From positions 1 to 47,019 of the forward strand of contig JAETUM010000020.1 of the NCBI GenBank assembly GCA_021768625.1: DNA of 47,019 bases, given 5' to 3'. Positions 1 through 47,019 of this stretch are shown here, piece after piece. The notes under the pieces are model-generated. The model worked only from the letters and a program-made list of their open reading frames with translations. It was not told where the DNA came from and did not search any database. The first letter of the stretch is position 1; every line of letters starts with the position of its first letter. Both the position numbers and the translations under genes were made by a program. This DNA comes from Candidatus Stoquefichus sp. GTDB lineage: Bacteria > Bacillota_I > Bacilli_A > Erysipelotrichales > Coprobacillaceae.

Positions 1-200
1 ACTGTTAAGGCATGAGTATTGATATCAAAGATCTGAGACATTTGTTTTACAAGATCAATCTTAGGAACTCTGGCTTCAGATTCATACTGAGCCATGCGGA
101 CATCTGAGGTTTTTCCCATGAATCCCAGTTGTTCTCCGAGTTGCTTTTGTGTCATGCCGATGCGGTTACGAAAATATTTGATACGTTGTCCGATTGCCAT
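1..200 (-). CDS. XRE/Cro-type HTH regulator (3' part outside window)
   Basis: The reverse strand reads MAIGQRIKYFRNRIGMTQKQ and continues through a Cro/CI-type helix-turn-helix (residues about 5-60). The frame is still open at the window edge, so the C-terminus is not visible. The ATG at 198-200 is preceded by a good AAGGAGG ribosome site. It is divergent from the excisionase-integrase operon, the usual place for the repressor that controls excision genes of integrative elements. G+C is like the mobile element to its right, not like the host. DNA target inferred: the AACYTAAACARAA repeats between 266 and 405. Confidence 0.85.
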   Translation of the reverse strand, partial: MAIGQRIKYFRNRIGMTQKQLGEQLGFMGKTSDVRMAQYESEARVPKIDLVKQMSQIFDINTHALT

Positions 201-265
201 TCTTGTTTGCCTCCTTATAGTGGTCATTTGTGTTGCCGTAATTAATTGTGATAGAAAATAAAACA

Positions 266-405
266 ATTCTGTTTAGGTTCAGTATAGCATGAGCAATTTC
301 GGATAGCAAGAAGAACTTAAACAAAAAAATTTAATATTCTCATAAAATCTCTTGACTTAAATTAAAATGTTTAGTATCATGCAAATGTAACAACCTAAAC
401 AAAAT
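266..405. promoter_or_regulatory. Divergent control region with promoter and repeated operator-like motif
   Basis: A promoter for the rightward genes is visible: TTGACT at 352-357, a 17-nt spacer, and TATCAT at 375-380. The motif AACCTAAACARAAT occurs at 392-405 on the plus strand and at 266-279 on the minus strand, with a looser copy AACTTAAACAAAA at 314-326. The copies flank the promoter and lie between the divergent XRE gene and excisionase gene, so they are candidate operators for that regulator. Regulator binding is inferred. Confidence 0.5.
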
Positions 406-433
406 ACGTTAAGATAGAAAGGAGAGATGCGAT

Positions 434-616
434 GTGACGAACAGAACTTTTATGACAGTAGAAGAAGTTGCAGCGGAACTGGGTGTTTCCAAGTCTTATG
501 CTTATAAGATTGTCAAACAGCTAAATGAAGAATTACAGAAGCTGGGTTATCTTACGGTAGCTGGCAGAGTAAACACCAATTATTTCCGCAAAAAAGTATG
601 TTACAGCGAAATGTAA
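434..616 (+). CDS. Excisionase-like HTH protein
   Basis: A 60-residue protein with a winged-helix HTH_17-type motif (TVEEVAAELGVSKSYAYKIV, residues about 8-27), the form of Tn916-type Xis and related small DNA benders. It starts with GTG at 434, which follows AAAGGAGA at normal spacing; the neighbouring ATG at 432 is out of frame and hits an immediate stop. The gene sits 21 nt upstream of the integrase and shares its promoter. Expected role: to bind element ends and bias the integrase toward excision. It could instead be a transcription factor; the pairing with an integrase favours Xis. Confidence 0.75.
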   Translation: MTNRTFMTVEEVAAELGVSKSYAYKIVKQLNEELQKLGYLTVAGRVNTNYFRKKVCYSEM

Positions 617-637
617 GAGAAAGAGAGGAGAATTTGT

Positions 638-1738
638 ATGAGTATTCATAAAGATAATGCCACTGGAAAGTGGCGAGTAGTCTATCGTTATACCGATTGG
701 ACAGGAGAAACGCACCAGTCATCAAAAAGAGGATTTCCTACAAAACGAGAAGCACAGATGTGGGAACGAGAGCTATTGCTGAAGAAAGAAGCCAAACTGG
801 ATATGACTTTCGAAAGCTTTTATGAGATTTATGTGGAGGATATGCAAAATCGAATTCGTGATAATACCTGGGGAACGAAAACAAATATTGCCAGAACTAA
901 AATTCTTCCTTATTTCGGAAAGCGTAAAATAGGAGAAATTGAGCCAAGGGACATTATTGCATGGCAGAATGAATTGCTTGCGATCCGGCAGCCAAATGGA
1001 AAGCCGTATTCCGCCTCTTATCTGCAGAAAATTCACAGTCAGTTAAGTGCTATTTTCAACCATGCAGTTAATTTTTACCATCTTCCATCTAATCCAGCAC
1101 AGAAAGCAGGAAATATGGGAAAAGAGGAACACCGGGAAATGCTGTTCTGGACAAAAGAAGAATATTTGAAATTTGCAGATGCCATGATGGACAAGCCTGT
1201 TTCCTATTATGCGTTTGAAATACTTTACTGGTGTGGGCTTCGCATGGGCGAATTATTAGCACTTACACCGGCAGATTTCAATTTTGAAACGCATACACTA
1301 CGGATTAACAAGTCCTACCAGAGGTTGCACCGGGAAGATGTGATTACACCACCAAAGACATTAAAAAGTAATCGAACCATTAAGATACCGCAGTTTTTGT
1401 GTGATGAGATGCAGGATTATCTGAAAATGCTGTATGAGCCGAAAGAGGACGAACGGATTTTCACGATTTCCAAATCTTATCTGCATCATGAAATGAACAG
1501 AGGATCAAAAGTGTCTGGGGTGAAGCGAATCCGTGTGCATGATTTGAGACATTCCCATGTATCGTTATTGATCAATATGGGATTTACGGTATTAGCAATT
1601 GCAGATCGAATGGGACATGAGAGCATTGATATCACTTACCGATATGCACATCTGTTTCCAAGTGAGCAGACACAGATGGCAGAACAGCTGGATATTGAAA
1701 GGATGGAAAAATTAAATGGAGAAAAATCTGGACAGTAA
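638..1738 (+). CDS. int: Tyrosine integrase, Tn916-like
   Basis: A 366-residue site-specific recombinase that would integrate and excise the surrounding element. Order of parts: N-terminal arm-binding domain (residues about 1-50, GKWRVVYRY), SAM-like core-binding domain (about 60-165), and the catalytic domain. Catalytic residues visible are Arg in CGLRMGELLAL, HDLRHSHVS, GHES and the C-terminal Tyr in ITYRYAHL. The ATG follows GAGAGGAG. The length is close to the 380-400 residues usual for Tn916-type enzymes. The 3' end overlaps the next gene by 23 nt. All motifs are intact, so the element may still be mobile. Confidence 0.93.
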   Translation: MSIHKDNATGKWRVVYRYTDWTGETHQSSKRGFPTKREAQMWERELLLKKEAKLDMTFESFYEIYVEDMQNRIRDNTWGTKTNIARTKILPYFGKRKIGEIEPRDIIAWQNELLAIRQPNGKPYSASYLQKIHSQLSAIFNHAVNFYHLPSNPAQKAGNMGKEEHREMLFWTKEEYLKFADAMMDKPVSYYAFEILYWCGLRMGELLALTPADFNFETHTLRINKSYQRLHREDVITPPKTLKSNRTIKIPQFLCDEMQDYLKMLYEPKEDERIFTISKSYLHHEMNRGSKVSGVKRIRVHDLRHSHVSLLINMGFTVLAIADRMGHESIDITYRYAHLFPSEQTQMAEQLDIERMEKLNGEKSGQ

Positions 1739-2039
1739 AGGAAGATGGAGAAACAAAATCGTAGCATTCCGGGTATCACCGGAAGAAGCAGAGCAGATTG
1801 ATGCATGTGTCCGATTGTCAGGACTTAGCAAGCAGGACTATATCACAAAACGATTAACTGATCGGGAAATTGTGGTACAGGGGAACCCAAGAGTCTATAA
1901 AGCATTGCGAAATCAGATGGCAGAGATTTATGAAGAATTGAAACATCTGGAAAAATGCAGTGAGGAAAACGAAGAGTTGCTGAGTACCCTGAGATTGGTT
2001 GCAGAGACATTGTATGGATTGAAAGGGGATAGTGAATGA
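1716..2039 (+). CDS. MobC-like mobilization accessory protein
   Basis: 107 residues. The N-terminal half (KIVAFRVSPEEAEQIDACVR, then LSGLSKQDYITKRL) has the strand-helix-helix pattern of ribbon-helix-helix MobC/NikA-type proteins, which bind oriT and help the relaxase. The C-terminal half (about 60-100) is acidic and likely coiled-coil. It overlaps the integrase at its start and the ATPase at its end (ATGA overlap), so translation is probably coupled. The relaxase is about 4 kb downstream in the same element. Function is inferred from fold pattern and context. Confidence 0.7.
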   Translation: MEKNLDSKGRWRNKIVAFRVSPEEAEQIDACVRLSGLSKQDYITKRLTDREIVVQGNPRVYKALRNQMAEIYEELKHLEKCSEENEELLSTLRLVAETLYGLKGDSE

Positions 2040-3190
2040 CAGTAAAAGAAAAAATGACTGCTCCGATTGCATCTGTTGGCGCAGATGTGGAACAGCCATT
2101 ACAAAATTTAAAAACCAACCAAAGTATAGCAGATTTGCCCGGTAAGGGCAATCTGCAAGCCACAAATAATGCGGAAAATACAGCAAAATCAGCAAATAAA
2201 AAGAATCCAGATGATCTGGAAATAGTTTCTATGATGGAATTATACGATACCGCATATCCACCAAAACTGCCAATTGTAGATGGACTTCTGTATAACGGAA
2301 CTTACCTGTTTGTTGGTTCGCCGAAAATTGGAAAATCATTCTTTATGGCACAGATCGGGTATCACATCAGTAAGGGACTTCCATTGTGGGGCTTTTCAGT
2401 CAGAAAGGGAACGGTTCTGTATCTGGCATTGGAAGATGATTATGCAAGGTTGCAAAAGCGGTTATCACAGATGTTTGGAATGGAAGGCAGTGAGAATTTC
2501 TATTTCGCTACAAAATCTAAATCGCTCAATGACGGACTGGAAAAACAGCTTGTAACGTTTGTAACAGAGCATAAAGACGCAAGATTGATTATCATTGATA
2601 CTCTTCAGAAGGTTCGAGAGGTCGGTGGAGATAAATTCAGTTATGCCAGCGATTATGAGATTGTAACGAAGCTGAAAGCATTCAGTGATAAATATGGTAT
2701 CTGTTTTCTGGTTGTGCATCATACAAGGAAAATGGAATCTTCAGATAGTTTTGATATGATTTCCGGTACGAATGGATTGCTTGGAGCTGCGGATGGAGCG
2801 TTCGTCATGCAGAAAGAAAAACGGACAGATAATAAGGCAGTTCTGGAAGTGGCAGGGCGTGACCAGCAGGATCAGAAACTATGGTTGAACTTTAACCGGG
2901 AGAGATGTGTCTGGGAACTTACCAAGACAGAGACAGAACTTTGGAAAGAACCAGAAGATCCAGTGTTGGAAAAAATCAAAGAGCTTGTAACAGAAACTAC
3001 GCCAGAGTGGGCAGGAACAGCAACAGAGCTAGTGGAAGTATTGCAGGTGGAAATGCAGCCGAACGCATTATCACGAAAATTAAATGTCAGCCTGGAACGA
3101 TTGATTCTGGAATATGGAATCCAGTATAAAACAGAACGAGGACATGATGGAAGAAAGATCAAATTAGCCTTTGTTGGAAAACAAGCGTGA
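2036..3190 (+). CDS. RepA-like AAA_25 ATPase (replication helicase type)
   Basis: 384 residues with a RecA-fold ATPase core. Walker A is in FVGSPKIGKSFF (about residues 91-102), followed by YLALEDD, and a Walker B-like strand in RLIIIDTLQKV, then a sensor strand FLVVHHTRK. This is the RepA/AAA_25 family: hexameric replicative helicases of plasmids and helper ATPases of mobilizable elements. A Pro/Gln-rich N-terminal tail (about 1-60) precedes the core, and a C-terminal winged-helix-like segment (about 310-380) may bind DNA. It is immediately followed by the GTGACG repeats, which makes autonomous replication of the excised circle plausible. Confidence 0.82.
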   Translation: MTVKEKMTAPIASVGADVEQPLQNLKTNQSIADLPGKGNLQATNNAENTAKSANKKNPDDLEIVSMMELYDTAYPPKLPIVDGLLYNGTYLFVGSPKIGKSFFMAQIGYHISKGLPLWGFSVRKGTVLYLALEDDYARLQKRLSQMFGMEGSENFYFATKSKSLNDGLEKQLVTFVTEHKDARLIIIDTLQKVREVGGDKFSYASDYEIVTKLKAFSDKYGICFLVVHHTRKMESSDSFDMISGTNGLLGAADGAFVMQKEKRTDNKAVLEVAGRDQQDQKLWLNFNRERCVWELTKTETELWKEPEDPVLEKIKELVTETTPEWAGTATELVEVLQVEMQPNALSRKLNVSLERLILEYGIQYKTERGHDGRKIKLAFVGKQA

Positions 3191-3268
3191 CGATATGTGA
3201 CGGTTGTGACGGTATTTTATATAGCGTGACGGTAGTGAAAATATCGTCACTATCGTCACGACCGTCAC
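3187..3268. repeat. Iteron-like GTGACGRT repeats forming a large hairpin
   Basis: Four direct copies of GTGACGRT start at 3187, 3197, 3206 and 3226; three inverted copies (ATCGTCAC, ATCGTCAC, ACCGTCAC) start at 3243, 3252 and 3261. The central part folds into a 14-bp stem: 3225-3238 pairs with 3247-3260 with one G-T pair and an 8-nt loop. The block begins in the last codons of the RepA-like gene and ends just before the ribosome site of the next gene. Either a replication origin bound by the ATPase, an operator array, or an RNA hairpin limiting translation downstream; no T-run follows, so it is not a classical terminator. Confidence 0.65.
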
Positions 3269-3281
3269 GGAAAGGAGAAAC

Positions 3282-3524
3282 ATGGAAAGAAAATCACAGG
3301 TACAGATACCCAAAGATTTATTACTGGCATTGTTCCAGTATCATCTTGCCGGGAACGAGGAATATCTGCCGGAGATAGAAAAAGCATTGATGGAAAAATT
3401 AGACAGTATGGTAAAACGTCAGTTATATACAACATTCAAAACAGCACCAACCGAGGAAGAACGGGAAAAGGCAAGACAAGAGTACTTGGATAAGTGTGGA
3501 ATGCATGAGGACTTTCGTTGGTAA
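3282..3524 (+). CDS. Small hypothetical protein of the mobilizable element
   Basis: 80 residues, charged and predicted mainly helical, with no motif I recognise. It starts at ATG 3282 behind AAAGGAG and lies just downstream of the iteron-like block. Composition and codon use match the neighbouring element genes. Its position between replication ATPase and DUF5348 gene suggests an element-maintenance role, but no function can be read from the sequence. Confidence 0.6.
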   Translation: MERKSQVQIPKDLLLALFQYHLAGNEEYLPEIEKALMEKLDSMVKRQLYTTFKTAPTEEEREKARQEYLDKCGMHEDFRW

Positions 3525-3673
3525 GGATTCTGCTTGATGACCTTATGACAGGAGCGTGCCACGCACCTGTAGATAGCAGACAAGGAGAAGTCCGGAATGC
3601 GAAGCCGAAAGTGTGTTGGAAATCCGGAAAATGACGGATGCTTTGCAGGTGGCAAAGGGGGCCCCTGAAACGG
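3525..3673. other. Structured non-coding stretch, interrupted by the IS
   Basis: No gene here. A strong hairpin pairs ACAGG (3548-3552) with CCTGT (3566-3570), with an inner GCGT/ACGC helix. TCCGGA occurs twice further on. At 3657-3665 GGGGGCCCC forms the left arm of a GC-rich hairpin whose right arm (GGGGCTCCC, from 5236) was separated by the IS4 insertion. Before the insertion this region ran straight into the DUF5348 gene. It may be a regulatory RNA leader or a transfer-related site. Confidence 0.4.
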
Positions 3674-3751
3674 TAATGTCATTAACTTAAGAAAATTTAT
3701 AAAATAAAACAGAAAAAGGTCTTGACAAATGTCAGAAAAAATGTGGCGAAG

Positions 3752-3779
3752 CCTCCTTGAATGAATACATTTTAGGAGG
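3752..3779 (+). promoter_or_regulatory. Hairpin that can hide the transposase ribosome site
   Basis: CCTCCT at 3752-3757 is the exact complement of the AGGAGG ribosome site at 3774-3779, with a 16-nt loop. A transcript reading in from outside would fold and mask the site, whereas one starting inside would lack the left arm. This is the known strategy by which IS elements avoid activation by external transcription. Seen in sequence; effect inferred. Confidence 0.45.
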
Positions 3780-3787
3780 AATTGCTA

Positions 3788-5086
3788 ATGAACTTTTACG
3801 CTGATTATGTCCGCAACAAACTCAACGCTGCCATTTCCAGCATGTCCAGTCAGATAGAAGATTACGTCAAAAATCCCGGGCATGATTTTACCAGAAATCG
3901 GAAGATGAACTTTACCTCGACAATAAACTTTCTACTTACTATGGAAGGTGGTTCACTTAACTCAGAATTACATAAATACTTTAATTATGATCTGAATCAA
4001 ATAACCCGTTCTGGTTTCATAAAACAAAGGAACAAATTGAAACCAGATACCATGGAACATTTATTTCACAAATTTCATGAGCAGATATTATGTAACAAAA
4101 AATACCAAGGCTATCAGTTACTTGCCTGTGATGGTTCTGACTTGAATATATTTCGTGATCCACTAAATCCACACACGTATTTTGCTGGTAAAGAAGGAAC
4201 TTTTGGTTTTAATCAACTGCATCTTAATGCCTTGTATGACCTCCAAAGCAGGCGATATGTCGATGCTCTGATTCAGGAGCCTTATGAAGAAAATGAATCC
4301 TCTGCCATGATTGAAATGATTAAAAAGCTGACTGCAAATCAGAAGACTATCATTATGGCAGATCGTGGATACGAAACTTATAATATTTTTGCAAATATTC
4401 AGGAACGTGGTCTCTTTTATCTAATCCGGATTAAAGATACCTCGAAAAAAGGCAGCATTTCTGGAAGCCTTTCCTTGCCGGTATCCTGTGAATTTGACGA
4501 AGAAATCGAACTGATTATGACCCGTAAACAAAAGTTTTATAAAACGAAAGGTTATAAATATCTCTCAAATTCATCGCCATTTGACTTTCTTGATTCTGAG
4601 AATTTGTTTTATACACTTCATCTCAGACTCACACAGTTTCAGCTGGAAAATGGAGTTTATGAATGTATAGCCAGCAATCTGGATAAAGAAGAATTCCCAC
4701 CTGAAAAGATCAAGGAACTTTATCATATGCGATGGGGAATCGAAACTTCTTTCCGTGAGCTGAAATATACGATTGGCCTGACAAATCTTCACTCTAAAAA
4801 TGTGGAATATATCTGTCAGGAAATTTACGCAAAACTGATCCTGTATAATTTTTGTGAAATTATTTCAGCAAATATCATACTGGAAGAAAGAAACCGTAAG
4901 TACACATACCAATTAAACTACACAATGGCAATTCAAATATGCAGGCATTATCTGCGCCAGACATTTGTAACGATAGATGTTGAAGGTCTGATTAAGAAAG
5001 AACTATCGCCCCAAAGACCACACCGACAATATCAGCGTCGAGTAATAAAGAAACGATGGGTTAGTTTCGCATACCGTATAGGATAA
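3788..5086 (+). CDS. IS4-family DDE transposase
   Basis: About 432 residues. The DDE catalytic core is visible: first Asp in LLACDGSDLNIF, second Asp in IIMADRGYETY, and the family-defining Y-(2)-R-(3)-E-(6)-K signature in YHMRWGIETSFRELK. The ATG at 3788 follows AGGAGG at 8-nt spacing; an upstream TTG at 3782 is too close to that site. The gene fills the IS, leaving about 110 bp and 140 bp to the ends. Codon use differs somewhat from the surrounding element. No frameshift or stop is seen. Confidence 0.95.
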   Translation: MNFYADYVRNKLNAAISSMSSQIEDYVKNPGHDFTRNRKMNFTSTINFLLTMEGGSLNSELHKYFNYDLNQITRSGFIKQRNKLKPDTMEHLFHKFHEQILCNKKYQGYQLLACDGSDLNIFRDPLNPHTYFAGKEGTFGFNQLHLNALYDLQSRRYVDALIQEPYEENESSAMIEMIKKLTANQKTIIMADRGYETYNIFANIQERGLFYLIRIKDTSKKGSISGSLSLPVSCEFDEEIELIMTRKQKFYKTKGYKYLSNSSPFDFLDSENLFYTLHLRLTQFQLENGVYECIASNLDKEEFPPEKIKELYHMRWGIETSFRELKYTIGLTNLHSKNVEYICQEIYAKLILYNFCEIISANIILEERNRKYTYQLNYTMAIQICRHYLRQTFVTIDVEGLIKKELSPQRPHRQYQRRVIKKRWVSFAYRIG

Positions 5087-5279
5087 AAAATTATTCAAAT
5101 GAATATAGCTGGCAAAAAGCAGACTTTTGGTTTGTTTATTTGTTATGCGTAAATCTTGTGATTTTTCAAGAAAGCTAATCTGAACACTTATTACAATAAT
5201 CGAAATTTTCTTAAGTTAATGACATTACCTGAAACGGGGCTCCCTTAGAGAAAAATGATGAATAAAGGAGAACGATGTA

Positions 5280-5507
5280 ATGAGAGAAGGAAGATTAGGA
5301 TATAACTGTGAAAATGACAGATATGGATTACTGTCGATGGACTTATGGATTGATACAGGATTTCACTGTGGGGAATGCCTGGAAGTACTGGTGGATGACC
5401 AGTGGTTACAGACAAGAATGGAAATGAATCTGGCGAGAGAATGGTATCTGGTAGGAACGCCATATTGCGGAGATCTGGAATATATCCGGGCAAGAATACC
5501 AGATTAA
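5280..5507 (+). CDS. DUF5348-type small protein
   Basis: 75 residues. The pattern GRLGYNCENDRYGLLSMDLW, then FHCGECLEVLVDD and WYLVGTP, matches what I recall of the DUF5348 family, small proteins common in conjugative and mobilizable elements of gut Firmicutes. No catalytic motif; two close Cys in HCGEC. Start ATG 5280 follows AAAGGAG. It has been cut off from its upstream neighbour by the IS4 insertion and may have lost its promoter. Function unknown. Confidence 0.72.
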   Translation: MREGRLGYNCENDRYGLLSMDLWIDTGFHCGECLEVLVDDQWLQTRMEMNLAREWYLVGTPYCGDLEYIRARIPD

Positions 5508-5832
5508 ATCTAACAGGGAAATAGAAGAAAACGAAATAGATAATCTGTGGTCAGAAAGAAAAGTAGCTCGGATACGGGCATAAAAACTGGGCGGATACGC
5601 CCAAGATGAAAAGCATAAGCCGGACAGTAATTGTTACAGGCAGCATTTATCAAAGCCCTCGGCGTTTGAGAGCGAAATACACCCATCGCACAAAACTGCG
5701 TTTTATGCTCAAGGGTATTTCGCCCTGCCGGGAGCTGATTATGCCGGACACGGCAATAAGTTCGTAAACGGATGCCTGAGCATCCACTCACAAAAAATAT
5801 GGCAGAATTTACTTTGCTGAAAAAAGGAGGGA
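5508..5832. other. Intergenic region with candidate oriT
   Basis: No clear gene in this 325-nt gap before the relaxase. A nested palindrome is present: GCGAAATA (5672-5679) pairs with TATTTCGC (5716-5723), CCC (5682-5684) with GGG (5713-5715), and inside it CGCA (5687-5690) with TGCG (5697-5700) around a CAAAAC loop. A location directly upstream of a MobA/MobL gene plus nested inverted repeats is the usual form of an origin of transfer. The nick site cannot be assigned from sequence alone. Confidence 0.45.
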
Positions 5833-7383
5833 GTGCCTATCGCAAGAAATTCATTTATCCAATTGACGAAATTAAGTAATGTAAAAGGTCGGATCACTTA
5901 TATATCCAGCCATGCAAAACAGGAAAATCTTTATGCAGTCTATGAGACTACGGAGCGAAAATTCTGGCGGGAACTTGCAAAATGTAATCAGGAAGAGTTT
6001 GCAAAAAGTGGAACAGAAGGGAAATGTATTGAAGCACGAGAACTGATTATTGCTTTACCAGAGAGTTTTGTGGAATATCCGCCAGATAGATTGTTGAAGC
6101 TGTTTACAGAGCATTTCAAACAGAACTATGGAACGGAATGCATTGCAGCATTGCACCACAATAAGAGGAAAACGAATTATCATATTCATCTGATTTTTGC
6201 AGAACGAAAACTGTTGGCTGAACCAATCATTAAGATTGCCAGCCGGAATATGTTTTATGATGAAAATGGGAAACATGTCCGTACCAAGAAAGAAATATTA
6301 GGAGAAGACGGAAAAATCCGGGAAGGCTGCCATGTCGTGAAGAAGGGCGAGATTTATGAGAAGAAGTTGTTTACAGTTAAGGATGAACGGTTTAAAAGCA
6401 ATTCTTTTCTGGATGAAGTGAAGCGTTCCTATACGGACCTGATCAACCTTTATGTGAAAGATGAAAAACAGAAGCTGCAAGTATTTCAACGTGGCAGTGT
6501 TTATCTTGCAACAAAGAAAATCGGAAAACGTAATCCCAAGGCTCCGGAAATCGAAGCGGATAATCGAAAACGCCAGGAATGGAATCGGGCAGTTGACATG
6601 GCACTGATCAGCGGAATTCCAGAACCGCAGATTATGGAAGTGAAACAAAAAAGAATTTCAGAGCCAATCAAGAGTGCAATTTCCCGGAAAGGAAGAAAAC
6701 CAAACTTATTTGCAAAAGTTGTTACGATGGCGATTGAGGCATTGGAACTGATGATAGAAAGCGTACTTGTGAAAAAGTATAAGGAATCATTGGAACAGAA
6801 AGAAGAATTACAGAAAACAGATGCTTCTGAAATGCAGACTGTAATGCCAGAAACAGAGCGAACAGAAGCAGAAATTAACGAGCCAGTGGAAAGATTGCCA
6901 GAACCGAAACAGCCAGAAATGACAAGAATGGCATCAAAATATCCGAGATTTTATAAGATTTACAATGAACTAGAACAGCAGAACAATGCAATTTATAAGA
7001 AAGAGAAACAACGTTCTGCCAAGAAAAAAGAATTGTCTGAGATCAAAGGCTGGTTTAAAGGAAGAAAGAAAAAAGAATTGCAGGAAGAAATCGATGATAT
7101 GGCAAGCCAGATCCGGAATATGAAAGATTATCTTCCGAAGATCGTACAGAAAGTTGGTTATAGAAGCATACAGGAATTTCTGAAAGACTTCAAAACTGCA
7201 AAGTCTGAGCACAGTCAGTATCAGAAGGCAATCGCACAGTGGCAACAAGAAACAGGAAAAGAGCCAGAGCCACAGCCACATGGTGTCAGGGCAAAGTTGG
7301 CAGCAAACAGAAAGAAAATAGAACAGGAACAGAAAAACATGCAGCGTACCCGAAGCCAGAATCAGGATCGAGGGGTGAGATAG
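5833..7383 (+). CDS. MobA/MobL-family relaxase
   Basis: 516 residues. The N-terminal ~200 residues form the relaxase: ISSHAKQENLYAVYET (with Tyr candidates for nicking) and the metal-binding motif in NYHIHLIFAER (about residues 116-126). The remainder is highly charged, likely coiled-coil (about 330-500). It would nick oriT and pilot the single strand during mobilization by a helper conjugative element. The GTG start at 5833 lies only 2 nt after AAAGGAGG, an unusually short gap, but the reading frame upstream closes at 5818-5820, so no earlier start exists. No type IV secretion genes are visible, so transfer would depend on a helper. Confidence 0.88.
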   Translation: MPIARNSFIQLTKLSNVKGRITYISSHAKQENLYAVYETTERKFWRELAKCNQEEFAKSGTEGKCIEARELIIALPESFVEYPPDRLLKLFTEHFKQNYGTECIAALHHNKRKTNYHIHLIFAERKLLAEPIIKIASRNMFYDENGKHVRTKKEILGEDGKIREGCHVVKKGEIYEKKLFTVKDERFKSNSFLDEVKRSYTDLINLYVKDEKQKLQVFQRGSVYLATKKIGKRNPKAPEIEADNRKRQEWNRAVDMALISGIPEPQIMEVKQKRISEPIKSAISRKGRKPNLFAKVVTMAIEALELMIESVLVKKYKESLEQKEELQKTDASEMQTVMPETERTEAEINEPVERLPEPKQPEMTRMASKYPRFYKIYNELEQQNNAIYKKEKQRSAKKKELSEIKGWFKGRKKKELQEEIDDMASQIRNMKDYLPKIVQKVGYRSIQEFLKDFKTAKSEHSQYQKAIAQWQQETGKEPEPQPHGVRAKLAANRKKIEQEQKNMQRTRSQNQDRGVR

Positions 7384-7395
7384 GAGGAAAAAATC

Positions 7396-7776
7396 ATGGA
7401 GAAACACATTATGGGAGAAAATGGAATCAGCTATACTTTGGGAGCGGATGGTCTGTATTATCCAGACCTGTATCTCCCGGAGGAGACGGAGTATCCGATT
7501 GGAAAATATGGAATGTTGCGGAAGACGTATTTAAAGGAGCATCGGAAAGGGGTGTATCTGGAGCTGGTACTAGCCGGGAAACTGAATGCGCATTTGCACC
7601 AGATTGACGAGGAATGCCATCAGATGATGGACGGGTTGGTGGAACAGATGAAAGAACAGCAGGGAGTGACAGAAGAATTGAAGATGCAGGATCAGATGGC
7701 ATGGGTTGGGAGAATGAATAATATTCGGGCCTGTGCGGAGGAGATTGTGATGAAGAAGGTTATATATACAAATTAA
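7396..7776 (+). CDS. tnpV: TnpV-like transposon-encoded protein
   Basis: 126 residues, resembling TnpV of Tn4451-type elements (ISYTLGADGLYYPDLYLPEE, then YGMLRKTYLKEHRKGVYLEL). Function of the family is unknown. The ATG is 12 nt after the relaxase stop, with TAGGAGG as ribosome site, so it belongs to the relaxase operon, which ends at the hairpin at 7786-7812. This is the last gene with the higher-GC composition of the mobilization backbone. Confidence 0.78.
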   Translation: MEKHIMGENGISYTLGADGLYYPDLYLPEETEYPIGKYGMLRKTYLKEHRKGVYLELVLAGKLNAHLHQIDEECHQMMDGLVEQMKEQQGVTEELKMQDQMAWVGRMNNIRACAEEIVMKKVIYTN

Positions 7777-7785
7777 AATGATAGG

Positions 7786-7812
7786 GGAAGGTCTTTTTTA
7801 GTCCTTCCTTTT
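7786..7812 (+). terminator. Rho-independent terminator after tnpV
   Basis: GGAAGG (7786-7791) pairs with CCTTCC (7803-7808), followed by TTTT. It marks the end of the mobilization backbone and the start of the lower-GC cargo. A tandem ATACTATTAA repeat follows at 7816-7835. Confidence 0.6.
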
Positions 7813-7851
7813 AAAATACTATTAAATACTATTAAATCATAGAACGTATGG

Positions 7852-7880
7852 TTGCTTTTTGAGGGAATATAAGTTAGAAT
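7852..7880 (+). promoter_or_regulatory. Promoter of the cargo defence operon
   Basis: TTGCTT at 7852-7857, 17-nt spacer, TAGAAT at 7875-7880, about 40 nt upstream of the small HTH gene. This is the only good sigma-A-like promoter seen between the tnpV terminator and the operon. Confidence 0.5.
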
Positions 7881-7922
7881 GGGAATAGTTTAATTATGCA
7901 AGATATATAGGGTGGAGGAAAA

Positions 7923-8108
7923 ATGACTGATTTGGTAGATAAATGGTGTAGCTTAGAAGAAACAGCAGAGTACTTAGGAGTAACAAAGGATACAATTAGA
8001 AATTGGATTAAAAAAACAGATATACCGGCACATAAAATTGGAAGACTTTGGAAATTTAAGCTAACGGAAGTAGATGAATGGGTAAAAAGCGGTAAAAGTG
8101 CCTTGTAA
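7923..8108 (+). CDS. Small HTH protein heading the methylase operon
   Basis: 61 residues, one excisionase-type winged HTH (SLEETAEYLGVTKDTIRNWI) ending in the typical GRLWKFKLTEVDEWV. ATG follows GGTGGAGG. It lies 27 nt before the bifunctional methylase. A related protein heads the cytosine-methylase locus at 28174, which suggests these are operon regulators of restriction systems rather than excisionases. Expected role: control of methylase/nuclease expression; inferred from position only. Confidence 0.65.
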   Translation: MTDLVDKWCSLEETAEYLGVTKDTIRNWIKKTDIPAHKIGRLWKFKLTEVDEWVKSGKSAL

Positions 8109-8135
8109 ATTTGAAATGTAAGTGGGGATGTAAAT

Positions 8136-11114
8136 ATGAACAAAGAAAGATTATCAAGATTAATAACCCAGTATCAAAAGAACCTTGAATTTTATAGAAA
8201 TGCAAGAGAATTTAATGAGCAAGATTGCCGAGATGAATTTATAAGTCCATTATTAGAGAGTTTTGGATGGGATGTACATAATGAGAAGGGAACATCACCA
8301 CAATACAAAGAAGTGGTTGTGGAAAAATTTTCAAATAGTGGGGATAGACCGGACTATACATTAACCTTAAATGGAGTATCAAAAATTTTTGTTGAAGCGA
8401 AGAAGCCGGCAGTGAATATAAAAGAAGAATCTGAACCTGCAATTCAGGCAAGACGTTATGGATGGAATGCAAAACATAAATTATCCATATTAACAAATTT
8501 TGAGGATATGATGATTTATGACGTTACAAATAAACCGCAAGATGGAGACGCAGCAACGGTGTCGCTGTATCGGAAATATCATTATTTAGAGTATTTAAAA
8601 AAGTATGAAGAAATATATGAATTGATTTCAAGAGAAAGCGTTTATACTGGAAAATACGATGAATATGTTGAAGAAAAATTTCCAAGTGAAGATCGATATT
8701 CAACAGAAGTAGATGAAGTCTTTTTAAAACAAATTAATGAGTGGAGATTGGAAATTGGTGACTATCTGTACCATATGGATAGTACTTATAGAGATATAGA
8801 GTTTTTGAACGATGCGGTTCAGGAGTTTATAAATCAAATTATCTTTTTGAGAATTTGTGAAGACAGGAACTTGCCTTTATATCAAAGTTTAAAAGAAACA
8901 GCTCAGAACAAGGTGGAATTACAAGATGCACTGACAAAAGTATTTAAGGAAGTTGATAAAAAATATAATTCTAAGTTGTTTGCGGGTGATAATATTATTT
9001 TTGATCTAAATAATGAAATTATTTTTAATATGATTCTTTCATTGTATTATCCTAAGACTCCCTATATGTTCAATATTATTGAACCAGGAATTTTAGGAAA
9101 AATATATGAGAGTTTTTTAACAGAAAGCCTTATTGAAAGAGAAAACCATATAATACTTGCTGCGAAGAAAGAATATAAGTATCGATCAGTAGTATCGACT
9201 CCTGTCGAAATTGTAAAGTATATGGTAAAGAACACGTTAACACCAATTTGTGAAGAAAAAACACCAGACGAAATAAAGAAAATTCAGATTGCTGATATTG
9301 CATGTGGATCTGGAATATTTTTGGAGGAAGCATATCAATTTTTAGTTGATTATTGTACAGAATGGTATATGCAAAATGATCCAGAGCATTTATTAGAATT
9401 GAGCAATGGGAAAAAGAAGCTGCCATTGACTGATAAAAAAGATATTTTAACGAAATGTATTTATGGTGTAGATATTGATGTACATGCTGTTGAAGTTAGT
9501 AAATTTTCGTTACTGATAAAATTAATAGAGGATGAAACACCGGCATCTGTGAAAGAATGTGTTCCGATTTTACCGGATTTAAGTTCTAATATAAAAAATG
9601 GAAATTCATTGATCTGTAGAGAAGATATTCATGGTAAAGAATTGCCAATAGAAGTGTTGTGTAACATAAAACCATTTGAATGGGAAACGATTAATGGAGG
9701 AGCTAAATTTGATGCTATTGTTGGCAATCCACCATATGTAAAAACTGAGGATATACACACATTAGAGACAGAGGAAGAATTTGCAGTTTATAAAAAGAAA
9801 TATAAAAGTGCATATAAACAGTTTGATAAGTATTTTTTATTTCTTGAAAAAGCATTTGATCTCTTAAAAGAAGACGGTCAGATGTGTTATATCGTACCAA
9901 ACAAATTTTATAAAATAGGAGCAGGGCAAGAACTACGTCGCATAACAGCTAAATATGTGTCAAAATTGGATGATTTTGGAGATATGCAACTTTTCCCGGA
10001 TAAAACTATTTATAGTTGCATTATTACACTATGTAAAGAATGTAATAAACAGCTGCAATATACGAATGTTATTTCGTTAACTGATCTCTGGACTGGTGAA
10101 GAACAAGAAAATATTGAAATTAAGAATGAAATGTTGGACGAAAATCCATGGAGATTAACTACAGATATTAAATTTATGAAAATGATCGCCAAGGTAGAAG
10201 AACATGGCAAACCATTAGGAGAAATAGTAAATATTTTTAACGGAATTCAAACAAGTGCAGAAAGACCTAAGCCGGTGTATTGGTTTAGTAAAGATGAAAT
10301 TGTTTCGGAAAAAGAAGACGAAATAATTGTTGATAAGTTTGAAAAAAGATATCATATAGAAAAAAGCATTTTAAAGCCTTTCTTTAAACCTACTAAGGCA
10401 GATGAAAAAGGAATGGGAACTTATTCAATATTAAAAACAGATAAACATATTATTTTTCCGTATAATGCAGATGGTAGTCTGATTAGCATTGACGTTATGA
10501 AAAAAGAATATCCAGGAACATATCAATATTTGGAAGATTGTTATGAGTTATTGGTGCCTAAATGCTTAAATGGTGGAAAAGGCCGAGATATTAAAAATGC
10601 AACAGCGGATACATGGTATCAGTATGGAAGAACTCAAGCAATAACTGCGTTTGTGAATACTCCAAAGTTGATTGTAAGAATTTTGAGTAAAGATCCCATG
10701 TATGCATACGATGAAAATAATATGCTTATTGCTTCTGGAGGAACAGCAGGATATTGTGCTATATCAAAACTGCCTGATTCAAAATATGATTTACGATATA
10801 TACAAGCATGGTTGAATCATCCGTATACTGAAAAACTATTTCAAATTATGGGAAGTGATTTTGAAGGAGGATTTACAGCAAGGGGAACATATCTGCTGAA
10901 AAAGATACCTTTTGTTGAGTTGGATTTTAATGACAAAATACAAAAGGCATTGTATGAATCTGTACTTGTTTCTGTAAAGAGAATTAGAGAATTGAATAAT
11001 GTGTTAGAGCAGAAGAAAGATAAAGCCTCCGTTGGTGTAATTGAAGCGGAAAAAGAGAATTTAAGTAAACGAATTGAAGATGATATTACAAAAATTTATA
11101 ATTTGCAATTTTAG
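8136..11114 (+). CDS. Bifunctional Eco57I-like restriction-modification enzyme
   Basis: 992 residues. The N-terminal ~130 carry a PD-(D/E)XK-type nuclease module: RPDYTL (Asp about 73) and FVEAKKP (Glu about 87, Lys about 89). After a helical linker comes an N6-adenine methylase with SAM motif I in ADIACGSGIFLEEA (about 387) and catalytic NPPY (about 531-534), followed by a TaqI/Eco57I-like target-recognition C-terminus. This layout, cutting and methylation in one chain, is that of type IIG/IIL enzymes. Start ATG 8136 follows AAGTGGGG. The next gene begins 8 nt downstream. All key residues are present. A separate methylase downstream is unusual but known for IIG systems, whose own methylation often covers one strand only. 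Confidence 0.85.
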   Translation: MNKERLSRLITQYQKNLEFYRNAREFNEQDCRDEFISPLLESFGWDVHNEKGTSPQYKEVVVEKFSNSGDRPDYTLTLNGVSKIFVEAKKPAVNIKEESEPAIQARRYGWNAKHKLSILTNFEDMMIYDVTNKPQDGDAATVSLYRKYHYLEYLKKYEEIYELISRESVYTGKYDEYVEEKFPSEDRYSTEVDEVFLKQINEWRLEIGDYLYHMDSTYRDIEFLNDAVQEFINQIIFLRICEDRNLPLYQSLKETAQNKVELQDALTKVFKEVDKKYNSKLFAGDNIIFDLNNEIIFNMILSLYYPKTPYMFNIIEPGILGKIYESFLTESLIERENHIILAAKKEYKYRSVVSTPVEIVKYMVKNTLTPICEEKTPDEIKKIQIADIACGSGIFLEEAYQFLVDYCTEWYMQNDPEHLLELSNGKKKLPLTDKKDILTKCIYGVDIDVHAVEVSKFSLLIKLIEDETPASVKECVPILPDLSSNIKNGNSLICREDIHGKELPIEVLCNIKPFEWETINGGAKFDAIVGNPPYVKTEDIHTLETEEEFAVYKKKYKSAYKQFDKYFLFLEKAFDLLKEDGQMCYIVPNKFYKIGAGQELRRITAKYVSKLDDFGDMQLFPDKTIYSCIITLCKECNKQLQYTNVISLTDLWTGEEQENIEIKNEMLDENPWRLTTDIKFMKMIAKVEEHGKPLGEIVNIFNGIQTSAERPKPVYWFSKDEIVSEKEDEIIVDKFEKRYHIEKSILKPFFKPTKADEKGMGTYSILKTDKHIIFPYNADGSLISIDVMKKEYPGTYQYLEDCYELLVPKCLNGGKGRDIKNATADTWYQYGRTQAITAFVNTPKLIVRILSKDPMYAYDENNMLIASGGTAGYCAISKLPDSKYDLRYIQAWLNHPYTEKLFQIMGSDFEGGFTARGTYLLKKIPFVELDFNDKIQKALYESVLVSVKRIRELNNVLEQKKDKASVGVIEAEKENLSKRIEDDITKIYNLQF

Positions 11115-11122
11115 GTGAGAGA

Positions 11123-12751
11123 ATGATATTAAAAGAGGATAGTTCAGAACAAAAATTAAGAGGTGCTTATTATACACCGTTAAAATTAGCCAAAAAGATG
11201 GTTGATTTTTTTAAGGATGATTTATCTATAAAATCCATATTAGAACCAAGCTGTGGTGATGGAGTATTTGTAGATGCATTACTAGAAAGTCAATTTTTAT
11301 CGCAGCATAAAAGGGTAACCGCTATAGAAATCGAAAAAAAAGAAGCGGAAAAATTAAGTGAAAAGTTGAAGGATAATTCGAATATAGATGTTGTGAACGG
11401 AGATTTTTTTGAGTTCTATCATAAACATAAAGATATGGACACATATGATTTGATATTAGGAAATCCACCATATATTCGCTATCAATATCTGGAAGAAAAA
11501 CAAAGATCTGAAATGGCTGAAATCTTAACAAGTCATGGGATGAAAGCGAATAAATTAATTAATACTTGGGTTGGATTTATGGTTGCTTGTGTTCATATGT
11601 TGAGCGATAATGGGAAAATCGCATTTGTGATTCCGGCAGAAATTTTACAAGTTGCATATGCGGAGGATTTGAGGTTATTTTTATCTAATAAATTGTCCAA
11701 AATAACATTGTTAACATTTGAAGAGCTAGTTTTTCCAGGAATTGAACAGGAAGTGGTAGTTTTTATTGGAGAGAAGGGAGATTCGGAAAAAGGTATAAAA
11801 ATTGTAGAGCTAAATAATCTTGAAGATTTAGAAAATCTTAATATATATGAAAATGGTTTTCAGAAACTCAATCATGTGCATGAAAAATGGACAAAGTATT
11901 TTACAACTATACAAGAAAACCAATTGATTTCAGATTTAAAAAGAGATAATAGATTCCAAACATTGTCTGAAACGGGCATTATTAATGTAGGAATTACAAC
12001 CGGAAATAATAAGTATTTTTCAGTAAATAAAAAAATTGTTGAAAAATATGATTTAACAGATGTTGTACGACCACTAATAGGAAGAAGTTCTCATGCTCAT
12101 AGTGTCTATTTCAAAGAGGAAGATTGGAAAGAAAATGTAGATCAAGGAAAATCAGCATATTTGATAGATTTTCCAGATACATTGCTTGAGAAATATAGTC
12201 GAGGGCAAAAAGATTATATTGAATTTGGAGAGAAAAATGGTGAGAACACAGGATATAAATGTAAAATCAGAGAAAAATGGTATCAAATACCGTCGGTATG
12301 GGTACCGGATGCTTTTTTCTTGCGTAGAAATAACTTGTATCCTAAATTTGTATTGAATTGTTGTGCTGCTGTTTCTACTGATACTATGCATAGGATAAAA
12401 TTTAAAGAAGGTATTGAGCCAGAGAGAATAATTTTATCGTATTATAATAGTATTTCCTTTGCGTTTACTGAAATATGTGGACGCAGTTATGGTGGTGGAG
12501 TACTGGAAATATTGCCTGGAGAAGTGGGAAAGGTTTTGGTTCCTGTTTTAGATTGTGTTCCACTTGAAAAGGTCAGAGAAGTGTTGCATCAAGTAGATCA
12601 GATTGTTCGTAATGGGGAGAACATTGAGAAGGCATTAGATATTGTGGATAATGGTATTTTGAAAGAGTATTTAGGTATTGATGAGAAAATGTGTTCTATG
12701 TCGAGAGGAATATGGAAGAAGATGCAGCATAGAAGATTGAAAAGGGGATAG
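11123..12751 (+). CDS. N6-adenine DNA methyltransferase, TaqI/Eco57I type
   Basis: 542 residues. It begins RGAYYTPLKLA, typical of this class; motif I is ILEPSCGDGVFVDAL (about 40-54), and the catalytic NPPY is in ILGNPPYIRYQY (about 114-117). The C-terminal ~250 residues should recognise DNA. There is no nuclease module. It starts 8 nt after the bifunctional enzyme and ends one base before the PLD gene, so the three are one transcription unit. Probable job: to protect the host by methylating the second strand or a related site of the same restriction system. Confidence 0.85.
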   Translation: MILKEDSSEQKLRGAYYTPLKLAKKMVDFFKDDLSIKSILEPSCGDGVFVDALLESQFLSQHKRVTAIEIEKKEAEKLSEKLKDNSNIDVVNGDFFEFYHKHKDMDTYDLILGNPPYIRYQYLEEKQRSEMAEILTSHGMKANKLINTWVGFMVACVHMLSDNGKIAFVIPAEILQVAYAEDLRLFLSNKLSKITLLTFEELVFPGIEQEVVVFIGEKGDSEKGIKIVELNNLEDLENLNIYENGFQKLNHVHEKWTKYFTTIQENQLISDLKRDNRFQTLSETGIINVGITTGNNKYFSVNKKIVEKYDLTDVVRPLIGRSSHAHSVYFKEEDWKENVDQGKSAYLIDFPDTLLEKYSRGQKDYIEFGEKNGENTGYKCKIREKWYQIPSVWVPDAFFLRRNNLYPKFVLNCCAAVSTDTMHRIKFKEGIEPERIILSYYNSISFAFTEICGRSYGGGVLEILPGEVGKVLVPVLDCVPLEKVREVLHQVDQIVRNGENIEKALDIVDNGILKEYLGIDEKMCSMSRGIWKKMQHRRLKRG

Positions 12752-12752
12752 A

Positions 12753-13898
12753 ATGGCAGATTTTAAATATATAATGCAGGGGTTTCAAAAAGATATAAAT
12801 TTTTTTGATGAAATAAAAGAAGTACTTGAAACAGAAGATTATACATCCATTTGGATATTGACAGCATTTGTTAATGAACGTGCTATATGTAATCTTATGC
12901 CAAGCATTAAGAAATCAAAAGCGGATATTTCATTTATTATAGGAATAAGAAACAATGTATCAACATATCAGGCTTTAAAATGTTTAATAAATATGAAGGT
13001 GAGCGTATTTGTATTTGATACGGCGAGAATAGAATCCATTTTTCATGCTAAAGTAATTGTAGGAAGTGGGACAAATTCTGCAAAAGTTATATGTGGAAGT
13101 GCAAATATAACTACAGGTGGTCTGGCTAATAATATAGAGGCTGGAATTATTAGCAAACTAAATTTAAGATGTGAATCAGATGAAAAATTTTTAACAGAAG
13201 TAAGAGAATATATTGATAACATAATTCATAATTATCCCCAAAATGTGAAGAAGATTTCAGAAGATAGAGAACTTGATGAATTGTATGAGCAAGGACTTGT
13301 TGTAGATGAAAATCAAAGAAAGCTTAGGAATAATTTTTTTTGTGCAAGCAAGGAAAAACAAGAAAAGTCTATAGTTTCACGATTTCCATTAGTAAATAAA
13401 AAATTATTAAATTTTGGAAAAAAACAGAAACACACAAATGCCATACTGAGAAAATTAGATCAGGTTATTGTTGAAGAAGTATGTGAAGAAGTTTGGAAGA
13501 GCAATAAATTGACAAAATCGCATTTGGGAATTGTGAAAAAAGGTACACATGCAAAAGGTGAAATGAGTTTAGGAAAAGGTCAATATAGACAAATTGATCA
13601 ATTTACTTACTTCCGAGATACAGTTTTTCGAGATTTAGACTGGAAAAATAATAAAAGTGGAGATGAAATAGCAAACGCATATTTTACCATGATAATATGC
13701 GGGATTAATTATGGAGAGTACAAATTAAGAATATTGCATAAGCGAAAGGGAATGGTAGCATATCAGCAGAATAATTATGTAACAAGTATTCGATGGGGGG
13801 ATGTTTCGCATTTGTTAAAAAATGAAAATTTGCTTGGAAGAGAATTGGTAATATATAAAACATCTGATAAAGAACGTTATGTAATTGACATTGAGTGA
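12753..13898 (+). CDS. PLD-family nuclease (restriction-like)
   Basis: 381 residues. A single phospholipase D half-motif is visible: His and Lys in FHAKVIVG, then GSANITTGG and downstream Glu in IEAG (about residues 96-130). Single-motif PLD proteins dimerise and act as metal-independent nucleases, as in BfiI and NgoFVII restriction enzymes. The C-terminal part (about 180-380) has no recognised domain and may recognise DNA. It is coupled to the methylase (stop and start one base apart; AAAGGGGA ribosome site). In this setting it is most likely a second nuclease of the same defence system; a DNA repair function is possible. Confidence 0.75.
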   Translation: MADFKYIMQGFQKDINFFDEIKEVLETEDYTSIWILTAFVNERAICNLMPSIKKSKADISFIIGIRNNVSTYQALKCLINMKVSVFVFDTARIESIFHAKVIVGSGTNSAKVICGSANITTGGLANNIEAGIISKLNLRCESDEKFLTEVREYIDNIIHNYPQNVKKISEDRELDELYEQGLVVDENQRKLRNNFFCASKEKQEKSIVSRFPLVNKKLLNFGKKQKHTNAILRKLDQVIVEEVCEEVWKSNKLTKSHLGIVKKGTHAKGEMSLGKGQYRQIDQFTYFRDTVFRDLDWKNNKSGDEIANAYFTMIICGINYGEYKLRILHKRKGMVAYQQNNYVTSIRWGDVSHLLKNENLLGRELVIYKTSDKERYVIDIE

Positions 13899-13956
13899 AA
13901 AGTTTATAAAAAGAAAAATTAAATATCGCTTTATTGCAGTATGGAAAGGATGAAGC

Positions 13957-16776
13957 ATGAAAAATACAAGAGGATCTGAATGGAATAAATGGGATTTACA
14001 TATTCATACGGCGTCATCATATGACAGCCCGTATAAAGCAGACGATGCAGATGAATTATTATGTCAAGCATTAGCAGAAAATGATATAAAAGCAGTTGCT
14101 ATTACGGATCATTTTAAAATAGACAAAACAAGAATAGAACACTTAAGAAAACTTGCACCGGAAATTGTGTTCTTTCCTGGGGTAGAGCTGCGAACTGACA
14201 AAGGAGCAAATAATTTACATCTGATTCTTATCTTTTCAGAACTATCAGATTTAGAGACTTTATCAGCAGATTTTAACGCAATAATGTTACGAACATTGGC
14301 TAAATCAAAGGAGTCAGATGAAACTATTTATTGGCAGTTTGACGATATTGTGGAGTTTTGTAAAAATCATGGAGGATTAATTTCTATTCACGCAGGGAAG
14401 AAATCAAATGGTATTGATAAAGAGATTTCAAATGCATTACCGGTAAAAGAGGCAATTAAATCAGATATTGCTAAGCATGTTGATTTTTTTGAAGTGGGAA
14501 AGAAGAAAGATATAGTAGATTATTATAAATATGTTTTTAAGGAAATTGATGAAAAACCAATTATTTTATGTTCTGATTGCCATGATCCAAGAAAGTATAG
14601 TGCAAAGGAATCGTTATGGATTAAAGCCAATGTGACATTTGAAGGATTAAAGCAGTGTATTTTCCAGCCATCAGAAAGAGTATATGTAGGAACAATACCG
14701 GCAGCGGTAGATAGGGTAAATAAGAATAAAAAAGCTAATATAGATAGTTTATCTGTTCATAGAATAATTGAACCCAAAAATGATGGAGTAAGTTGGTTTG
14801 ACTTTGATATATCGTTGAATGCAGGATTAGTGGCAGTAATTGGAAATAAAGGTAGCGGTAAGAGCGCTTTTTCAGATATAATCGGGCAAGTTTGCAAATG
14901 TAGAACGATGGGGAGTGCCTCTTTTTTAAATGATAACCGTTTTAGAAAGATGCCAAAGAACTTAGCAAGTGATTATATTGCGGAAATCAAATGGAAAGAT
15001 GGCCATTTAGAACGAAAAGGATTAGATGTCAATGAATTTGAGACAGTAATAGAGGATGCACAATATCTACCGCAAAAATATATTGAAGATGTATGTAATG
15101 ATATTGGAAATATCTTTCAGGAAGAAATTGATAAAGTGATTTATTCTTATGTCGACAGAACTGAAAGAGGAAGTGCTGCAAATTTGGCTGAATTAGTAAA
15201 AAATAAGTCACAAATGATCCAGATAGAAATGGAAGGTGTATACAAAGAAATTGAAAGACTTAATGAGTGCATTATTCGATTAGAAAGGAAAAAGACAAGC
15301 CAATATCGTTTGTTAATTGTAGATAGTCTGAAAAAATATCAAGAAATTTTGGAAAGACATGAAAAAAATAAACCACAAGAAATAAAGAAACCAGATGAAA
15401 AAGAGGAAAACATACAATATCAAGAAAAATTAAAAGAGATAGATAAAGAAATTACAGAATTAAATCAAAAAGTAGAACAAAATAGAGATGAACTTACTAA
15501 AATTAATGAAGCAATTGGTGAAACAGAACAAATAATTGCTAAATTGCGAGTGCTTAGAAGTGAATTTGGTGATATTAAAGAGGAATTGAATGTATATCTA
15601 AAAAAATATCAGTTGGAAATTAAAGAAGATTTTTGTTTAAAAGATCCGTTGGAAATAATAGAACAATATAAAAATAAACTAATTACAGATAAGACAATAA
15701 AACAATTGACATTAAACGGAAGTCCAATGGAAAAAGGCTTGCTTAATGAACTTAAAATTGCGCATGACAAGAAAAATGATCTTATATCAACTTCTGATAT
15801 TGAAGAGAAAAAATATCAAAAATATTTGAATGATTTACAAGATTGGGAGAAGGAAAAACAAAAAATTATTGGGAGTCAAGACACAGAAGACTGTTTAACA
15901 TATTATAAATCTGAGAAAGAATATCTTGATAATATTTTAGAGACAGATTATCATAGAGCTCGTGAAGAACGTAATATTAAATTTAAGGAATTATTTGTTT
16001 TAAAACAGCGAATTGTTATAATATATCAAGAGATTTATGCGCCGATTGAGCAAGAAATAAAGAAATTGTTGGGAGATTTGGAAGAAACTATTGAATTTCA
16101 AGCTGAAATGCAATTAATGGATAATGATTTTTCAAACAAAATTTTATCTTCCATTAGTCAAAGATTTGCAGGTGTATTTAAAGGGAAGACGGAAGCTAAT
16201 AATAGAATAACAAGGTTGCTTAGAAGTACAGAATTTTCAGATGAAAATAGCGTACTTGATTTAGTGAACAGCATTATTTTAGCAGTAGATGAAGATATAG
16301 ATAATTCTGAGAAAAAAATTACGGATAAAAAAGAATTTTATGATTATTTATATGGTTTAGAATACGTAGGGGTTTCATTCAAATTGAAGATGGGAGGTAG
16401 AGATTTAGAAGAATTATCTCCGGGTGAAAGAGGTATTGTTTTACTGATTTTTTATTTGGCGTTAAGTCAAAATAGCATACCTATAATTATAGATCAACCA
16501 GAAGATAACTTGGATAATCAATCGGTATATAATAAATTGGTTCCGTGTATTTGTGCGGCTAAACAAAAGAGGCAAGTAATTATCGTAACACATAATCCCA
16601 ACATAGCTGTAGCTTGTGATGCGGAACAAATTATTTGTTGTAAAATGGATAAAAATACTCACAAAATCACATATTTATCAGGTGCAATTGAAGATCAAGA
16701 AATTAAGCAGAATGTAGTTGATATTTTAGAGGGAACAATGCCGGCTTTTGATTTGAGAAGAAGAAAATATGTTTAA
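13957..16776 (+). CDS. PHP-domain / SMC-like ATPase (TrlF type)
   Basis: 939 residues. The N-terminal PHP phosphoesterase has its metal-binding set: DLHIHT (residues 13-18), AITDHF, FPGVEL, SIHAG and SDCHD (about 210). The ABC/SMC-type ATPase follows: Walker A in IGNKGSGKSAF (about 294-304), a long coiled-coil (about 395-720), signature LSPGERG (about 819) and Walker B IIIDQPEDNLD (about 845). This matches the TrlF family (PHP plus RecN-like ATPase) known from defence islands. The gene starts 58 nt after the PLD gene with its own GGAAAGGA site and ends the operon. Likely a DNA- or RNA-end processing effector; activity not proven by sequence. Confidence 0.85.
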   Translation: MKNTRGSEWNKWDLHIHTASSYDSPYKADDADELLCQALAENDIKAVAITDHFKIDKTRIEHLRKLAPEIVFFPGVELRTDKGANNLHLILIFSELSDLETLSADFNAIMLRTLAKSKESDETIYWQFDDIVEFCKNHGGLISIHAGKKSNGIDKEISNALPVKEAIKSDIAKHVDFFEVGKKKDIVDYYKYVFKEIDEKPIILCSDCHDPRKYSAKESLWIKANVTFEGLKQCIFQPSERVYVGTIPAAVDRVNKNKKANIDSLSVHRIIEPKNDGVSWFDFDISLNAGLVAVIGNKGSGKSAFSDIIGQVCKCRTMGSASFLNDNRFRKMPKNLASDYIAEIKWKDGHLERKGLDVNEFETVIEDAQYLPQKYIEDVCNDIGNIFQEEIDKVIYSYVDRTERGSAANLAELVKNKSQMIQIEMEGVYKEIERLNECIIRLERKKTSQYRLLIVDSLKKYQEILERHEKNKPQEIKKPDEKEENIQYQEKLKEIDKEITELNQKVEQNRDELTKINEAIGETEQIIAKLRVLRSEFGDIKEELNVYLKKYQLEIKEDFCLKDPLEIIEQYKNKLITDKTIKQLTLNGSPMEKGLLNELKIAHDKKNDLISTSDIEEKKYQKYLNDLQDWEKEKQKIIGSQDTEDCLTYYKSEKEYLDNILETDYHRAREERNIKFKELFVLKQRIVIIYQEIYAPIEQEIKKLLGDLEETIEFQAEMQLMDNDFSNKILSSISQRFAGVFKGKTEANNRITRLLRSTEFSDENSVLDLVNSIILAVDEDIDNSEKKITDKKEFYDYLYGLEYVGVSFKLKMGGRDLEELSPGERGIVLLIFYLALSQNSIPIIIDQPEDNLDNQSVYNKLVPCICAAKQKRQVIIVTHNPNIAVACDAEQIICCKMDKNTHKITYLSGAIEDQEIKQNVVDILEGTMPAFDLRRRKYV

Positions 16777-16835
16777 AAACGTAGTGTTCTTAAAATAAAG
16801 ATTGCTAAATATATTCAGTATCAGTTATAATGAAA

Positions 16836-16854
16836 TGGCAACAAATTGGCAACA
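16836..16854. repeat. Tandem TGGCAACA repeats near the element end
   Basis: TGGCAACA at 16836-16843 and again at 16847-16854, about 80-95 bp inside the probable right attachment core. Spaced direct repeats in this position resemble arm-type binding sites of tyrosine integrases. Seen in sequence; role inferred. Confidence 0.4.
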
Positions 16855-16929
16855 GAAAATCAGCAAGCCAAAATAATATATGTAACAGAGATAAAATAAC
16901 GGCAGAAAAGAGATAAAAACTAAACAGAT

Positions 16930-16968
16930 ATGTTTAATGATATCTTCGGACTTGCCGAGTTCGAATAA
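16930..16968 (+). other. Candidate right attachment site (3' tail of a host gene)
   Basis: A GC-richer patch in AT-rich DNA reads as a short in-frame tail ending DIFGLAEFE-stop, closed upstream by a TAA. It is followed after 15 nt by a strong terminator. This is how attR looks when an element inserts in the 3' end of a protein gene and carries a copy of the gene's end. Genes to the left belong to the mobile element and DNA to the right is host-like. The gene is not identified, and the left partner lies outside the window. Confidence 0.45.
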
Positions 16969-16983
16969 TATTAAGAAGTTTGT

Positions 16984-17010
16984 AAGTGCCATTGAGAGAT
17001 GGCACTTTTG
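16984..17010 (+). terminator. Strong rho-independent terminator
   Basis: AAGTGCCAT (16984-16992) pairs perfectly with ATGGCACTT (16999-17007), 6-nt loop, ending in TTTT. Probably the original terminator of the host gene used as integration site. Confidence 0.75.
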
Positions 17011-17045
17011 TATGTTAAAAAGAGTTTAGTAGATAATTACTGATA

Positions 17046-17310
17046 TAGACTTTTTTAATTAAATGTGTATAATATAGATGAAAGGAAACTTTCATTTATA
17101 TTGTTATTAAATGCATATTTGGTGCATATTAATAATGAGCTGTTCAACCTCAAAGCATCCTATGATGACGAGTGATAGTTCTGACTCGTCGGTAAAATAA
17201 AAAATGATTGAGTGATGATGATGTGTGAGAGCAAAGACACATCGGTAAAATAAAAAATGGCTCAAGGATGTAAGATAGAGGAATCAATAATAGGTTCCTC
17301 TTATTTTTTT
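17046..17310 (+). ncRNA. Type III antitoxin-like repeat RNA
   Basis: Promoter TAGACT (17046-17051) / TATAAT (17068-17073). A 5' hairpin TGAAAGgaaaCTTTCA follows. Two repeats of 53-nt period come next, each a hairpin followed by the identical tract GGTAAAATAAAAAATG (17191-17206 and 17244-17259); the hairpin arms differ but covary (GACGAGT/ACTCGTC at 17167-17190, GATGTGT/ACACATC at 17220-17243). A terminator (AGAGGAA 17277-17283 with TTCCTCT 17295-17301, then T-run) precedes a toxin-like reading frame. Promoter, tandem structured repeats, terminator and toxin gene is the defining order of type III toxin-antitoxin loci (ToxIN, CptIN, TenpIN). Confidence 0.7.
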
Positions 17311-17312
17311 AG

Positions 17313-17717
17313 AGAAAAGAAGGAAGAAGTTATGATGTTGTTTTATTTGAGATTGATTACTTAGAAGATTGTTATGTATGTGTACCATTTAGAATAGAAA
17401 TGAAACATAATAATGGTTATTAGTTTAAGTTTTTTAATAGAAGTAAAAAATATCAATCAGGATTAGATTTTTCTAAGCTTGTTATTGTTTCAAAGGATGA
17501 TTATATTGGTGAAAGTTTTACTATTGATATTGATGAATATAAAGAATTTGAAAAACAAGAAGATCATATTCATGTGAATTTAGAAAGATATATATATGAT
17601 TATGTTGAACATGTTAATGGTCATGTACCATTACATATCAAACAATTTGAAAGAAAGTATAAGTATTCTACTCTTAAATATTTTCATAAAGAACTTGGAA
17701 TTGTAATAAAGAGATAA
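17313..17717 (+). pseudogene. Broken type III toxin gene (TenpN/CptN-like)
   Basis: The frame reads RKEGRSYDVVLFEIDYLEDC, then VPFRIEMKHNNGY, an in-frame TAG at 17421-17423, and continues FKFFNRSKKYQSGLDFSKLV to a TAA at 17715. The PFR...GLDFSKLVIV pattern is that of type III endoribonuclease toxins. No start codon remains upstream: the frame closes at a TAG (17310-17312) at the end of the terminator, so some 20-35 N-terminal residues are missing. Loss of the start and one stop make it inactive. The antitoxin RNA just upstream is intact. Family assignment is by remembered motif, not alignment. Confidence 0.65.
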
Positions 17718-17773
17718 GCTTATGTTATAAAAAATTTTTAAAGTTATTAATTTAGATATTAAATTGATTTAAT

Positions 17774-17884
17774 TTGTATTTCTTAATAGTTATGATATAC
17801 TTTGTTTGTAGAAAAAATCTATTCGTTGGGCTGGTCGTAAGACCCAGGTCCACCTATTAGTGGGTAAGACACCCACTTTTTTTA
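17774..17884 (+). ncRNA. Promoter, structured leader RNA and terminator
   Basis: TTGTAT (17774-17779), 16-nt spacer, extended -10 TGATATACT (17793-17801). The RNA contains a GGTCgtaaGACC hairpin (17833-17844) and ends in AGTGGGTaagacACCCACT (17859-17877) plus T-run. A competing helix CCAC/GTGG could form across the terminator stem, so either an attenuator for the following gene or a separate small RNA. GTAAGAC occurs twice, hinting at two short repeats. I cannot match it to a known riboswitch. Confidence 0.5.
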
Positions 17885-17926
17885 TAGGAAAAGATAAACG
17901 TATTTTGATAAATGAGGTAATAAAAA

Positions 17927-18199
17927 ATGATAGATAAAGAATTAATGGAATTAGTTGAGTCCATACAACAATTATATGAACAGGCTTTTATGTTTTATTC
18001 TCCAACAGTTGAAGAATTATGTAATAGAAATAATGTCTCACAAAAAGAACTTGAATATGAATTAGATGGTATGCTTTCATTCTGCCAAAGTGATAATATG
18101 CTTAGTTTGTTTAAAAGGCTTTGTAGAAAATTTTATAAGCAATATCCAGAAACAGTTGCAAGTTATATCATGACATATAAAGAATTATATGATGAATAA
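17927..18199 (+). CDS. Hypothetical 90-residue helical protein
   Basis: Acidic, predicted all-helical (MIDKELMELVESIQQLYEQA...). The middle segment VEELCNRNNVSQKELEYEL has a weak helix-turn-helix look. No family recognised. It lies 43 nt after a structured RNA with terminator and is followed by its own terminator at 18246-18280, so it is a monocistronic unit with an attenuator-like leader. Its ribosome site is a weak GAGGTAA. In this neighbourhood it could be part of a toxin-antitoxin or phage-response module, but nothing shows that directly. Confidence 0.55.
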   Translation: MIDKELMELVESIQQLYEQAFMFYSPTVEELCNRNNVSQKELEYELDGMLSFCQSDNMLSLFKRLCRKFYKQYPETVASYIMTYKELYDE

Positions 18200-18245
18200 A
18201 ATGTTATAAAGCTAATAGTGGTTTATTATATTGCAGTACATGAGT

Positions 18246-18280
18246 TCTAGTGAACATATTTTTGTAAACTAGATTTTTTT
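18246..18280 (+). terminator. Terminator after the 90-residue gene
   Basis: TCTAGT (18246-18251) pairs with ACTAGA (18268-18273), with an inner ACA/TGT helix, followed by seven T. Confidence 0.6.
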
Positions 18281-18348
18281 ATTAACTATTAAAAAAGTAA
18301 AAATATTCCCGAATTGCAAGCAGAAACAGGAAATAAGATGAAAAAGTT

Positions 18349-19489
18349 CTAGATTTTATAGAAGATCGTATTATCAGTTATACCAATATGAGCTAATTCT
18401 TCTAAGAATAGCTGTTTAGCAGGAAGATAACCAAGTATCTTCCTTTTCTTTTGATTGATTTTGTTATTAATATCTATTGTTTTTTTCTTTAGAAATTGTA
18501 TTAATATCAGTTCCTTTCTTTATAAAATATCTTATCAATCCATTACAATTTTCATTGGAAGCTCTATCACATGAGTGATAGGGTCTTCCAAAATAAATGG
18601 TTGTACGCTTTTCTTTTGTACCTGGTTTGATTTCCATATCTCTCCATCTTGAAAACTCACTTCCATTATCAAAGGTAACAGACTTAAAGATTTCTTTAAA
18701 ACTGTCTCCATAGAATTTATGGAGCTTGTTGATCTGTATATAAACCTTTTTAGAAGATTGAGAAGTAATAGGGATCATATAATAAAATCTGGTTTTTCTT
18801 TCGATCAAAGTGAGATAGGCACCATTTTGACCATTTCTTGGACCAACAACAAGATCACCTTCCCAATGACCAAACTCTTCTCTTGTTTCAATGTGTTCAG
18901 GTCTTTCAGTAATAGAAGTTCCTTTTTGACGTTTAGAAATATAAGTCTTGTCATTCTTCTTTGGTTTTCTTCTTAACATTCTAGGCAAATCGATAGGTTT
19001 TATCTTCACTTTACCAGCATGAATATAATTATAAAAAGTCTTAGTAGAGACAGTATCCATATCTTTAATTTTATCATTTTCATGAAGAATAAGATAATTG
19101 ATAGTTTCATCAACAGAAGAAAGCTTGTTGGATTTCATTTCTGTTTCAACAAGTTTGATAAAATCATGAGCCTTAACGAGTTTAGAATTATTAGGTATCT
19201 TATGATTTTTAGATCTTTTTTCAAAGGCAGCTAAAGCAGAGAGTTCGGTATGTTCAACGAGATAGGTATCTCTAACAGTAATAGAAGCATCCCTAATAAT
19301 GGAATAAATATTGGAAACAGAAGCTCCAACAATAGAAGCAAGGTGATTAATAAAGTGGGTTTTACTAATATTACGCTTAGAATGAGCGTGTTCAGCATTG
19401 AACTTAATCAATTCATTAATAATAAATTCATAATGATAAAATTGAAGATGTTTATTTTTGCATTTTTGTGATATAGTATAAGTGTTCAT
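18349..19489 (-). pseudogene. IS30-family transposase with C-terminal frameshift
   Basis: The minus-strand frame 19489-18467 encodes 340 residues with the IS30 core: HWEGDLVVG (first Asp), VTFDNGSEF (second Asp) and the ASNENCNGLIRYF segment (catalytic Glu). It ends early at SKEKNNRY. Removing one A from the seven-A run (18480-18486 on the plus strand) restores TIDINNKINQKKRKILGYLP and runs to a stop at 18349-18351, the normal family C-terminus. So either a one-base insertion or a sequencing error in a homopolymer. I could not define terminal inverted repeats. Confidence 0.85.
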
Positions 19490-19683
19490 AGATAGTCTCC
19501 TTTATTTGGTTTTGGTCGACTTAATAATACGGCATCTATGAATTTTTTTCATGTAGAAATATGAAGGCAGAGAAAAATCTGCCAAATTTGTAAGGAATGG
19601 CTAGCCTTTCCCTACAAAGCTTAATTCCAATTTCATTTTACAATACAGAATTTACATCAAATTATGAATTTGTAAAAAAATAG
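19490..19683. other. Non-coding stretch with two hairpins
   Basis: No gene. GGCAGA (19566-19571) pairs with TCTGCC (19578-19583), and a second imperfect hairpin follows around TTGTAAGG...CCTACAA (about 19588-19616). Probably the outer part or flank of the IS30 element, but ends could not be fixed. Confidence 0.3.
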
Positions 19684-19775
19684 TTGACTATTTATGTGAA
19701 AAATGCATATAATATATCGAAGGACAAAAACGAAAGTTTTATGTAGAGCAACGCTTGCGTTGCTCTACTTTTTTC
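19684..19775 (+). ncRNA. Short promoter-RNA-terminator unit
   Basis: TTGACT (19684-19689), 18-nt spacer, TATAAT (19708-19713), then about 55 nt with an AAAACgaaaGTTTT hairpin and a perfect GTAGAGCAACGC/GCGTTGCTCTAC terminator stem (19743-19768) with T-run. Both promoter boxes are near consensus and no reading frame fits, so a small RNA is likely. It is flanked by two dead transposase genes. Function unknown. Confidence 0.55.
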
Positions 19776-19890
19776 TATATAAAAATATATTTTCATAGAC
19801 CATTTTAGACACTTGTTTAATGACTTGTTTTCAATACATCAATTTATTTTCTTGCTTATAATTGTATTATAAACAGGAGATATAATCGAT

Positions 19891-20861
19891 ATGTCTAAAT
19901 ATAGTCCAAAAAAGAAACCTAAAACTATGAGTCTCATTACTTTTAATAAGTTGTTTTTTGATAATGAAGAAGCTTGCAGAAATTTCTTCTTCAATGTCTT
20001 CCATCCCTCTAGATTCGTTTGTCCTGAATGTGGATGTGTTCATTACAGAATTTTATCTACTAAACCTCACGTCTATCAGTGTAAGCGCTGCTATCATCAA
20101 GTCAATCTTTTTGCAGGTACTATTTTTCAAAACAATAAGTTGCTTCTCATACTTTATTGTTAGGGATCTTCTTATTCGTAACTGTTCATAATGGTATTTC
20201 TGTTGAAGAACTTGCCAATTCTATTGATGTCAATAGAAAAACAGCACAGCTTCTTTGCAGAAAAATAAGATATCTTATGGAAATAGATAATCACTGTTTT
20301 GATCTTCAGTCTTCATTTTTGGAGGCTGGTTGTTTTTATATTGGTGGAAAATCCCACAACGGTAAAAGAGGTTTAGGAACTGATAAACAGACTTTTCTTA
20401 TTGTTTTGGCAACAGACAAAGAAAATAATTATTCTTATCGTTTTAAGACAGCAGCTACACAATCAGAGAATAAAGAAAACGTTCTTGATTTTTTTAGAAA
20501 CTATATCGACTATGACAAAAATACTATATTAAATACTGATGCAGATGGAACGTATAATATCATAAATAAAAGACTGACACATAAATCTCAGATCATCAAT
20601 CATGATGAAGAAAGTTAAAAACTATATTGGATACATAAAATAATATCAAATATAGAATCAACTATCATGGGAATCTATCATGGGATAGCCAAATCATATA
20701 TAGAAAGCTATGTACATAAATACGAATGGAGATTCAACCATAGATATAAAGGAAAAACACTCATGTTATCAGTATCAAGAATTTTAAGTTATAAGACAGT
20801 TATGACTAAAAATGACTTTAAACATCTATTTCATCAATCAAGTGTGTCAGATGGTCTATGA
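19891..20861 (+). pseudogene. Decayed IS1595-family transposase
   Basis: Three fragments of one protein. Fragment 1 (19891-20163) holds the zinc ribbon CPECG...YQCKRCYHQ of IS1595/ISXO2 transposases. A frameshift near 20155 leads to fragment 2 (to 20618) with FYIGGKSHNGKRG, the DDE-domain region, where the usual acidic DE before the tyrosine is replaced by GC (EAGCFYIGG). An in-frame TAA at 20616-20618 interrupts the frame, which continues as KLYWIHKIISN...KYEWRFNHRYKG to 20861. Frameshift, stop and lost catalytic residue make it inactive. Confidence 0.8.
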
Positions 20862-21070
20862 AATAAATTTTTAATTTGTTAGAAAAATTTTTTATTTTTG
20901 AACAAATTTAGATATAAATCTGTATAAATAATGAAATATTTGTAGTATAATTGAATTAAAATTAACAAATGCCTTTAAATATAATTCTAGATATTTCGCA
21001 GAATGAGGTGTGTTTTTAATTTAATTATAGAAAGTAAATCTATATATGATAAAAAGAAAGGGTGGCAATT

Positions 21071-21523
21071 ATGGGATATGTTTTAACAAATAGAGCATTA
21101 GATATTATTCTATCTGAGAAAGATTTATGTTATTGTTTAGGATATTTAGCTACAAAAGGGAGAATTAAATATATTGAAGCGCAAGTTCCATATGGTAAAG
21201 AAAAGATATTTGAAAGTGCATATTATGGACAAAAATATGATAAGATGAAGTTAACTTCGGATAAGCAAAGTTTTCAATTTAGAATTATATTAAATCATAC
21301 TGAAAATTGTCCAATAGCTTTAAGAAATGCTTTGACTATTGGCGGTGGTTCGTATAATGATAACTGTATTTCAAGAGGTAAATTTGTAGAAAGAATAATT
21401 AATGAATATGGATTCGAATTTTTTAATGTGCCAAATGTTAAAAAAATTCGTGGACTAGTGGAAAGAAAACATCCAAATTATATCAATTACTTTGATGAAG
21501 GTTATAAAGTACCTTTGGGCTAA
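21071..21523 (+). CDS. Hypothetical 150-residue protein
   Basis: No family recognised. Mixed alpha/beta, with LCYCLGYLATKGRIKYIEA near the start and VERKHPNYINYF near the end. ATG 21071 is preferred over the GTG at 21062 because GAAAGGGTGG then sits at correct spacing. It is a single-gene unit closed by the terminator at 21668-21711, upstream of but separate from the XRE-controlled methylase operon. Composition is host-like. A link with the neighbouring restriction genes is possible but not shown. Confidence 0.6.
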   Translation: MGYVLTNRALDIILSEKDLCYCLGYLATKGRIKYIEAQVPYGKEKIFESAYYGQKYDKMKLTSDKQSFQFRIILNHTENCPIALRNALTIGGGSYNDNCISRGKFVERIINEYGFEFFNVPNVKKIRGLVERKHPNYINYFDEGYKVPLG

Positions 21524-21667
21524 CTATATTCTTAATTATATAATTGGTTTCTGTTTTGTATGATGTTTATATCATACTAAAGATTATATTGGGTAAAAAT
21601 CTATTTATATGATCTAAGCAAAGTTAAATAACAAATGATAACTGTTTTGATTTTGAAAATTAAAATA

Positions 21668-21711
21668 ACCCCTTAATGACTATAAAAAAGTTAATGAGGG
21701 GTCATTTTCTT
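21668..21711 (+). terminator. Terminator between hypothetical gene and methylase operon
   Basis: ACCCCT (21668-21673) pairs with AGGGGT (21697-21702), and the inner TTAATGAC/GTTAATG extends the stem with wobble pairs; followed by CATTTTCTT. Confidence 0.6.
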
Positions 21712-21790
21712 ATTAGTTATTAAGTATTAGAATAAAGCAGTAATTTTTATAATTGTTTTTTAATGATAAATAAAAATATAGGTTTTCTTT

Positions 21791-21855
21791 TTGATATAAA
21801 ATATATCAATTTTAATACTAAATATATTGATTTTGATTATAGCTTCTTTTAAAAT
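21791..21855. promoter_or_regulatory. Palindromic operator and promoter of the XRE-methylase operon
   Basis: TTGATATA-aaa-TATATCAA (21791-21809) is a perfect palindrome; a related half-site ATATATTGAT follows at 21823-21832 and overlaps the -35 box. Promoter: TTGATT (21827-21832), 17-nt spacer, TAAAAT (21850-21855). The arrangement of two operator sites upstream of and overlapping the promoter of a small XRE gene resembles C-boxes of restriction controller proteins. Confidence 0.5.
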
Positions 21856-21903
21856 ATATGAATATAAAGGTTATGAAAAAAATTATTTCAAAAGGAGAAA
21901 AGT

Positions 21904-22125
21904 ATGGGTGTTAATTACAATAAACTTTGGAAATTACTTATTGATAAAGATATTTCTAAGAGTCAACTTAGGTATATAACAGAAATAGGACCTAATACAC
22001 TTGCAAAGTTAGGGAAAAATCAGAGAGTCAGTTTAGAAGTATTAGAAAAAATATGTAAATCATTGAATTGTAGTTTTGGAGATATTGTTGATTATGTTGA
22101 TGAAGATATTAAAAAAATTACATAA
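21904..22125 (+). CDS. XRE regulator, controller-protein-like
   Basis: 73 residues with a Cro/CI-type HTH (SKSQLRYITEIGPNTLAKLG then VSLEVLEKICKSLNCSFGDI). The size and C-terminal SLNCSFGDIVDYV are typical of the small XRE/YozG-like group. ATG follows AAAAGGAG. It lies 32 nt before the EcoRI-type methylase and just downstream of a palindromic operator, so it probably times expression of the methylase and nuclease genes, as C proteins do. Confidence 0.8.
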   Translation: MGVNYNKLWKLLIDKDISKSQLRYITEIGPNTLAKLGKNQRVSLEVLEKICKSLNCSFGDIVDYVDEDIKKIT

Positions 22126-22157
22126 TATCATCTAAAAAATAAAAAGGAGAAAAGTCA

Positions 22158-23186
22158 ATGAAAGGTAATTCAATATTGAATAAAGCAAAATATTCTAAAA
22201 ACACAGATGAGTGGTATACTACTTATGAGACTGTAGAAGAAGAAGTAAATCATTATACAACTCATTTCTACAATAAAATTGTTTTATGTAATTGTGATGA
22301 TCCATATGCTTCTGCATTTTCTAGATATTTTTTAAAAAACTTTAACGTACTAAAACTAAAAAAACTAATTTGTACTTCATATGTTGGATCTAGAATAGTT
22401 GAAAATGTTGGAATATTGGATGAAAGAAGTAGTGAGTTAAATAAAAAAAAGGCATATGTCATGGAAGTGGAGAAGATAGGGTCCGGATCTGAAGAAATGG
22501 AAGATGAGGAAATTGAATGTTTTTTAAAATCAACAGCTTTAATAAAAAAATTAAACGGAGATGGAAATTTTTGCAGTAAAGAATGCATTGAATATTTGGA
22601 AGAAGCAGATATAGTTGTAACTAATCCACCATTTTCTAAATTCATTGATTTATTTTCACTTTTAGTTAAATTTGATAAAAAATTTCTTCTTATTGGAAAT
22701 CAAAATGCAATAACATATAAGGAAATTTTTCCACACATAAAAAATGGAAAAGTTTGGCTAGGTTATAAGTTTGGTGATATGGCATTTATGGTTCCTGATG
22801 ATACTCAGCCTAGAAAAACTCGTTTTTGGATTGATGAGAACGGGCAAAAGTGGAGAAGTATTGGGAATGCAATGTGGTTAACTAATTTAGATAACGAACG
22901 AAAGCATCAGGAACTTAAATTGACTGCTCATTATAATCCAGAGAAATATCCTAAATATGATAATTTTGATGCAATAAATGTCTCAAGAGTATCAGACATT
23001 CCAATGGACTATTGTGGTATTATGGGAGTGCCTTTAACTTATCTTAAATATCATAATGATGAACAGTTTGAAATAGTCGGAGAAGCAAATCATGGCTCAG
23101 ATAATGAATATGATTTATTCAAGCCGAAAATTAAAGGAAAGGAGATTTTTAAACGTATTTTGATAAAAAATAAAAAAATACGTTAA
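22158..23186 (+). CDS. EcoRI-type adenine-specific DNA methyltransferase
   Basis: 342 residues. The start KNTDEWYTTYETVEEE and the block LCNCDDPYASAFSRYFLKNF are typical of the EcoRI methylase family (PF13651), an N6-adenine methylase group. The catalytic motif is NPPF (about 156-159) in IVVTNPPFSKFIDL. No EcoRI-like nuclease is adjacent, but two other nuclease candidates are in the operon. Ribosome site AAAAAGGAG. Intact. Confidence 0.88.
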   Translation: MKGNSILNKAKYSKNTDEWYTTYETVEEEVNHYTTHFYNKIVLCNCDDPYASAFSRYFLKNFNVLKLKKLICTSYVGSRIVENVGILDERSSELNKKKAYVMEVEKIGSGSEEMEDEEIECFLKSTALIKKLNGDGNFCSKECIEYLEEADIVVTNPPFSKFIDLFSLLVKFDKKFLLIGNQNAITYKEIFPHIKNGKVWLGYKFGDMAFMVPDDTQPRKTRFWIDENGQKWRSIGNAMWLTNLDNERKHQELKLTAHYNPEKYPKYDNFDAINVSRVSDIPMDYCGIMGVPLTYLKYHNDEQFEIVGEANHGSDNEYDLFKPKIKGKEIFKRILIKNKKIR

Positions 23187-23196
23187 AATTTTAGTT

Positions 23197-24288
23197 ATGG
23201 AATATAAAATTTTAGATCTATTTTGTGGAGCAGGTGGTATGTCTTATGGTATGCATCAAAATCCACATTTTAAAACGGTAGTTTCTTTAGATATAAATGA
23301 AAAACTTGCAATTACATTTAAAAAGAATATGCCTGAAGTTGATTTGGTAATAGGAGATATTCAAGATTCTAAGATTAAAGAGAAGATTATTAAGTTATCA
23401 CATAAAAAAGGAGTAAACATGATTATTGGTGGACCACCATGTCAAGGATATTCTCTAAAAGGGAAAAAATTAGGACTAGAAGATCCAAGAAATTTTTTAT
23501 TCATAGAATATCTGAAATTGGTCGAGCAACTTCAACCAGAAGTATTCGTCATAGAGAATGTAAAGGCGCTTCTTTCTACTTCAAAAGGCTGGTTTAAAAA
23601 TCAAATTATCTCTACAATCGAGAAGTTAGGATATAAAGTAGATGTGGGGGTTTTAAAAGCGTCAAATTATGGTGTTCCTCAAACTAGAGAAAGAACTGTT
23701 TTTATTTGTTGTAAAGATAAAAAGATTTTGCTTCCACTTCCGACAGTTGATAAACCTGTAACTGTTAGAGAAGCAATTGAAGATTTAGCATACTTAGAAT
23801 CAAATGAAGGAGAATTTGAGCAAGATTATTGTAAGTTACCAACTTCCAAATATCAGAGATTAATGAGAAAGGGTAGTAAAAAATTGTATAACCATAAAGC
23901 TTCAAATCATGCGCAAATCGCAATTGAAAAGTTAAAATTGATACCACCAGAAAAGGGCAAAGAATGTTTGCCAAAAGAATTACATGGCAAGCAAATATTT
24001 GATTCAACTTGGGGAAGACTAGTGTGGGATGAACCATCTCCAACAATTGATACAAGATTTGATGCATCTTCAAATGGAAGAAATAATCATCCATTCTTAA
24101 ATAGAGCTATTACTCCACGTGAAGCTGCTAGATTGCAATCTTTTGATGATAAATTTATTTTTTATGGAACAAAAGTATCGATAAGAACACAAATTGGTAA
24201 TGCTGTTCCACCTTTAATGGCAAAAGCCATCGCAGATACAATTTATGAGCAATTATTTAACGAAGATAGAAAAGGAGTTGATGACTAA
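23197..24288 (+). CDS. DNA cytosine-5 methyltransferase
   Basis: 363 residues with all main C5-methylase motifs: I (LDLFCGAGGMSYG, 6-18), IV with catalytic Cys (GGPPCQGYS, about 78-86), VI (VIENVKAL, about 119), VIII (QTRERTVFI), IX (REAARLQSFDDKF) and X (QIGNAVPPLMAKAI). The target-recognition region between VIII and IX is about 100 residues, normal for a single-specificity enzyme. Starts 10 nt after the adenine methylase without a strong ribosome site; its stop overlaps the next start (TAATG). Thus the operon encodes both adenine and cytosine methylation. Confidence 0.95.
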   Translation: MEYKILDLFCGAGGMSYGMHQNPHFKTVVSLDINEKLAITFKKNMPEVDLVIGDIQDSKIKEKIIKLSHKKGVNMIIGGPPCQGYSLKGKKLGLEDPRNFLFIEYLKLVEQLQPEVFVIENVKALLSTSKGWFKNQIISTIEKLGYKVDVGVLKASNYGVPQTRERTVFICCKDKKILLPLPTVDKPVTVREAIEDLAYLESNEGEFEQDYCKLPTSKYQRLMRKGSKKLYNHKASNHAQIAIEKLKLIPPEKGKECLPKELHGKQIFDSTWGRLVWDEPSPTIDTRFDASSNGRNNHPFLNRAITPREAARLQSFDDKFIFYGTKVSIRTQIGNAVPPLMAKAIADTIYEQLFNEDRKGVDD

Positions 24289-25160
24289 TGAATGCTCAAA
24301 TGGCGTATTTAATTGGAATGATTCTTGGAAATGGTGAAGTTCAGCGAAAATCTGATCAAACGACTATAACAATTGAATTACCACATAAAAATTTATTAGA
24401 TGATGAAGGCAGAGAAGTTTCTATATATGTAAAAAGTAGTTTGACTGATATTAGAGCGATTATTGAACCGCTAATTGGACATTCATTATCAATATCGCAA
24501 ACGAAGAGAGCAACACAGTTTTCTTTTTCTAAATCAAATGAGGACTATACTATGAGAGAAATACTTCGTTTTATTGGAAATGGTGTTTATCATTCCACTA
24601 TGACGATGAATAGTGAACTTTTTAATATGACAACTGATGAAAAGAGGGAACTTTTACGAGGATTAGCTGATGTTACTGGATATATTCGAAAAAGTAATAT
24701 GGCTTTTGGAAATGAAGGATGGCATAGAGTCTACATTGAGATACCTGGTAATTGGCAAATGGTTATAGATATAGCAAATATGTTAAAAGATTTAGATGTT
24801 CCTGTACAGACAATTGATTTTGGTCATCCAAACTTTAGAGATTCTAATTTGAAAAAATATAATGAAGGGAAACCATATTATTGGAAAAAAGAGCATCAAG
24901 TAAAAATTTGGGCCAATGAATTTTTACCAATAGGATTTAATATTGTCCATAAGCAAAGAGCATTAGAAAAATATGCTGATGAACTGCTAGAATATTTAGA
25001 TGAGAATAAGACACATAAATTTTATTGGGAAAAAGCAATAAGAAAGAGAGAAAAACCAATTCATCCAATGGAGAATGACGATTCTTTGCCAGAATGTATT
25101 CGTGGTAAACATTTTGAATCTTGGACAGAGTTGGCAGAGAAACTAGGATATTGTGAATAG
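24288..25160 (+). CDS. LAGLIDADG-like endonuclease candidate
   Basis: 290 residues. Two LAGLIDADG-like helices are visible: AYLIGMILGNGEVQR (about 6-20) and ELLRGLADVTGYIRK (about 120-134), each followed by beta-strand-rich segments as in monomeric homing endonucleases. The second keeps an Asp in GLADVTG; the first has GNG at the metal-ligand position instead of Asp. It is translationally coupled to the cytosine methylase (TAATG) and overlaps the next nuclease by 8 nt, so it is a dedicated operon member, not a free-standing homing gene. Most likely the restriction enzyme or its recognition subunit; an unusual fold for that job. Confidence 0.6.
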   Translation: MNAQMAYLIGMILGNGEVQRKSDQTTITIELPHKNLLDDEGREVSIYVKSSLTDIRAIIEPLIGHSLSISQTKRATQFSFSKSNEDYTMREILRFIGNGVYHSTMTMNSELFNMTTDEKRELLRGLADVTGYIRKSNMAFGNEGWHRVYIEIPGNWQMVIDIANMLKDLDVPVQTIDFGHPNFRDSNLKKYNEGKPYYWKKEHQVKIWANEFLPIGFNIVHKQRALEKYADELLEYLDENKTHKFYWEKAIRKREKPIHPMENDDSLPECIRGKHFESWTELAEKLGYCE

Positions 25161-25653
25161 CATAAAAAAAGAAGTAGAATTATATGATGGTATGTGTCAT
25201 TGGCTAGATACTTATTTAAAAGATAAATATAAAAATAAACCGTGTAATATTATAGTGGTTGATTGTCATTCAGTTACATTGGATTCAGTTTTAGAAAAAT
25301 ATAAAATTATAAATTATTATCCACAAGTGGTTGGATTAAATATTGAAATTGATGTGCTAGGTATGGTTGTTTGGAACAATCGAGCAGAAATTTACTTCAT
25401 TGAAGCAAAAAAGGCAAGATTAACATTACAAAATTTAGGACAATTGTTGGTTTATTGCAAATTATGTAATCCTGAGGAATCTTTTTTACTTTCACCTGCT
25501 GGATTGGGAAGTTTAGATAAGGTATTAAATGTATTGAAAAGGGAAGATTTATTGGATTATGGAAGTGGGAAGAGGATTAAGAAAATTAAGGTTGCTAAGT
25601 GGGATTTAACTAGAGAAGTAATTGATAACCATTCAATAATTCCTAAATTATAG
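25153..25653 (+). CDS. PD-(D/E)XK nuclease-like protein
   Basis: 166 residues. The nuclease signature is EIDVLGMVVW (Asp 67), then YFIEAKKA (Glu 84, Lys 86), followed by a helix with QNLGQLLVY, typical of the Mrr/YqaJ-like side of the superfamily. The GTG start overlaps the LAGLIDADG-like gene by 8 nt (TTGTGAATAG). Probably the cleaving partner of the operon's restriction activity; with both genes coupled, the two proteins may form one enzyme. No strong ribosome site; coupling likely. Confidence 0.7.
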   Translation: MNSIKKEVELYDGMCHWLDTYLKDKYKNKPCNIIVVDCHSVTLDSVLEKYKIINYYPQVVGLNIEIDVLGMVVWNNRAEIYFIEAKKARLTLQNLGQLLVYCKLCNPEESFLLSPAGLGSLDKVLNVLKREDLLDYGSGKRIKKIKVAKWDLTREVIDNHSIIPKL

Positions 25654-25709
25654 AAAAACGAATAAGTACCTTTATTCAAATAATTTAAAAATACGAAAAG
25701 AAGGATAGC

Positions 25710-26092
25710 ATGAAAATAGATTTGCACTGTCATACTAAGAAAGCTAAAAAAGGTGATCTGGATACAAGGAAAGTTGATGCAAAAATTTTTAGAGAATCTG
25801 TTTTAAGTGCGGGAGTAAAAATAGTAGCTGTGACGATCATAACGTTTTTGATATTGAACAATATCATTCATTTGTTTCGATTGCTAGTGATGATTTTCAG
25901 GTTTGGTCAGGTATCGAACTAGATGTACAAGGTGAAATTAATAATGGTCATGTTATTATTGTGAATAATCCTAAAACAGTAAACGTTTTTGATGAAAAAG
26001 TAAGAGAATTGATTGGTGATAAAACACTTGATGAAGTATTAATTAGTATTTTTACTTCATTTGTCAACAATCTGGTAGAAGGATTATCTTAA
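25710..26092 (+). pseudogene. Truncated, frameshifted PHP-domain gene
   Basis: The frame begins KIDLHCHTKKAKKGDLDTRK (PHP motif DLHCHT) and reaches VKIVAVT, where one frameshift (about 25831) breaks it. In the +1 frame it resumes DHNVFDIEQYHSF...VWSGIELDVQG...NNGHVIIVNNP and stops at 26090-26092. The AVTDHN and GIEL motifs match the PHP module of TrlF-like PHP-ATPases, but the ATPase part is wholly missing. It follows the nuclease gene by 56 nt and so once ended this methylase-nuclease operon, just as 13957 ends the first one. Confidence 0.75.
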
Positions 26093-26297
26093 TCCTTCGG
26101 TTATATTATAGACGCAATCTAACAGAGTTAGGTATCTTTTTAAGTGAAAAAATAATTAATGTTTAGTTAAAATTATTTTTAGATGAACTTTCTTTTTTAA
26201 TAAAAGTAATCCAAATAGAAGAAATTTAATGATATCTAAAAGCATAATATTAATAAAATCATTATAGTATCTAAAATTCATAAATACTAATTTATTT
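26093..26297. other. Intergenic, AT-rich, no gene seen
   Basis: A perfect 9-bp hairpin, GAAGGATTA/TAATCCTTC (26078-26098), spans the stop of the PHP remnant but lacks a T-run. Otherwise nothing recognisable before the Fic control region. Confidence 0.4.
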
Positions 26298-26365
26298 TAT
26301 CGGCAAAATAAAATATGTATATATTGCATTGTATTGTGTTATAAATTGCCGATATATGCTATAAT
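26298..26365. promoter_or_regulatory. Fic promoter with flanking inverted repeat
   Basis: TATCGGCAA (26298-26306) and TTGCCGATA (26346-26354) form a perfect 9-bp inverted repeat 39 nt apart. The right arm lies between the -35 area and the extended -10 box TGCTATAAT (26357-26365). These are the only CGGC/GCCG patches in this AT-rich gap. Candidate operator for the HTH domain at the N-terminus of the Fic protein (looping or two-site binding). Confidence 0.45.
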
Positions 26366-26384
26366 GTTAATGAGGAGAGATTAG

Positions 26385-27281
26385 ATGAAATATCTAAACG
26401 TAAATGAAATAGCAAAAATCTGGAATGTTTCAGAAAGAAGTGTAAGAAATTATTGTCAACAGGGAAGAGTAATAGGTGCTTATCAAAAAGGAAAATCATG
26501 GTATATACCTGAGAATAGTATAAAACCTGTAAGAAAAAAGAGAATAGCTAAAAAGGAATATCATTTATTAGAAGTTTTAAAACTTGAAAAAGAAACATCT
26601 GTTAAAGGAGGTATTTATCATAAAATTCAAATTGATTTAACATATAACTCTAATCATATGGAAGGAAGTTGTTTAACACATGATCAAACACGTTATATCT
26701 ATGAAACAAATACTATTGGAATAAACAATGAAATTATAAATGTAGACGACATTATAGAAACTACTAACCATTTTCGCTGTATTGATTTGATTATAGATCA
26801 AGCTCATTATAAACTTAGTGAAGCGTTTGTAAAACAATTACACTTTCTTTTAAAAAATGGAACATTAGATAGTAAACAAGTTTGGTTTGAAGTTGGAAAT
26901 TATAAAAAAATGCCTAATGAAGTTGGAGGGTTACCTACAATTTCTCCAGAAAATGTAGATAAAGAAATGAAGAAATTAATTAAGGAATATAATAAGATAT
27001 CTAAAAAAACATTAGAAGAAATTATTGAGTTTCATTATAGATTTGAAAAAATACATCCATTCCAAGATGGAAATGGTAGAGTGGGTAGGCTTATTATGTT
27101 TAAGGAATGTTTGAGAAATGGAATAACACCTTTTATTATTAATGATGATTTGAAGTTGTTTTATTACAGAGGATTAAAAGAATGGAGAAATGAAAAAGGA
27201 TATATGATGGATACATGTTTAACTGCTCAAGATCAATTTAAACTTGTTTTAGACTATTTTAAGATAAGATATGAAGATTAA
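26385..27281 (+). CDS. HTH-Fic family protein (AMP transferase type)
   Basis: 298 residues. The N-terminal ~55 form a MerR/excisionase-like HTH (NVNEIAKIWNVSERSVRNYC). The Fic core carries the active motif HPFQDGNGRVGR (about 225-236). An inhibitory [ST]xxxE[GN] motif, SNHMEG, lies about residue 90, N-terminal to the Fic fold, which makes this a class II Fic protein that restrains itself. Such proteins modify a hydroxyl residue of a target protein, usually with AMP. ATG follows GAGGAGAG. Single-gene unit; the HTH and the upstream palindrome suggest it represses its own promoter. Confidence 0.88.
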   Translation: MKYLNVNEIAKIWNVSERSVRNYCQQGRVIGAYQKGKSWYIPENSIKPVRKKRIAKKEYHLLEVLKLEKETSVKGGIYHKIQIDLTYNSNHMEGSCLTHDQTRYIYETNTIGINNEIINVDDIIETTNHFRCIDLIIDQAHYKLSEAFVKQLHFLLKNGTLDSKQVWFEVGNYKKMPNEVGGLPTISPENVDKEMKKLIKEYNKISKKTLEEIIEFHYRFEKIHPFQDGNGRVGRLIMFKECLRNGITPFIINDDLKLFYYRGLKEWRNEKGYMMDTCLTAQDQFKLVLDYFKIRYED

Positions 27282-27433
27282 TACTTTATATCTTGTGAAA
27301 ATATTTCTAATTTAATAGAACTTATTTGTCGAAATAATAGAATGAGTTAAAGTATAGAGAAAATGCTTATTTATGTAAATGGTTAATTTATTTAAATAAG
27401 TATTTTAATTTTAAAGAAATGGAGGTGTGAATT

Positions 27434-27696
27434 ATGAGTTTAATGGATAAATTACCATAAGAATCACCATTTTCTGTTGCTTCTGGTAATGAATATTAGT
27501 GTGTTATTTTACAAGCAACATTGAAAAAAATTTTTGGAACAGGTTCTGTGGATTTAGTAGAATTAAAAGATGTTATAAATAAACAAGCAAAAAAGGTTAT
27601 CATTTACCTACAATTTCAACTGCTAGTGTTGGAGAAGATCATATTTATACAACAATTGTATTTGAAAGAATAAAATTAAAATATTGTAAGAATTAA
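27434..27696 (+). pseudogene. Decayed small gene of unknown family
   Basis: After a perfect GGAGGTG ribosome site the frame reads MSLMDKLP-TAA-ESPFSVASGNEY-TAG-CVILQATLKK then LVELKDVINKQAKK, shifts frame near 27597, and continues YHLPTISTASVGEDHIYT to a TAA at 27694. Two stops and one frameshift kill it. Both stops could derive from glutamine codons by one change. I do not recognise the intact protein. Confidence 0.5.
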
Positions 27697-28119
27697 AGAG
27701 AAGAAGGGATTATTTATTATGATATAAATGCCACTTTTTTCTTTTCATATATTTCTATCTTTTGTTCTCTTGTTAGTTTTGCCATATAAAATGCACTTCT
27801 ATAATTTGTGCCCAAATTATGGGTAGTTCATCTTTTCCTAGTTTTCTTGATAGTTCACTATCATTCACCTTAAAGTTTGTATTTTTATTGATTCTTTAAT
27901 TTGTTTAAAACAATTAATATATTAATTTCAATATTTGTAGTTAATTCATAACTGGAAAACATATGCTTCTTTCCATTCAGTTATGAATTATATCTACATT
28001 TTATAAATTTTTAAATGATCATTTTTATACAATATTATATTAGCGTTTATAACTTTTTATATAATAGTGATTATTAGTTGTTATTAGTAATAATTTGTTA
28101 TAAATAGTGATTAAATTAC
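27697..28119. other. Intergenic debris with a long hairpin
   Basis: No intact gene. A minus-strand fragment at 27717-27785 reads MAKLTREQKIEIYEKKKVAF, like the first residues of an IS3-family OrfA, then a stop. A perfect 13-bp inverted repeat TAATTCATAACTG (27942-27954) / CAGTTATGAATTA (27978-27990) could be a relic of an IS or a terminator of a lost gene. Confidence 0.35.
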
Positions 28120-28148
28120 TTGAATTTTAATTGTAAATGAGCTAGAAT
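28120..28148 (+). promoter_or_regulatory. Promoter of HTH-cytosine methylase operon
   Basis: TTGAAT (28120-28125), 17-nt spacer, TAGAAT (28143-28148), 25 nt before the HTH start codon. Confidence 0.5.
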
Positions 28149-28173
28149 AAAATAATAATTTTGGAGAGATGAT

Positions 28174-28383
28174 ATGGCTGAAGAGAAATGGATTTCAATG
28201 GAAGAAATATGTAAGCATCTTGGTAGTAGTAGAGATACAGTTAAGAAGATGATTAAAATGCAAGGGCTTCCTGGGTATAAAATAGATAGAAAATGGAAAT
28301 TTAAAATTAGCGAAGTAGACTCGTGGATGCATAGTGAAAACCAAGTAACCGTAGCAGAAAGGCGAGGTAAATCTGATGATTAA
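28174..28383 (+). CDS. Small HTH protein heading cytosine methylase operon
   Basis: 69 residues with an excisionase-type HTH (SMEEICKHLGSSRDTVKKMI) and the end motif KWKFKISEVDSWM. It resembles the protein at 7923, which also precedes a methylase. It overlaps the methylase start by 8 nt. Ribosome site TTGGAGAG. Likely a local regulator; the AT palindrome at 30054-30096 is one possible target. Confidence 0.68.
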   Translation: MAEEKWISMEEICKHLGSSRDTVKKMIKMQGLPGYKIDRKWKFKISEVDSWMHSENQVTVAERRGKSDD

Positions 28384-29986
28384 AGCAATTGACTTGTTTG
28401 CAGGTGCGGGAGGTCTAAGCTATGGATTTTGTTTAACAGGAGAATATGAGTTTGTTGCTGCTGCAGAAATAAATGACAATGCAAGAGCAACCTATAAACG
28501 CAACATTGTTAGGAATACACCGAACTTTGAATTTATAAATAATGTAGTAGGTTATGATTTTAGTGCATTGAATCAAAGAGAAGATGGAAAAATTGATGTG
28601 GTTATAGGTGGTCCTCCTTGCCAGGGATTTTCGAATGCAAACAGACAAAAAAACCATCTTATAAGTATGAACAATGTTCTTGTAAAAGAATACTTTAGAG
28701 CAATTAAACAGATTAAGCCTAAAGCATTTATTATGGAAAACGTAAGTATGTTGGAATCGAATACTCATAGATTCTATGATACATATAAAGATAACGATGA
28801 GATAGAAAATTTAATATCACAGGGATTTGATATTTCGAAGAGAACAGATAACTTAGTATTAACAGATCGTTTGTTTGACGGAATTGATTTAGAACAACTT
28901 CCAAATGAGGATTTATCGATCTATGAGATTCCAGGACAATTAAAACAACTGTTAAGTGTGCTAAGAAAAAATTTGGATAATGAAAGGCGGTTGCCAAGTT
29001 TTTTAGAAAAGAATACAAGTATTATAAAAAGGAAAATTGTTGAATATATAACAGCTACAGGAGAAACTTTACACTCTGGTACTATTATAGTCAGAGATAA
29101 ATTAAAGCTGATCTTATCTGCGTTACAAAAAAATGAACTCGATAATGCAAGGATCGACCTTGAATATTTAGTGGATCTACAAAAGCTAATAGAATTTATA
29201 AAGGAAATTACAGATAATGAATTGATAGGAAATTATAAATACTCAAAGGAAAATGGATTGAAATTTATCACTAATTCGTACTCAGTAATCGATTATGTCA
29301 ATGCAATCCTTGGAAATGACTATATTCAAAAGGGGGAAGTATTTAATGCTGAGTGGTTTGGAGTACCACAGGAACGTAGAAGATTCATTGTATTAGGAAT
29401 TAGAAGAGATGTATATGAAAAGTCTGGTGTGGAATTAGACTATTCTAAGATAATAAAGACAGAAACCGTTCCAACTGTAGGGGAGGCAATTATGGATTTA
29501 GTGGAATATGAAGTGAGTTATAACAAAGAACAAGATATACAACCATATGTACAGGATAAAGGAATAAGTGAATATGCCCTGTTAATGAGGCAGAATAGTG
29601 AAGGTGTGAAAAATCATATAATTACTAAAACCACAGAAAAAGCACTGAATAGATTTAAAAAAATTAAACAGGGTGAAAATTTCCATAGCTTAGATGTAGA
29701 GGATAAGGATACATATTCCAAACCAGAAAGAACACAAAATACAATTTACTTGCGTCTTAATCCTAATAAACCAAGTGGAACAGTTGTAAATGTAAGAAAA
29801 TCAATGTGGATTCATCCAACATTAGATAGAGCAATTTCGGTAAGAGAAGCAGCAAGATTACAATCGTTCCCTGATAATTTTGAGTTTATAGGAACTAAGG
29901 ATTCACAATATCAGCAAGTTGGGAATGCTGTGCCACCATTATTAGCGCAAGGTATAGCTAAAATATTATTGCAATATCTAAAATAA
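28376..29986 (+). CDS. DNA cytosine-5 methyltransferase, long form
   Basis: 536 residues. C5 motifs: I (AIDLFAGAGGLSYGF, 4-18), IV (GGPPCQGFSNANRQK, about 79-93), VI (IMENVSML, about 119), VIII (QERRRFIVLG), IX (REAARLQSFPDNF) and X (QVGNAVPPLLAQGI). About 150 extra residues sit between motifs VI and VIII (helical, DNERRLPSFLEKNT region), longer than in typical Dcm enzymes. The operon continues into the GHKL ATPase genes. The gene has noticeably higher G+C than the genes at 34349-39230, a sign of separate arrival. Confidence 0.95.
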   Translation: MIKAIDLFAGAGGLSYGFCLTGEYEFVAAAEINDNARATYKRNIVRNTPNFEFINNVVGYDFSALNQREDGKIDVVIGGPPCQGFSNANRQKNHLISMNNVLVKEYFRAIKQIKPKAFIMENVSMLESNTHRFYDTYKDNDEIENLISQGFDISKRTDNLVLTDRLFDGIDLEQLPNEDLSIYEIPGQLKQLLSVLRKNLDNERRLPSFLEKNTSIIKRKIVEYITATGETLHSGTIIVRDKLKLILSALQKNELDNARIDLEYLVDLQKLIEFIKEITDNELIGNYKYSKENGLKFITNSYSVIDYVNAILGNDYIQKGEVFNAEWFGVPQERRRFIVLGIRRDVYEKSGVELDYSKIIKTETVPTVGEAIMDLVEYEVSYNKEQDIQPYVQDKGISEYALLMRQNSEGVKNHIITKTTEKALNRFKKIKQGENFHSLDVEDKDTYSKPERTQNTIYLRLNPNKPSGTVVNVRKSMWIHPTLDRAISVREAARLQSFPDNFEFIGTKDSQYQQVGNAVPPLLAQGIAKILLQYLK

Positions 29987-30001
29987 TTGACAAATAAAAA
30001 G

Positions 30002-30034
30002 CCACGAACAAGAAAAATATTCGTGGTATTTTTG
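30002..30034 (+). terminator. Terminator after cytosine methylase
   Basis: CCACGAA (30002-30008) pairs with TTCGTGG (30020-30026), then TATTTTT. Confidence 0.7.
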
Positions 30035-30053
30035 TATAGAAAAAGAAAATAAA

Positions 30054-30123
30054 AATAATATATAAAAAATATTATAAATATTTTTTATATATTATTGACA
30101 GATATAATTTTAACGAGTATTAT
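30054..30123. promoter_or_regulatory. 43-bp perfect palindrome next to promoter of GHKL operon
   Basis: A 19-bp arm (30054-30072) has a perfect inverted copy at 30078-30096 around a 5-nt centre; all bases are A or T. The last two bases of the right arm are the first two of a consensus -35 box TTGACA (30095-30100), followed by a 17-nt spacer and TATTAT (30118-30123). A large dyad ending in the -35 box is a strong operator candidate controlling the next three genes separately from the methylase. Confidence 0.65.
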
Positions 30124-30155
30124 GAAGGTAAGATATGGAAAATGGAGGTTGTTAT

Positions 30156-30392
30156 ATGGCAAATAAACGTGAAACGAAAAGAGAAAAATTTGTGAGACTT
30201 GCAGAAGCCCGTACTAATAAAATAATTGATATGTTGCAACTTCTTGGTAATTGCTCGAATTCAAGTGTTTATGATTATACTCAGCAAGATGTGGATAAAA
30301 TTTTTGCTACGATTGAATCTGAAGTAAAAGAAGCAAGGAAGAAATTCAATAAAATCGAATGCAAAAAGAGTTCGAGATTCACGTTAGATTAA
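30156..30392 (+). CDS. Small helical protein of the GHKL locus
   Basis: 78 residues (MANKRETKREKFVRLAEART start). Basic N-terminus, all-helical, with LLGNCSNSSVYDYTQQDVDKIF and a Lys/Glu-rich end. ATG 30156 is chosen because AATGGAGG lies 7 nt upstream; an ATG at 30135 lacks a site. I recall similar proteins beside ATPase and methylase genes in defence loci, without known function. It ends 12 nt before the ATPase, so it is probably a partner of it. Confidence 0.7.
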   Translation: MANKRETKREKFVRLAEARTNKIIDMLQLLGNCSNSSVYDYTQQDVDKIFATIESEVKEARKKFNKIECKKSSRFTLD

Positions 30393-30404
30393 AGGAGGAT
30401 TTAT

Positions 30405-32708
30405 ATGGGATTAACACCTATTCCACAGAATTACAAACGAAATGTAGAATGGATTATCGGAGCTTACGAAGATGCAGGGGTATCTTTCCCGAATGGATTT
30501 CAAAAGGATGCAATTCAAAATGCTGTTGGAGCTCGAAAAACAAATAATTGGAAAAACTGGAAATGTGATATTTCTCTAGTTGTAAATGCTAAAGGAAAAT
30601 TTATTGTCGTAGAAGATAGTGGTACTGTTGGATTGACTGGAAAGAATACACCTACAGAAGAAATAAATGAAATGATGGCTAACGAAAAGGAATTGCCATC
30701 AGAAGAACGTTTGTCTCGTTTTACTTCTATGTTTAATTCTGGAGGTAATACTACTGGGGGTGGACTATATGGTGCAGGAAAAAGTGTGTATTCAGTTGCA
30801 TCAGACAAATATACTTATTATTTTGATTCTTTGCGTGAAGATGGTAAATATGTAGCCAATGTAAATAAAAGGGGACAGGTTGAATCTGTTGCTTATGAAG
30901 ATGATGATGCAAAGGAATATATATTGAATAAAACTGGTCTTGATGCCAAGAAAACTGTTGGTACAAGAATTATCATCGTGTCACCTAAAAAAGAATTAGT
31001 AGATGCTATAGAGTCAGAGACCATAATTGAGGATATACAAGAATCGTGGTGGCTTATATTAGAGCGTTTGAAGGGTGATGCGGCTATAACTGTAAATGGA
31101 AAAAAGGTAACAGCACCAAATGATATTAAACATGGTACCCGTGTTTATGATCTTCCTTCACCAGAAAATTATGCTCAGGGATATAAAATCAAACATTTTG
31201 GCTTATATGTATTTGAAGATGGAGATAATAAGTGGAAAAGTATTTCATATTACAGAAAAGGTATGAAAATTGGAGAAATCGATCTAAAAGAGATTCCTAA
31301 GAAACTAGAAGGTAAATTCTGGGGATATATAGAGGTTGATGAACAATGGGAAGCAGGTCTCTCAGAAATCGAAGATAAGGTTCATTTTGGTGTGAGCAAA
31401 GGCAAGAAAAAGACGATACAGTATCAGCATTTAAAAAATTATTGTAATAATAAAATCAAAGAATGCTTTACTGAATGGGGATATATTAAAAATAAGGAGA
31501 GTGAAGATAAGAAGCTTAAGGATGAATTAAAAAAAATTGCTGAAGATATCCAGAATTTGTTTGGAAAACTTGGATTCGAAGATCTTGGAAAGGGACCTCA
31601 GAAGGCAGATTTTGATGTTCGTTGGCAAGATATTTCTTATCCTGTCGGAAATTCAGAAAGAGTTACTGCTGGCGATATAATTAAATTCTCCGTTAGAATT
31701 AAAAGTTCATATATGGTAAATAAGAGGTTTGAGTATAATTTATCTGTTGTTAATTCACAGAATGAATCTATAGTTTACGTGATTGCAAAAGACAATATAT
31801 CACTTGAATCAGGCACTGTGAAAAAAATAGATTTTCAGCATAGGGTTACTAAGGATAATTCTGTTCAATTTGCAGAAAATAAAATTATATTGTCGGTAAA
31901 AGTGATAGGAAGTGGTAAAGAAAAGAGAAAAGAATTACCATATTTCTTTGATATTGACAAACCAGATAACACTAGGGAGCAGGTTAAATTAGTTTTACAT
32001 GAATGCAACTTCCCAATCGTAAATAGTCGAAGAGTAAACTTCGGAGAATCACTAAAGAATGTTGCTTATTTGATTGAGAACAAAAGAAATGAGCAATTAA
32101 GCTATCGTCTTAATGTGAGCATTCATAATGGGAGTGATGTGACATGTCCTAAAATCGTAGATGTGGGATCTCTCACAGGAGTTTTATCTCCTTTTGAAGA
32201 AGCAGTAACAGTACCATTTGGTGAAATTAAATTTGATGCTACTATATATGAAAAGTATCTTACGGAGGGAGTATTAGAACTCAGAGCAAGATTAATTGCA
32301 AACGAGGATGACTCTCAGTATGAAAAGGGAGATAAGATAACCTATTATCACTATAGAATTTTTTTGAATTCAGATGAAAAGCATGGGAACACTGATTCTT
32401 TTGAAATAAATCTTGTGAAGTCTCCAGAAAATTTTAGACGTTCCTGGCATACTCCTGGGAATGGACGCACTATTACTTTGAATATTGGTCATCTAGCTTA
32501 TTCGAATTTACAAGACTATCCAGATATTCAACATGACTATTTACGAGAGCTAATGTTAAAGGAATATGTTTTATTATATCTTTCTGAAGGCAAATATGAT
32601 ATGTTTGGGGAGATAGGTAAAGAATTTGAGGAGCTTGAACCACAAGAGGCAGCAGAGCGGGTAATACAAAAAATTGAAAATGTGTATTATCAGAGCTTGA
32701 GATCGTAG
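30405..32708 (+). CDS. GHKL (MORC/MutL/Hsp90-like) ATPase of a restriction locus
   Basis: 767 residues. The GHKL ATP-binding fold is at the N-terminus: N-box DAIQNA (35-40), G1 box VEDSGTVGLTG (69-79) and G2 box GGGLYGAGKS (118-127). A transducer-like region follows to about 340. The C-terminal part (about 390-700) is beta-rich with Ig-like repeats (SVRIKSSYMVNKRFEYNLSV), then a helical tail. GHKL ATPases next to DNA methylases are the prokaryotic MORC/MutL-like conflict systems described by comparative genomics. Ribosome site AAAGGAGG. Probable role: ATP-driven clamp sensing or acting on unmodified DNA. No nuclease motif seen. Confidence 0.8.
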   Translation: MGLTPIPQNYKRNVEWIIGAYEDAGVSFPNGFQKDAIQNAVGARKTNNWKNWKCDISLVVNAKGKFIVVEDSGTVGLTGKNTPTEEINEMMANEKELPSEERLSRFTSMFNSGGNTTGGGLYGAGKSVYSVASDKYTYYFDSLREDGKYVANVNKRGQVESVAYEDDDAKEYILNKTGLDAKKTVGTRIIIVSPKKELVDAIESETIIEDIQESWWLILERLKGDAAITVNGKKVTAPNDIKHGTRVYDLPSPENYAQGYKIKHFGLYVFEDGDNKWKSISYYRKGMKIGEIDLKEIPKKLEGKFWGYIEVDEQWEAGLSEIEDKVHFGVSKGKKKTIQYQHLKNYCNNKIKECFTEWGYIKNKESEDKKLKDELKKIAEDIQNLFGKLGFEDLGKGPQKADFDVRWQDISYPVGNSERVTAGDIIKFSVRIKSSYMVNKRFEYNLSVVNSQNESIVYVIAKDNISLESGTVKKIDFQHRVTKDNSVQFAENKIILSVKVIGSGKEKRKELPYFFDIDKPDNTREQVKLVLHECNFPIVNSRRVNFGESLKNVAYLIENKRNEQLSYRLNVSIHNGSDVTCPKIVDVGSLTGVLSPFEEAVTVPFGEIKFDATIYEKYLTEGVLELRARLIANEDDSQYEKGDKITYYHYRIFLNSDEKHGNTDSFEINLVKSPENFRRSWHTPGNGRTITLNIGHLAYSNLQDYPDIQHDYLRELMLKEYVLLYLSEGKYDMFGEIGKEFEELEPQEAAERVIQKIENVYYQSLRS

Positions 32709-32718
32709 GTGAGTGAAA

Positions 32719-33483
32719 ATGGTACATATAGTAAAATTAGATACAGAAGGGCATCTATTATATGAAGGACTTTTATCATCTCAGGAGATTGCTACTATTG
32801 ATGAAATTCTTAATGCGTTAAAGGATGAAATTCCACAAATAGAAGCTGATTTGGAAGAAGCCTATGGTAAAAGTGTATTGTACAAATATAATCTTGGAAA
32901 ATTTCTCGGAGAGCTATTAACAAAATACGATATCTCAGTTTCTGAACGAAGAAAATTTTGGGATGAAATTAAAACATTTGCTACGAAAGAAAATAGAATT
33001 AGAAATGAAGGTACCAATGCAGAGACACGAAGTTTTTATGGTCAATGTTATAAACTCTCACAGTATGATCAGGAAATAGTGGAAAAACTATCCTGGAGAC
33101 AATGGCAAGATATTCTTGATCGTGTTGGTAACAGAGAAGATGAAAGAATATTCGAGTGGATTCGTAATAAAAGTGAAAAAATTCGTGAGGATGATTGGAG
33201 AGAGTTTGAGAAAGGATTGCATCTTTATTTAAAGAACAAAGACACATCAGTATTTACGAATAAGGAATTGTTTGAAATTTATGAATCGATTCTTGAGATG
33301 GCTAAGTTTTGGCGTATATCATTTGGACAGTTCTCAAAAGATTTTCCTAACAGTGCTAAGATAAAGAGCAGGGCAAGAAGGTCTAAAAAATTTCAAACAG
33401 AGTGCTTTAGGATAAAGAAAGAACTTAGAAAACAACTAGATGAAAGCATCTTTTTACAAGCGTTTGAAAGTGCAATGAAATAA
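32719..33483 (+). CDS. Helical protein of the GHKL locus
   Basis: About 254 residues, predicted nearly all alpha-helical, strongly charged (ending KIKKELRKQLDESIFLQAFE). No motif recognised and no obvious nuclease residues. ATG 32719 with TAGGTGAG at good spacing is preferred over GTG 32713. It starts 10 nt after the ATPase and ends the operon before the terminator at 33599. It may be the effector or an adaptor; if the system cuts DNA, this is the only remaining unknown large enough. Confidence 0.65.
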   Translation: MVHIVKLDTEGHLLYEGLLSSQEIATIDEILNALKDEIPQIEADLEEAYGKSVLYKYNLGKFLGELLTKYDISVSERRKFWDEIKTFATKENRIRNEGTNAETRSFYGQCYKLSQYDQEIVEKLSWRQWQDILDRVGNREDERIFEWIRNKSEKIREDDWREFEKGLHLYLKNKDTSVFTNKELFEIYESILEMAKFWRISFGQFSKDFPNSAKIKSRARRSKKFQTECFRIKKELRKQLDESIFLQAFESAMK

Positions 33484-33598
33484 TATGAACCGTATTTTTA
33501 AACACTGGCATCTTGAAACTCTAAATAATATTTGAATATACTTATGAGGATATGTTAAGCAAATTTGAAAATATCTCAAAATAAGAGAGTGTAAAATA

Positions 33599-33642
33599 AA
33601 CTGTGTAAGTTGAGAGCGTCTGGCTCAGCTTCACAGTTTTTA
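33599..33642 (+). terminator. Terminator of the GHKL operon
   Basis: AACTGTG (33599-33605) pairs with CACAGTT (33632-33638), with inner AAG/CTT and TGAG/CTCA helices, followed by TTTTA. Confidence 0.7.
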
Positions 33643-34342
33643 TTATAAAAGAAAATCATGTGCTATTTTTTCTCAATATTGCATATAATAGATAAAAATT
33701 TAGTTATAGATAAATTGGTGAAAAAGACAAAAAGTGAACAAGAAATTTTAGATATTGTTGCTTGAGATTTTAATTAATATGAGAGTTTAAATGAATAATA
33801 TAATAAAAATGTAATTAAATATATTTGAAAAGATTATTTGTGATAGTGAAGATGTAAATACAAATAAGAAAGGAGAAATAATTAAAAGTAAATTAAATAA
33901 TATGATTTGTTTAAGACCATATAAATATAATTATTTTTCTAAATTTGCTTGTGAATACATGACTAATGATAAAAAATCAAGTCTTTAGTTAATAATATAT
34001 CTTTTTTTAAATCAATATTGTATGAATTTTATTCCTTTTTAGAATATTGTATGGAATAACGTAATATCGAGAAATAAATAACAATGTGAGAATAAGTATA
34101 AGACTAGGTGACGTATTATGAGAGCTATAGTGAAAGGTAAAGATGAAACAAAAATATTTGTTACTATTATTGTGATAATAAAATGCTCTTTGGTAATGTT
34201 ATATTTAAATGTAATAATAGTTTACTCAATCTTCTTCTATTTTTATTCAATATATAATTAATAAATATATTATAGATTATGTAAAATGGTATATTTTGCT
34301 AAATAATGTTATAATTACTTTATATTGTTATTTAAGGAGTGA
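33643..34342. other. 700-nt AT-rich stretch without intact gene
   Basis: Very low G+C. Short open pieces exist, e.g. around 33840-33988 reading EKIICDSEDVNTNKKGEI and LRPYKYNYFSKFACEYMTND, but none is complete, and I recognise no family. Likely gene debris. Confidence 0.35.
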
Positions 34343-34348
34343 TTAGTT

Positions 34349-36811
34349 ATTATTGACCAAGTCATTAACATATTTTTTACTTTTATAGGAGTTATTCTAT
34401 CATTTTGTGTATCAATTTTTGTGTGCTTTGGAATTTATATTTATTTTAAGTATTTTTATTTAAGAAAAATATGGATTGCTAAGATTGACAAAGAAAAAAT
34501 AAAAGAATGTATCATTATATTATTAGTGGTTATAGCTTTTTTTAGTGCGGTATTAATACAAATGAAATATCATTTTATAAATTTTGCAGATCCAAAGGAT
34601 TATTCTTTTAAAATTTTGACATTTTCAAGTATAACATATGGTTTATTACAATTCGGATTGAATTCAAGTAGTGCTAGTAAGAAAATATATTTAGGGGAAG
34701 ATATTATAAAATATGTTTTTCTTGATTCGAGGGTTATAAAATTTTTGTTTACTAAGATATATAAACTTTTATTCTTATACATTGTTTTTAGTGCTGTTTT
34801 TTATAATGCACTAAATTTATCACCAATAGAAGACTTAATTGTATTTTCTAAATATAAGGAACTTATTATAAAACTAAGTGATTTTATGGAATCTCTATGG
34901 TTTGTAGCTATAGTTTTTATGATATTGTTAATATGTTTAACTTTATTTAAGGGTATTTCTTTTATAAAAATCATGTTTACAATAAATAATAACAGGACCA
35001 GAAATATAGAGATGGTTATTGCAAATGAAAAGATAAAGGAATTAAAAAATAATTTACTTGAAAATTTATATATAGGTGATTTAAAATATTTTTTTAATAC
35101 TGTAATATTCAAAATGAAAGGACTGTCATCTGATGAAAGGAATAAGTATTTATCTCTTGTTAGTTATAGTTTTAATTTTATTGATGATGATCAATTTTTG
35201 GAAAATATAATTTATTATTATTCGTTACAAAATTATGATAGTAAGCTCGAACTATTCTTTCGTTTTACAGTAAGAGAATATAACAATTTAATACATAAAA
35301 AACCTAATGAGATAGATTTCCTTGAAATGGATACATTATTTTTGGATTTAATTAATTGTTTTCATGATTTCATTATGGGCTTGAATCATTTCAAAAAAAT
35401 TGATTCAAATTCTATGGATGAACTAATTGAAATGTATAGTATAATAGAAAGTATATTGTACAAAATTTGTTTTATAATATTTAAAGAAAATAGTAAAAGA
35501 GAAGATTTTTTAAGAAAAAATTTATATAATGATACAAATAAAAATAGATTTTGTTCTAATTTATATAAACAAAACTATGATAATACAATGAGTAAATTGC
35601 TTGAGTTGACTACTAATGTTGATCAAATTAAGGCAATATTTATTATGCTATTAAAAAGCCCTCTTCGCTTGTCTTCATCAAACCATAAAGATTCTTTTTT
35701 AGATGTTGTAGAGAATGTAAATAGAGCAAAAGATATAATAGATCAAATATTACAATTATGTGAATGTAGAGGATATTCTGATCAAGATACCATTAAAATA
35801 TTTACTCTGAATGATGAATTAAGTAAATATGATTGTGGAATTATTGATATGCATATTTTAGAATACTGTCATTCTTGGAGATTTAAGAAAAATTATTATC
35901 CATTATATAGATTAATATTAGACAAGAGTGATTATAATGTTAAAACAAAGTTCATTTTATATCTTTTTTTAGATGGACATCGTTATGATGAAAATTGTGA
36001 TATAAAATTGGATATTAACTTCCTTAAAAAATGTATGTCTTCAACAAGAGAGTATTATAAATTAAATATTAATAGCATAGGAAATGAAATAAAGGAATCT
36101 ATATTATCGTCTAATATAGGGCATCGCTTTAAAGAAAGCGATTTGGATAAATTAATTAATTGGATTGTGAAACAAATATCACCTAGAAATATTATGGAGA
36201 TATATAGTTTTGAAGGTTTGCGTTTTGAGGAATCATTGTTATTGAAATATGTATTAGATTGTAATGTTTCTATAAATACTTTAAATTATTATGACTTTGA
36301 ATGTATTATTTCATTAAACAACTCTAAAGATAAAGTGATCAATACTATTAATTACTTTATTGATGATAAACATTCAAAATTGTTGGGAAATAAATATGTC
36401 ATAGACATTTTATTTTATTATGGTAAATTATTTAAAGAACTTTTTTCAAAAGATAAATCCTTACTATATCATTTTCAATATACATGTAAATTTTATATTA
36501 TATTAAATCAACATTTTTCAAATAATGAATTAATCTGTATGGAGAATGAAATGGGATTCTATAATTCTGAATTTATAGAATATATTATATTGAAGCTTTC
36601 TGATGATAAATATAATCAGTTTTTAGAAAATGATAAATTTAAGAACCAAATTTTAGATAAAGTATATCATTTGATTTCATTGAAAAATTTGGATGTGTTT
36701 AGTTATGTAGAAAAATTATTTGACGATTATTCTAAATACTCATCATTTATAGATTTAACACCTTTAGCAAAAGGAAAAGTTATACATATATTAAAGAAAA
36801 TTATTCATTAA
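34349..36811 (+). CDS. Unrecognised membrane protein with large soluble C-terminus
   Basis: About 820 residues. Hydrophobic segments: VINIFFTFIGVILSFCVSIF (start), CIIILLVVIAFFSAVLI, LLFLYIVFSAVFYNAL and WFVAIVFMILLICLTLF, so about four membrane spans in the first ~220 residues. The remaining ~590 residues are soluble and helical without known motif. The first ATG/GTG in frame (34421) would delete the first span; AAGGAG (34334-34339) points to a non-ATG start, best ATT at 34349, with the frame open from 34343. It is one of the most AT-rich genes here. Located between two defence loci; perhaps a membrane effector, but function is unknown. Confidence 0.65.
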   Translation: MIDQVINIFFTFIGVILSFCVSIFVCFGIYIYFKYFYLRKIWIAKIDKEKIKECIIILLVVIAFFSAVLIQMKYHFINFADPKDYSFKILTFSSITYGLLQFGLNSSSASKKIYLGEDIIKYVFLDSRVIKFLFTKIYKLLFLYIVFSAVFYNALNLSPIEDLIVFSKYKELIIKLSDFMESLWFVAIVFMILLICLTLFKGISFIKIMFTINNNRTRNIEMVIANEKIKELKNNLLENLYIGDLKYFFNTVIFKMKGLSSDERNKYLSLVSYSFNFIDDDQFLENIIYYYSLQNYDSKLELFFRFTVREYNNLIHKKPNEIDFLEMDTLFLDLINCFHDFIMGLNHFKKIDSNSMDELIEMYSIIESILYKICFIIFKENSKREDFLRKNLYNDTNKNRFCSNLYKQNYDNTMSKLLELTTNVDQIKAIFIMLLKSPLRLSSSNHKDSFLDVVENVNRAKDIIDQILQLCECRGYSDQDTIKIFTLNDELSKYDCGIIDMHILEYCHSWRFKKNYYPLYRLILDKSDYNVKTKFILYLFLDGHRYDENCDIKLDINFLKKCMSSTREYYKLNINSIGNEIKESILSSNIGHRFKESDLDKLINWIVKQISPRNIMEIYSFEGLRFEESLLLKYVLDCNVSINTLNYYDFECIISLNNSKDKVINTINYFIDDKHSKLLGNKYVIDILFYYGKLFKELFSKDKSLLYHFQYTCKFYIILNQHFSNNELICMENEMGFYNSEFIEYIILKLSDDKYNQFLENDKFKNQILDKVYHLISLKNLDVFSYVEKLFDDYSKYSSFIDLTPLAKGKVIHILKKIIH

Positions 36812-36926
36812 TATTTCTAGAGATATTTAATAAGCAACGAATATAAAGTAGATTAATTATTATCTTAACTTAAATTACCTTTACTTTAATTAGAAAATAT
36901 GATCTAATTTTAGAGAGGTGATTTTT

Positions 36927-39230
36927 ATGTCGAAATGGAGTGCAGAAACATATAAAGCAAGTGATTTAGCTGAATTAATTGATAAAAAAGAAATACGTGT
37001 TCCTCCATATCAAAGAGGTCAAGTATGGAAAAAGAAACAAGAAGAAAAATTAGTTGATTCTATTAAGAAAGGATTTCCTTTTGGAACGTTGTTATTATAT
37101 AAAAAAGAAGATGGAAGCTTTCAACTTATTGATGGTTTGCAACGCTCTACGACAATAACAAAATATTTAAAAAATCCAGCTAAATTTTATAAAGATGAAG
37201 ATATTGATGAAAATACTATTGATAAGATTTATAAACTTTTATCTATAAGTGGAAATGAAGAAAAGATAAAGACAAACATAAAGAATACAATTAAAGATTG
37301 GGTTATAAACAATCATAGGACAATGGAAGATGTCAAAAATATGGATCATCCTGAATGTGCTAAAATATTAATAGAATCTTATCCTACTGGAAAAGATAAT
37401 ATGTGGGAAATTATAAAAATTATTGGTAAAATGTTTAAGAAATTTAAAGAAGAGTGTGAAGAATTTTCTAATACAGAAATACCTGCAATTATATATTATG
37501 GAGATCCAGGTAATTTACCAACTATTTTTGATAGAATTAATTCTCAAGGTACGCAACTTTCTAAATATCAAATATTAGCTGCAACATGGACATATCAAAA
37601 ATATAAAATACTTAATGAAGATTTAAAAGGAATAGTAGATTATGTTAATAAATTTTATACATCTTTACTAGATGAGAATTTTGAAATTGATGATTATAAT
37701 GTTAATGGTTTATATATGGAAAAAGACTTAAATCTTTATCAACTATTATTTGGATTTGGAAAATTATTAGCAGATAAATATCCATGTTTATTTAGTTTGG
37801 TAAAAAAAGATAAAGATGTTCAAAGTTGTGGATTTAATTTAGTTAATGCTTGTGTAGGTAATAGAAATTCAAAAATAGAAGATTTATCAAAAATTCTAAA
37901 TGAATGTTTTCATACAGATCAAGAAATAAACGATTTTCTATGTAATATCTTACGAGCCACAGAAGAAGCGTACAAATGTTTACAATCCTATTTGAAATTT
38001 AAACTTAATAAAAGAGATGATACAATTGTTATTTATCATACGGAAATGCAAATATGTTCCTTGATTTCCAATATCTTTAATGCTAGATATACATATTATA
38101 CTTATGATGATCATCAAAACATAATAGGACGCAGTATTGAAATACATAAATCAAAAAAATCATATGATGATTATAAGCGTAAATTAAGAGAAAATTGTTT
38201 TAAAAGATATTTAATGGATATTTTAAATAACAAATGGAAAGGTACTGGAGATAAAAATCTTGATGAGATTTCCTTAAATCCTAGTTATTATACTGATTAT
38301 ATTTCTAAAGATATGTTGGGAAATACATTAGATCACTGGATTGGGCAGATGAATACAGAAAGGAATGAATATAGAAAGGTAAAAATGCCAGGACCAGGAG
38401 AAAAGTTATTGTTAAGTGTCATTTATTCTAAGACATTTACAGCATATGAACAAAATGATGATATTAATTATGATATAGAACACTTAGCTCCAAAAGGTGC
38501 ATTGAAAAAGATTTTAAAATTATTTAATTTAAATGGTATGTATTCAGGATTACCTATCAGTTCATTTGCTAATTTATGTTTACTTAGAGAAGAAGAAAAT
38601 AGGAAAAAGAAAGATAAAACATTATATGAAGATGATAATTATTTAAAAATAATTAACAATAAATATGTAAGTTTAGAAGAAATAGAAAATAAGTTTAGTT
38701 TTACAAAAGAAGAAGATTTTGATTGGTTAAATTATTATTATGTTGATTTTGAAGAACTAAAGAAAAATTATTTGAATTTTCTTTCTAAAAGATTTGAAAA
38801 ACAAAAAAGAATGATTCTTAATAATTTGTTTGTTAATGAAAATTATACTAACCAAACAGAAAAAGTGGCTAAAAGAATAATAAAAGAAGAAACATCTTCT
38901 ATTCAAAGTGCAGTTCAAAATTTAAGAGTAGATACTTCTGAAATAGATTTATTAGTTCCGCTTTTTTCAGAAGAACAAATTGATGTTGAATACTTATCTG
39001 GCTGGCAAAAAGCTATATTTAATATAATTGATAAATTTGAGGCAGATGAATTTACTTTACAACAAATGTATAATTACATAGATGAATTAAAAAAGAACTA
39101 CCCCCAAAATAATACTATTGATGCAAAGATCAGACAGGTTCTACAAAATCTTAGAAATATGGGATTAATTGAGTTTATGAGTGCTGGAAAATATAAAAGA
39201 TTATGGAAATCAAAAAAAGTTAATAATTAA
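36927..39230 (+). CDS. GmrSD-like DUF262-DUF1524 protein
   Basis: About 767 residues. The N-terminal DUF262 (ParB-like nucleotide-binding) domain shows RVPPYQRGQVWK (24-35), DSIKKGFPFGTLLLY and LIDGLQRSTT (68-76). The DUF1524 HNH-type nuclease module shows DIEHLAPKG (about 514-522) and a downstream NLCLLREEENRKKKD. A C-terminal helical/winged segment (about 690-767) is extra. This single-chain layout is that of GmrSD-type enzymes that cut modified (glucosylated or other) DNA, and of SspE-like effectors. ATG 36927 with AGAGAGGTG is preferred over GTG 36918. Monocistronic. Confidence 0.85.
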   Translation: MSKWSAETYKASDLAELIDKKEIRVPPYQRGQVWKKKQEEKLVDSIKKGFPFGTLLLYKKEDGSFQLIDGLQRSTTITKYLKNPAKFYKDEDIDENTIDKIYKLLSISGNEEKIKTNIKNTIKDWVINNHRTMEDVKNMDHPECAKILIESYPTGKDNMWEIIKIIGKMFKKFKEECEEFSNTEIPAIIYYGDPGNLPTIFDRINSQGTQLSKYQILAATWTYQKYKILNEDLKGIVDYVNKFYTSLLDENFEIDDYNVNGLYMEKDLNLYQLLFGFGKLLADKYPCLFSLVKKDKDVQSCGFNLVNACVGNRNSKIEDLSKILNECFHTDQEINDFLCNILRATEEAYKCLQSYLKFKLNKRDDTIVIYHTEMQICSLISNIFNARYTYYTYDDHQNIIGRSIEIHKSKKSYDDYKRKLRENCFKRYLMDILNNKWKGTGDKNLDEISLNPSYYTDYISKDMLGNTLDHWIGQMNTERNEYRKVKMPGPGEKLLLSVIYSKTFTAYEQNDDINYDIEHLAPKGALKKILKLFNLNGMYSGLPISSFANLCLLREEENRKKKDKTLYEDDNYLKIINNKYVSLEEIENKFSFTKEEDFDWLNYYYVDFEELKKNYLNFLSKRFEKQKRMILNNLFVNENYTNQTEKVAKRIIKEETSSIQSAVQNLRVDTSEIDLLVPLFSEEQIDVEYLSGWQKAIFNIIDKFEADEFTLQQMYNYIDELKKNYPQNNTIDAKIRQVLQNLRNMGLIEFMSAGKYKRLWKSKKVNN

Positions 39231-39243
39231 ATTTTAAAAGATA

Positions 39244-39266
39244 TCCTTTAGTTAATTACTAAAAGA
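39244..39266 (+). repeat. Left recombinase-site inverted repeat
   Basis: 23 bp, perfect inverted copy of 40342-40364. The core CTTTAGT-n5-ACTAAAAG is itself nearly palindromic, as in core sites of tyrosine recombinases. It lies just after the GmrSD-like gene and just outside the recombinase terminator. Confidence 0.8.
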
Positions 39267-39289
39267 AAAAGATCTGTATAAAACAGATC
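39261..39289 (-). terminator. Terminator of the recombinase gene
   Basis: On the minus strand GATCTG-ttttata-CAGATC is followed by TTTTTCTTTT. It closes the recombinase transcript in the present orientation. After inversion it would lie directly before the methylase gene at 40378. Confidence 0.65.
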
Positions 39290-39306
39290 AATGTGGAGTG
39301 TGTATG

Positions 39307-40245
39307 TTAAATAACAATCTTATTCATACATGTTTTTTTATACTCTTTTTTTGAATGAACATATAAATTCATTGTTGTACTTGGTGAAGAGTGTCCTAAT
39401 ATTTCACTCAAACAATTATAATCAAAGCCTAATTCAATGCATTGACTTGCGAAATAGTGTCTTAAAGAATGAACAGTAACATTTGATAAGTCAATTTTCT
39501 TTAAAATCCTTTTAAAATGATATCTTAATGTTCTTGGTTCTATATATTTTTCATTTTGTGTAAGGAAATAATAATTGTTATTTTCTATTTCTAAATATGG
39601 TAATAGTGTATTAGGAATTGGAATAATCCTTGTAGAATGATGTGTTTTTGTTGATGAAATAATAATCTTTGATGAATGGTTATCTATATCATAAATTCTT
39701 TGTAATGTTTTATCTATGTATAATTCTTGTTTGTTAAGATTAATATCTTGATTCGTAAGTGCACATAATTCTCCAATTCTTATGCCAGTACATAAAATGA
39801 GTAAGATACCTATCGAGATAAATGTTCTCTCTTGTTTTAAATATTTTATTAATTGTTCACATTCATTGTGATCAAGCATTTGAATAATATGATTATGTTT
39901 AGGATATTTGAATTCAAATATTATTGATTCAATAATGTGATTATTTATAGCGCTTTTTAGACTTAATTTAATAATATTAACTAATTCCTTTACAGTTTTA
40001 ACTGATAATCCTCCTTGATGATCCAGTCTTCCATACATAATCTTATCATTAATAAATTCTTGTATTTCTTTATTTGTCATTTTAGAGATATACACATCCT
40101 TAAAATAAGGCTTAATATGATTTTCTATATGCGTTTTATATGTTGAATATGTTGATTCTTTAATTTGATTTTTTTGTAATATCAACCATTTATCCAACCA
40201 ATCATTATATTTTATGTATTTCTTCCTTTTTAAGTTTATTTTCAT
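39307..40245 (-). CDS. Tyrosine recombinase within inverted repeats
   Basis: 312 residues. N-terminal core-binding SAM-like domain (YNDWLDKWLILQKNQIKEST), then the catalytic domain with Arg in CTGIRIGELCAL, Lys in STKTHHST, HSLRHYFASQ, GHSSPSTT and Tyr in MNLYVHSKK. It lacks the arm-binding domain of phage integrases, so it is closer to Xer-like or invertase-type enzymes. It is the only gene between two 23-bp perfect inverted repeats and would therefore flip itself together with the promoter region facing the methylase. Start ATG has AGGGAGG. Intact. Confidence 0.88.
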   Translation of the reverse strand: MKINLKRKKYIKYNDWLDKWLILQKNQIKESTYSTYKTHIENHIKPYFKDVYISKMTNKEIQEFINDKIMYGRLDHQGGLSVKTVKELVNIIKLSLKSAINNHIIESIIFEFKYPKHNHIIQMLDHNECEQLIKYLKQERTFISIGILLILCTGIRIGELCALTNQDINLNKQELYIDKTLQRIYDIDNHSSKIIISSTKTHHSTRIIPIPNTLLPYLEIENNNYYFLTQNEKYIEPRTLRYHFKRILKKIDLSNVTVHSLRHYFASQCIELGFDYNCLSEILGHSSPSTTMNLYVHSKKEYKKTCMNKIVI

Positions 40246-40341
40246 TTTCTTTTCCTCCCTTTTTATAAATTATAGTCTATTAAACAAAGGATAGATTATA
40301 TTTAAAAAAAATGTTAAACTATTTACATAAAGAAAAAGATA
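40246..40341. promoter_or_regulatory. Divergent control region inside the invertible segment
   Basis: 96 nt between recombinase start and right repeat. It must hold the recombinase promoter and, in this orientation, promoter elements for the methylase; a possible plus-strand pair is TTTACA (40322-40327) with TTTAGT (40345-40350) at 17 nt, the latter inside the repeat. Weak match; the assignment is tentative. Confidence 0.35.
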
Positions 40342-40364
40342 TCTTTTAGTAATTAACTAAAGGA
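40342..40364 (-). repeat. Right recombinase-site inverted repeat
   Basis: Perfect inverted copy of 39244-39266. It lies 13 nt before the methylase start codon, just ahead of its AAAAGGAG ribosome site, so inversion changes what lies upstream but leaves the ribosome site in place. Confidence 0.8.
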
Positions 40365-40377
40365 AAAGGAGAATGTT

Positions 40378-41202
40378 ATGAAAGCTATTTTGAAATGGCC
40401 AGGTGGAAAAAGACAACTATTAAATGAAATCAAGAAATATATTCCTGAAAATATAAATACATATTATGAACCTTTTATAGGTGGTGGAGCAGTTTTCTTT
40501 GATTTAATGTTTAATGATGCTTATATGAATGATGTTAATTGGGAATTAGTTAATGTATATAAACAAATTAAAAGTCATTCTAAAAAATTAATTCAACTTT
40601 TAGAAAAACATAAACAGAATCATAATAAAGAATATTATTATTCCATAAGAAAATTAGATAGAAGTGAACAATATCAAGAGTTGAGTCATATTGAAAAAGC
40701 AGCAAGATTTATATATTTAAATAAAACTTGTTATAACGGATTATATAGAGTTAATTCAAAGGGACAGTTCAATGCACCTATGGGTAAATATAAAAATCCT
40801 AATATTTGTGATAAAGAGCATATTTTAGAAATGAGTCAATATCTCAAAAAAAATCATATTCAAATTAAAAATATGGATTTTGAAAAATTTTTAAAAAATG
40901 TTAAAAAAGGTGACTTTGTGTATTTAGATCCACCATATGACCCCTTGTCAGATACTGCTAATTTTACAAGTTATAGCAAAGATGGTTTTAATAAAAAAGA
41001 TCAAATACGTTTAAAAAAGGTGTGTGATGTTTTAAATGAAAAAGGAGTTCATTTCTTATTATCAAATTCAAATACAAGTTTTATTAATGATTTATATAAA
41101 GATTATAAGATTGTAAAAGTTAAAGCAAGAAGAAATATTAATTCAAAAGGTAATGGCAGAGGAGAAATATTTGAAGTTTTAATAATGAATTATGAGGAGT
41201 GA
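40378..41202 (+). CDS. DpnII/Dam-type adenine methyltransferase
   Basis: 274 residues of the D12 class: SAM-binding FKWPGGK-like motif (KWPGGKRQLL, 6-15), motif I YYEPFIGGGAVFFDL (29-43) and catalytic DPPY (about 184-187) in VYLDPPYDPLSDT. FNAPMGKYKNP is typical of M.DpnIIA and M1.FokI-like enzymes. It makes N6-methyladenine. The start lies 13 nt after a recombinase site and depends on the promoter in the invertible segment. The restriction gene follows 6 nt downstream. Confidence 0.92.
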   Translation: MKAILKWPGGKRQLLNEIKKYIPENINTYYEPFIGGGAVFFDLMFNDAYMNDVNWELVNVYKQIKSHSKKLIQLLEKHKQNHNKEYYYSIRKLDRSEQYQELSHIEKAARFIYLNKTCYNGLYRVNSKGQFNAPMGKYKNPNICDKEHILEMSQYLKKNHIQIKNMDFEKFLKNVKKGDFVYLDPPYDPLSDTANFTSYSKDGFNKKDQIRLKKVCDVLNEKGVHFLLSNSNTSFINDLYKDYKIVKVKARRNINSKGNGRGEIFEVLIMNYEE

Positions 41203-41208
41203 TAATGA

Positions 41209-42525
41209 ATGAATACTACAGAAGCATGGGAAAAGTTAATAGATAAGTATCATATTGTTGAAGAGATTAATAAAAATGGTGTTTTTCATATTGAGGCAAG
41301 TCAAATCAGAGAGTTCAAAGAACCAAGACTCATGGCAAAATGGGATAGTTCAGAACAATTGCCAGCACCTCTGAAAAATAAAAATATTAATATTTTACCT
41401 GATAGTAGAAAAAGTTATGTTTTAGGAGATTTTCTTTTATATGAAGATATTCCTGAATTAGATAATCATATTAATCAGATAACATCTATTGAAGTTCCTC
41501 ATTATGAATCTATTGATATAGATAATATTACTTCAGAAGCCAATGCAATTAATGTTTTGGTATTATCTAAAATATTAGATGATTTTCTATCTACTGATGA
41601 AAATGTTGCAACATTTAATGGAAGAATGGGAACAGGTTCATTTGAGTTTACAGTGTATGATCACAACAAAGAGAAAAAGAATCATATAGATGTTATTAAT
41701 GCTCAGTGTGAAATAGATGGTGGCTTTGAAAATAAAAGCTCTGTTGTTATATTGGAAGCTAAAAATGTTCTTCATAAAGATTTTCACATAAGACAACTTT
41801 ATTATCCTTATAGATTATGGCGTTCAAAAGTAAAGAAACCCATAAGGCTTGTGTTCTCTATATATTCAAATAAAATATTTAGATTATTTGAATATAAATT
41901 TGAGGATATTAATGATTATTCATCTATTAAACTTGTTCAAAGTAAGAATTATTCTTTAGAGAATACCAAAATCACTTTAGATGATTTAATAGATGTAAAA
42001 AATAAAACAAAAGTAAAATATAATGATAATCAAAATGATAAGAAGTTACCTCCATTTGTTCAAGCAGATAATTTTAATAGAGTTATTTCACTATTAGAAA
42101 ATATGTATGATACAACAATGGATGATGAAGAAATAGCTGAATTAATGCATTTTGGTTATAATATGAGTAATGGCAAACCACAATATCGTCAATCACAATA
42201 TTATTATAATGCTGGAAAATATTTAGGATTATTTCATAAGAAAAGGGACAATAAGAAAGTTGTTTGTTATTTAACTGAATTAGGTAATGAGGTATATAGG
42301 ATGTCCTATAAAGAAAGGCAATTAAAATTAGTTTCTCTTATCTTAGAACATCAAATATTTAATGAGTTATTTGAATATACTATAGAAAATAAGATGTTAC
42401 CTAAAAAAGAAATGATTATGAAGAGAATGAGAGAATTAAATGTCTGTGGTGAAAGTCAAGTATCTAGAAGGGCAAGTTCTGTTAGTGGTTGGTTATATTG
42501 GATATTTAAACTCATAAAGTTGTAA
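41209..42525 (+). CDS. Type II restriction endonuclease (PD-(D/E)XK type)
   Basis: 438 residues. The nuclease core is seen in CEIDGGFE (about 167-174) followed by VVILEAKNV (about 179-187), the D-X-E-A-K form. RQLYYPYRLW and VFSIYSNKIFRLFEY follow. The C-terminal third (about 285-438) is a helical/winged domain that may recognise DNA or set specificity. It is the partner of the DpnII-type methylase, sharing its promoter, so both would switch together. Exact specificity cannot be read. ATG 41209 chosen; the ATG at 41205 is out of frame. Confidence 0.75.
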   Translation: MNTTEAWEKLIDKYHIVEEINKNGVFHIEASQIREFKEPRLMAKWDSSEQLPAPLKNKNINILPDSRKSYVLGDFLLYEDIPELDNHINQITSIEVPHYESIDIDNITSEANAINVLVLSKILDDFLSTDENVATFNGRMGTGSFEFTVYDHNKEKKNHIDVINAQCEIDGGFENKSSVVILEAKNVLHKDFHIRQLYYPYRLWRSKVKKPIRLVFSIYSNKIFRLFEYKFEDINDYSSIKLVQSKNYSLENTKITLDDLIDVKNKTKVKYNDNQNDKKLPPFVQADNFNRVISLLENMYDTTMDDEEIAELMHFGYNMSNGKPQYRQSQYYYNAGKYLGLFHKKRDNKKVVCYLTELGNEVYRMSYKERQLKLVSLILEHQIFNELFEYTIENKMLPKKEMIMKRMRELNVCGESQVSRRASSVSGWLYWIFKLIKL

Positions 42526-42558
42526 CGAATAAATAGAATTTAAAAGTCTTAATAGTAT

Positions 42559-42587
42559 AAACGTGCAATAAATATGTACGTTTTTTG
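42559..42587 (+). terminator. Terminator of the phase-variable restriction operon
   Basis: AAACGT (42559-42564) pairs with ACGTTT (42578-42583), T-run 42581-42586. Confidence 0.5.
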
Positions 42588-43054
42588 TATAGTATTAATC
42601 AATGCAAAAATTTATATAGGATAAATTATAATACCTATCAACCATATGGACTGTTATTTTACTTTTTTAATAAAGATATTGCTCATGCTGATATATAAAT
42701 TTTGTAAAGTAAATAAATCAGAAGGTATTTTTGCTAGAGTTTATGACCTTGAAAGATTTATGTTTAATATTCTTAAGCTAAGAAGTGAGATGGATTTTGA
42801 ATGAGTCAATAACTCTTATAAACAATATATAAGAAAGATTGAAATCTATTAAAACTTTCAGAATAGTTTAGAGAGATCGTAATAAATGATGAAGAAATGA
42901 AAGAAGTAGGAATGTATAATAATTAATAAGATTTAACTATATGTAAGTATTATTAATACATTTTTTAAAGTTTTATAGTAATGTAGTTGAATAATAGAAA
43001 AGTGATAAAATATATAGTATACTATTTATAGATAAATATAGAGAGGAACAAAAA
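42588..43054. other. Gene debris, possible AbiEi-type antitoxin remnant
   Basis: No intact gene. At 42721-42804 the frame reads EGIFARVYDLERFMFNILKL then RSEMDFE-stop, and further frame pieces follow (NSYKQYI). The VYDLER...LRSxMD pattern resembles the C-terminal part of AbiEi-type antitoxins. It is only a short fragment; no AbiEii toxin is present. Confidence 0.35.
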
Positions 43055-43951
43055 ATGAGAAAAACAGAAAAAGCAATGAAAGCATTTCAAGATTATATTG
43101 ATAGTTTTGGAGATGAGGTAACAGAGGATAATATTAATGAATATGCTCAAGAATTTATGGAGCAGTATAATGAAAACTTAAAATTAAAAAATGAAGGAAA
43201 ACTTGATTTAAGTAATGAAGATAAAGCTTATGATTTATATGATAGAGCTATGGAAACATATAATGATTCTGAGGCAAGAAGATTATTGAAACAAGCTATT
43301 AAACTTAAACCTAATTTTACTGATGCTAAAATTGAGCTGATATGTTTTCTTGATGATGAGTTTAAGCGTATACGAGAATTAGAAAAATTGGAGAAAGAAG
43401 AAAGAGAATATTTAGAGAGTGAAGAATATTTTAAAGAAGAAAATATCTCACATTTTTATGGTATATTAGAAACAAGACCATATATAAGATTGCTTTATAT
43501 AATTGCATCTCATTATCAACAAATCGGCTCATATCGAAAAGCTATTGAATTATATGAGAATATAATATATTTAAATGATAATGATAATATGGGAGTAAGA
43601 TATTCATTGATGGGACTTTATGCGATATTGGAAGAATGTGAAAAGATGGAGGAAATTATTAACCATTATCCTGAAGATAGTATACCAACACATTTATTTC
43701 AATTTGTCTTAGCTTACAAGCAAGTGAATTATACAAAGGCAAGACGTCATTTGAAAGCTATTCAAATGAAAGTACCAGATTTTAAAAAATTAGTAAAAGG
43801 GCAACTTGATGAAGATGATGTAGAAACACATTTTATAGAAGGTTACTATAATCCATTTACATTAGAAGAGATTGTCATGTATATGACTGAATTTGAAACA
43901 ATTTTTGTTAATGAATCCCTTGTTCATTTTATACAAAAAACATTTAAATAA
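43055..43951 (+). CDS. TPR-containing protein
   Basis: 298 residues, acidic. Tetratricopeptide-like helices: SEARRLLKQAIKLKPNFTDA (about 70-90) and SYRKAIELYENIIYLNDNDN (about 165-184), with a third around YTKARRHLKAIQMKVPDF. TPRs mediate protein contacts; the partner is unknown. Cytoplasmic (no signal or membrane segment). ATG after AGAGAGG. Host-like composition; first gene of the core region, single-gene unit. Confidence 0.75.
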   Translation: MRKTEKAMKAFQDYIDSFGDEVTEDNINEYAQEFMEQYNENLKLKNEGKLDLSNEDKAYDLYDRAMETYNDSEARRLLKQAIKLKPNFTDAKIELICFLDDEFKRIRELEKLEKEEREYLESEEYFKEENISHFYGILETRPYIRLLYIIASHYQQIGSYRKAIELYENIIYLNDNDNMGVRYSLMGLYAILEECEKMEEIINHYPEDSIPTHLFQFVLAYKQVNYTKARRHLKAIQMKVPDFKKLVKGQLDEDDVETHFIEGYYNPFTLEEIVMYMTEFETIFVNESLVHFIQKTFK

Positions 43952-44234
43952 TTTTATTTTTTATGTTTGTTGAATAATATGAGAGAATTGTCAACTATAA
44001 TTAGATGGTGTGATATTTTTAGTTTTATATTGCACCATATTTGTTTGCATTGTAATATTATAAATACTGCAATGATAAATAAGATGCAATTGAATGTCAA
44101 ATCATAGATAACTATTTATCTAGTTAAAGATTGAAATTTATAGAAAATTTATTATAATAGTGTAGTATTTTAAATAACAAAACAATGACTTCAAAGTTTT
44201 GTTATAATTTATGTATTGGGGAGAGATTTGTAGT
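43952..44234 (+). promoter_or_regulatory. Intergenic region with -10 box of the transporter gene
   Basis: A hairpin ATGGTG/CACCAT near 44006-44036 may end the TPR transcript. TATAAT at 44203-44208 is a likely -10 box for the next gene; no clear -35 box. No riboswitch recognised. Confidence 0.4.
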
Positions 44235-45461
44235 ATGATTCAATTTTTTAAGTCAAATATTGAACCAAATAAAAAATTAAGATCTATAGAAATCTTGATA
44301 TTAGTTTTATTATGTGTTGGTTCAATTGTTTCTGTTTGTATTGGTTTTTCAAGTGTTCATTCTAACGTTGGAAAAATACAATACCAAGGAAGCATGAATA
44401 TGGTAAGGGATGAAGAAGAGGAGGATTATGATTCAGACAGTACTATATGCGATGTTATTTATAGAGAAGGAGATAAAAAATTAGTTGTTTCTTATACATA
44501 TGAAGAATATGAGAATTTAGATGAAAATACAATTGTTGCATATGAATATAAAACAACAAATGGAACTCGATTATATTTTGATCACAATGATGTAAGCCAA
44601 GAGGAGGCTCAATATACATATCAACAAGTTATGGCAGAAGAATTAATGCCAGTATTTAATCTTGGAACTTCAACATTTATTTTAGCATTATCATTAGCTA
44701 TTATGATGTTATTCTCTAAACAATTTACAACTTATGAAAAGTCATGGTTTATGATTATCATGGTTTTAGCAACCATTTTCTCTGTCTTATTTCCAGAAGA
44801 AAATGCAAATGGTGTTAATGGAATTATCATCATGTTACTGTATTTATTAGATACTTTCTTAAATATTCTTTGTGAATTATTAATTTCAAAACAATCTAGG
44901 TACAATTTCCTTGTTTCTGTACTTGTTGAAATTGTTGAAATCATCACATGTATTGTCTTAATGTATAGATTTGCGACAATGACAGTCACTTTATTCTTTT
45001 GGTTACCTATCGATATTATTAGTTATATCAACTGGACTAAACATAAAGATGAAGAAGAAAACGAGTTAACAATGGTTAGAAAACTAAAAGGTTATCAAGA
45101 AGTATTGGTTATTGTCGGTATTGTCATTTGGACAATTGTTGTTGGATATTTTATTAGCGGTCTTGATATTGCGACTGATTTTTATAACAACAAAACATTA
45201 GAAACAGCAATTATCTATATTGATGCTTGTGCATCAGCTGTAGGTATTGCAAATGGTTTATTTATTTTCTTTAGATTAAGAGAACAATGGCTTGCATGGT
45301 ATATTTGTGCATTCCTTGAAGCTATCATTAATATTATTTCTGGACAGTATGTATTATTGATTTTAAAAATCGGATATTTTACAAATACAACATATGGATA
45401 TATTAAATGGAGTCAATATATCAAAGAACATCAAGGAAAAGAAAAATTATCTATATTTTAA
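44235..45461 (+). CDS. PnuC-like nicotinamide mononucleotide/vitamin transporter
   Basis: About 408 residues. One N-terminal membrane span (IEILILVLLCVGSIVSVCIG), then an acidic external or loop segment (about 50-140, EEEEDYDSD), then seven or so spans. The C-terminal REQWLAWYICAFLEAIINII and GYFTNTTYGYIKW are PnuC signatures (the WLAWY and YG..KW residues line the substrate site). The extra N-terminal span and loop are not in standard PnuC (~230 residues), so substrate or regulation may differ. ATG 44235 after GGGGAGAG is preferred over ATG 44211. Confidence 0.78.
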   Translation: MIQFFKSNIEPNKKLRSIEILILVLLCVGSIVSVCIGFSSVHSNVGKIQYQGSMNMVRDEEEEDYDSDSTICDVIYREGDKKLVVSYTYEEYENLDENTIVAYEYKTTNGTRLYFDHNDVSQEEAQYTYQQVMAEELMPVFNLGTSTFILALSLAIMMLFSKQFTTYEKSWFMIIMVLATIFSVLFPEENANGVNGIIIMLLYLLDTFLNILCELLISKQSRYNFLVSVLVEIVEIITCIVLMYRFATMTVTLFFWLPIDIISYINWTKHKDEEENELTMVRKLKGYQEVLVIVGIVIWTIVVGYFISGLDIATDFYNNKTLETAIIYIDACASAVGIANGLFIFFRLREQWLAWYICAFLEAIINIISGQYVLLILKIGYFTNTTYGYIKWSQYIKEHQGKEKLSIF

Positions 45462-45541
45462 TTTTGTCTGACTTGAGAATATGTTATAAAACTGTTACAA
45501 TAAAGCATGTAATAAAAAATTAGAAAATAGGAGTGATAATT

Positions 45542-46099
45542 ATGGCAATTGCTGCAGGAGATTTTAAAACAGGATTAACTTTAATTGTTGATGGTGATCC
45601 TTGTCAAGTTTTAGATTTTCAACATGTAAAACCTGGTAAAGGAGCAGCTATTTTAAAAACAAAAATGAGAAACTTAAAAACTGGAAATATTCAAGAAAGA
45701 AACTTTAATGCGTCTACTAAATTTGACCAAGCTAATATTTCTAAAAAATTGGTTCAATATTCTTACAATGCTGATTCAACATATTATTTTATGGATTTAG
45801 AAACATATGATACTTATGAATTAACTGAAGAACAAGTAGGATTTAATAAATATTTTATTGTTGAAGGATCTAATGCTTATTTAATGTTCTTTGATGGAAT
45901 GTTATTATCAGTATCAGTTTCAGAAAAAGTTGAATTAACTGTTGTGGAAACAGATCCAGCTATTAAAGGTGCACCATCTAATCAAACAAAAGATGCTGTC
46001 ACAGATACTGGTTTAACATTAAGAGTTCCACAATTCATCGAACAAGGTGAAAAAATTGTTGTATTTACAACAGATGGGAAATATGCAGGAAGAGTTTAA
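45542..46099 (+). CDS. efp: Elongation factor P
   Basis: 185 residues, full family length, with the KOW-like N-terminal domain (GDFKTGLTLIVDGDPCQVLD) and the modification loop HVKPGKGAA, where Lys in PGKG is at the residue modified or contacting the P-site tRNA. Two OB domains follow, ending GLTLRVPQFIEQGEKIVV. It relieves ribosome stalling at proline runs. ATG 45542 with AGGAG is preferred over GTG 45533. Core chromosomal gene; ends in its own terminator, whose stem overlaps the last codons. Confidence 0.97.
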   Translation: MAIAAGDFKTGLTLIVDGDPCQVLDFQHVKPGKGAAILKTKMRNLKTGNIQERNFNASTKFDQANISKKLVQYSYNADSTYYFMDLETYDTYELTEEQVGFNKYFIVEGSNAYLMFFDGMLLSVSVSEKVELTVVETDPAIKGAPSNQTKDAVTDTGLTLRVPQFIEQGEKIVVFTTDGKYAGRV

Positions 46100-46114
46100 T
46101 CAAACTCTTTTTTT
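46091..46114 (+). terminator. efp terminator
   Basis: AGAGTTT (46091-46097) pairs with AAACTCT (46102-46108), followed by a T-run to 46114. Only 6 nt separate it from the next start codon. Confidence 0.8.
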
Positions 46115-46120
46115 AAAACT

Positions 46121-46867
46121 ATGAATAAAGTTGTATTAATAACTGGTGGAGCAAAAGGCATTGGTAAAGCTATTGCTTTAGAACTTGCTAAAAATTATTA
46201 TGATATTGTCATTAATTATCTAACAGCTGAAGAAGAGGCAATAAAATTAAAAGAAACAATCATTAAAGAGTATGGAGTTAAATGTTTAGCCATAAAGGCA
46301 GATATTTCTTTAGAAGATGAAGTTGATCAAATGATAACAAAGATTGAGAATAAATTAGGTGGTGTAGATATTTTAATCAATAATGCGGCTATTGACTTAT
46401 CCAATTTATTTCATTTAAAAAATGCTGAAGATTTTAGAAGAACATTGGATGTTAATGTTGTAGGAGCATTTAATTGTAGTAAAAGAGTTTATAAGTATAT
46501 GCTTGGAAAAGAATATGGGAGAATTATTAATATTTCTTCTACAAATGGTATCAATACATATTATCCAATGTGTATTGATTATGATGCTTCAAAGGCAGCA
46601 TTGATTTCAATGACACATAACTTAGCATTTGAATTTGCTCCATATATTCATGTGAATTGTATTGCACCTGGTTTTATTGGAACCGAAAGTGAATTAGATG
46701 GATATGATGAACAATTCTTAAAAGAAGAGCAAGAGAAAATTATGGTTAATCGATATGGCCAACCAGAAGAAGTGGCTTATCTGGTTAAGTTTTTAATTAG
46801 TGATGAAGCAAACTTTATCAATAATACAGTTATTAGAATTGATGGTGGGCAAAAGGGAAGCTGTTAA
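46121..46867 (+). CDS. SDR-family oxidoreductase (FabG-like)
   Basis: 248 residues. Rossmann nucleotide motif TGGAKGIG (8-15), NNAA (about 88-91), catalytic Ser in INISSTNG and Tyr/Lys in YDASKAAL, then APGFIGTE. Complete SDR of the 3-oxoacyl-ACP reductase type; the true substrate is not readable. Start ATG 46121 is right by alignment to the nucleotide motif, but there is no ribosome site: the base just upstream belongs to the efp terminator T-run. It may be translated from leaderless or read-through mRNA. Confidence 0.88.
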   Translation: MNKVVLITGGAKGIGKAIALELAKNYYDIVINYLTAEEEAIKLKETIIKEYGVKCLAIKADISLEDEVDQMITKIENKLGGVDILINNAAIDLSNLFHLKNAEDFRRTLDVNVVGAFNCSKRVYKYMLGKEYGRIINISSTNGINTYYPMCIDYDASKAALISMTHNLAFEFAPYIHVNCIAPGFIGTESELDGYDEQFLKEEQEKIMVNRYGQPEEVAYLVKFLISDEANFINNTVIRIDGGQKGSC

Positions 46868-46909
46868 TCTCAATAATTCTTATATAAAAGGCTGTGACTT
46901 CAAAAGAGA

Positions 46910-46997
46910 TTTTAAATAATCGAGTGGTTTAAAATGAATGCCTTTAAATATTTGTGTGGTTTTTTATAAAAAACCTTTAAATAAAAGTGTGGTTTTT
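46910..46997 (+). repeat. Three imperfect direct repeats, 32-33 nt period
   Basis: Copies at 46910-46930, 46942-46965 and 46975-46997 share YTTTAAATAnnnGWGTGGTTTT. The longer motif AATGCCTTTAAATAT at 46937-46951 also occurs at 20968-20982. It could be a regulatory array for a gene beyond the window or the end of a repeat family. Confidence 0.5.
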
Positions 46998-47019
46998 CCC
47001 TAATAAATTATACGATTAA

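Follow-up and report, generated by a model that had tools for sequence, protein, structure and literature searches.

In SaPI Rep and in SCCmec Cch2, the C-terminal domain binds repeats located immediately downstream of the gene that encodes the protein; two hexamers have been proposed, the SCCmec origin is putative, and the motors carry DUF927 or Primase_Cterm/D5-like domains (passages of PMC7581432). In the IncQ plasmid RSF1010, the iterons of oriV are recognised by a separate protein, RepC (passages of PMC4234260 and PMC8965321). ORF904 of pRN1 has a C-terminal winged helix, and an origin of ~100 bp lies right downstream of its own gene, a layout similar to that of phage BIP-1; pRN1 uses an SF3 helicase, no iterons were found there, and integrity of the stem is required (parts of PMC4234260). 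PrimPol-PV1 primases combine a RepA-type helicase with a C-terminal WH domain for which a role in origin recognition has been proposed (parts of PMC5862659); the word iteron does not occur in the main text of that report, and the cis partner described below is absent from the passages available. According to the relevant passage of a 2017 review (PMC5704250), replication of excised integrative mobilisable elements had never been studied.

We describe an array of GTGACGRT units at the end of a RepA/DnaB-like AAA_25 helicase gene in a 47,019-base stretch of DNA, the whole of which is referred to as the window (Table 1). Judged by comparison with relatives, the array is likely to be an iteron-type vegetative replication origin of an integrative mobilisable element, recognised by the upstream helicase itself; this comparison lends support to an earlier note made from the DNA, which had proposed a candidate origin of the excised element. 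By analogy, SaPI Rep and SCCmec Cch2 are the closest working model. As in SaPI Rep/ori, the repeats lie directly downstream of the helicase gene; the protein has a predicted C-terminal winged helix, a candidate reader of the iterons. In contrast to SaPI Rep and SCCmec Cch2, the motor is a RecA-fold, RepA/DnaB-like AAA_25 domain, with no DUF927, Primase_Cterm or D5 domain, and the unit sequence also differs from those of SaPI and SCCmec. Because its motor has another fold, we do not assign the helicase to the SaPI Rep family; the best reading is that the array would work in the manner of SaPI Rep/ori, driven by a motor of RecA fold. With RSF1010 the locus shares a RepA-type RecA-fold helicase together with iteron recognition, the latter predicted in the window, but whereas RSF1010 uses a separate RepC, the winged helix of this locus belongs to the same polypeptide as the helicase. 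Like pRN1 it has a candidate origin downstream of the gene and a winged helix; unlike pRN1, which needs its stem, arrays of this type keep no special in-register pairing, though covarying pairs exist. PrimPol-PV1 chains resemble Prim-Pol-AAA_25 relatives of the helicase. A full-text search of the open-licence literature found no published description of the array. The apparent novelty is an iteron-origin variant whose helicase probably recognises it; a candidate origin of 82 bp, the protein likely to read it and a pairing of residue and base are offered for testing.

Table 1. Positions of the array, the helicase gene and neighbouring genes in the window
Feature	Position	Strand	Remarks
Tyrosine integrase gene	638-1738		
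NikA-like mobilisation protein gene	1716-2039	+	Overlaps helicase start; Pfam
RepA/DnaB-like AAA_25 helicase gene, predicted initiator	2036-3190	+	Pfam, profile, fold
Winged helix at the C terminus, residues 309-379; predicted to bind iterons	2960-3172	+	AlphaFold2 model; array accompanies domain
Asn343 codon, start of predicted recognition helix	3062-3064	+	Residue tracks unit base 7
Direct unit F1, GTGACGAT	3187-3194	+	Includes helicase stop codon 3188-3190
Direct unit F2, GTGACGGT	3197-3204	+	
Direct unit F3, GTGACGGT	3206-3213	+	
AT-rich spacer, 29 bp, candidate unwinding region	3214-3242	.	Spacers of 49 arrays average 67% AT
Extra direct unit F4, GTGACGGT	3226-3233	+	Within spacer; poorly conserved
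Inverted unit R1, GTGACGAT	3243-3250	-	
Inverted unit R2, GTGACGAT	3252-3259	-	
Inverted unit R3, GTGACGGT	3261-3268	-	
80-aa ORF after array	3282-3524	+	No family match; frequent, not constant, beside arrays
IS transposase	3782-5086		
MobA/MobL relaxase	5833-7383		

Genetic context

By its gene content, the layout around the array is that of an integrative mobilisable element, which also carries a DUF5348 gene between the IS transposase and the relaxase. The IS (~3674-5227, region 3664-5237) has inverted ends and CCTGAAACGG on both flanks, likely a target duplication; loci L004 and L018 seem to lack the IS because DUF5348 lies ~1.6 kb closer to the helicase there. An inverted repeat, AGAGCGAAATAC/GTATTTCGCCCT, at 5669-5726 upstream of the relaxase gene is a candidate transfer origin. 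Probable defence genes make up the cargo at 8136-16776: one for an Eco57I/BREX-like methyltransferase, another that resembles a methyltransferase gene, one that weakly matches DISARM DrmC, and one for a TrlF-family ATPase.

Anatomy of the array

GTGACGRT matches the window eight times, seven of them within 3187-3268, against a window-wide mean of 0.38 and a maximum of 2 in 100 dinucleotide shuffles, and repeat finders agree with an array at this place. The earlier note had counted seven 8-bp units, four direct and three inverted, and both count and coordinates proved exact. Start-to-start spacings are 10, 9, 20, 17, 9 and 9 bp. The 9-10-bp spacing that it had reported therefore holds inside each triplet but not overall, the unit at 3226 sitting in the spacer, and a strict spacing of one helical turn fails in distant relatives, where units are 8 bp apart. 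Likewise, the array does adjoin the RepA-like gene, as had been stated, but begins inside it rather than after it: the TGA stop codon is part of the first unit, as in 21 of 49 three-plus-three arrays. The conserved core consists of three direct units, an AT-rich spacer of ~29-30 bp and three inverted units, most commonly with the geometry 10, 9, 29 or 30, 9, 9. It is taken as three plus three because a spacer unit matching GYGWCR occurs in 8 of the 49 arrays (those of six relatives plus the window and L001, these last two representing one locus), which makes F4 mostly private. In common with iteron origins, the array has several direct repeats adjoining an initiator-type gene and an AT-rich segment beside the iterons.

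Helicase and C-terminal winged helix

AAA_25 is the sole Pfam match of the helicase (E 1.8e-26). A profile comparison links it to RSF1010 RepA (E 4.3e-6 to 1g8y), with whose family it shares a RecA-fold RepA-like ATPase core, and Foldseek matches its fold to DnaB, Twinkle, T7 gp4 and RepA (1olo and 1nlf among them). The whole chain was modelled as well as residues 300-384, which AlphaFold2 folds into a winged helix with a mean pLDDT of 91.3. Structural neighbours of this domain include DNA-bound CtsR (Z 7.2) and initiators of the RepE type; scores of this order (Z about 7) are common for models that have no clear match. A Foldseek search restricted to the winged helix returned nothing at E 0.001. 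Some relatives are linked to primases: that of L088 is fused to Prim-Pol and PriCT_1, and that of L058 overlaps a CHC2 zinc-finger primase-type gene. On the 8.3-kb plasmid pATHE01, with seven listed genes, a Prim-Pol-AAA_25 protein is the sole replication-type protein; the helicase family is present there and no array of this type was found.

If the array is an origin read by its own helicase, with a hexameric RecA-fold helicase and winged-helix DNA binding taken from the families, the C-terminal winged helix would bind the two opposed triplets of 8-bp iterons as double-stranded DNA. One helicase ring would probably be nucleated per triplet and the AT-rich spacer would melt between the triplets, an unwinding that would allow the excised circle to replicate and to be maintained as cells divide.

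Predicted folding of the array

The minimum-energy RNA fold of the array comprises two stems, an outer one of 18 bp and an inner one of 9 bp (-40.2 kcal/mol, z -6.3), and folding as DNA gives z -5.9; the array does fold on itself, as had been noted, but the 14-bp stem reported for the RNA was an understatement. Minimum-energy and centroid RNA structures differ, and pairing registers compete because the units are alike. Units within a locus change in concert: across 41 distinct three-plus-three arrays, agreement beyond shuffling is clearest at positions 1, 2 and 7, and base 2 agrees in 95% of unit pairs compared with 67% after shuffling (0 of 500 shuffles as high). Selection for a hairpin would make facing units match best, which they do not: pairing in the 41 arrays is 84.5, 95.4 and 94.8% in register and 92.1-97.0% out of register, and a hairpin is therefore considered unlikely to be the selected feature. 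Concerted units without an in-register excess are as for double-stranded iterons, and the fold is probably a by-product of their inversion.

A function of the array as a folded hairpin is accordingly unlikely, strong as the predicted folds are, whether the hairpin would serve in DNA as an origin of the single-strand or cruciform kind, like that of pRN1, or in RNA as a signal or terminator before the next ORF. RNAalifold finds compensatory changes in 14 of 24 stem pairs, which inverted repeats evolving in concert would give as well, and pRN1 replication needs a stem-loop right after the replication gene (parts of PMC4234260); against this stand the pairing registers, A/T flips at unit position 4 that disrupt the stem in 18, 10 and 10 of the 41 arrays, and the lack of a T-run after the array. 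No Rfam family scored above threshold, two miRNA models at E 0.25 and 0.36 being far below theirs, which rules out a known RNA family.

The array among helicase relatives

Relatives of the helicase comprised the best 80 of 102 from genome contigs and others from viral contigs, whole genomes, and phage and plasmid records. Array variants occur in many gut Lachnospiraceae and relatives, and a first detector found the array in 95 of 112 loci with a helicase match (the window and L001 are the same locus). A strict detector was applied to 136 helicase ORFs (L001, L118 and L119-L137 excluded beforehand), from which two rows with <150 bp downstream and seven with only a core fragment were dropped. 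Where the C-terminal domain was kept, 93 of 104 ORFs had the array and 11 did not; ORFs without the domain had it in 2 of 23 cases and had neither in 21, and in the two array-only loci (L054, L070) the winged-helix domain is encoded in another frame. The rows of this table are related and thus not independent cases; divergent cores alone give 17 with domain and array, 7 with the domain only, none with the array only and 21 with neither. Background for the strict detector was 2 in 27,200 shuffles and 7 in 1,624 other windows, five of the seven belonging to the L065/L067/L069/L073/L077 group; the two members of this group that were inspected each showed a second array. In L065 (at 4035) and L069 (at 6891), a second, near-identical array lies ~0.8 kb beyond the first. 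The invariance of the units is in part a product of the unit detector, which fixes positions 3 and 5 and restricts some others; the MAFFT alignment was unforced, but its 37 arrays were chosen by the unit detector.

Relatives with an intact ATPase and no repeats, which the earlier note had named as contrary cases, were thus sought among the 104 ORFs with the domain, and the 11 misses turned out to be displaced, shortened or degenerate arrays or other dyads when read by eye, without control. The array is displaced by ~200 bp in L007 and shortened or degenerate in L073, L056 and L045; TGAC-type dyads were seen in L116, L089, L091, L106 and L111, a GGACAG-type dyad in L002 and a TACGAT-type dyad in L142. 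The AAA_25 gene of L002 (reverse strand) is a second, distant gene in the same genome with 25% identity, and its GGACAG-type dyad follows directly. Iterons can act in copy control and partition, and the array might be a partition, incompatibility or coordination site instead of a replication start; since it goes with a replicative-type helicase, and no partition genes were noticed within the first 8 kb, we give this the least credence of the alternatives.

Genes flanking the array are less constant. Among 79 arrays at loci with at least 1 kb on either side, homologues of the NikA-like protein are missing at 31 (E 1e-4, which remote homologues may escape), homologues of the 80-aa ORF at 32, and both at 24. 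Neither protein is likely to be an obligatory partner of the array, which weakens the MobC-like candidate of the earlier note in that role. Two records filed as bacteriophage, L113 (MT836902.1) and L117 (MT838829.1), look like mobilisable elements because of their gene content: both have the integrase, NikA-like protein, helicase, array and 80-aa ORF, and L113 also has the relaxase. A MobA_MobL relaxase is present in the L058 and L055 relatives too, and Pfam identified no NikA-like protein in the four small ORFs upstream of the L058 relaxase.

These counts bear on two further readings. Regulation by the helicase winged helix, bound to the array as an operator of its own operon or of downstream genes, would suit a domain that resembles regulators such as CtsR and an array placed between two genes, and origins and operators frequently overlap; yet the array stays behind the helicase gene even at loci that lack the 80-aa ORF, and relatives carry primase domains or adjoin a primase-type gene, so that we consider an operator rather unlikely. 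We regard it as very unlikely that the NikA-like protein reads the array as a transfer origin or relaxosome site: the element does encode a NikA-like protein and a relaxase, and so, for the relaxase, do the L058 and L055 relatives, but many array loci have no NikA-like homologue at E 1e-4 and Pfam finds none in the small L058 ORFs, dyads follow phage primase-helicase genes as well, and a separate inverted repeat lies upstream of the relaxase. An origin recognised by the adjoining helicase remains the preferred reading.

Residue 343 and unit base 7

The 87 helicases compared (mixed locus L064 excluded) divide into 20 loci in which C predominates at unit base 7 and 67 with A/G there. His343 occurs at 17 of the C loci and at none of the A/G loci, 57 of which have Asn; Gln343 is found with both base types. 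The link was noticed by eye ahead of a column scan, in which residue 343 ranked top of 318 helicase columns for base 7 (phi 0.84, next 0.66; 53 clusters). The His/C state occurs in three separate places on the helicase-core tree, several forks of which have weak support. Even cores that are nearly identical differ: His goes with C in L058, L059, L060 and L063, and Gln with A/G in L061 and L071. A conservative tree-based sign test on four supported independent pairs was not significant (median p 0.25). Read by eye, newly fetched loci have Asn343 in all 13 closer domains inspected, and none of the arrays inspected is mostly C at base 7. In a single instance, L156, the array (~2511-2566) has the unit core TGAAG, not TGACG, and the arginine normally found at domain position 74 (residue 373) is missing from the helicase.

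Genome-wide occurrence

A DNA-only model of the array, run over 315 genomes of the order, matched at 13 distinct places spread over 12 genomes, and an AAA_25 gene adjoins the array at all 13, two of which (the window and G040) belonged to the training set of the model. The reverse search with the helicase in 309 genomes of the same order gave 14 places at E 1e-40, of which 10 coincide with an array match. The remaining four (G139:C160, G127:C22 twice and G278:C9) were read by eye: L158 has a TGAC-type dyad, L156 a TGAAG-type dyad and L162 at best a degenerate one, and no dyad was seen after the helicase of L161. Class-wide, four helicase places were found in 3 of 395 genomes. In viral contigs, an exact array pattern had no match and neither had the L058 helicase. 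Among the matches listed for a loose gapped pattern, many may be due to chance. No closed replicon with the array as its only origin candidate was found. NZ_LR134447.1 (L366-L370), labelled plasmid 5, carries polA, rpsA, uvrA, uvrB and uvrC and appears to be part of a chromosome, and OY725838.1 is a circular record without annotation.

Dyads after other AAA_25 genes

A motif-free test for two direct and two inverted 6-mers, 8-11 bp apart with at most one mismatch, found dyads at 97 of 212 AAA_25 gene ends, compared with 4 of 4,240 shuffles and none of 202 upstream windows; dyads were missed at 115 of the 212 ends, partly because the test is strict. The first set had dyads at 67 of 127 AAA_25 ends versus 0 of 1,672 other ORF ends of the same loci. 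A later set, mostly of viral contigs but including 12 whole-genome loci, had them at 30 of 85 AAA_25 ends versus 2 of 1,073 other ORF ends, with 9 of the 85 rows at least 90% identical to the first set. With helicases clustered at 90% identity, dyads are present in 23 of the 61 clusters that contain new loci only (13 of 45 at 70%). Dyads follow 81 of the 135 helicases that have this C-terminal domain and 16 of the 77 that lack it; dyads of other units follow several helicases without a recognisable copy of the domain, for example in L138, L192, L211, L214, L221 and L235.

DnaB-type helicases usually require a separate initiator or loader. It is possible, and we put it forward tentatively, that RecA-fold (RepA/DnaB-like) helicases of integrative elements, plasmids and phages form a broad class that recognise their own origins, the C-terminal part of each reading a dyad of ~9-bp iterons situated immediately behind the helicase gene, with units whose sequence changes as the domain does; in integrative mobilisable elements, this would be a system for replicating the excised circle in which neither initiator nor loader is a separate protein. 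If so, a self-recognising DnaB-type helicase would be a compact alternative, and the arrangement would aid origin annotation in mobile elements and phages.

In the viral contigs L213, L215, L217 and L225, primase-helicase genes are followed by TGAC/GTCA dyads in reverse order, with the inverted units first; L215 and L217 sit among phage DNA-metabolism genes.

Follow-up and report, generated by a model that had tools for sequence, protein, structure and literature searches.

The window analysed here (the whole stretch of 47,019 nt from the gut bacterium Candidatus Stoquefichus sp.) contains a tyrosine recombinase gene enclosed by inverted repeats, with a nuclease gene on its left and a methylase and a second nuclease gene on its right. 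The features of this region are the following:

36880-36908, + strand: TTTACT-17-TCTAAT, a candidate promoter for the GmrSD-DpnI_C gene whose -10 region contains GATC (36901-36904), the same arrangement being present in 4 of 4 orthologs
36927-39230, + strand: GmrSD-type nuclease (DUF262, EHLAP motif; PF03235) with a C-terminal DpnI winged helix (PF17726; match to DpnI 4ESJ, E 1e-12), called GmrSD-DpnI_C
39244-39266, no strand: left recombination site, a 23-bp inverted repeat with a core spacer reverse-complementary to the one in the right site
39271-39289, - strand: intrinsic terminator of the recombinase gene, GATCTG..CAGATC plus T-run, which would precede the methylase after inversion
39307-40245, - strand: tyrosine recombinase (PF00589, catalytic residues conserved), inside the putatively invertible segment
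40288-40317, - strand: candidate recombinase promoter, TTAACA-18-TATCCT, with a similar element in orthologs
40292-40320, + strand: candidate outward promoter, TAGATT-17-TGT-TAAACT, with an extended -10, facing the methylase and weaker than those of the relatives
40342-40364, no strand: right recombination site, a 23-bp inverted repeat (repeat search, genome-wide core pattern and spacer comparison)
40368-40371, + strand: ribosome-binding site of the methylase, GGAG, outside the segment and predicted to be buried by a hairpin when the segment is flipped
40378-41202, + strand: adenine methylase of the Dam/DpnM family (TIGR00571 above cut-off; DpnM 2DPM the best solved structure)
41209-42525, + strand: predicted type II nuclease, DUF6996-DUF6997-DUF7226, with a PD-(D/E)XK motif (domain matches and motif alignment)

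A previous sequence-only reading of this DNA had described a lone recombinase between perfect 23-bp inverted repeats, and this description was borne out, such a pair being expected by chance about 5e-5 times per 7 kb of the same composition. Both sites, at the ends of the cassette, are near-palindromic, and the core pattern YTTTAGTNANNNACTAAAR matched these two sites only, with no further recombinase target detected by this pattern elsewhere in the 2.92-Mb assembly. The recombinase, the only substantial ORF between the repeats, is intact (312 aa) and conserves residues R156, K200, H259, R262, H285 and Y295. The locus presents two marks of an inversion switch, namely perfect, genome-unique inverted repeats around the segment and an intact tyrosine recombinase (PF00589) with its catalytic residues inside it. 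Two further details of the earlier description also held: the recombinase terminator is there, and proved to be the sole terminator-like site in the 1.4 kb searched (0.2 expected from shuffles), and a gap of 13 nt separates the right repeat from the methylase start (ATG at 40378), with GGAG outside the segment. No hsdS gene was found among the adjacent genes, and between the repeats there is no ORF but that of the recombinase, so the locus does not fall among the type I restriction-modification (R-M) systems that shuffle hsdS. A search against Rfam gave no match in the region. A second integrase-like gene occupies positions 638-1738, at the left end of the window, and its part 815-1648 matches the cassette recombinase (E 8e-13).

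The two genes to the right of the cassette had been read as a DpnII-type methylase and a nuclease, and the family of the nuclease called for a correction. The methylase belongs to the Dam/DpnM family, as in DpnII-type (GATC) R-M systems, and its GATC specificity is predicted from the family, whereas the nuclease falls outside the DpnII family (PF04556) and carries the domains DUF6996, DUF6997 and DUF7226 with an invariant D...E-A-K motif. A fold search with the nuclease returned weak matches to Cas4-like nucleases and winged helices, none of them below E 0.001. Closer relatives of the methylase (about 56%) and of the nuclease (69-70%) occur in genomes G020, G041 and G104, and no cassette was detected in the fetched flanks of these loci. 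Two further D12-class adenine methylases are encoded in the source genome (G000 C104:47197-47868 and C74:92242-93021), so that the methylase beside the cassette may not be its sole adenine methylase.

A search of 98 related genomes found the closest recombinases (59-63% identity) in five of them, the next best being near 40%. In these five other species of the family the orthologous recombinase lies immediately 5' of a GATC-type methylase gene (5 of 5); 6 of 6 orthologs occupy the same place, at a distance of 8-14 nt where the methylase start could be placed, and none was found elsewhere. The relatives' methylase is a fusion of two methylases (DpnM-DpnA type), and the next gene encodes DpnII where tested, PF04556 being found at all three loci examined (L031, L033 and L034). 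The cassette precedes two GATC R-M modules of different kinds, and this speaks for the switch itself as the conserved element. Repeats of the same type flank the recombinase in 4 of 4 complete relative loci, and the fifth relative, G006, has a contig that stops inside the cassette, with an interruption of the recombinase frame close to this end. Outside the family, no additional ortholog was found in the genome contigs, the order or the class sample searched; viral contigs, phages and plasmids contained recombinase relatives below 40% identity only, and no flanking repeats were found around the Leptotrichia recombinase at L055 (42%).

The recombinase points toward the methylase in 5 of 5 relatives and away from it in the window. 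Named records among these relatives are the Erysipelotrichaceae MAGs U.2_7 and MO.1_4, Erysipelatoclostridium sp. An173 and Massilimicrobiota sp. An134. When the An173 locus was compared with the window by Blastn, the GmrSD gene was collinear, the following 1.1 kb was reversed exactly from 40364 to 39244, and the methylase gene was collinear again, with syntenic chromosomal genes further to its right. Both orientations are known between species from this comparison, with breakpoints exactly at the repeats, and five related species have, in their assemblies, the flipped form that the sequence-only reading had suggested looking for in related genomes.

To compare the two states, both orientations were built in silico for five loci (the window, L031, L032, L033 and L034), and they are called here divergent when the recombinase points away from the methylase, as in the window, and co-directional when it points toward it, as in the relatives. 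In the divergent state, a promoter-like element (TAGAtt-17-TGT-TARAAT, with TAAACT in the window) lies 45-58 nt 5' of the methylase in 5 of 5 loci, whereas in the co-directional state no promoter element above shuffles was found 5' of the methylase in any of the five. At single loci of the divergent state the outward element reaches modest significance (shuffle p from 0.0 to 0.155, with p 0.145 in the window, where it is weak by consensus), so the case for this promoter rests on its conservation, which may partly come from the overlapping recombinase promoter. A methylase promoter to the right of 40364, a possibility raised beforehand, would not fit into the 13 nt that separate the methylase from the right repeat.

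The states also differ at both junctions. At the left junction, the co-directional state brings together the outer left flank and the recombinase-5' flank, which can pair in a hairpin followed by a U-tract (-12.4 to -17.7 kcal/mol, 5 of 5 loci); this hairpin is absent from the five loci when they are divergent. Also in the co-directional state, a recombinase terminator precedes the right site, clearly so in the window, L033 and L034 and doubtfully in L031, with none in L032; the expectation that inversion would bring this terminator in front of the methylase was thus matched by the window flipped in silico. At the right junction of the same state, the U-rich recombinase-3' flank pairs with the ribosome-binding site of the methylase in a predicted hairpin. 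The mean unpaired probability of GGAG, co-directional versus divergent, was 0.26-0.32 versus 0.99-1.0 in the window, 0.26-0.27 versus 0.84-0.89 in L033, 0.0 versus 0.01-0.41 in L031, 0.13-0.15 versus 0.34-0.39 in L032, and 0.25-0.46 versus 0.32-0.72 in L034, the differences being small in the last three. From these differences in promoter, termination and probably translation, the divergent state is predicted to be ON and the co-directional state OFF through promoter and termination, with a probable contribution of translation via the ribosome-site hairpin. The window would then be in the predicted ON state and the relatives in the predicted OFF state.

On this basis, we consider it likely that 39244-40364 is a self-contained invertible segment that switches the methylase and nuclease operon, a proposal of the sequence-only reading that the comparative sequence evidence supports. 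That reading had not covered the terminator formed at the left junction, the ribosome-site hairpin formed at the right one, the conserved outward promoter-like element or the predicted methyl-dependent nuclease gene upstream. The DNA itself displays the repeats and their uniqueness, the intact recombinase, the flipped relatives and the capacity of the junctions to form these structures. In the proposed mechanism, the tyrosine recombinase would act on both sites at its own ends, flipping the segment and itself with it. As found, the outward promoter, which overlaps that of the recombinase, would face right, and the methylase and nuclease would be transcribed with the ribosome site free. After inversion, the outward promoter would face left, the left junction would form the long hairpin and U-tract that stop upstream transcription, the recombinase terminator would precede the methylase, and the right-junction hairpin would bury its ribosome site. 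We infer from these comparisons that the recombinase actively inverts the segment, that the promoters and terminators function as such, and that expression is turned ON and OFF.

A milder form of control, in which the methylase would be expressed both ways, from the outward promoter or by read-through from the recombinase, so that the flip would tune expression and not switch it, seems unlikely to us. It draws on L031 and L032, where the lack of a clear second terminator means that recombinase transcripts may reach the methylase, but at those same loci the right-junction hairpin would bury the ribosome site (unpaired 0.0 in L031 and about 0.14 in L032), and the second terminator is present in the window, L033 and L034.

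The sites themselves bear on whether inversion is recurrent. The spacers between their AGT and ACT arms are TAATT, TAAAA, TACGT and AATGA in four lineages, and within each locus the spacer at one end is the exact reverse complement of that at the other (TAAAA/TTTTA in L031, AATGA/TCATT in L034). These spacers are divergent between loci yet identical within a locus, a pattern predicted by recurrent inversion. The flanks of the repeats are also alike in direct register (D2); despite this likeness, excision or integration in place of inversion was ruled out because the central spacers match in inverted register only. That the cassette inverted once and is now fixed in each species, no longer switching, would agree with the single orientation of all five relatives, but we judge it improbable given that the recombinase is intact, the repeats are perfect and the spacers are matched within a locus though diverged between loci. 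A small mobile element inserted 5' of the methylase, with the repeats as its ends and any gene control incidental, could account for the flanks alike in direct register and for the cassette preceding two different R-M modules, but is hardly credible when 6 of 6 orthologs sit at the same place before a GATC methylase and none elsewhere, the spacers match in inverted register only and the genome holds no second copy.

To the left of the proposed inversion switch, the reading frame of GmrSD-DpnI_C already opens at a GTG (36918). Its winged helix keeps a K and an R that the alignment equates with K229 and R231 of DpnI, residues whose mutation compromised DNA binding by the winged-helix domain, and the KIRQ motif is conserved. 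The protein shares a DpnI-type winged helix (PF17726) with these DNA-binding residues with the Gm6ATC-dependent fusions, and it is predicted to attack Gm6ATC DNA. A structure model of the GmrSD protein was too poor for use (pLDDT 48). In the candidate GmrSD promoters, GATC falls in the -10 region in 4 of 4 cases (36880-36908 in the window; L033 5087-5122; L034 5081-5109; L153 about 3680-3710), with additional GATC sites close by in L033, L034 and G032, up to three within 45 bp, and in 4 of 4 candidate dpnD promoters GATC lies directly 5' of the -10; the background frequency of GATC is 0.0026 per base. The GmrSD-DpnI_C promoter is a candidate methylation-sensitive promoter. Upstream of this gene, at 34421-36811, is encoded a 796-aa protein with hydrophobic N-terminal stretches, for which no match was found in Pfam, NCBIfam or PADLOC.

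Among 316 genomes of the order, six were found to have a relative of GmrSD-DpnI_C at E 1e-30. The gene is intact in G000, G031 and G016; in G032 it is divided between two contigs, in G012 it is broken, and in G240 it is a fragment. All four non-degenerate genes are in cassette genomes, of which there are six (hypergeometric p 4e-8, which overstates the significance because the genomes are related). Three of the four lie directly left of the cassette, that of G032 is on other contigs, and G022 and G006 have the cassette without the gene. The broken relative (L154, G012 C5) contains several stops, and no cassette recombinase and no close GATC methylase were found in G012. At L031-L034 a DpnD gene stands to the left of the cassette (a Pfam match in L031, L033 and L034, a reading of the sequence in L032); the window has none.

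The DpnI-like fusion beside the cassette poses the question of how two mutually lethal defences can coexist in one genome. As a tentative extension of the inversion switch, for which we would claim possibility and not probability, the flip may exchange restriction of unmethylated GATC for that of methylated Gm6ATC, with promoter GATC methylation enforcing exclusivity, in a DpnI/DpnII toggle. In the OFF state GATC would be unmethylated and GmrSD-DpnI_C (with DpnD in the relatives) would destroy Gm6ATC DNA; in the ON state the methylase and nuclease pair would restrict unmethylated GATC, and the methyl-dependent nuclease would be silenced when the GmrSD and dpnD promoters are methylated at GATC or when these genes lose their terminator at the left junction, so that self-cutting is avoided. 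This idea is favoured by the winged helix with K and R equivalent to K229 and R231, the presence of all four non-degenerate GmrSD-DpnI_C genes of 316 genomes in cassette genomes, the GATC in 4 of 4 GmrSD promoters (-10 region) and 4 of 4 dpnD promoters (directly before the -10), the adjacency of DpnD to the cassette in four loci, and the toxicity in Dam+ cells of most winged-helix fusion nucleases tested (PMC11037411). Against it, the GmrSD gene is unlinked to the cassette in G032 and absent from the cassette genomes G022 and G006, and in the window an intact GmrSD gene adjoins a cassette predicted to be ON, which makes it necessary to postulate silencing. Both arms could, perhaps, most simply coexist if the methylase, when ON, kept the GmrSD arm silent. 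If so, one lineage would alternate between two phage defences of which pneumococcal strains have one or the other.

Site-specific inversion switches are of a known kind. Hin of Salmonella is a serine recombinase whose gene lies inside its invertible segment, and in most known phase-variable R-M systems either hsdS specificity genes are shuffled or repeats slip. An invertible 844-bp fimbrial segment of Providencia stuartii also encloses its own recombinase (PMC5903667). The present locus resembles the Hin and P. stuartii segments in having the recombinase gene inside the segment presumed to flip, inverted repeats at the ends and presumed control of an adjacent operon; it differs from them in its target, a type II R-M operon here and a surface structure there, and in the terminator and ribosome-site hairpins that inversion is predicted to create and abolish at the junctions. 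Hsd-based inversion in the type I R-M system of S. pneumoniae (hsdS, with the recombinase PsrA/CreX; PMC4948785) employs, as is proposed here, a tyrosine recombinase and inverted repeats to change methylation in subpopulations, but there the specificity gene is recombined, whereas here the coding genes are intact and transcription would switch.

Pneumococcal strains carry either DpnI or DpnII at a common locus (PMC3573125). The DpnM-like methylase and the DpnI winged helix of the neighbouring nuclease recall those systems, as do the DpnM-DpnA type fusion, DpnII and DpnD of the relatives; here, in contrast, parts of both systems adjoin each other around a putatively invertible cassette, and the window has another nuclease and no dpnD. 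GmrSD-DpnI_C shares the DpnI-type winged helix fused to a nuclease with the Gm6ATC-dependent endonucleases of PMC11037411, and DUF262 with an EHxxP HNH motif with the GmrSD type IV enzymes (PMC12707154), but the GmrSD fusion is not among the architectures of the former study, in which GmrSD/DUF262 is unmentioned. No inversion-switched type II R-M operon was found in the open-access papers searched, and such a switch, its junction hairpins that would be built and dissolved, and the possible toggle appear to be new in the literature searched. If confirmed, a self-flipping recombinase that turns a whole type II pair on and off would be a new control logic, with the hazard of sites losing methylation in cells that still hold the nuclease, and one population could contain GATC-methylated and unmethylated cells, resistant to differently marked phages.

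More distantly, a sister cassette of 1.14 kb lies beside a NusG-like gene in opposite orientations at L046 and L047 (G083 C12 and G074 C13), with flanks 96% identical, indicating that cassettes of this wider kind do invert. Similar self-flanked cassettes adjoin NusG-like, Wzz and other genes in several genomes.
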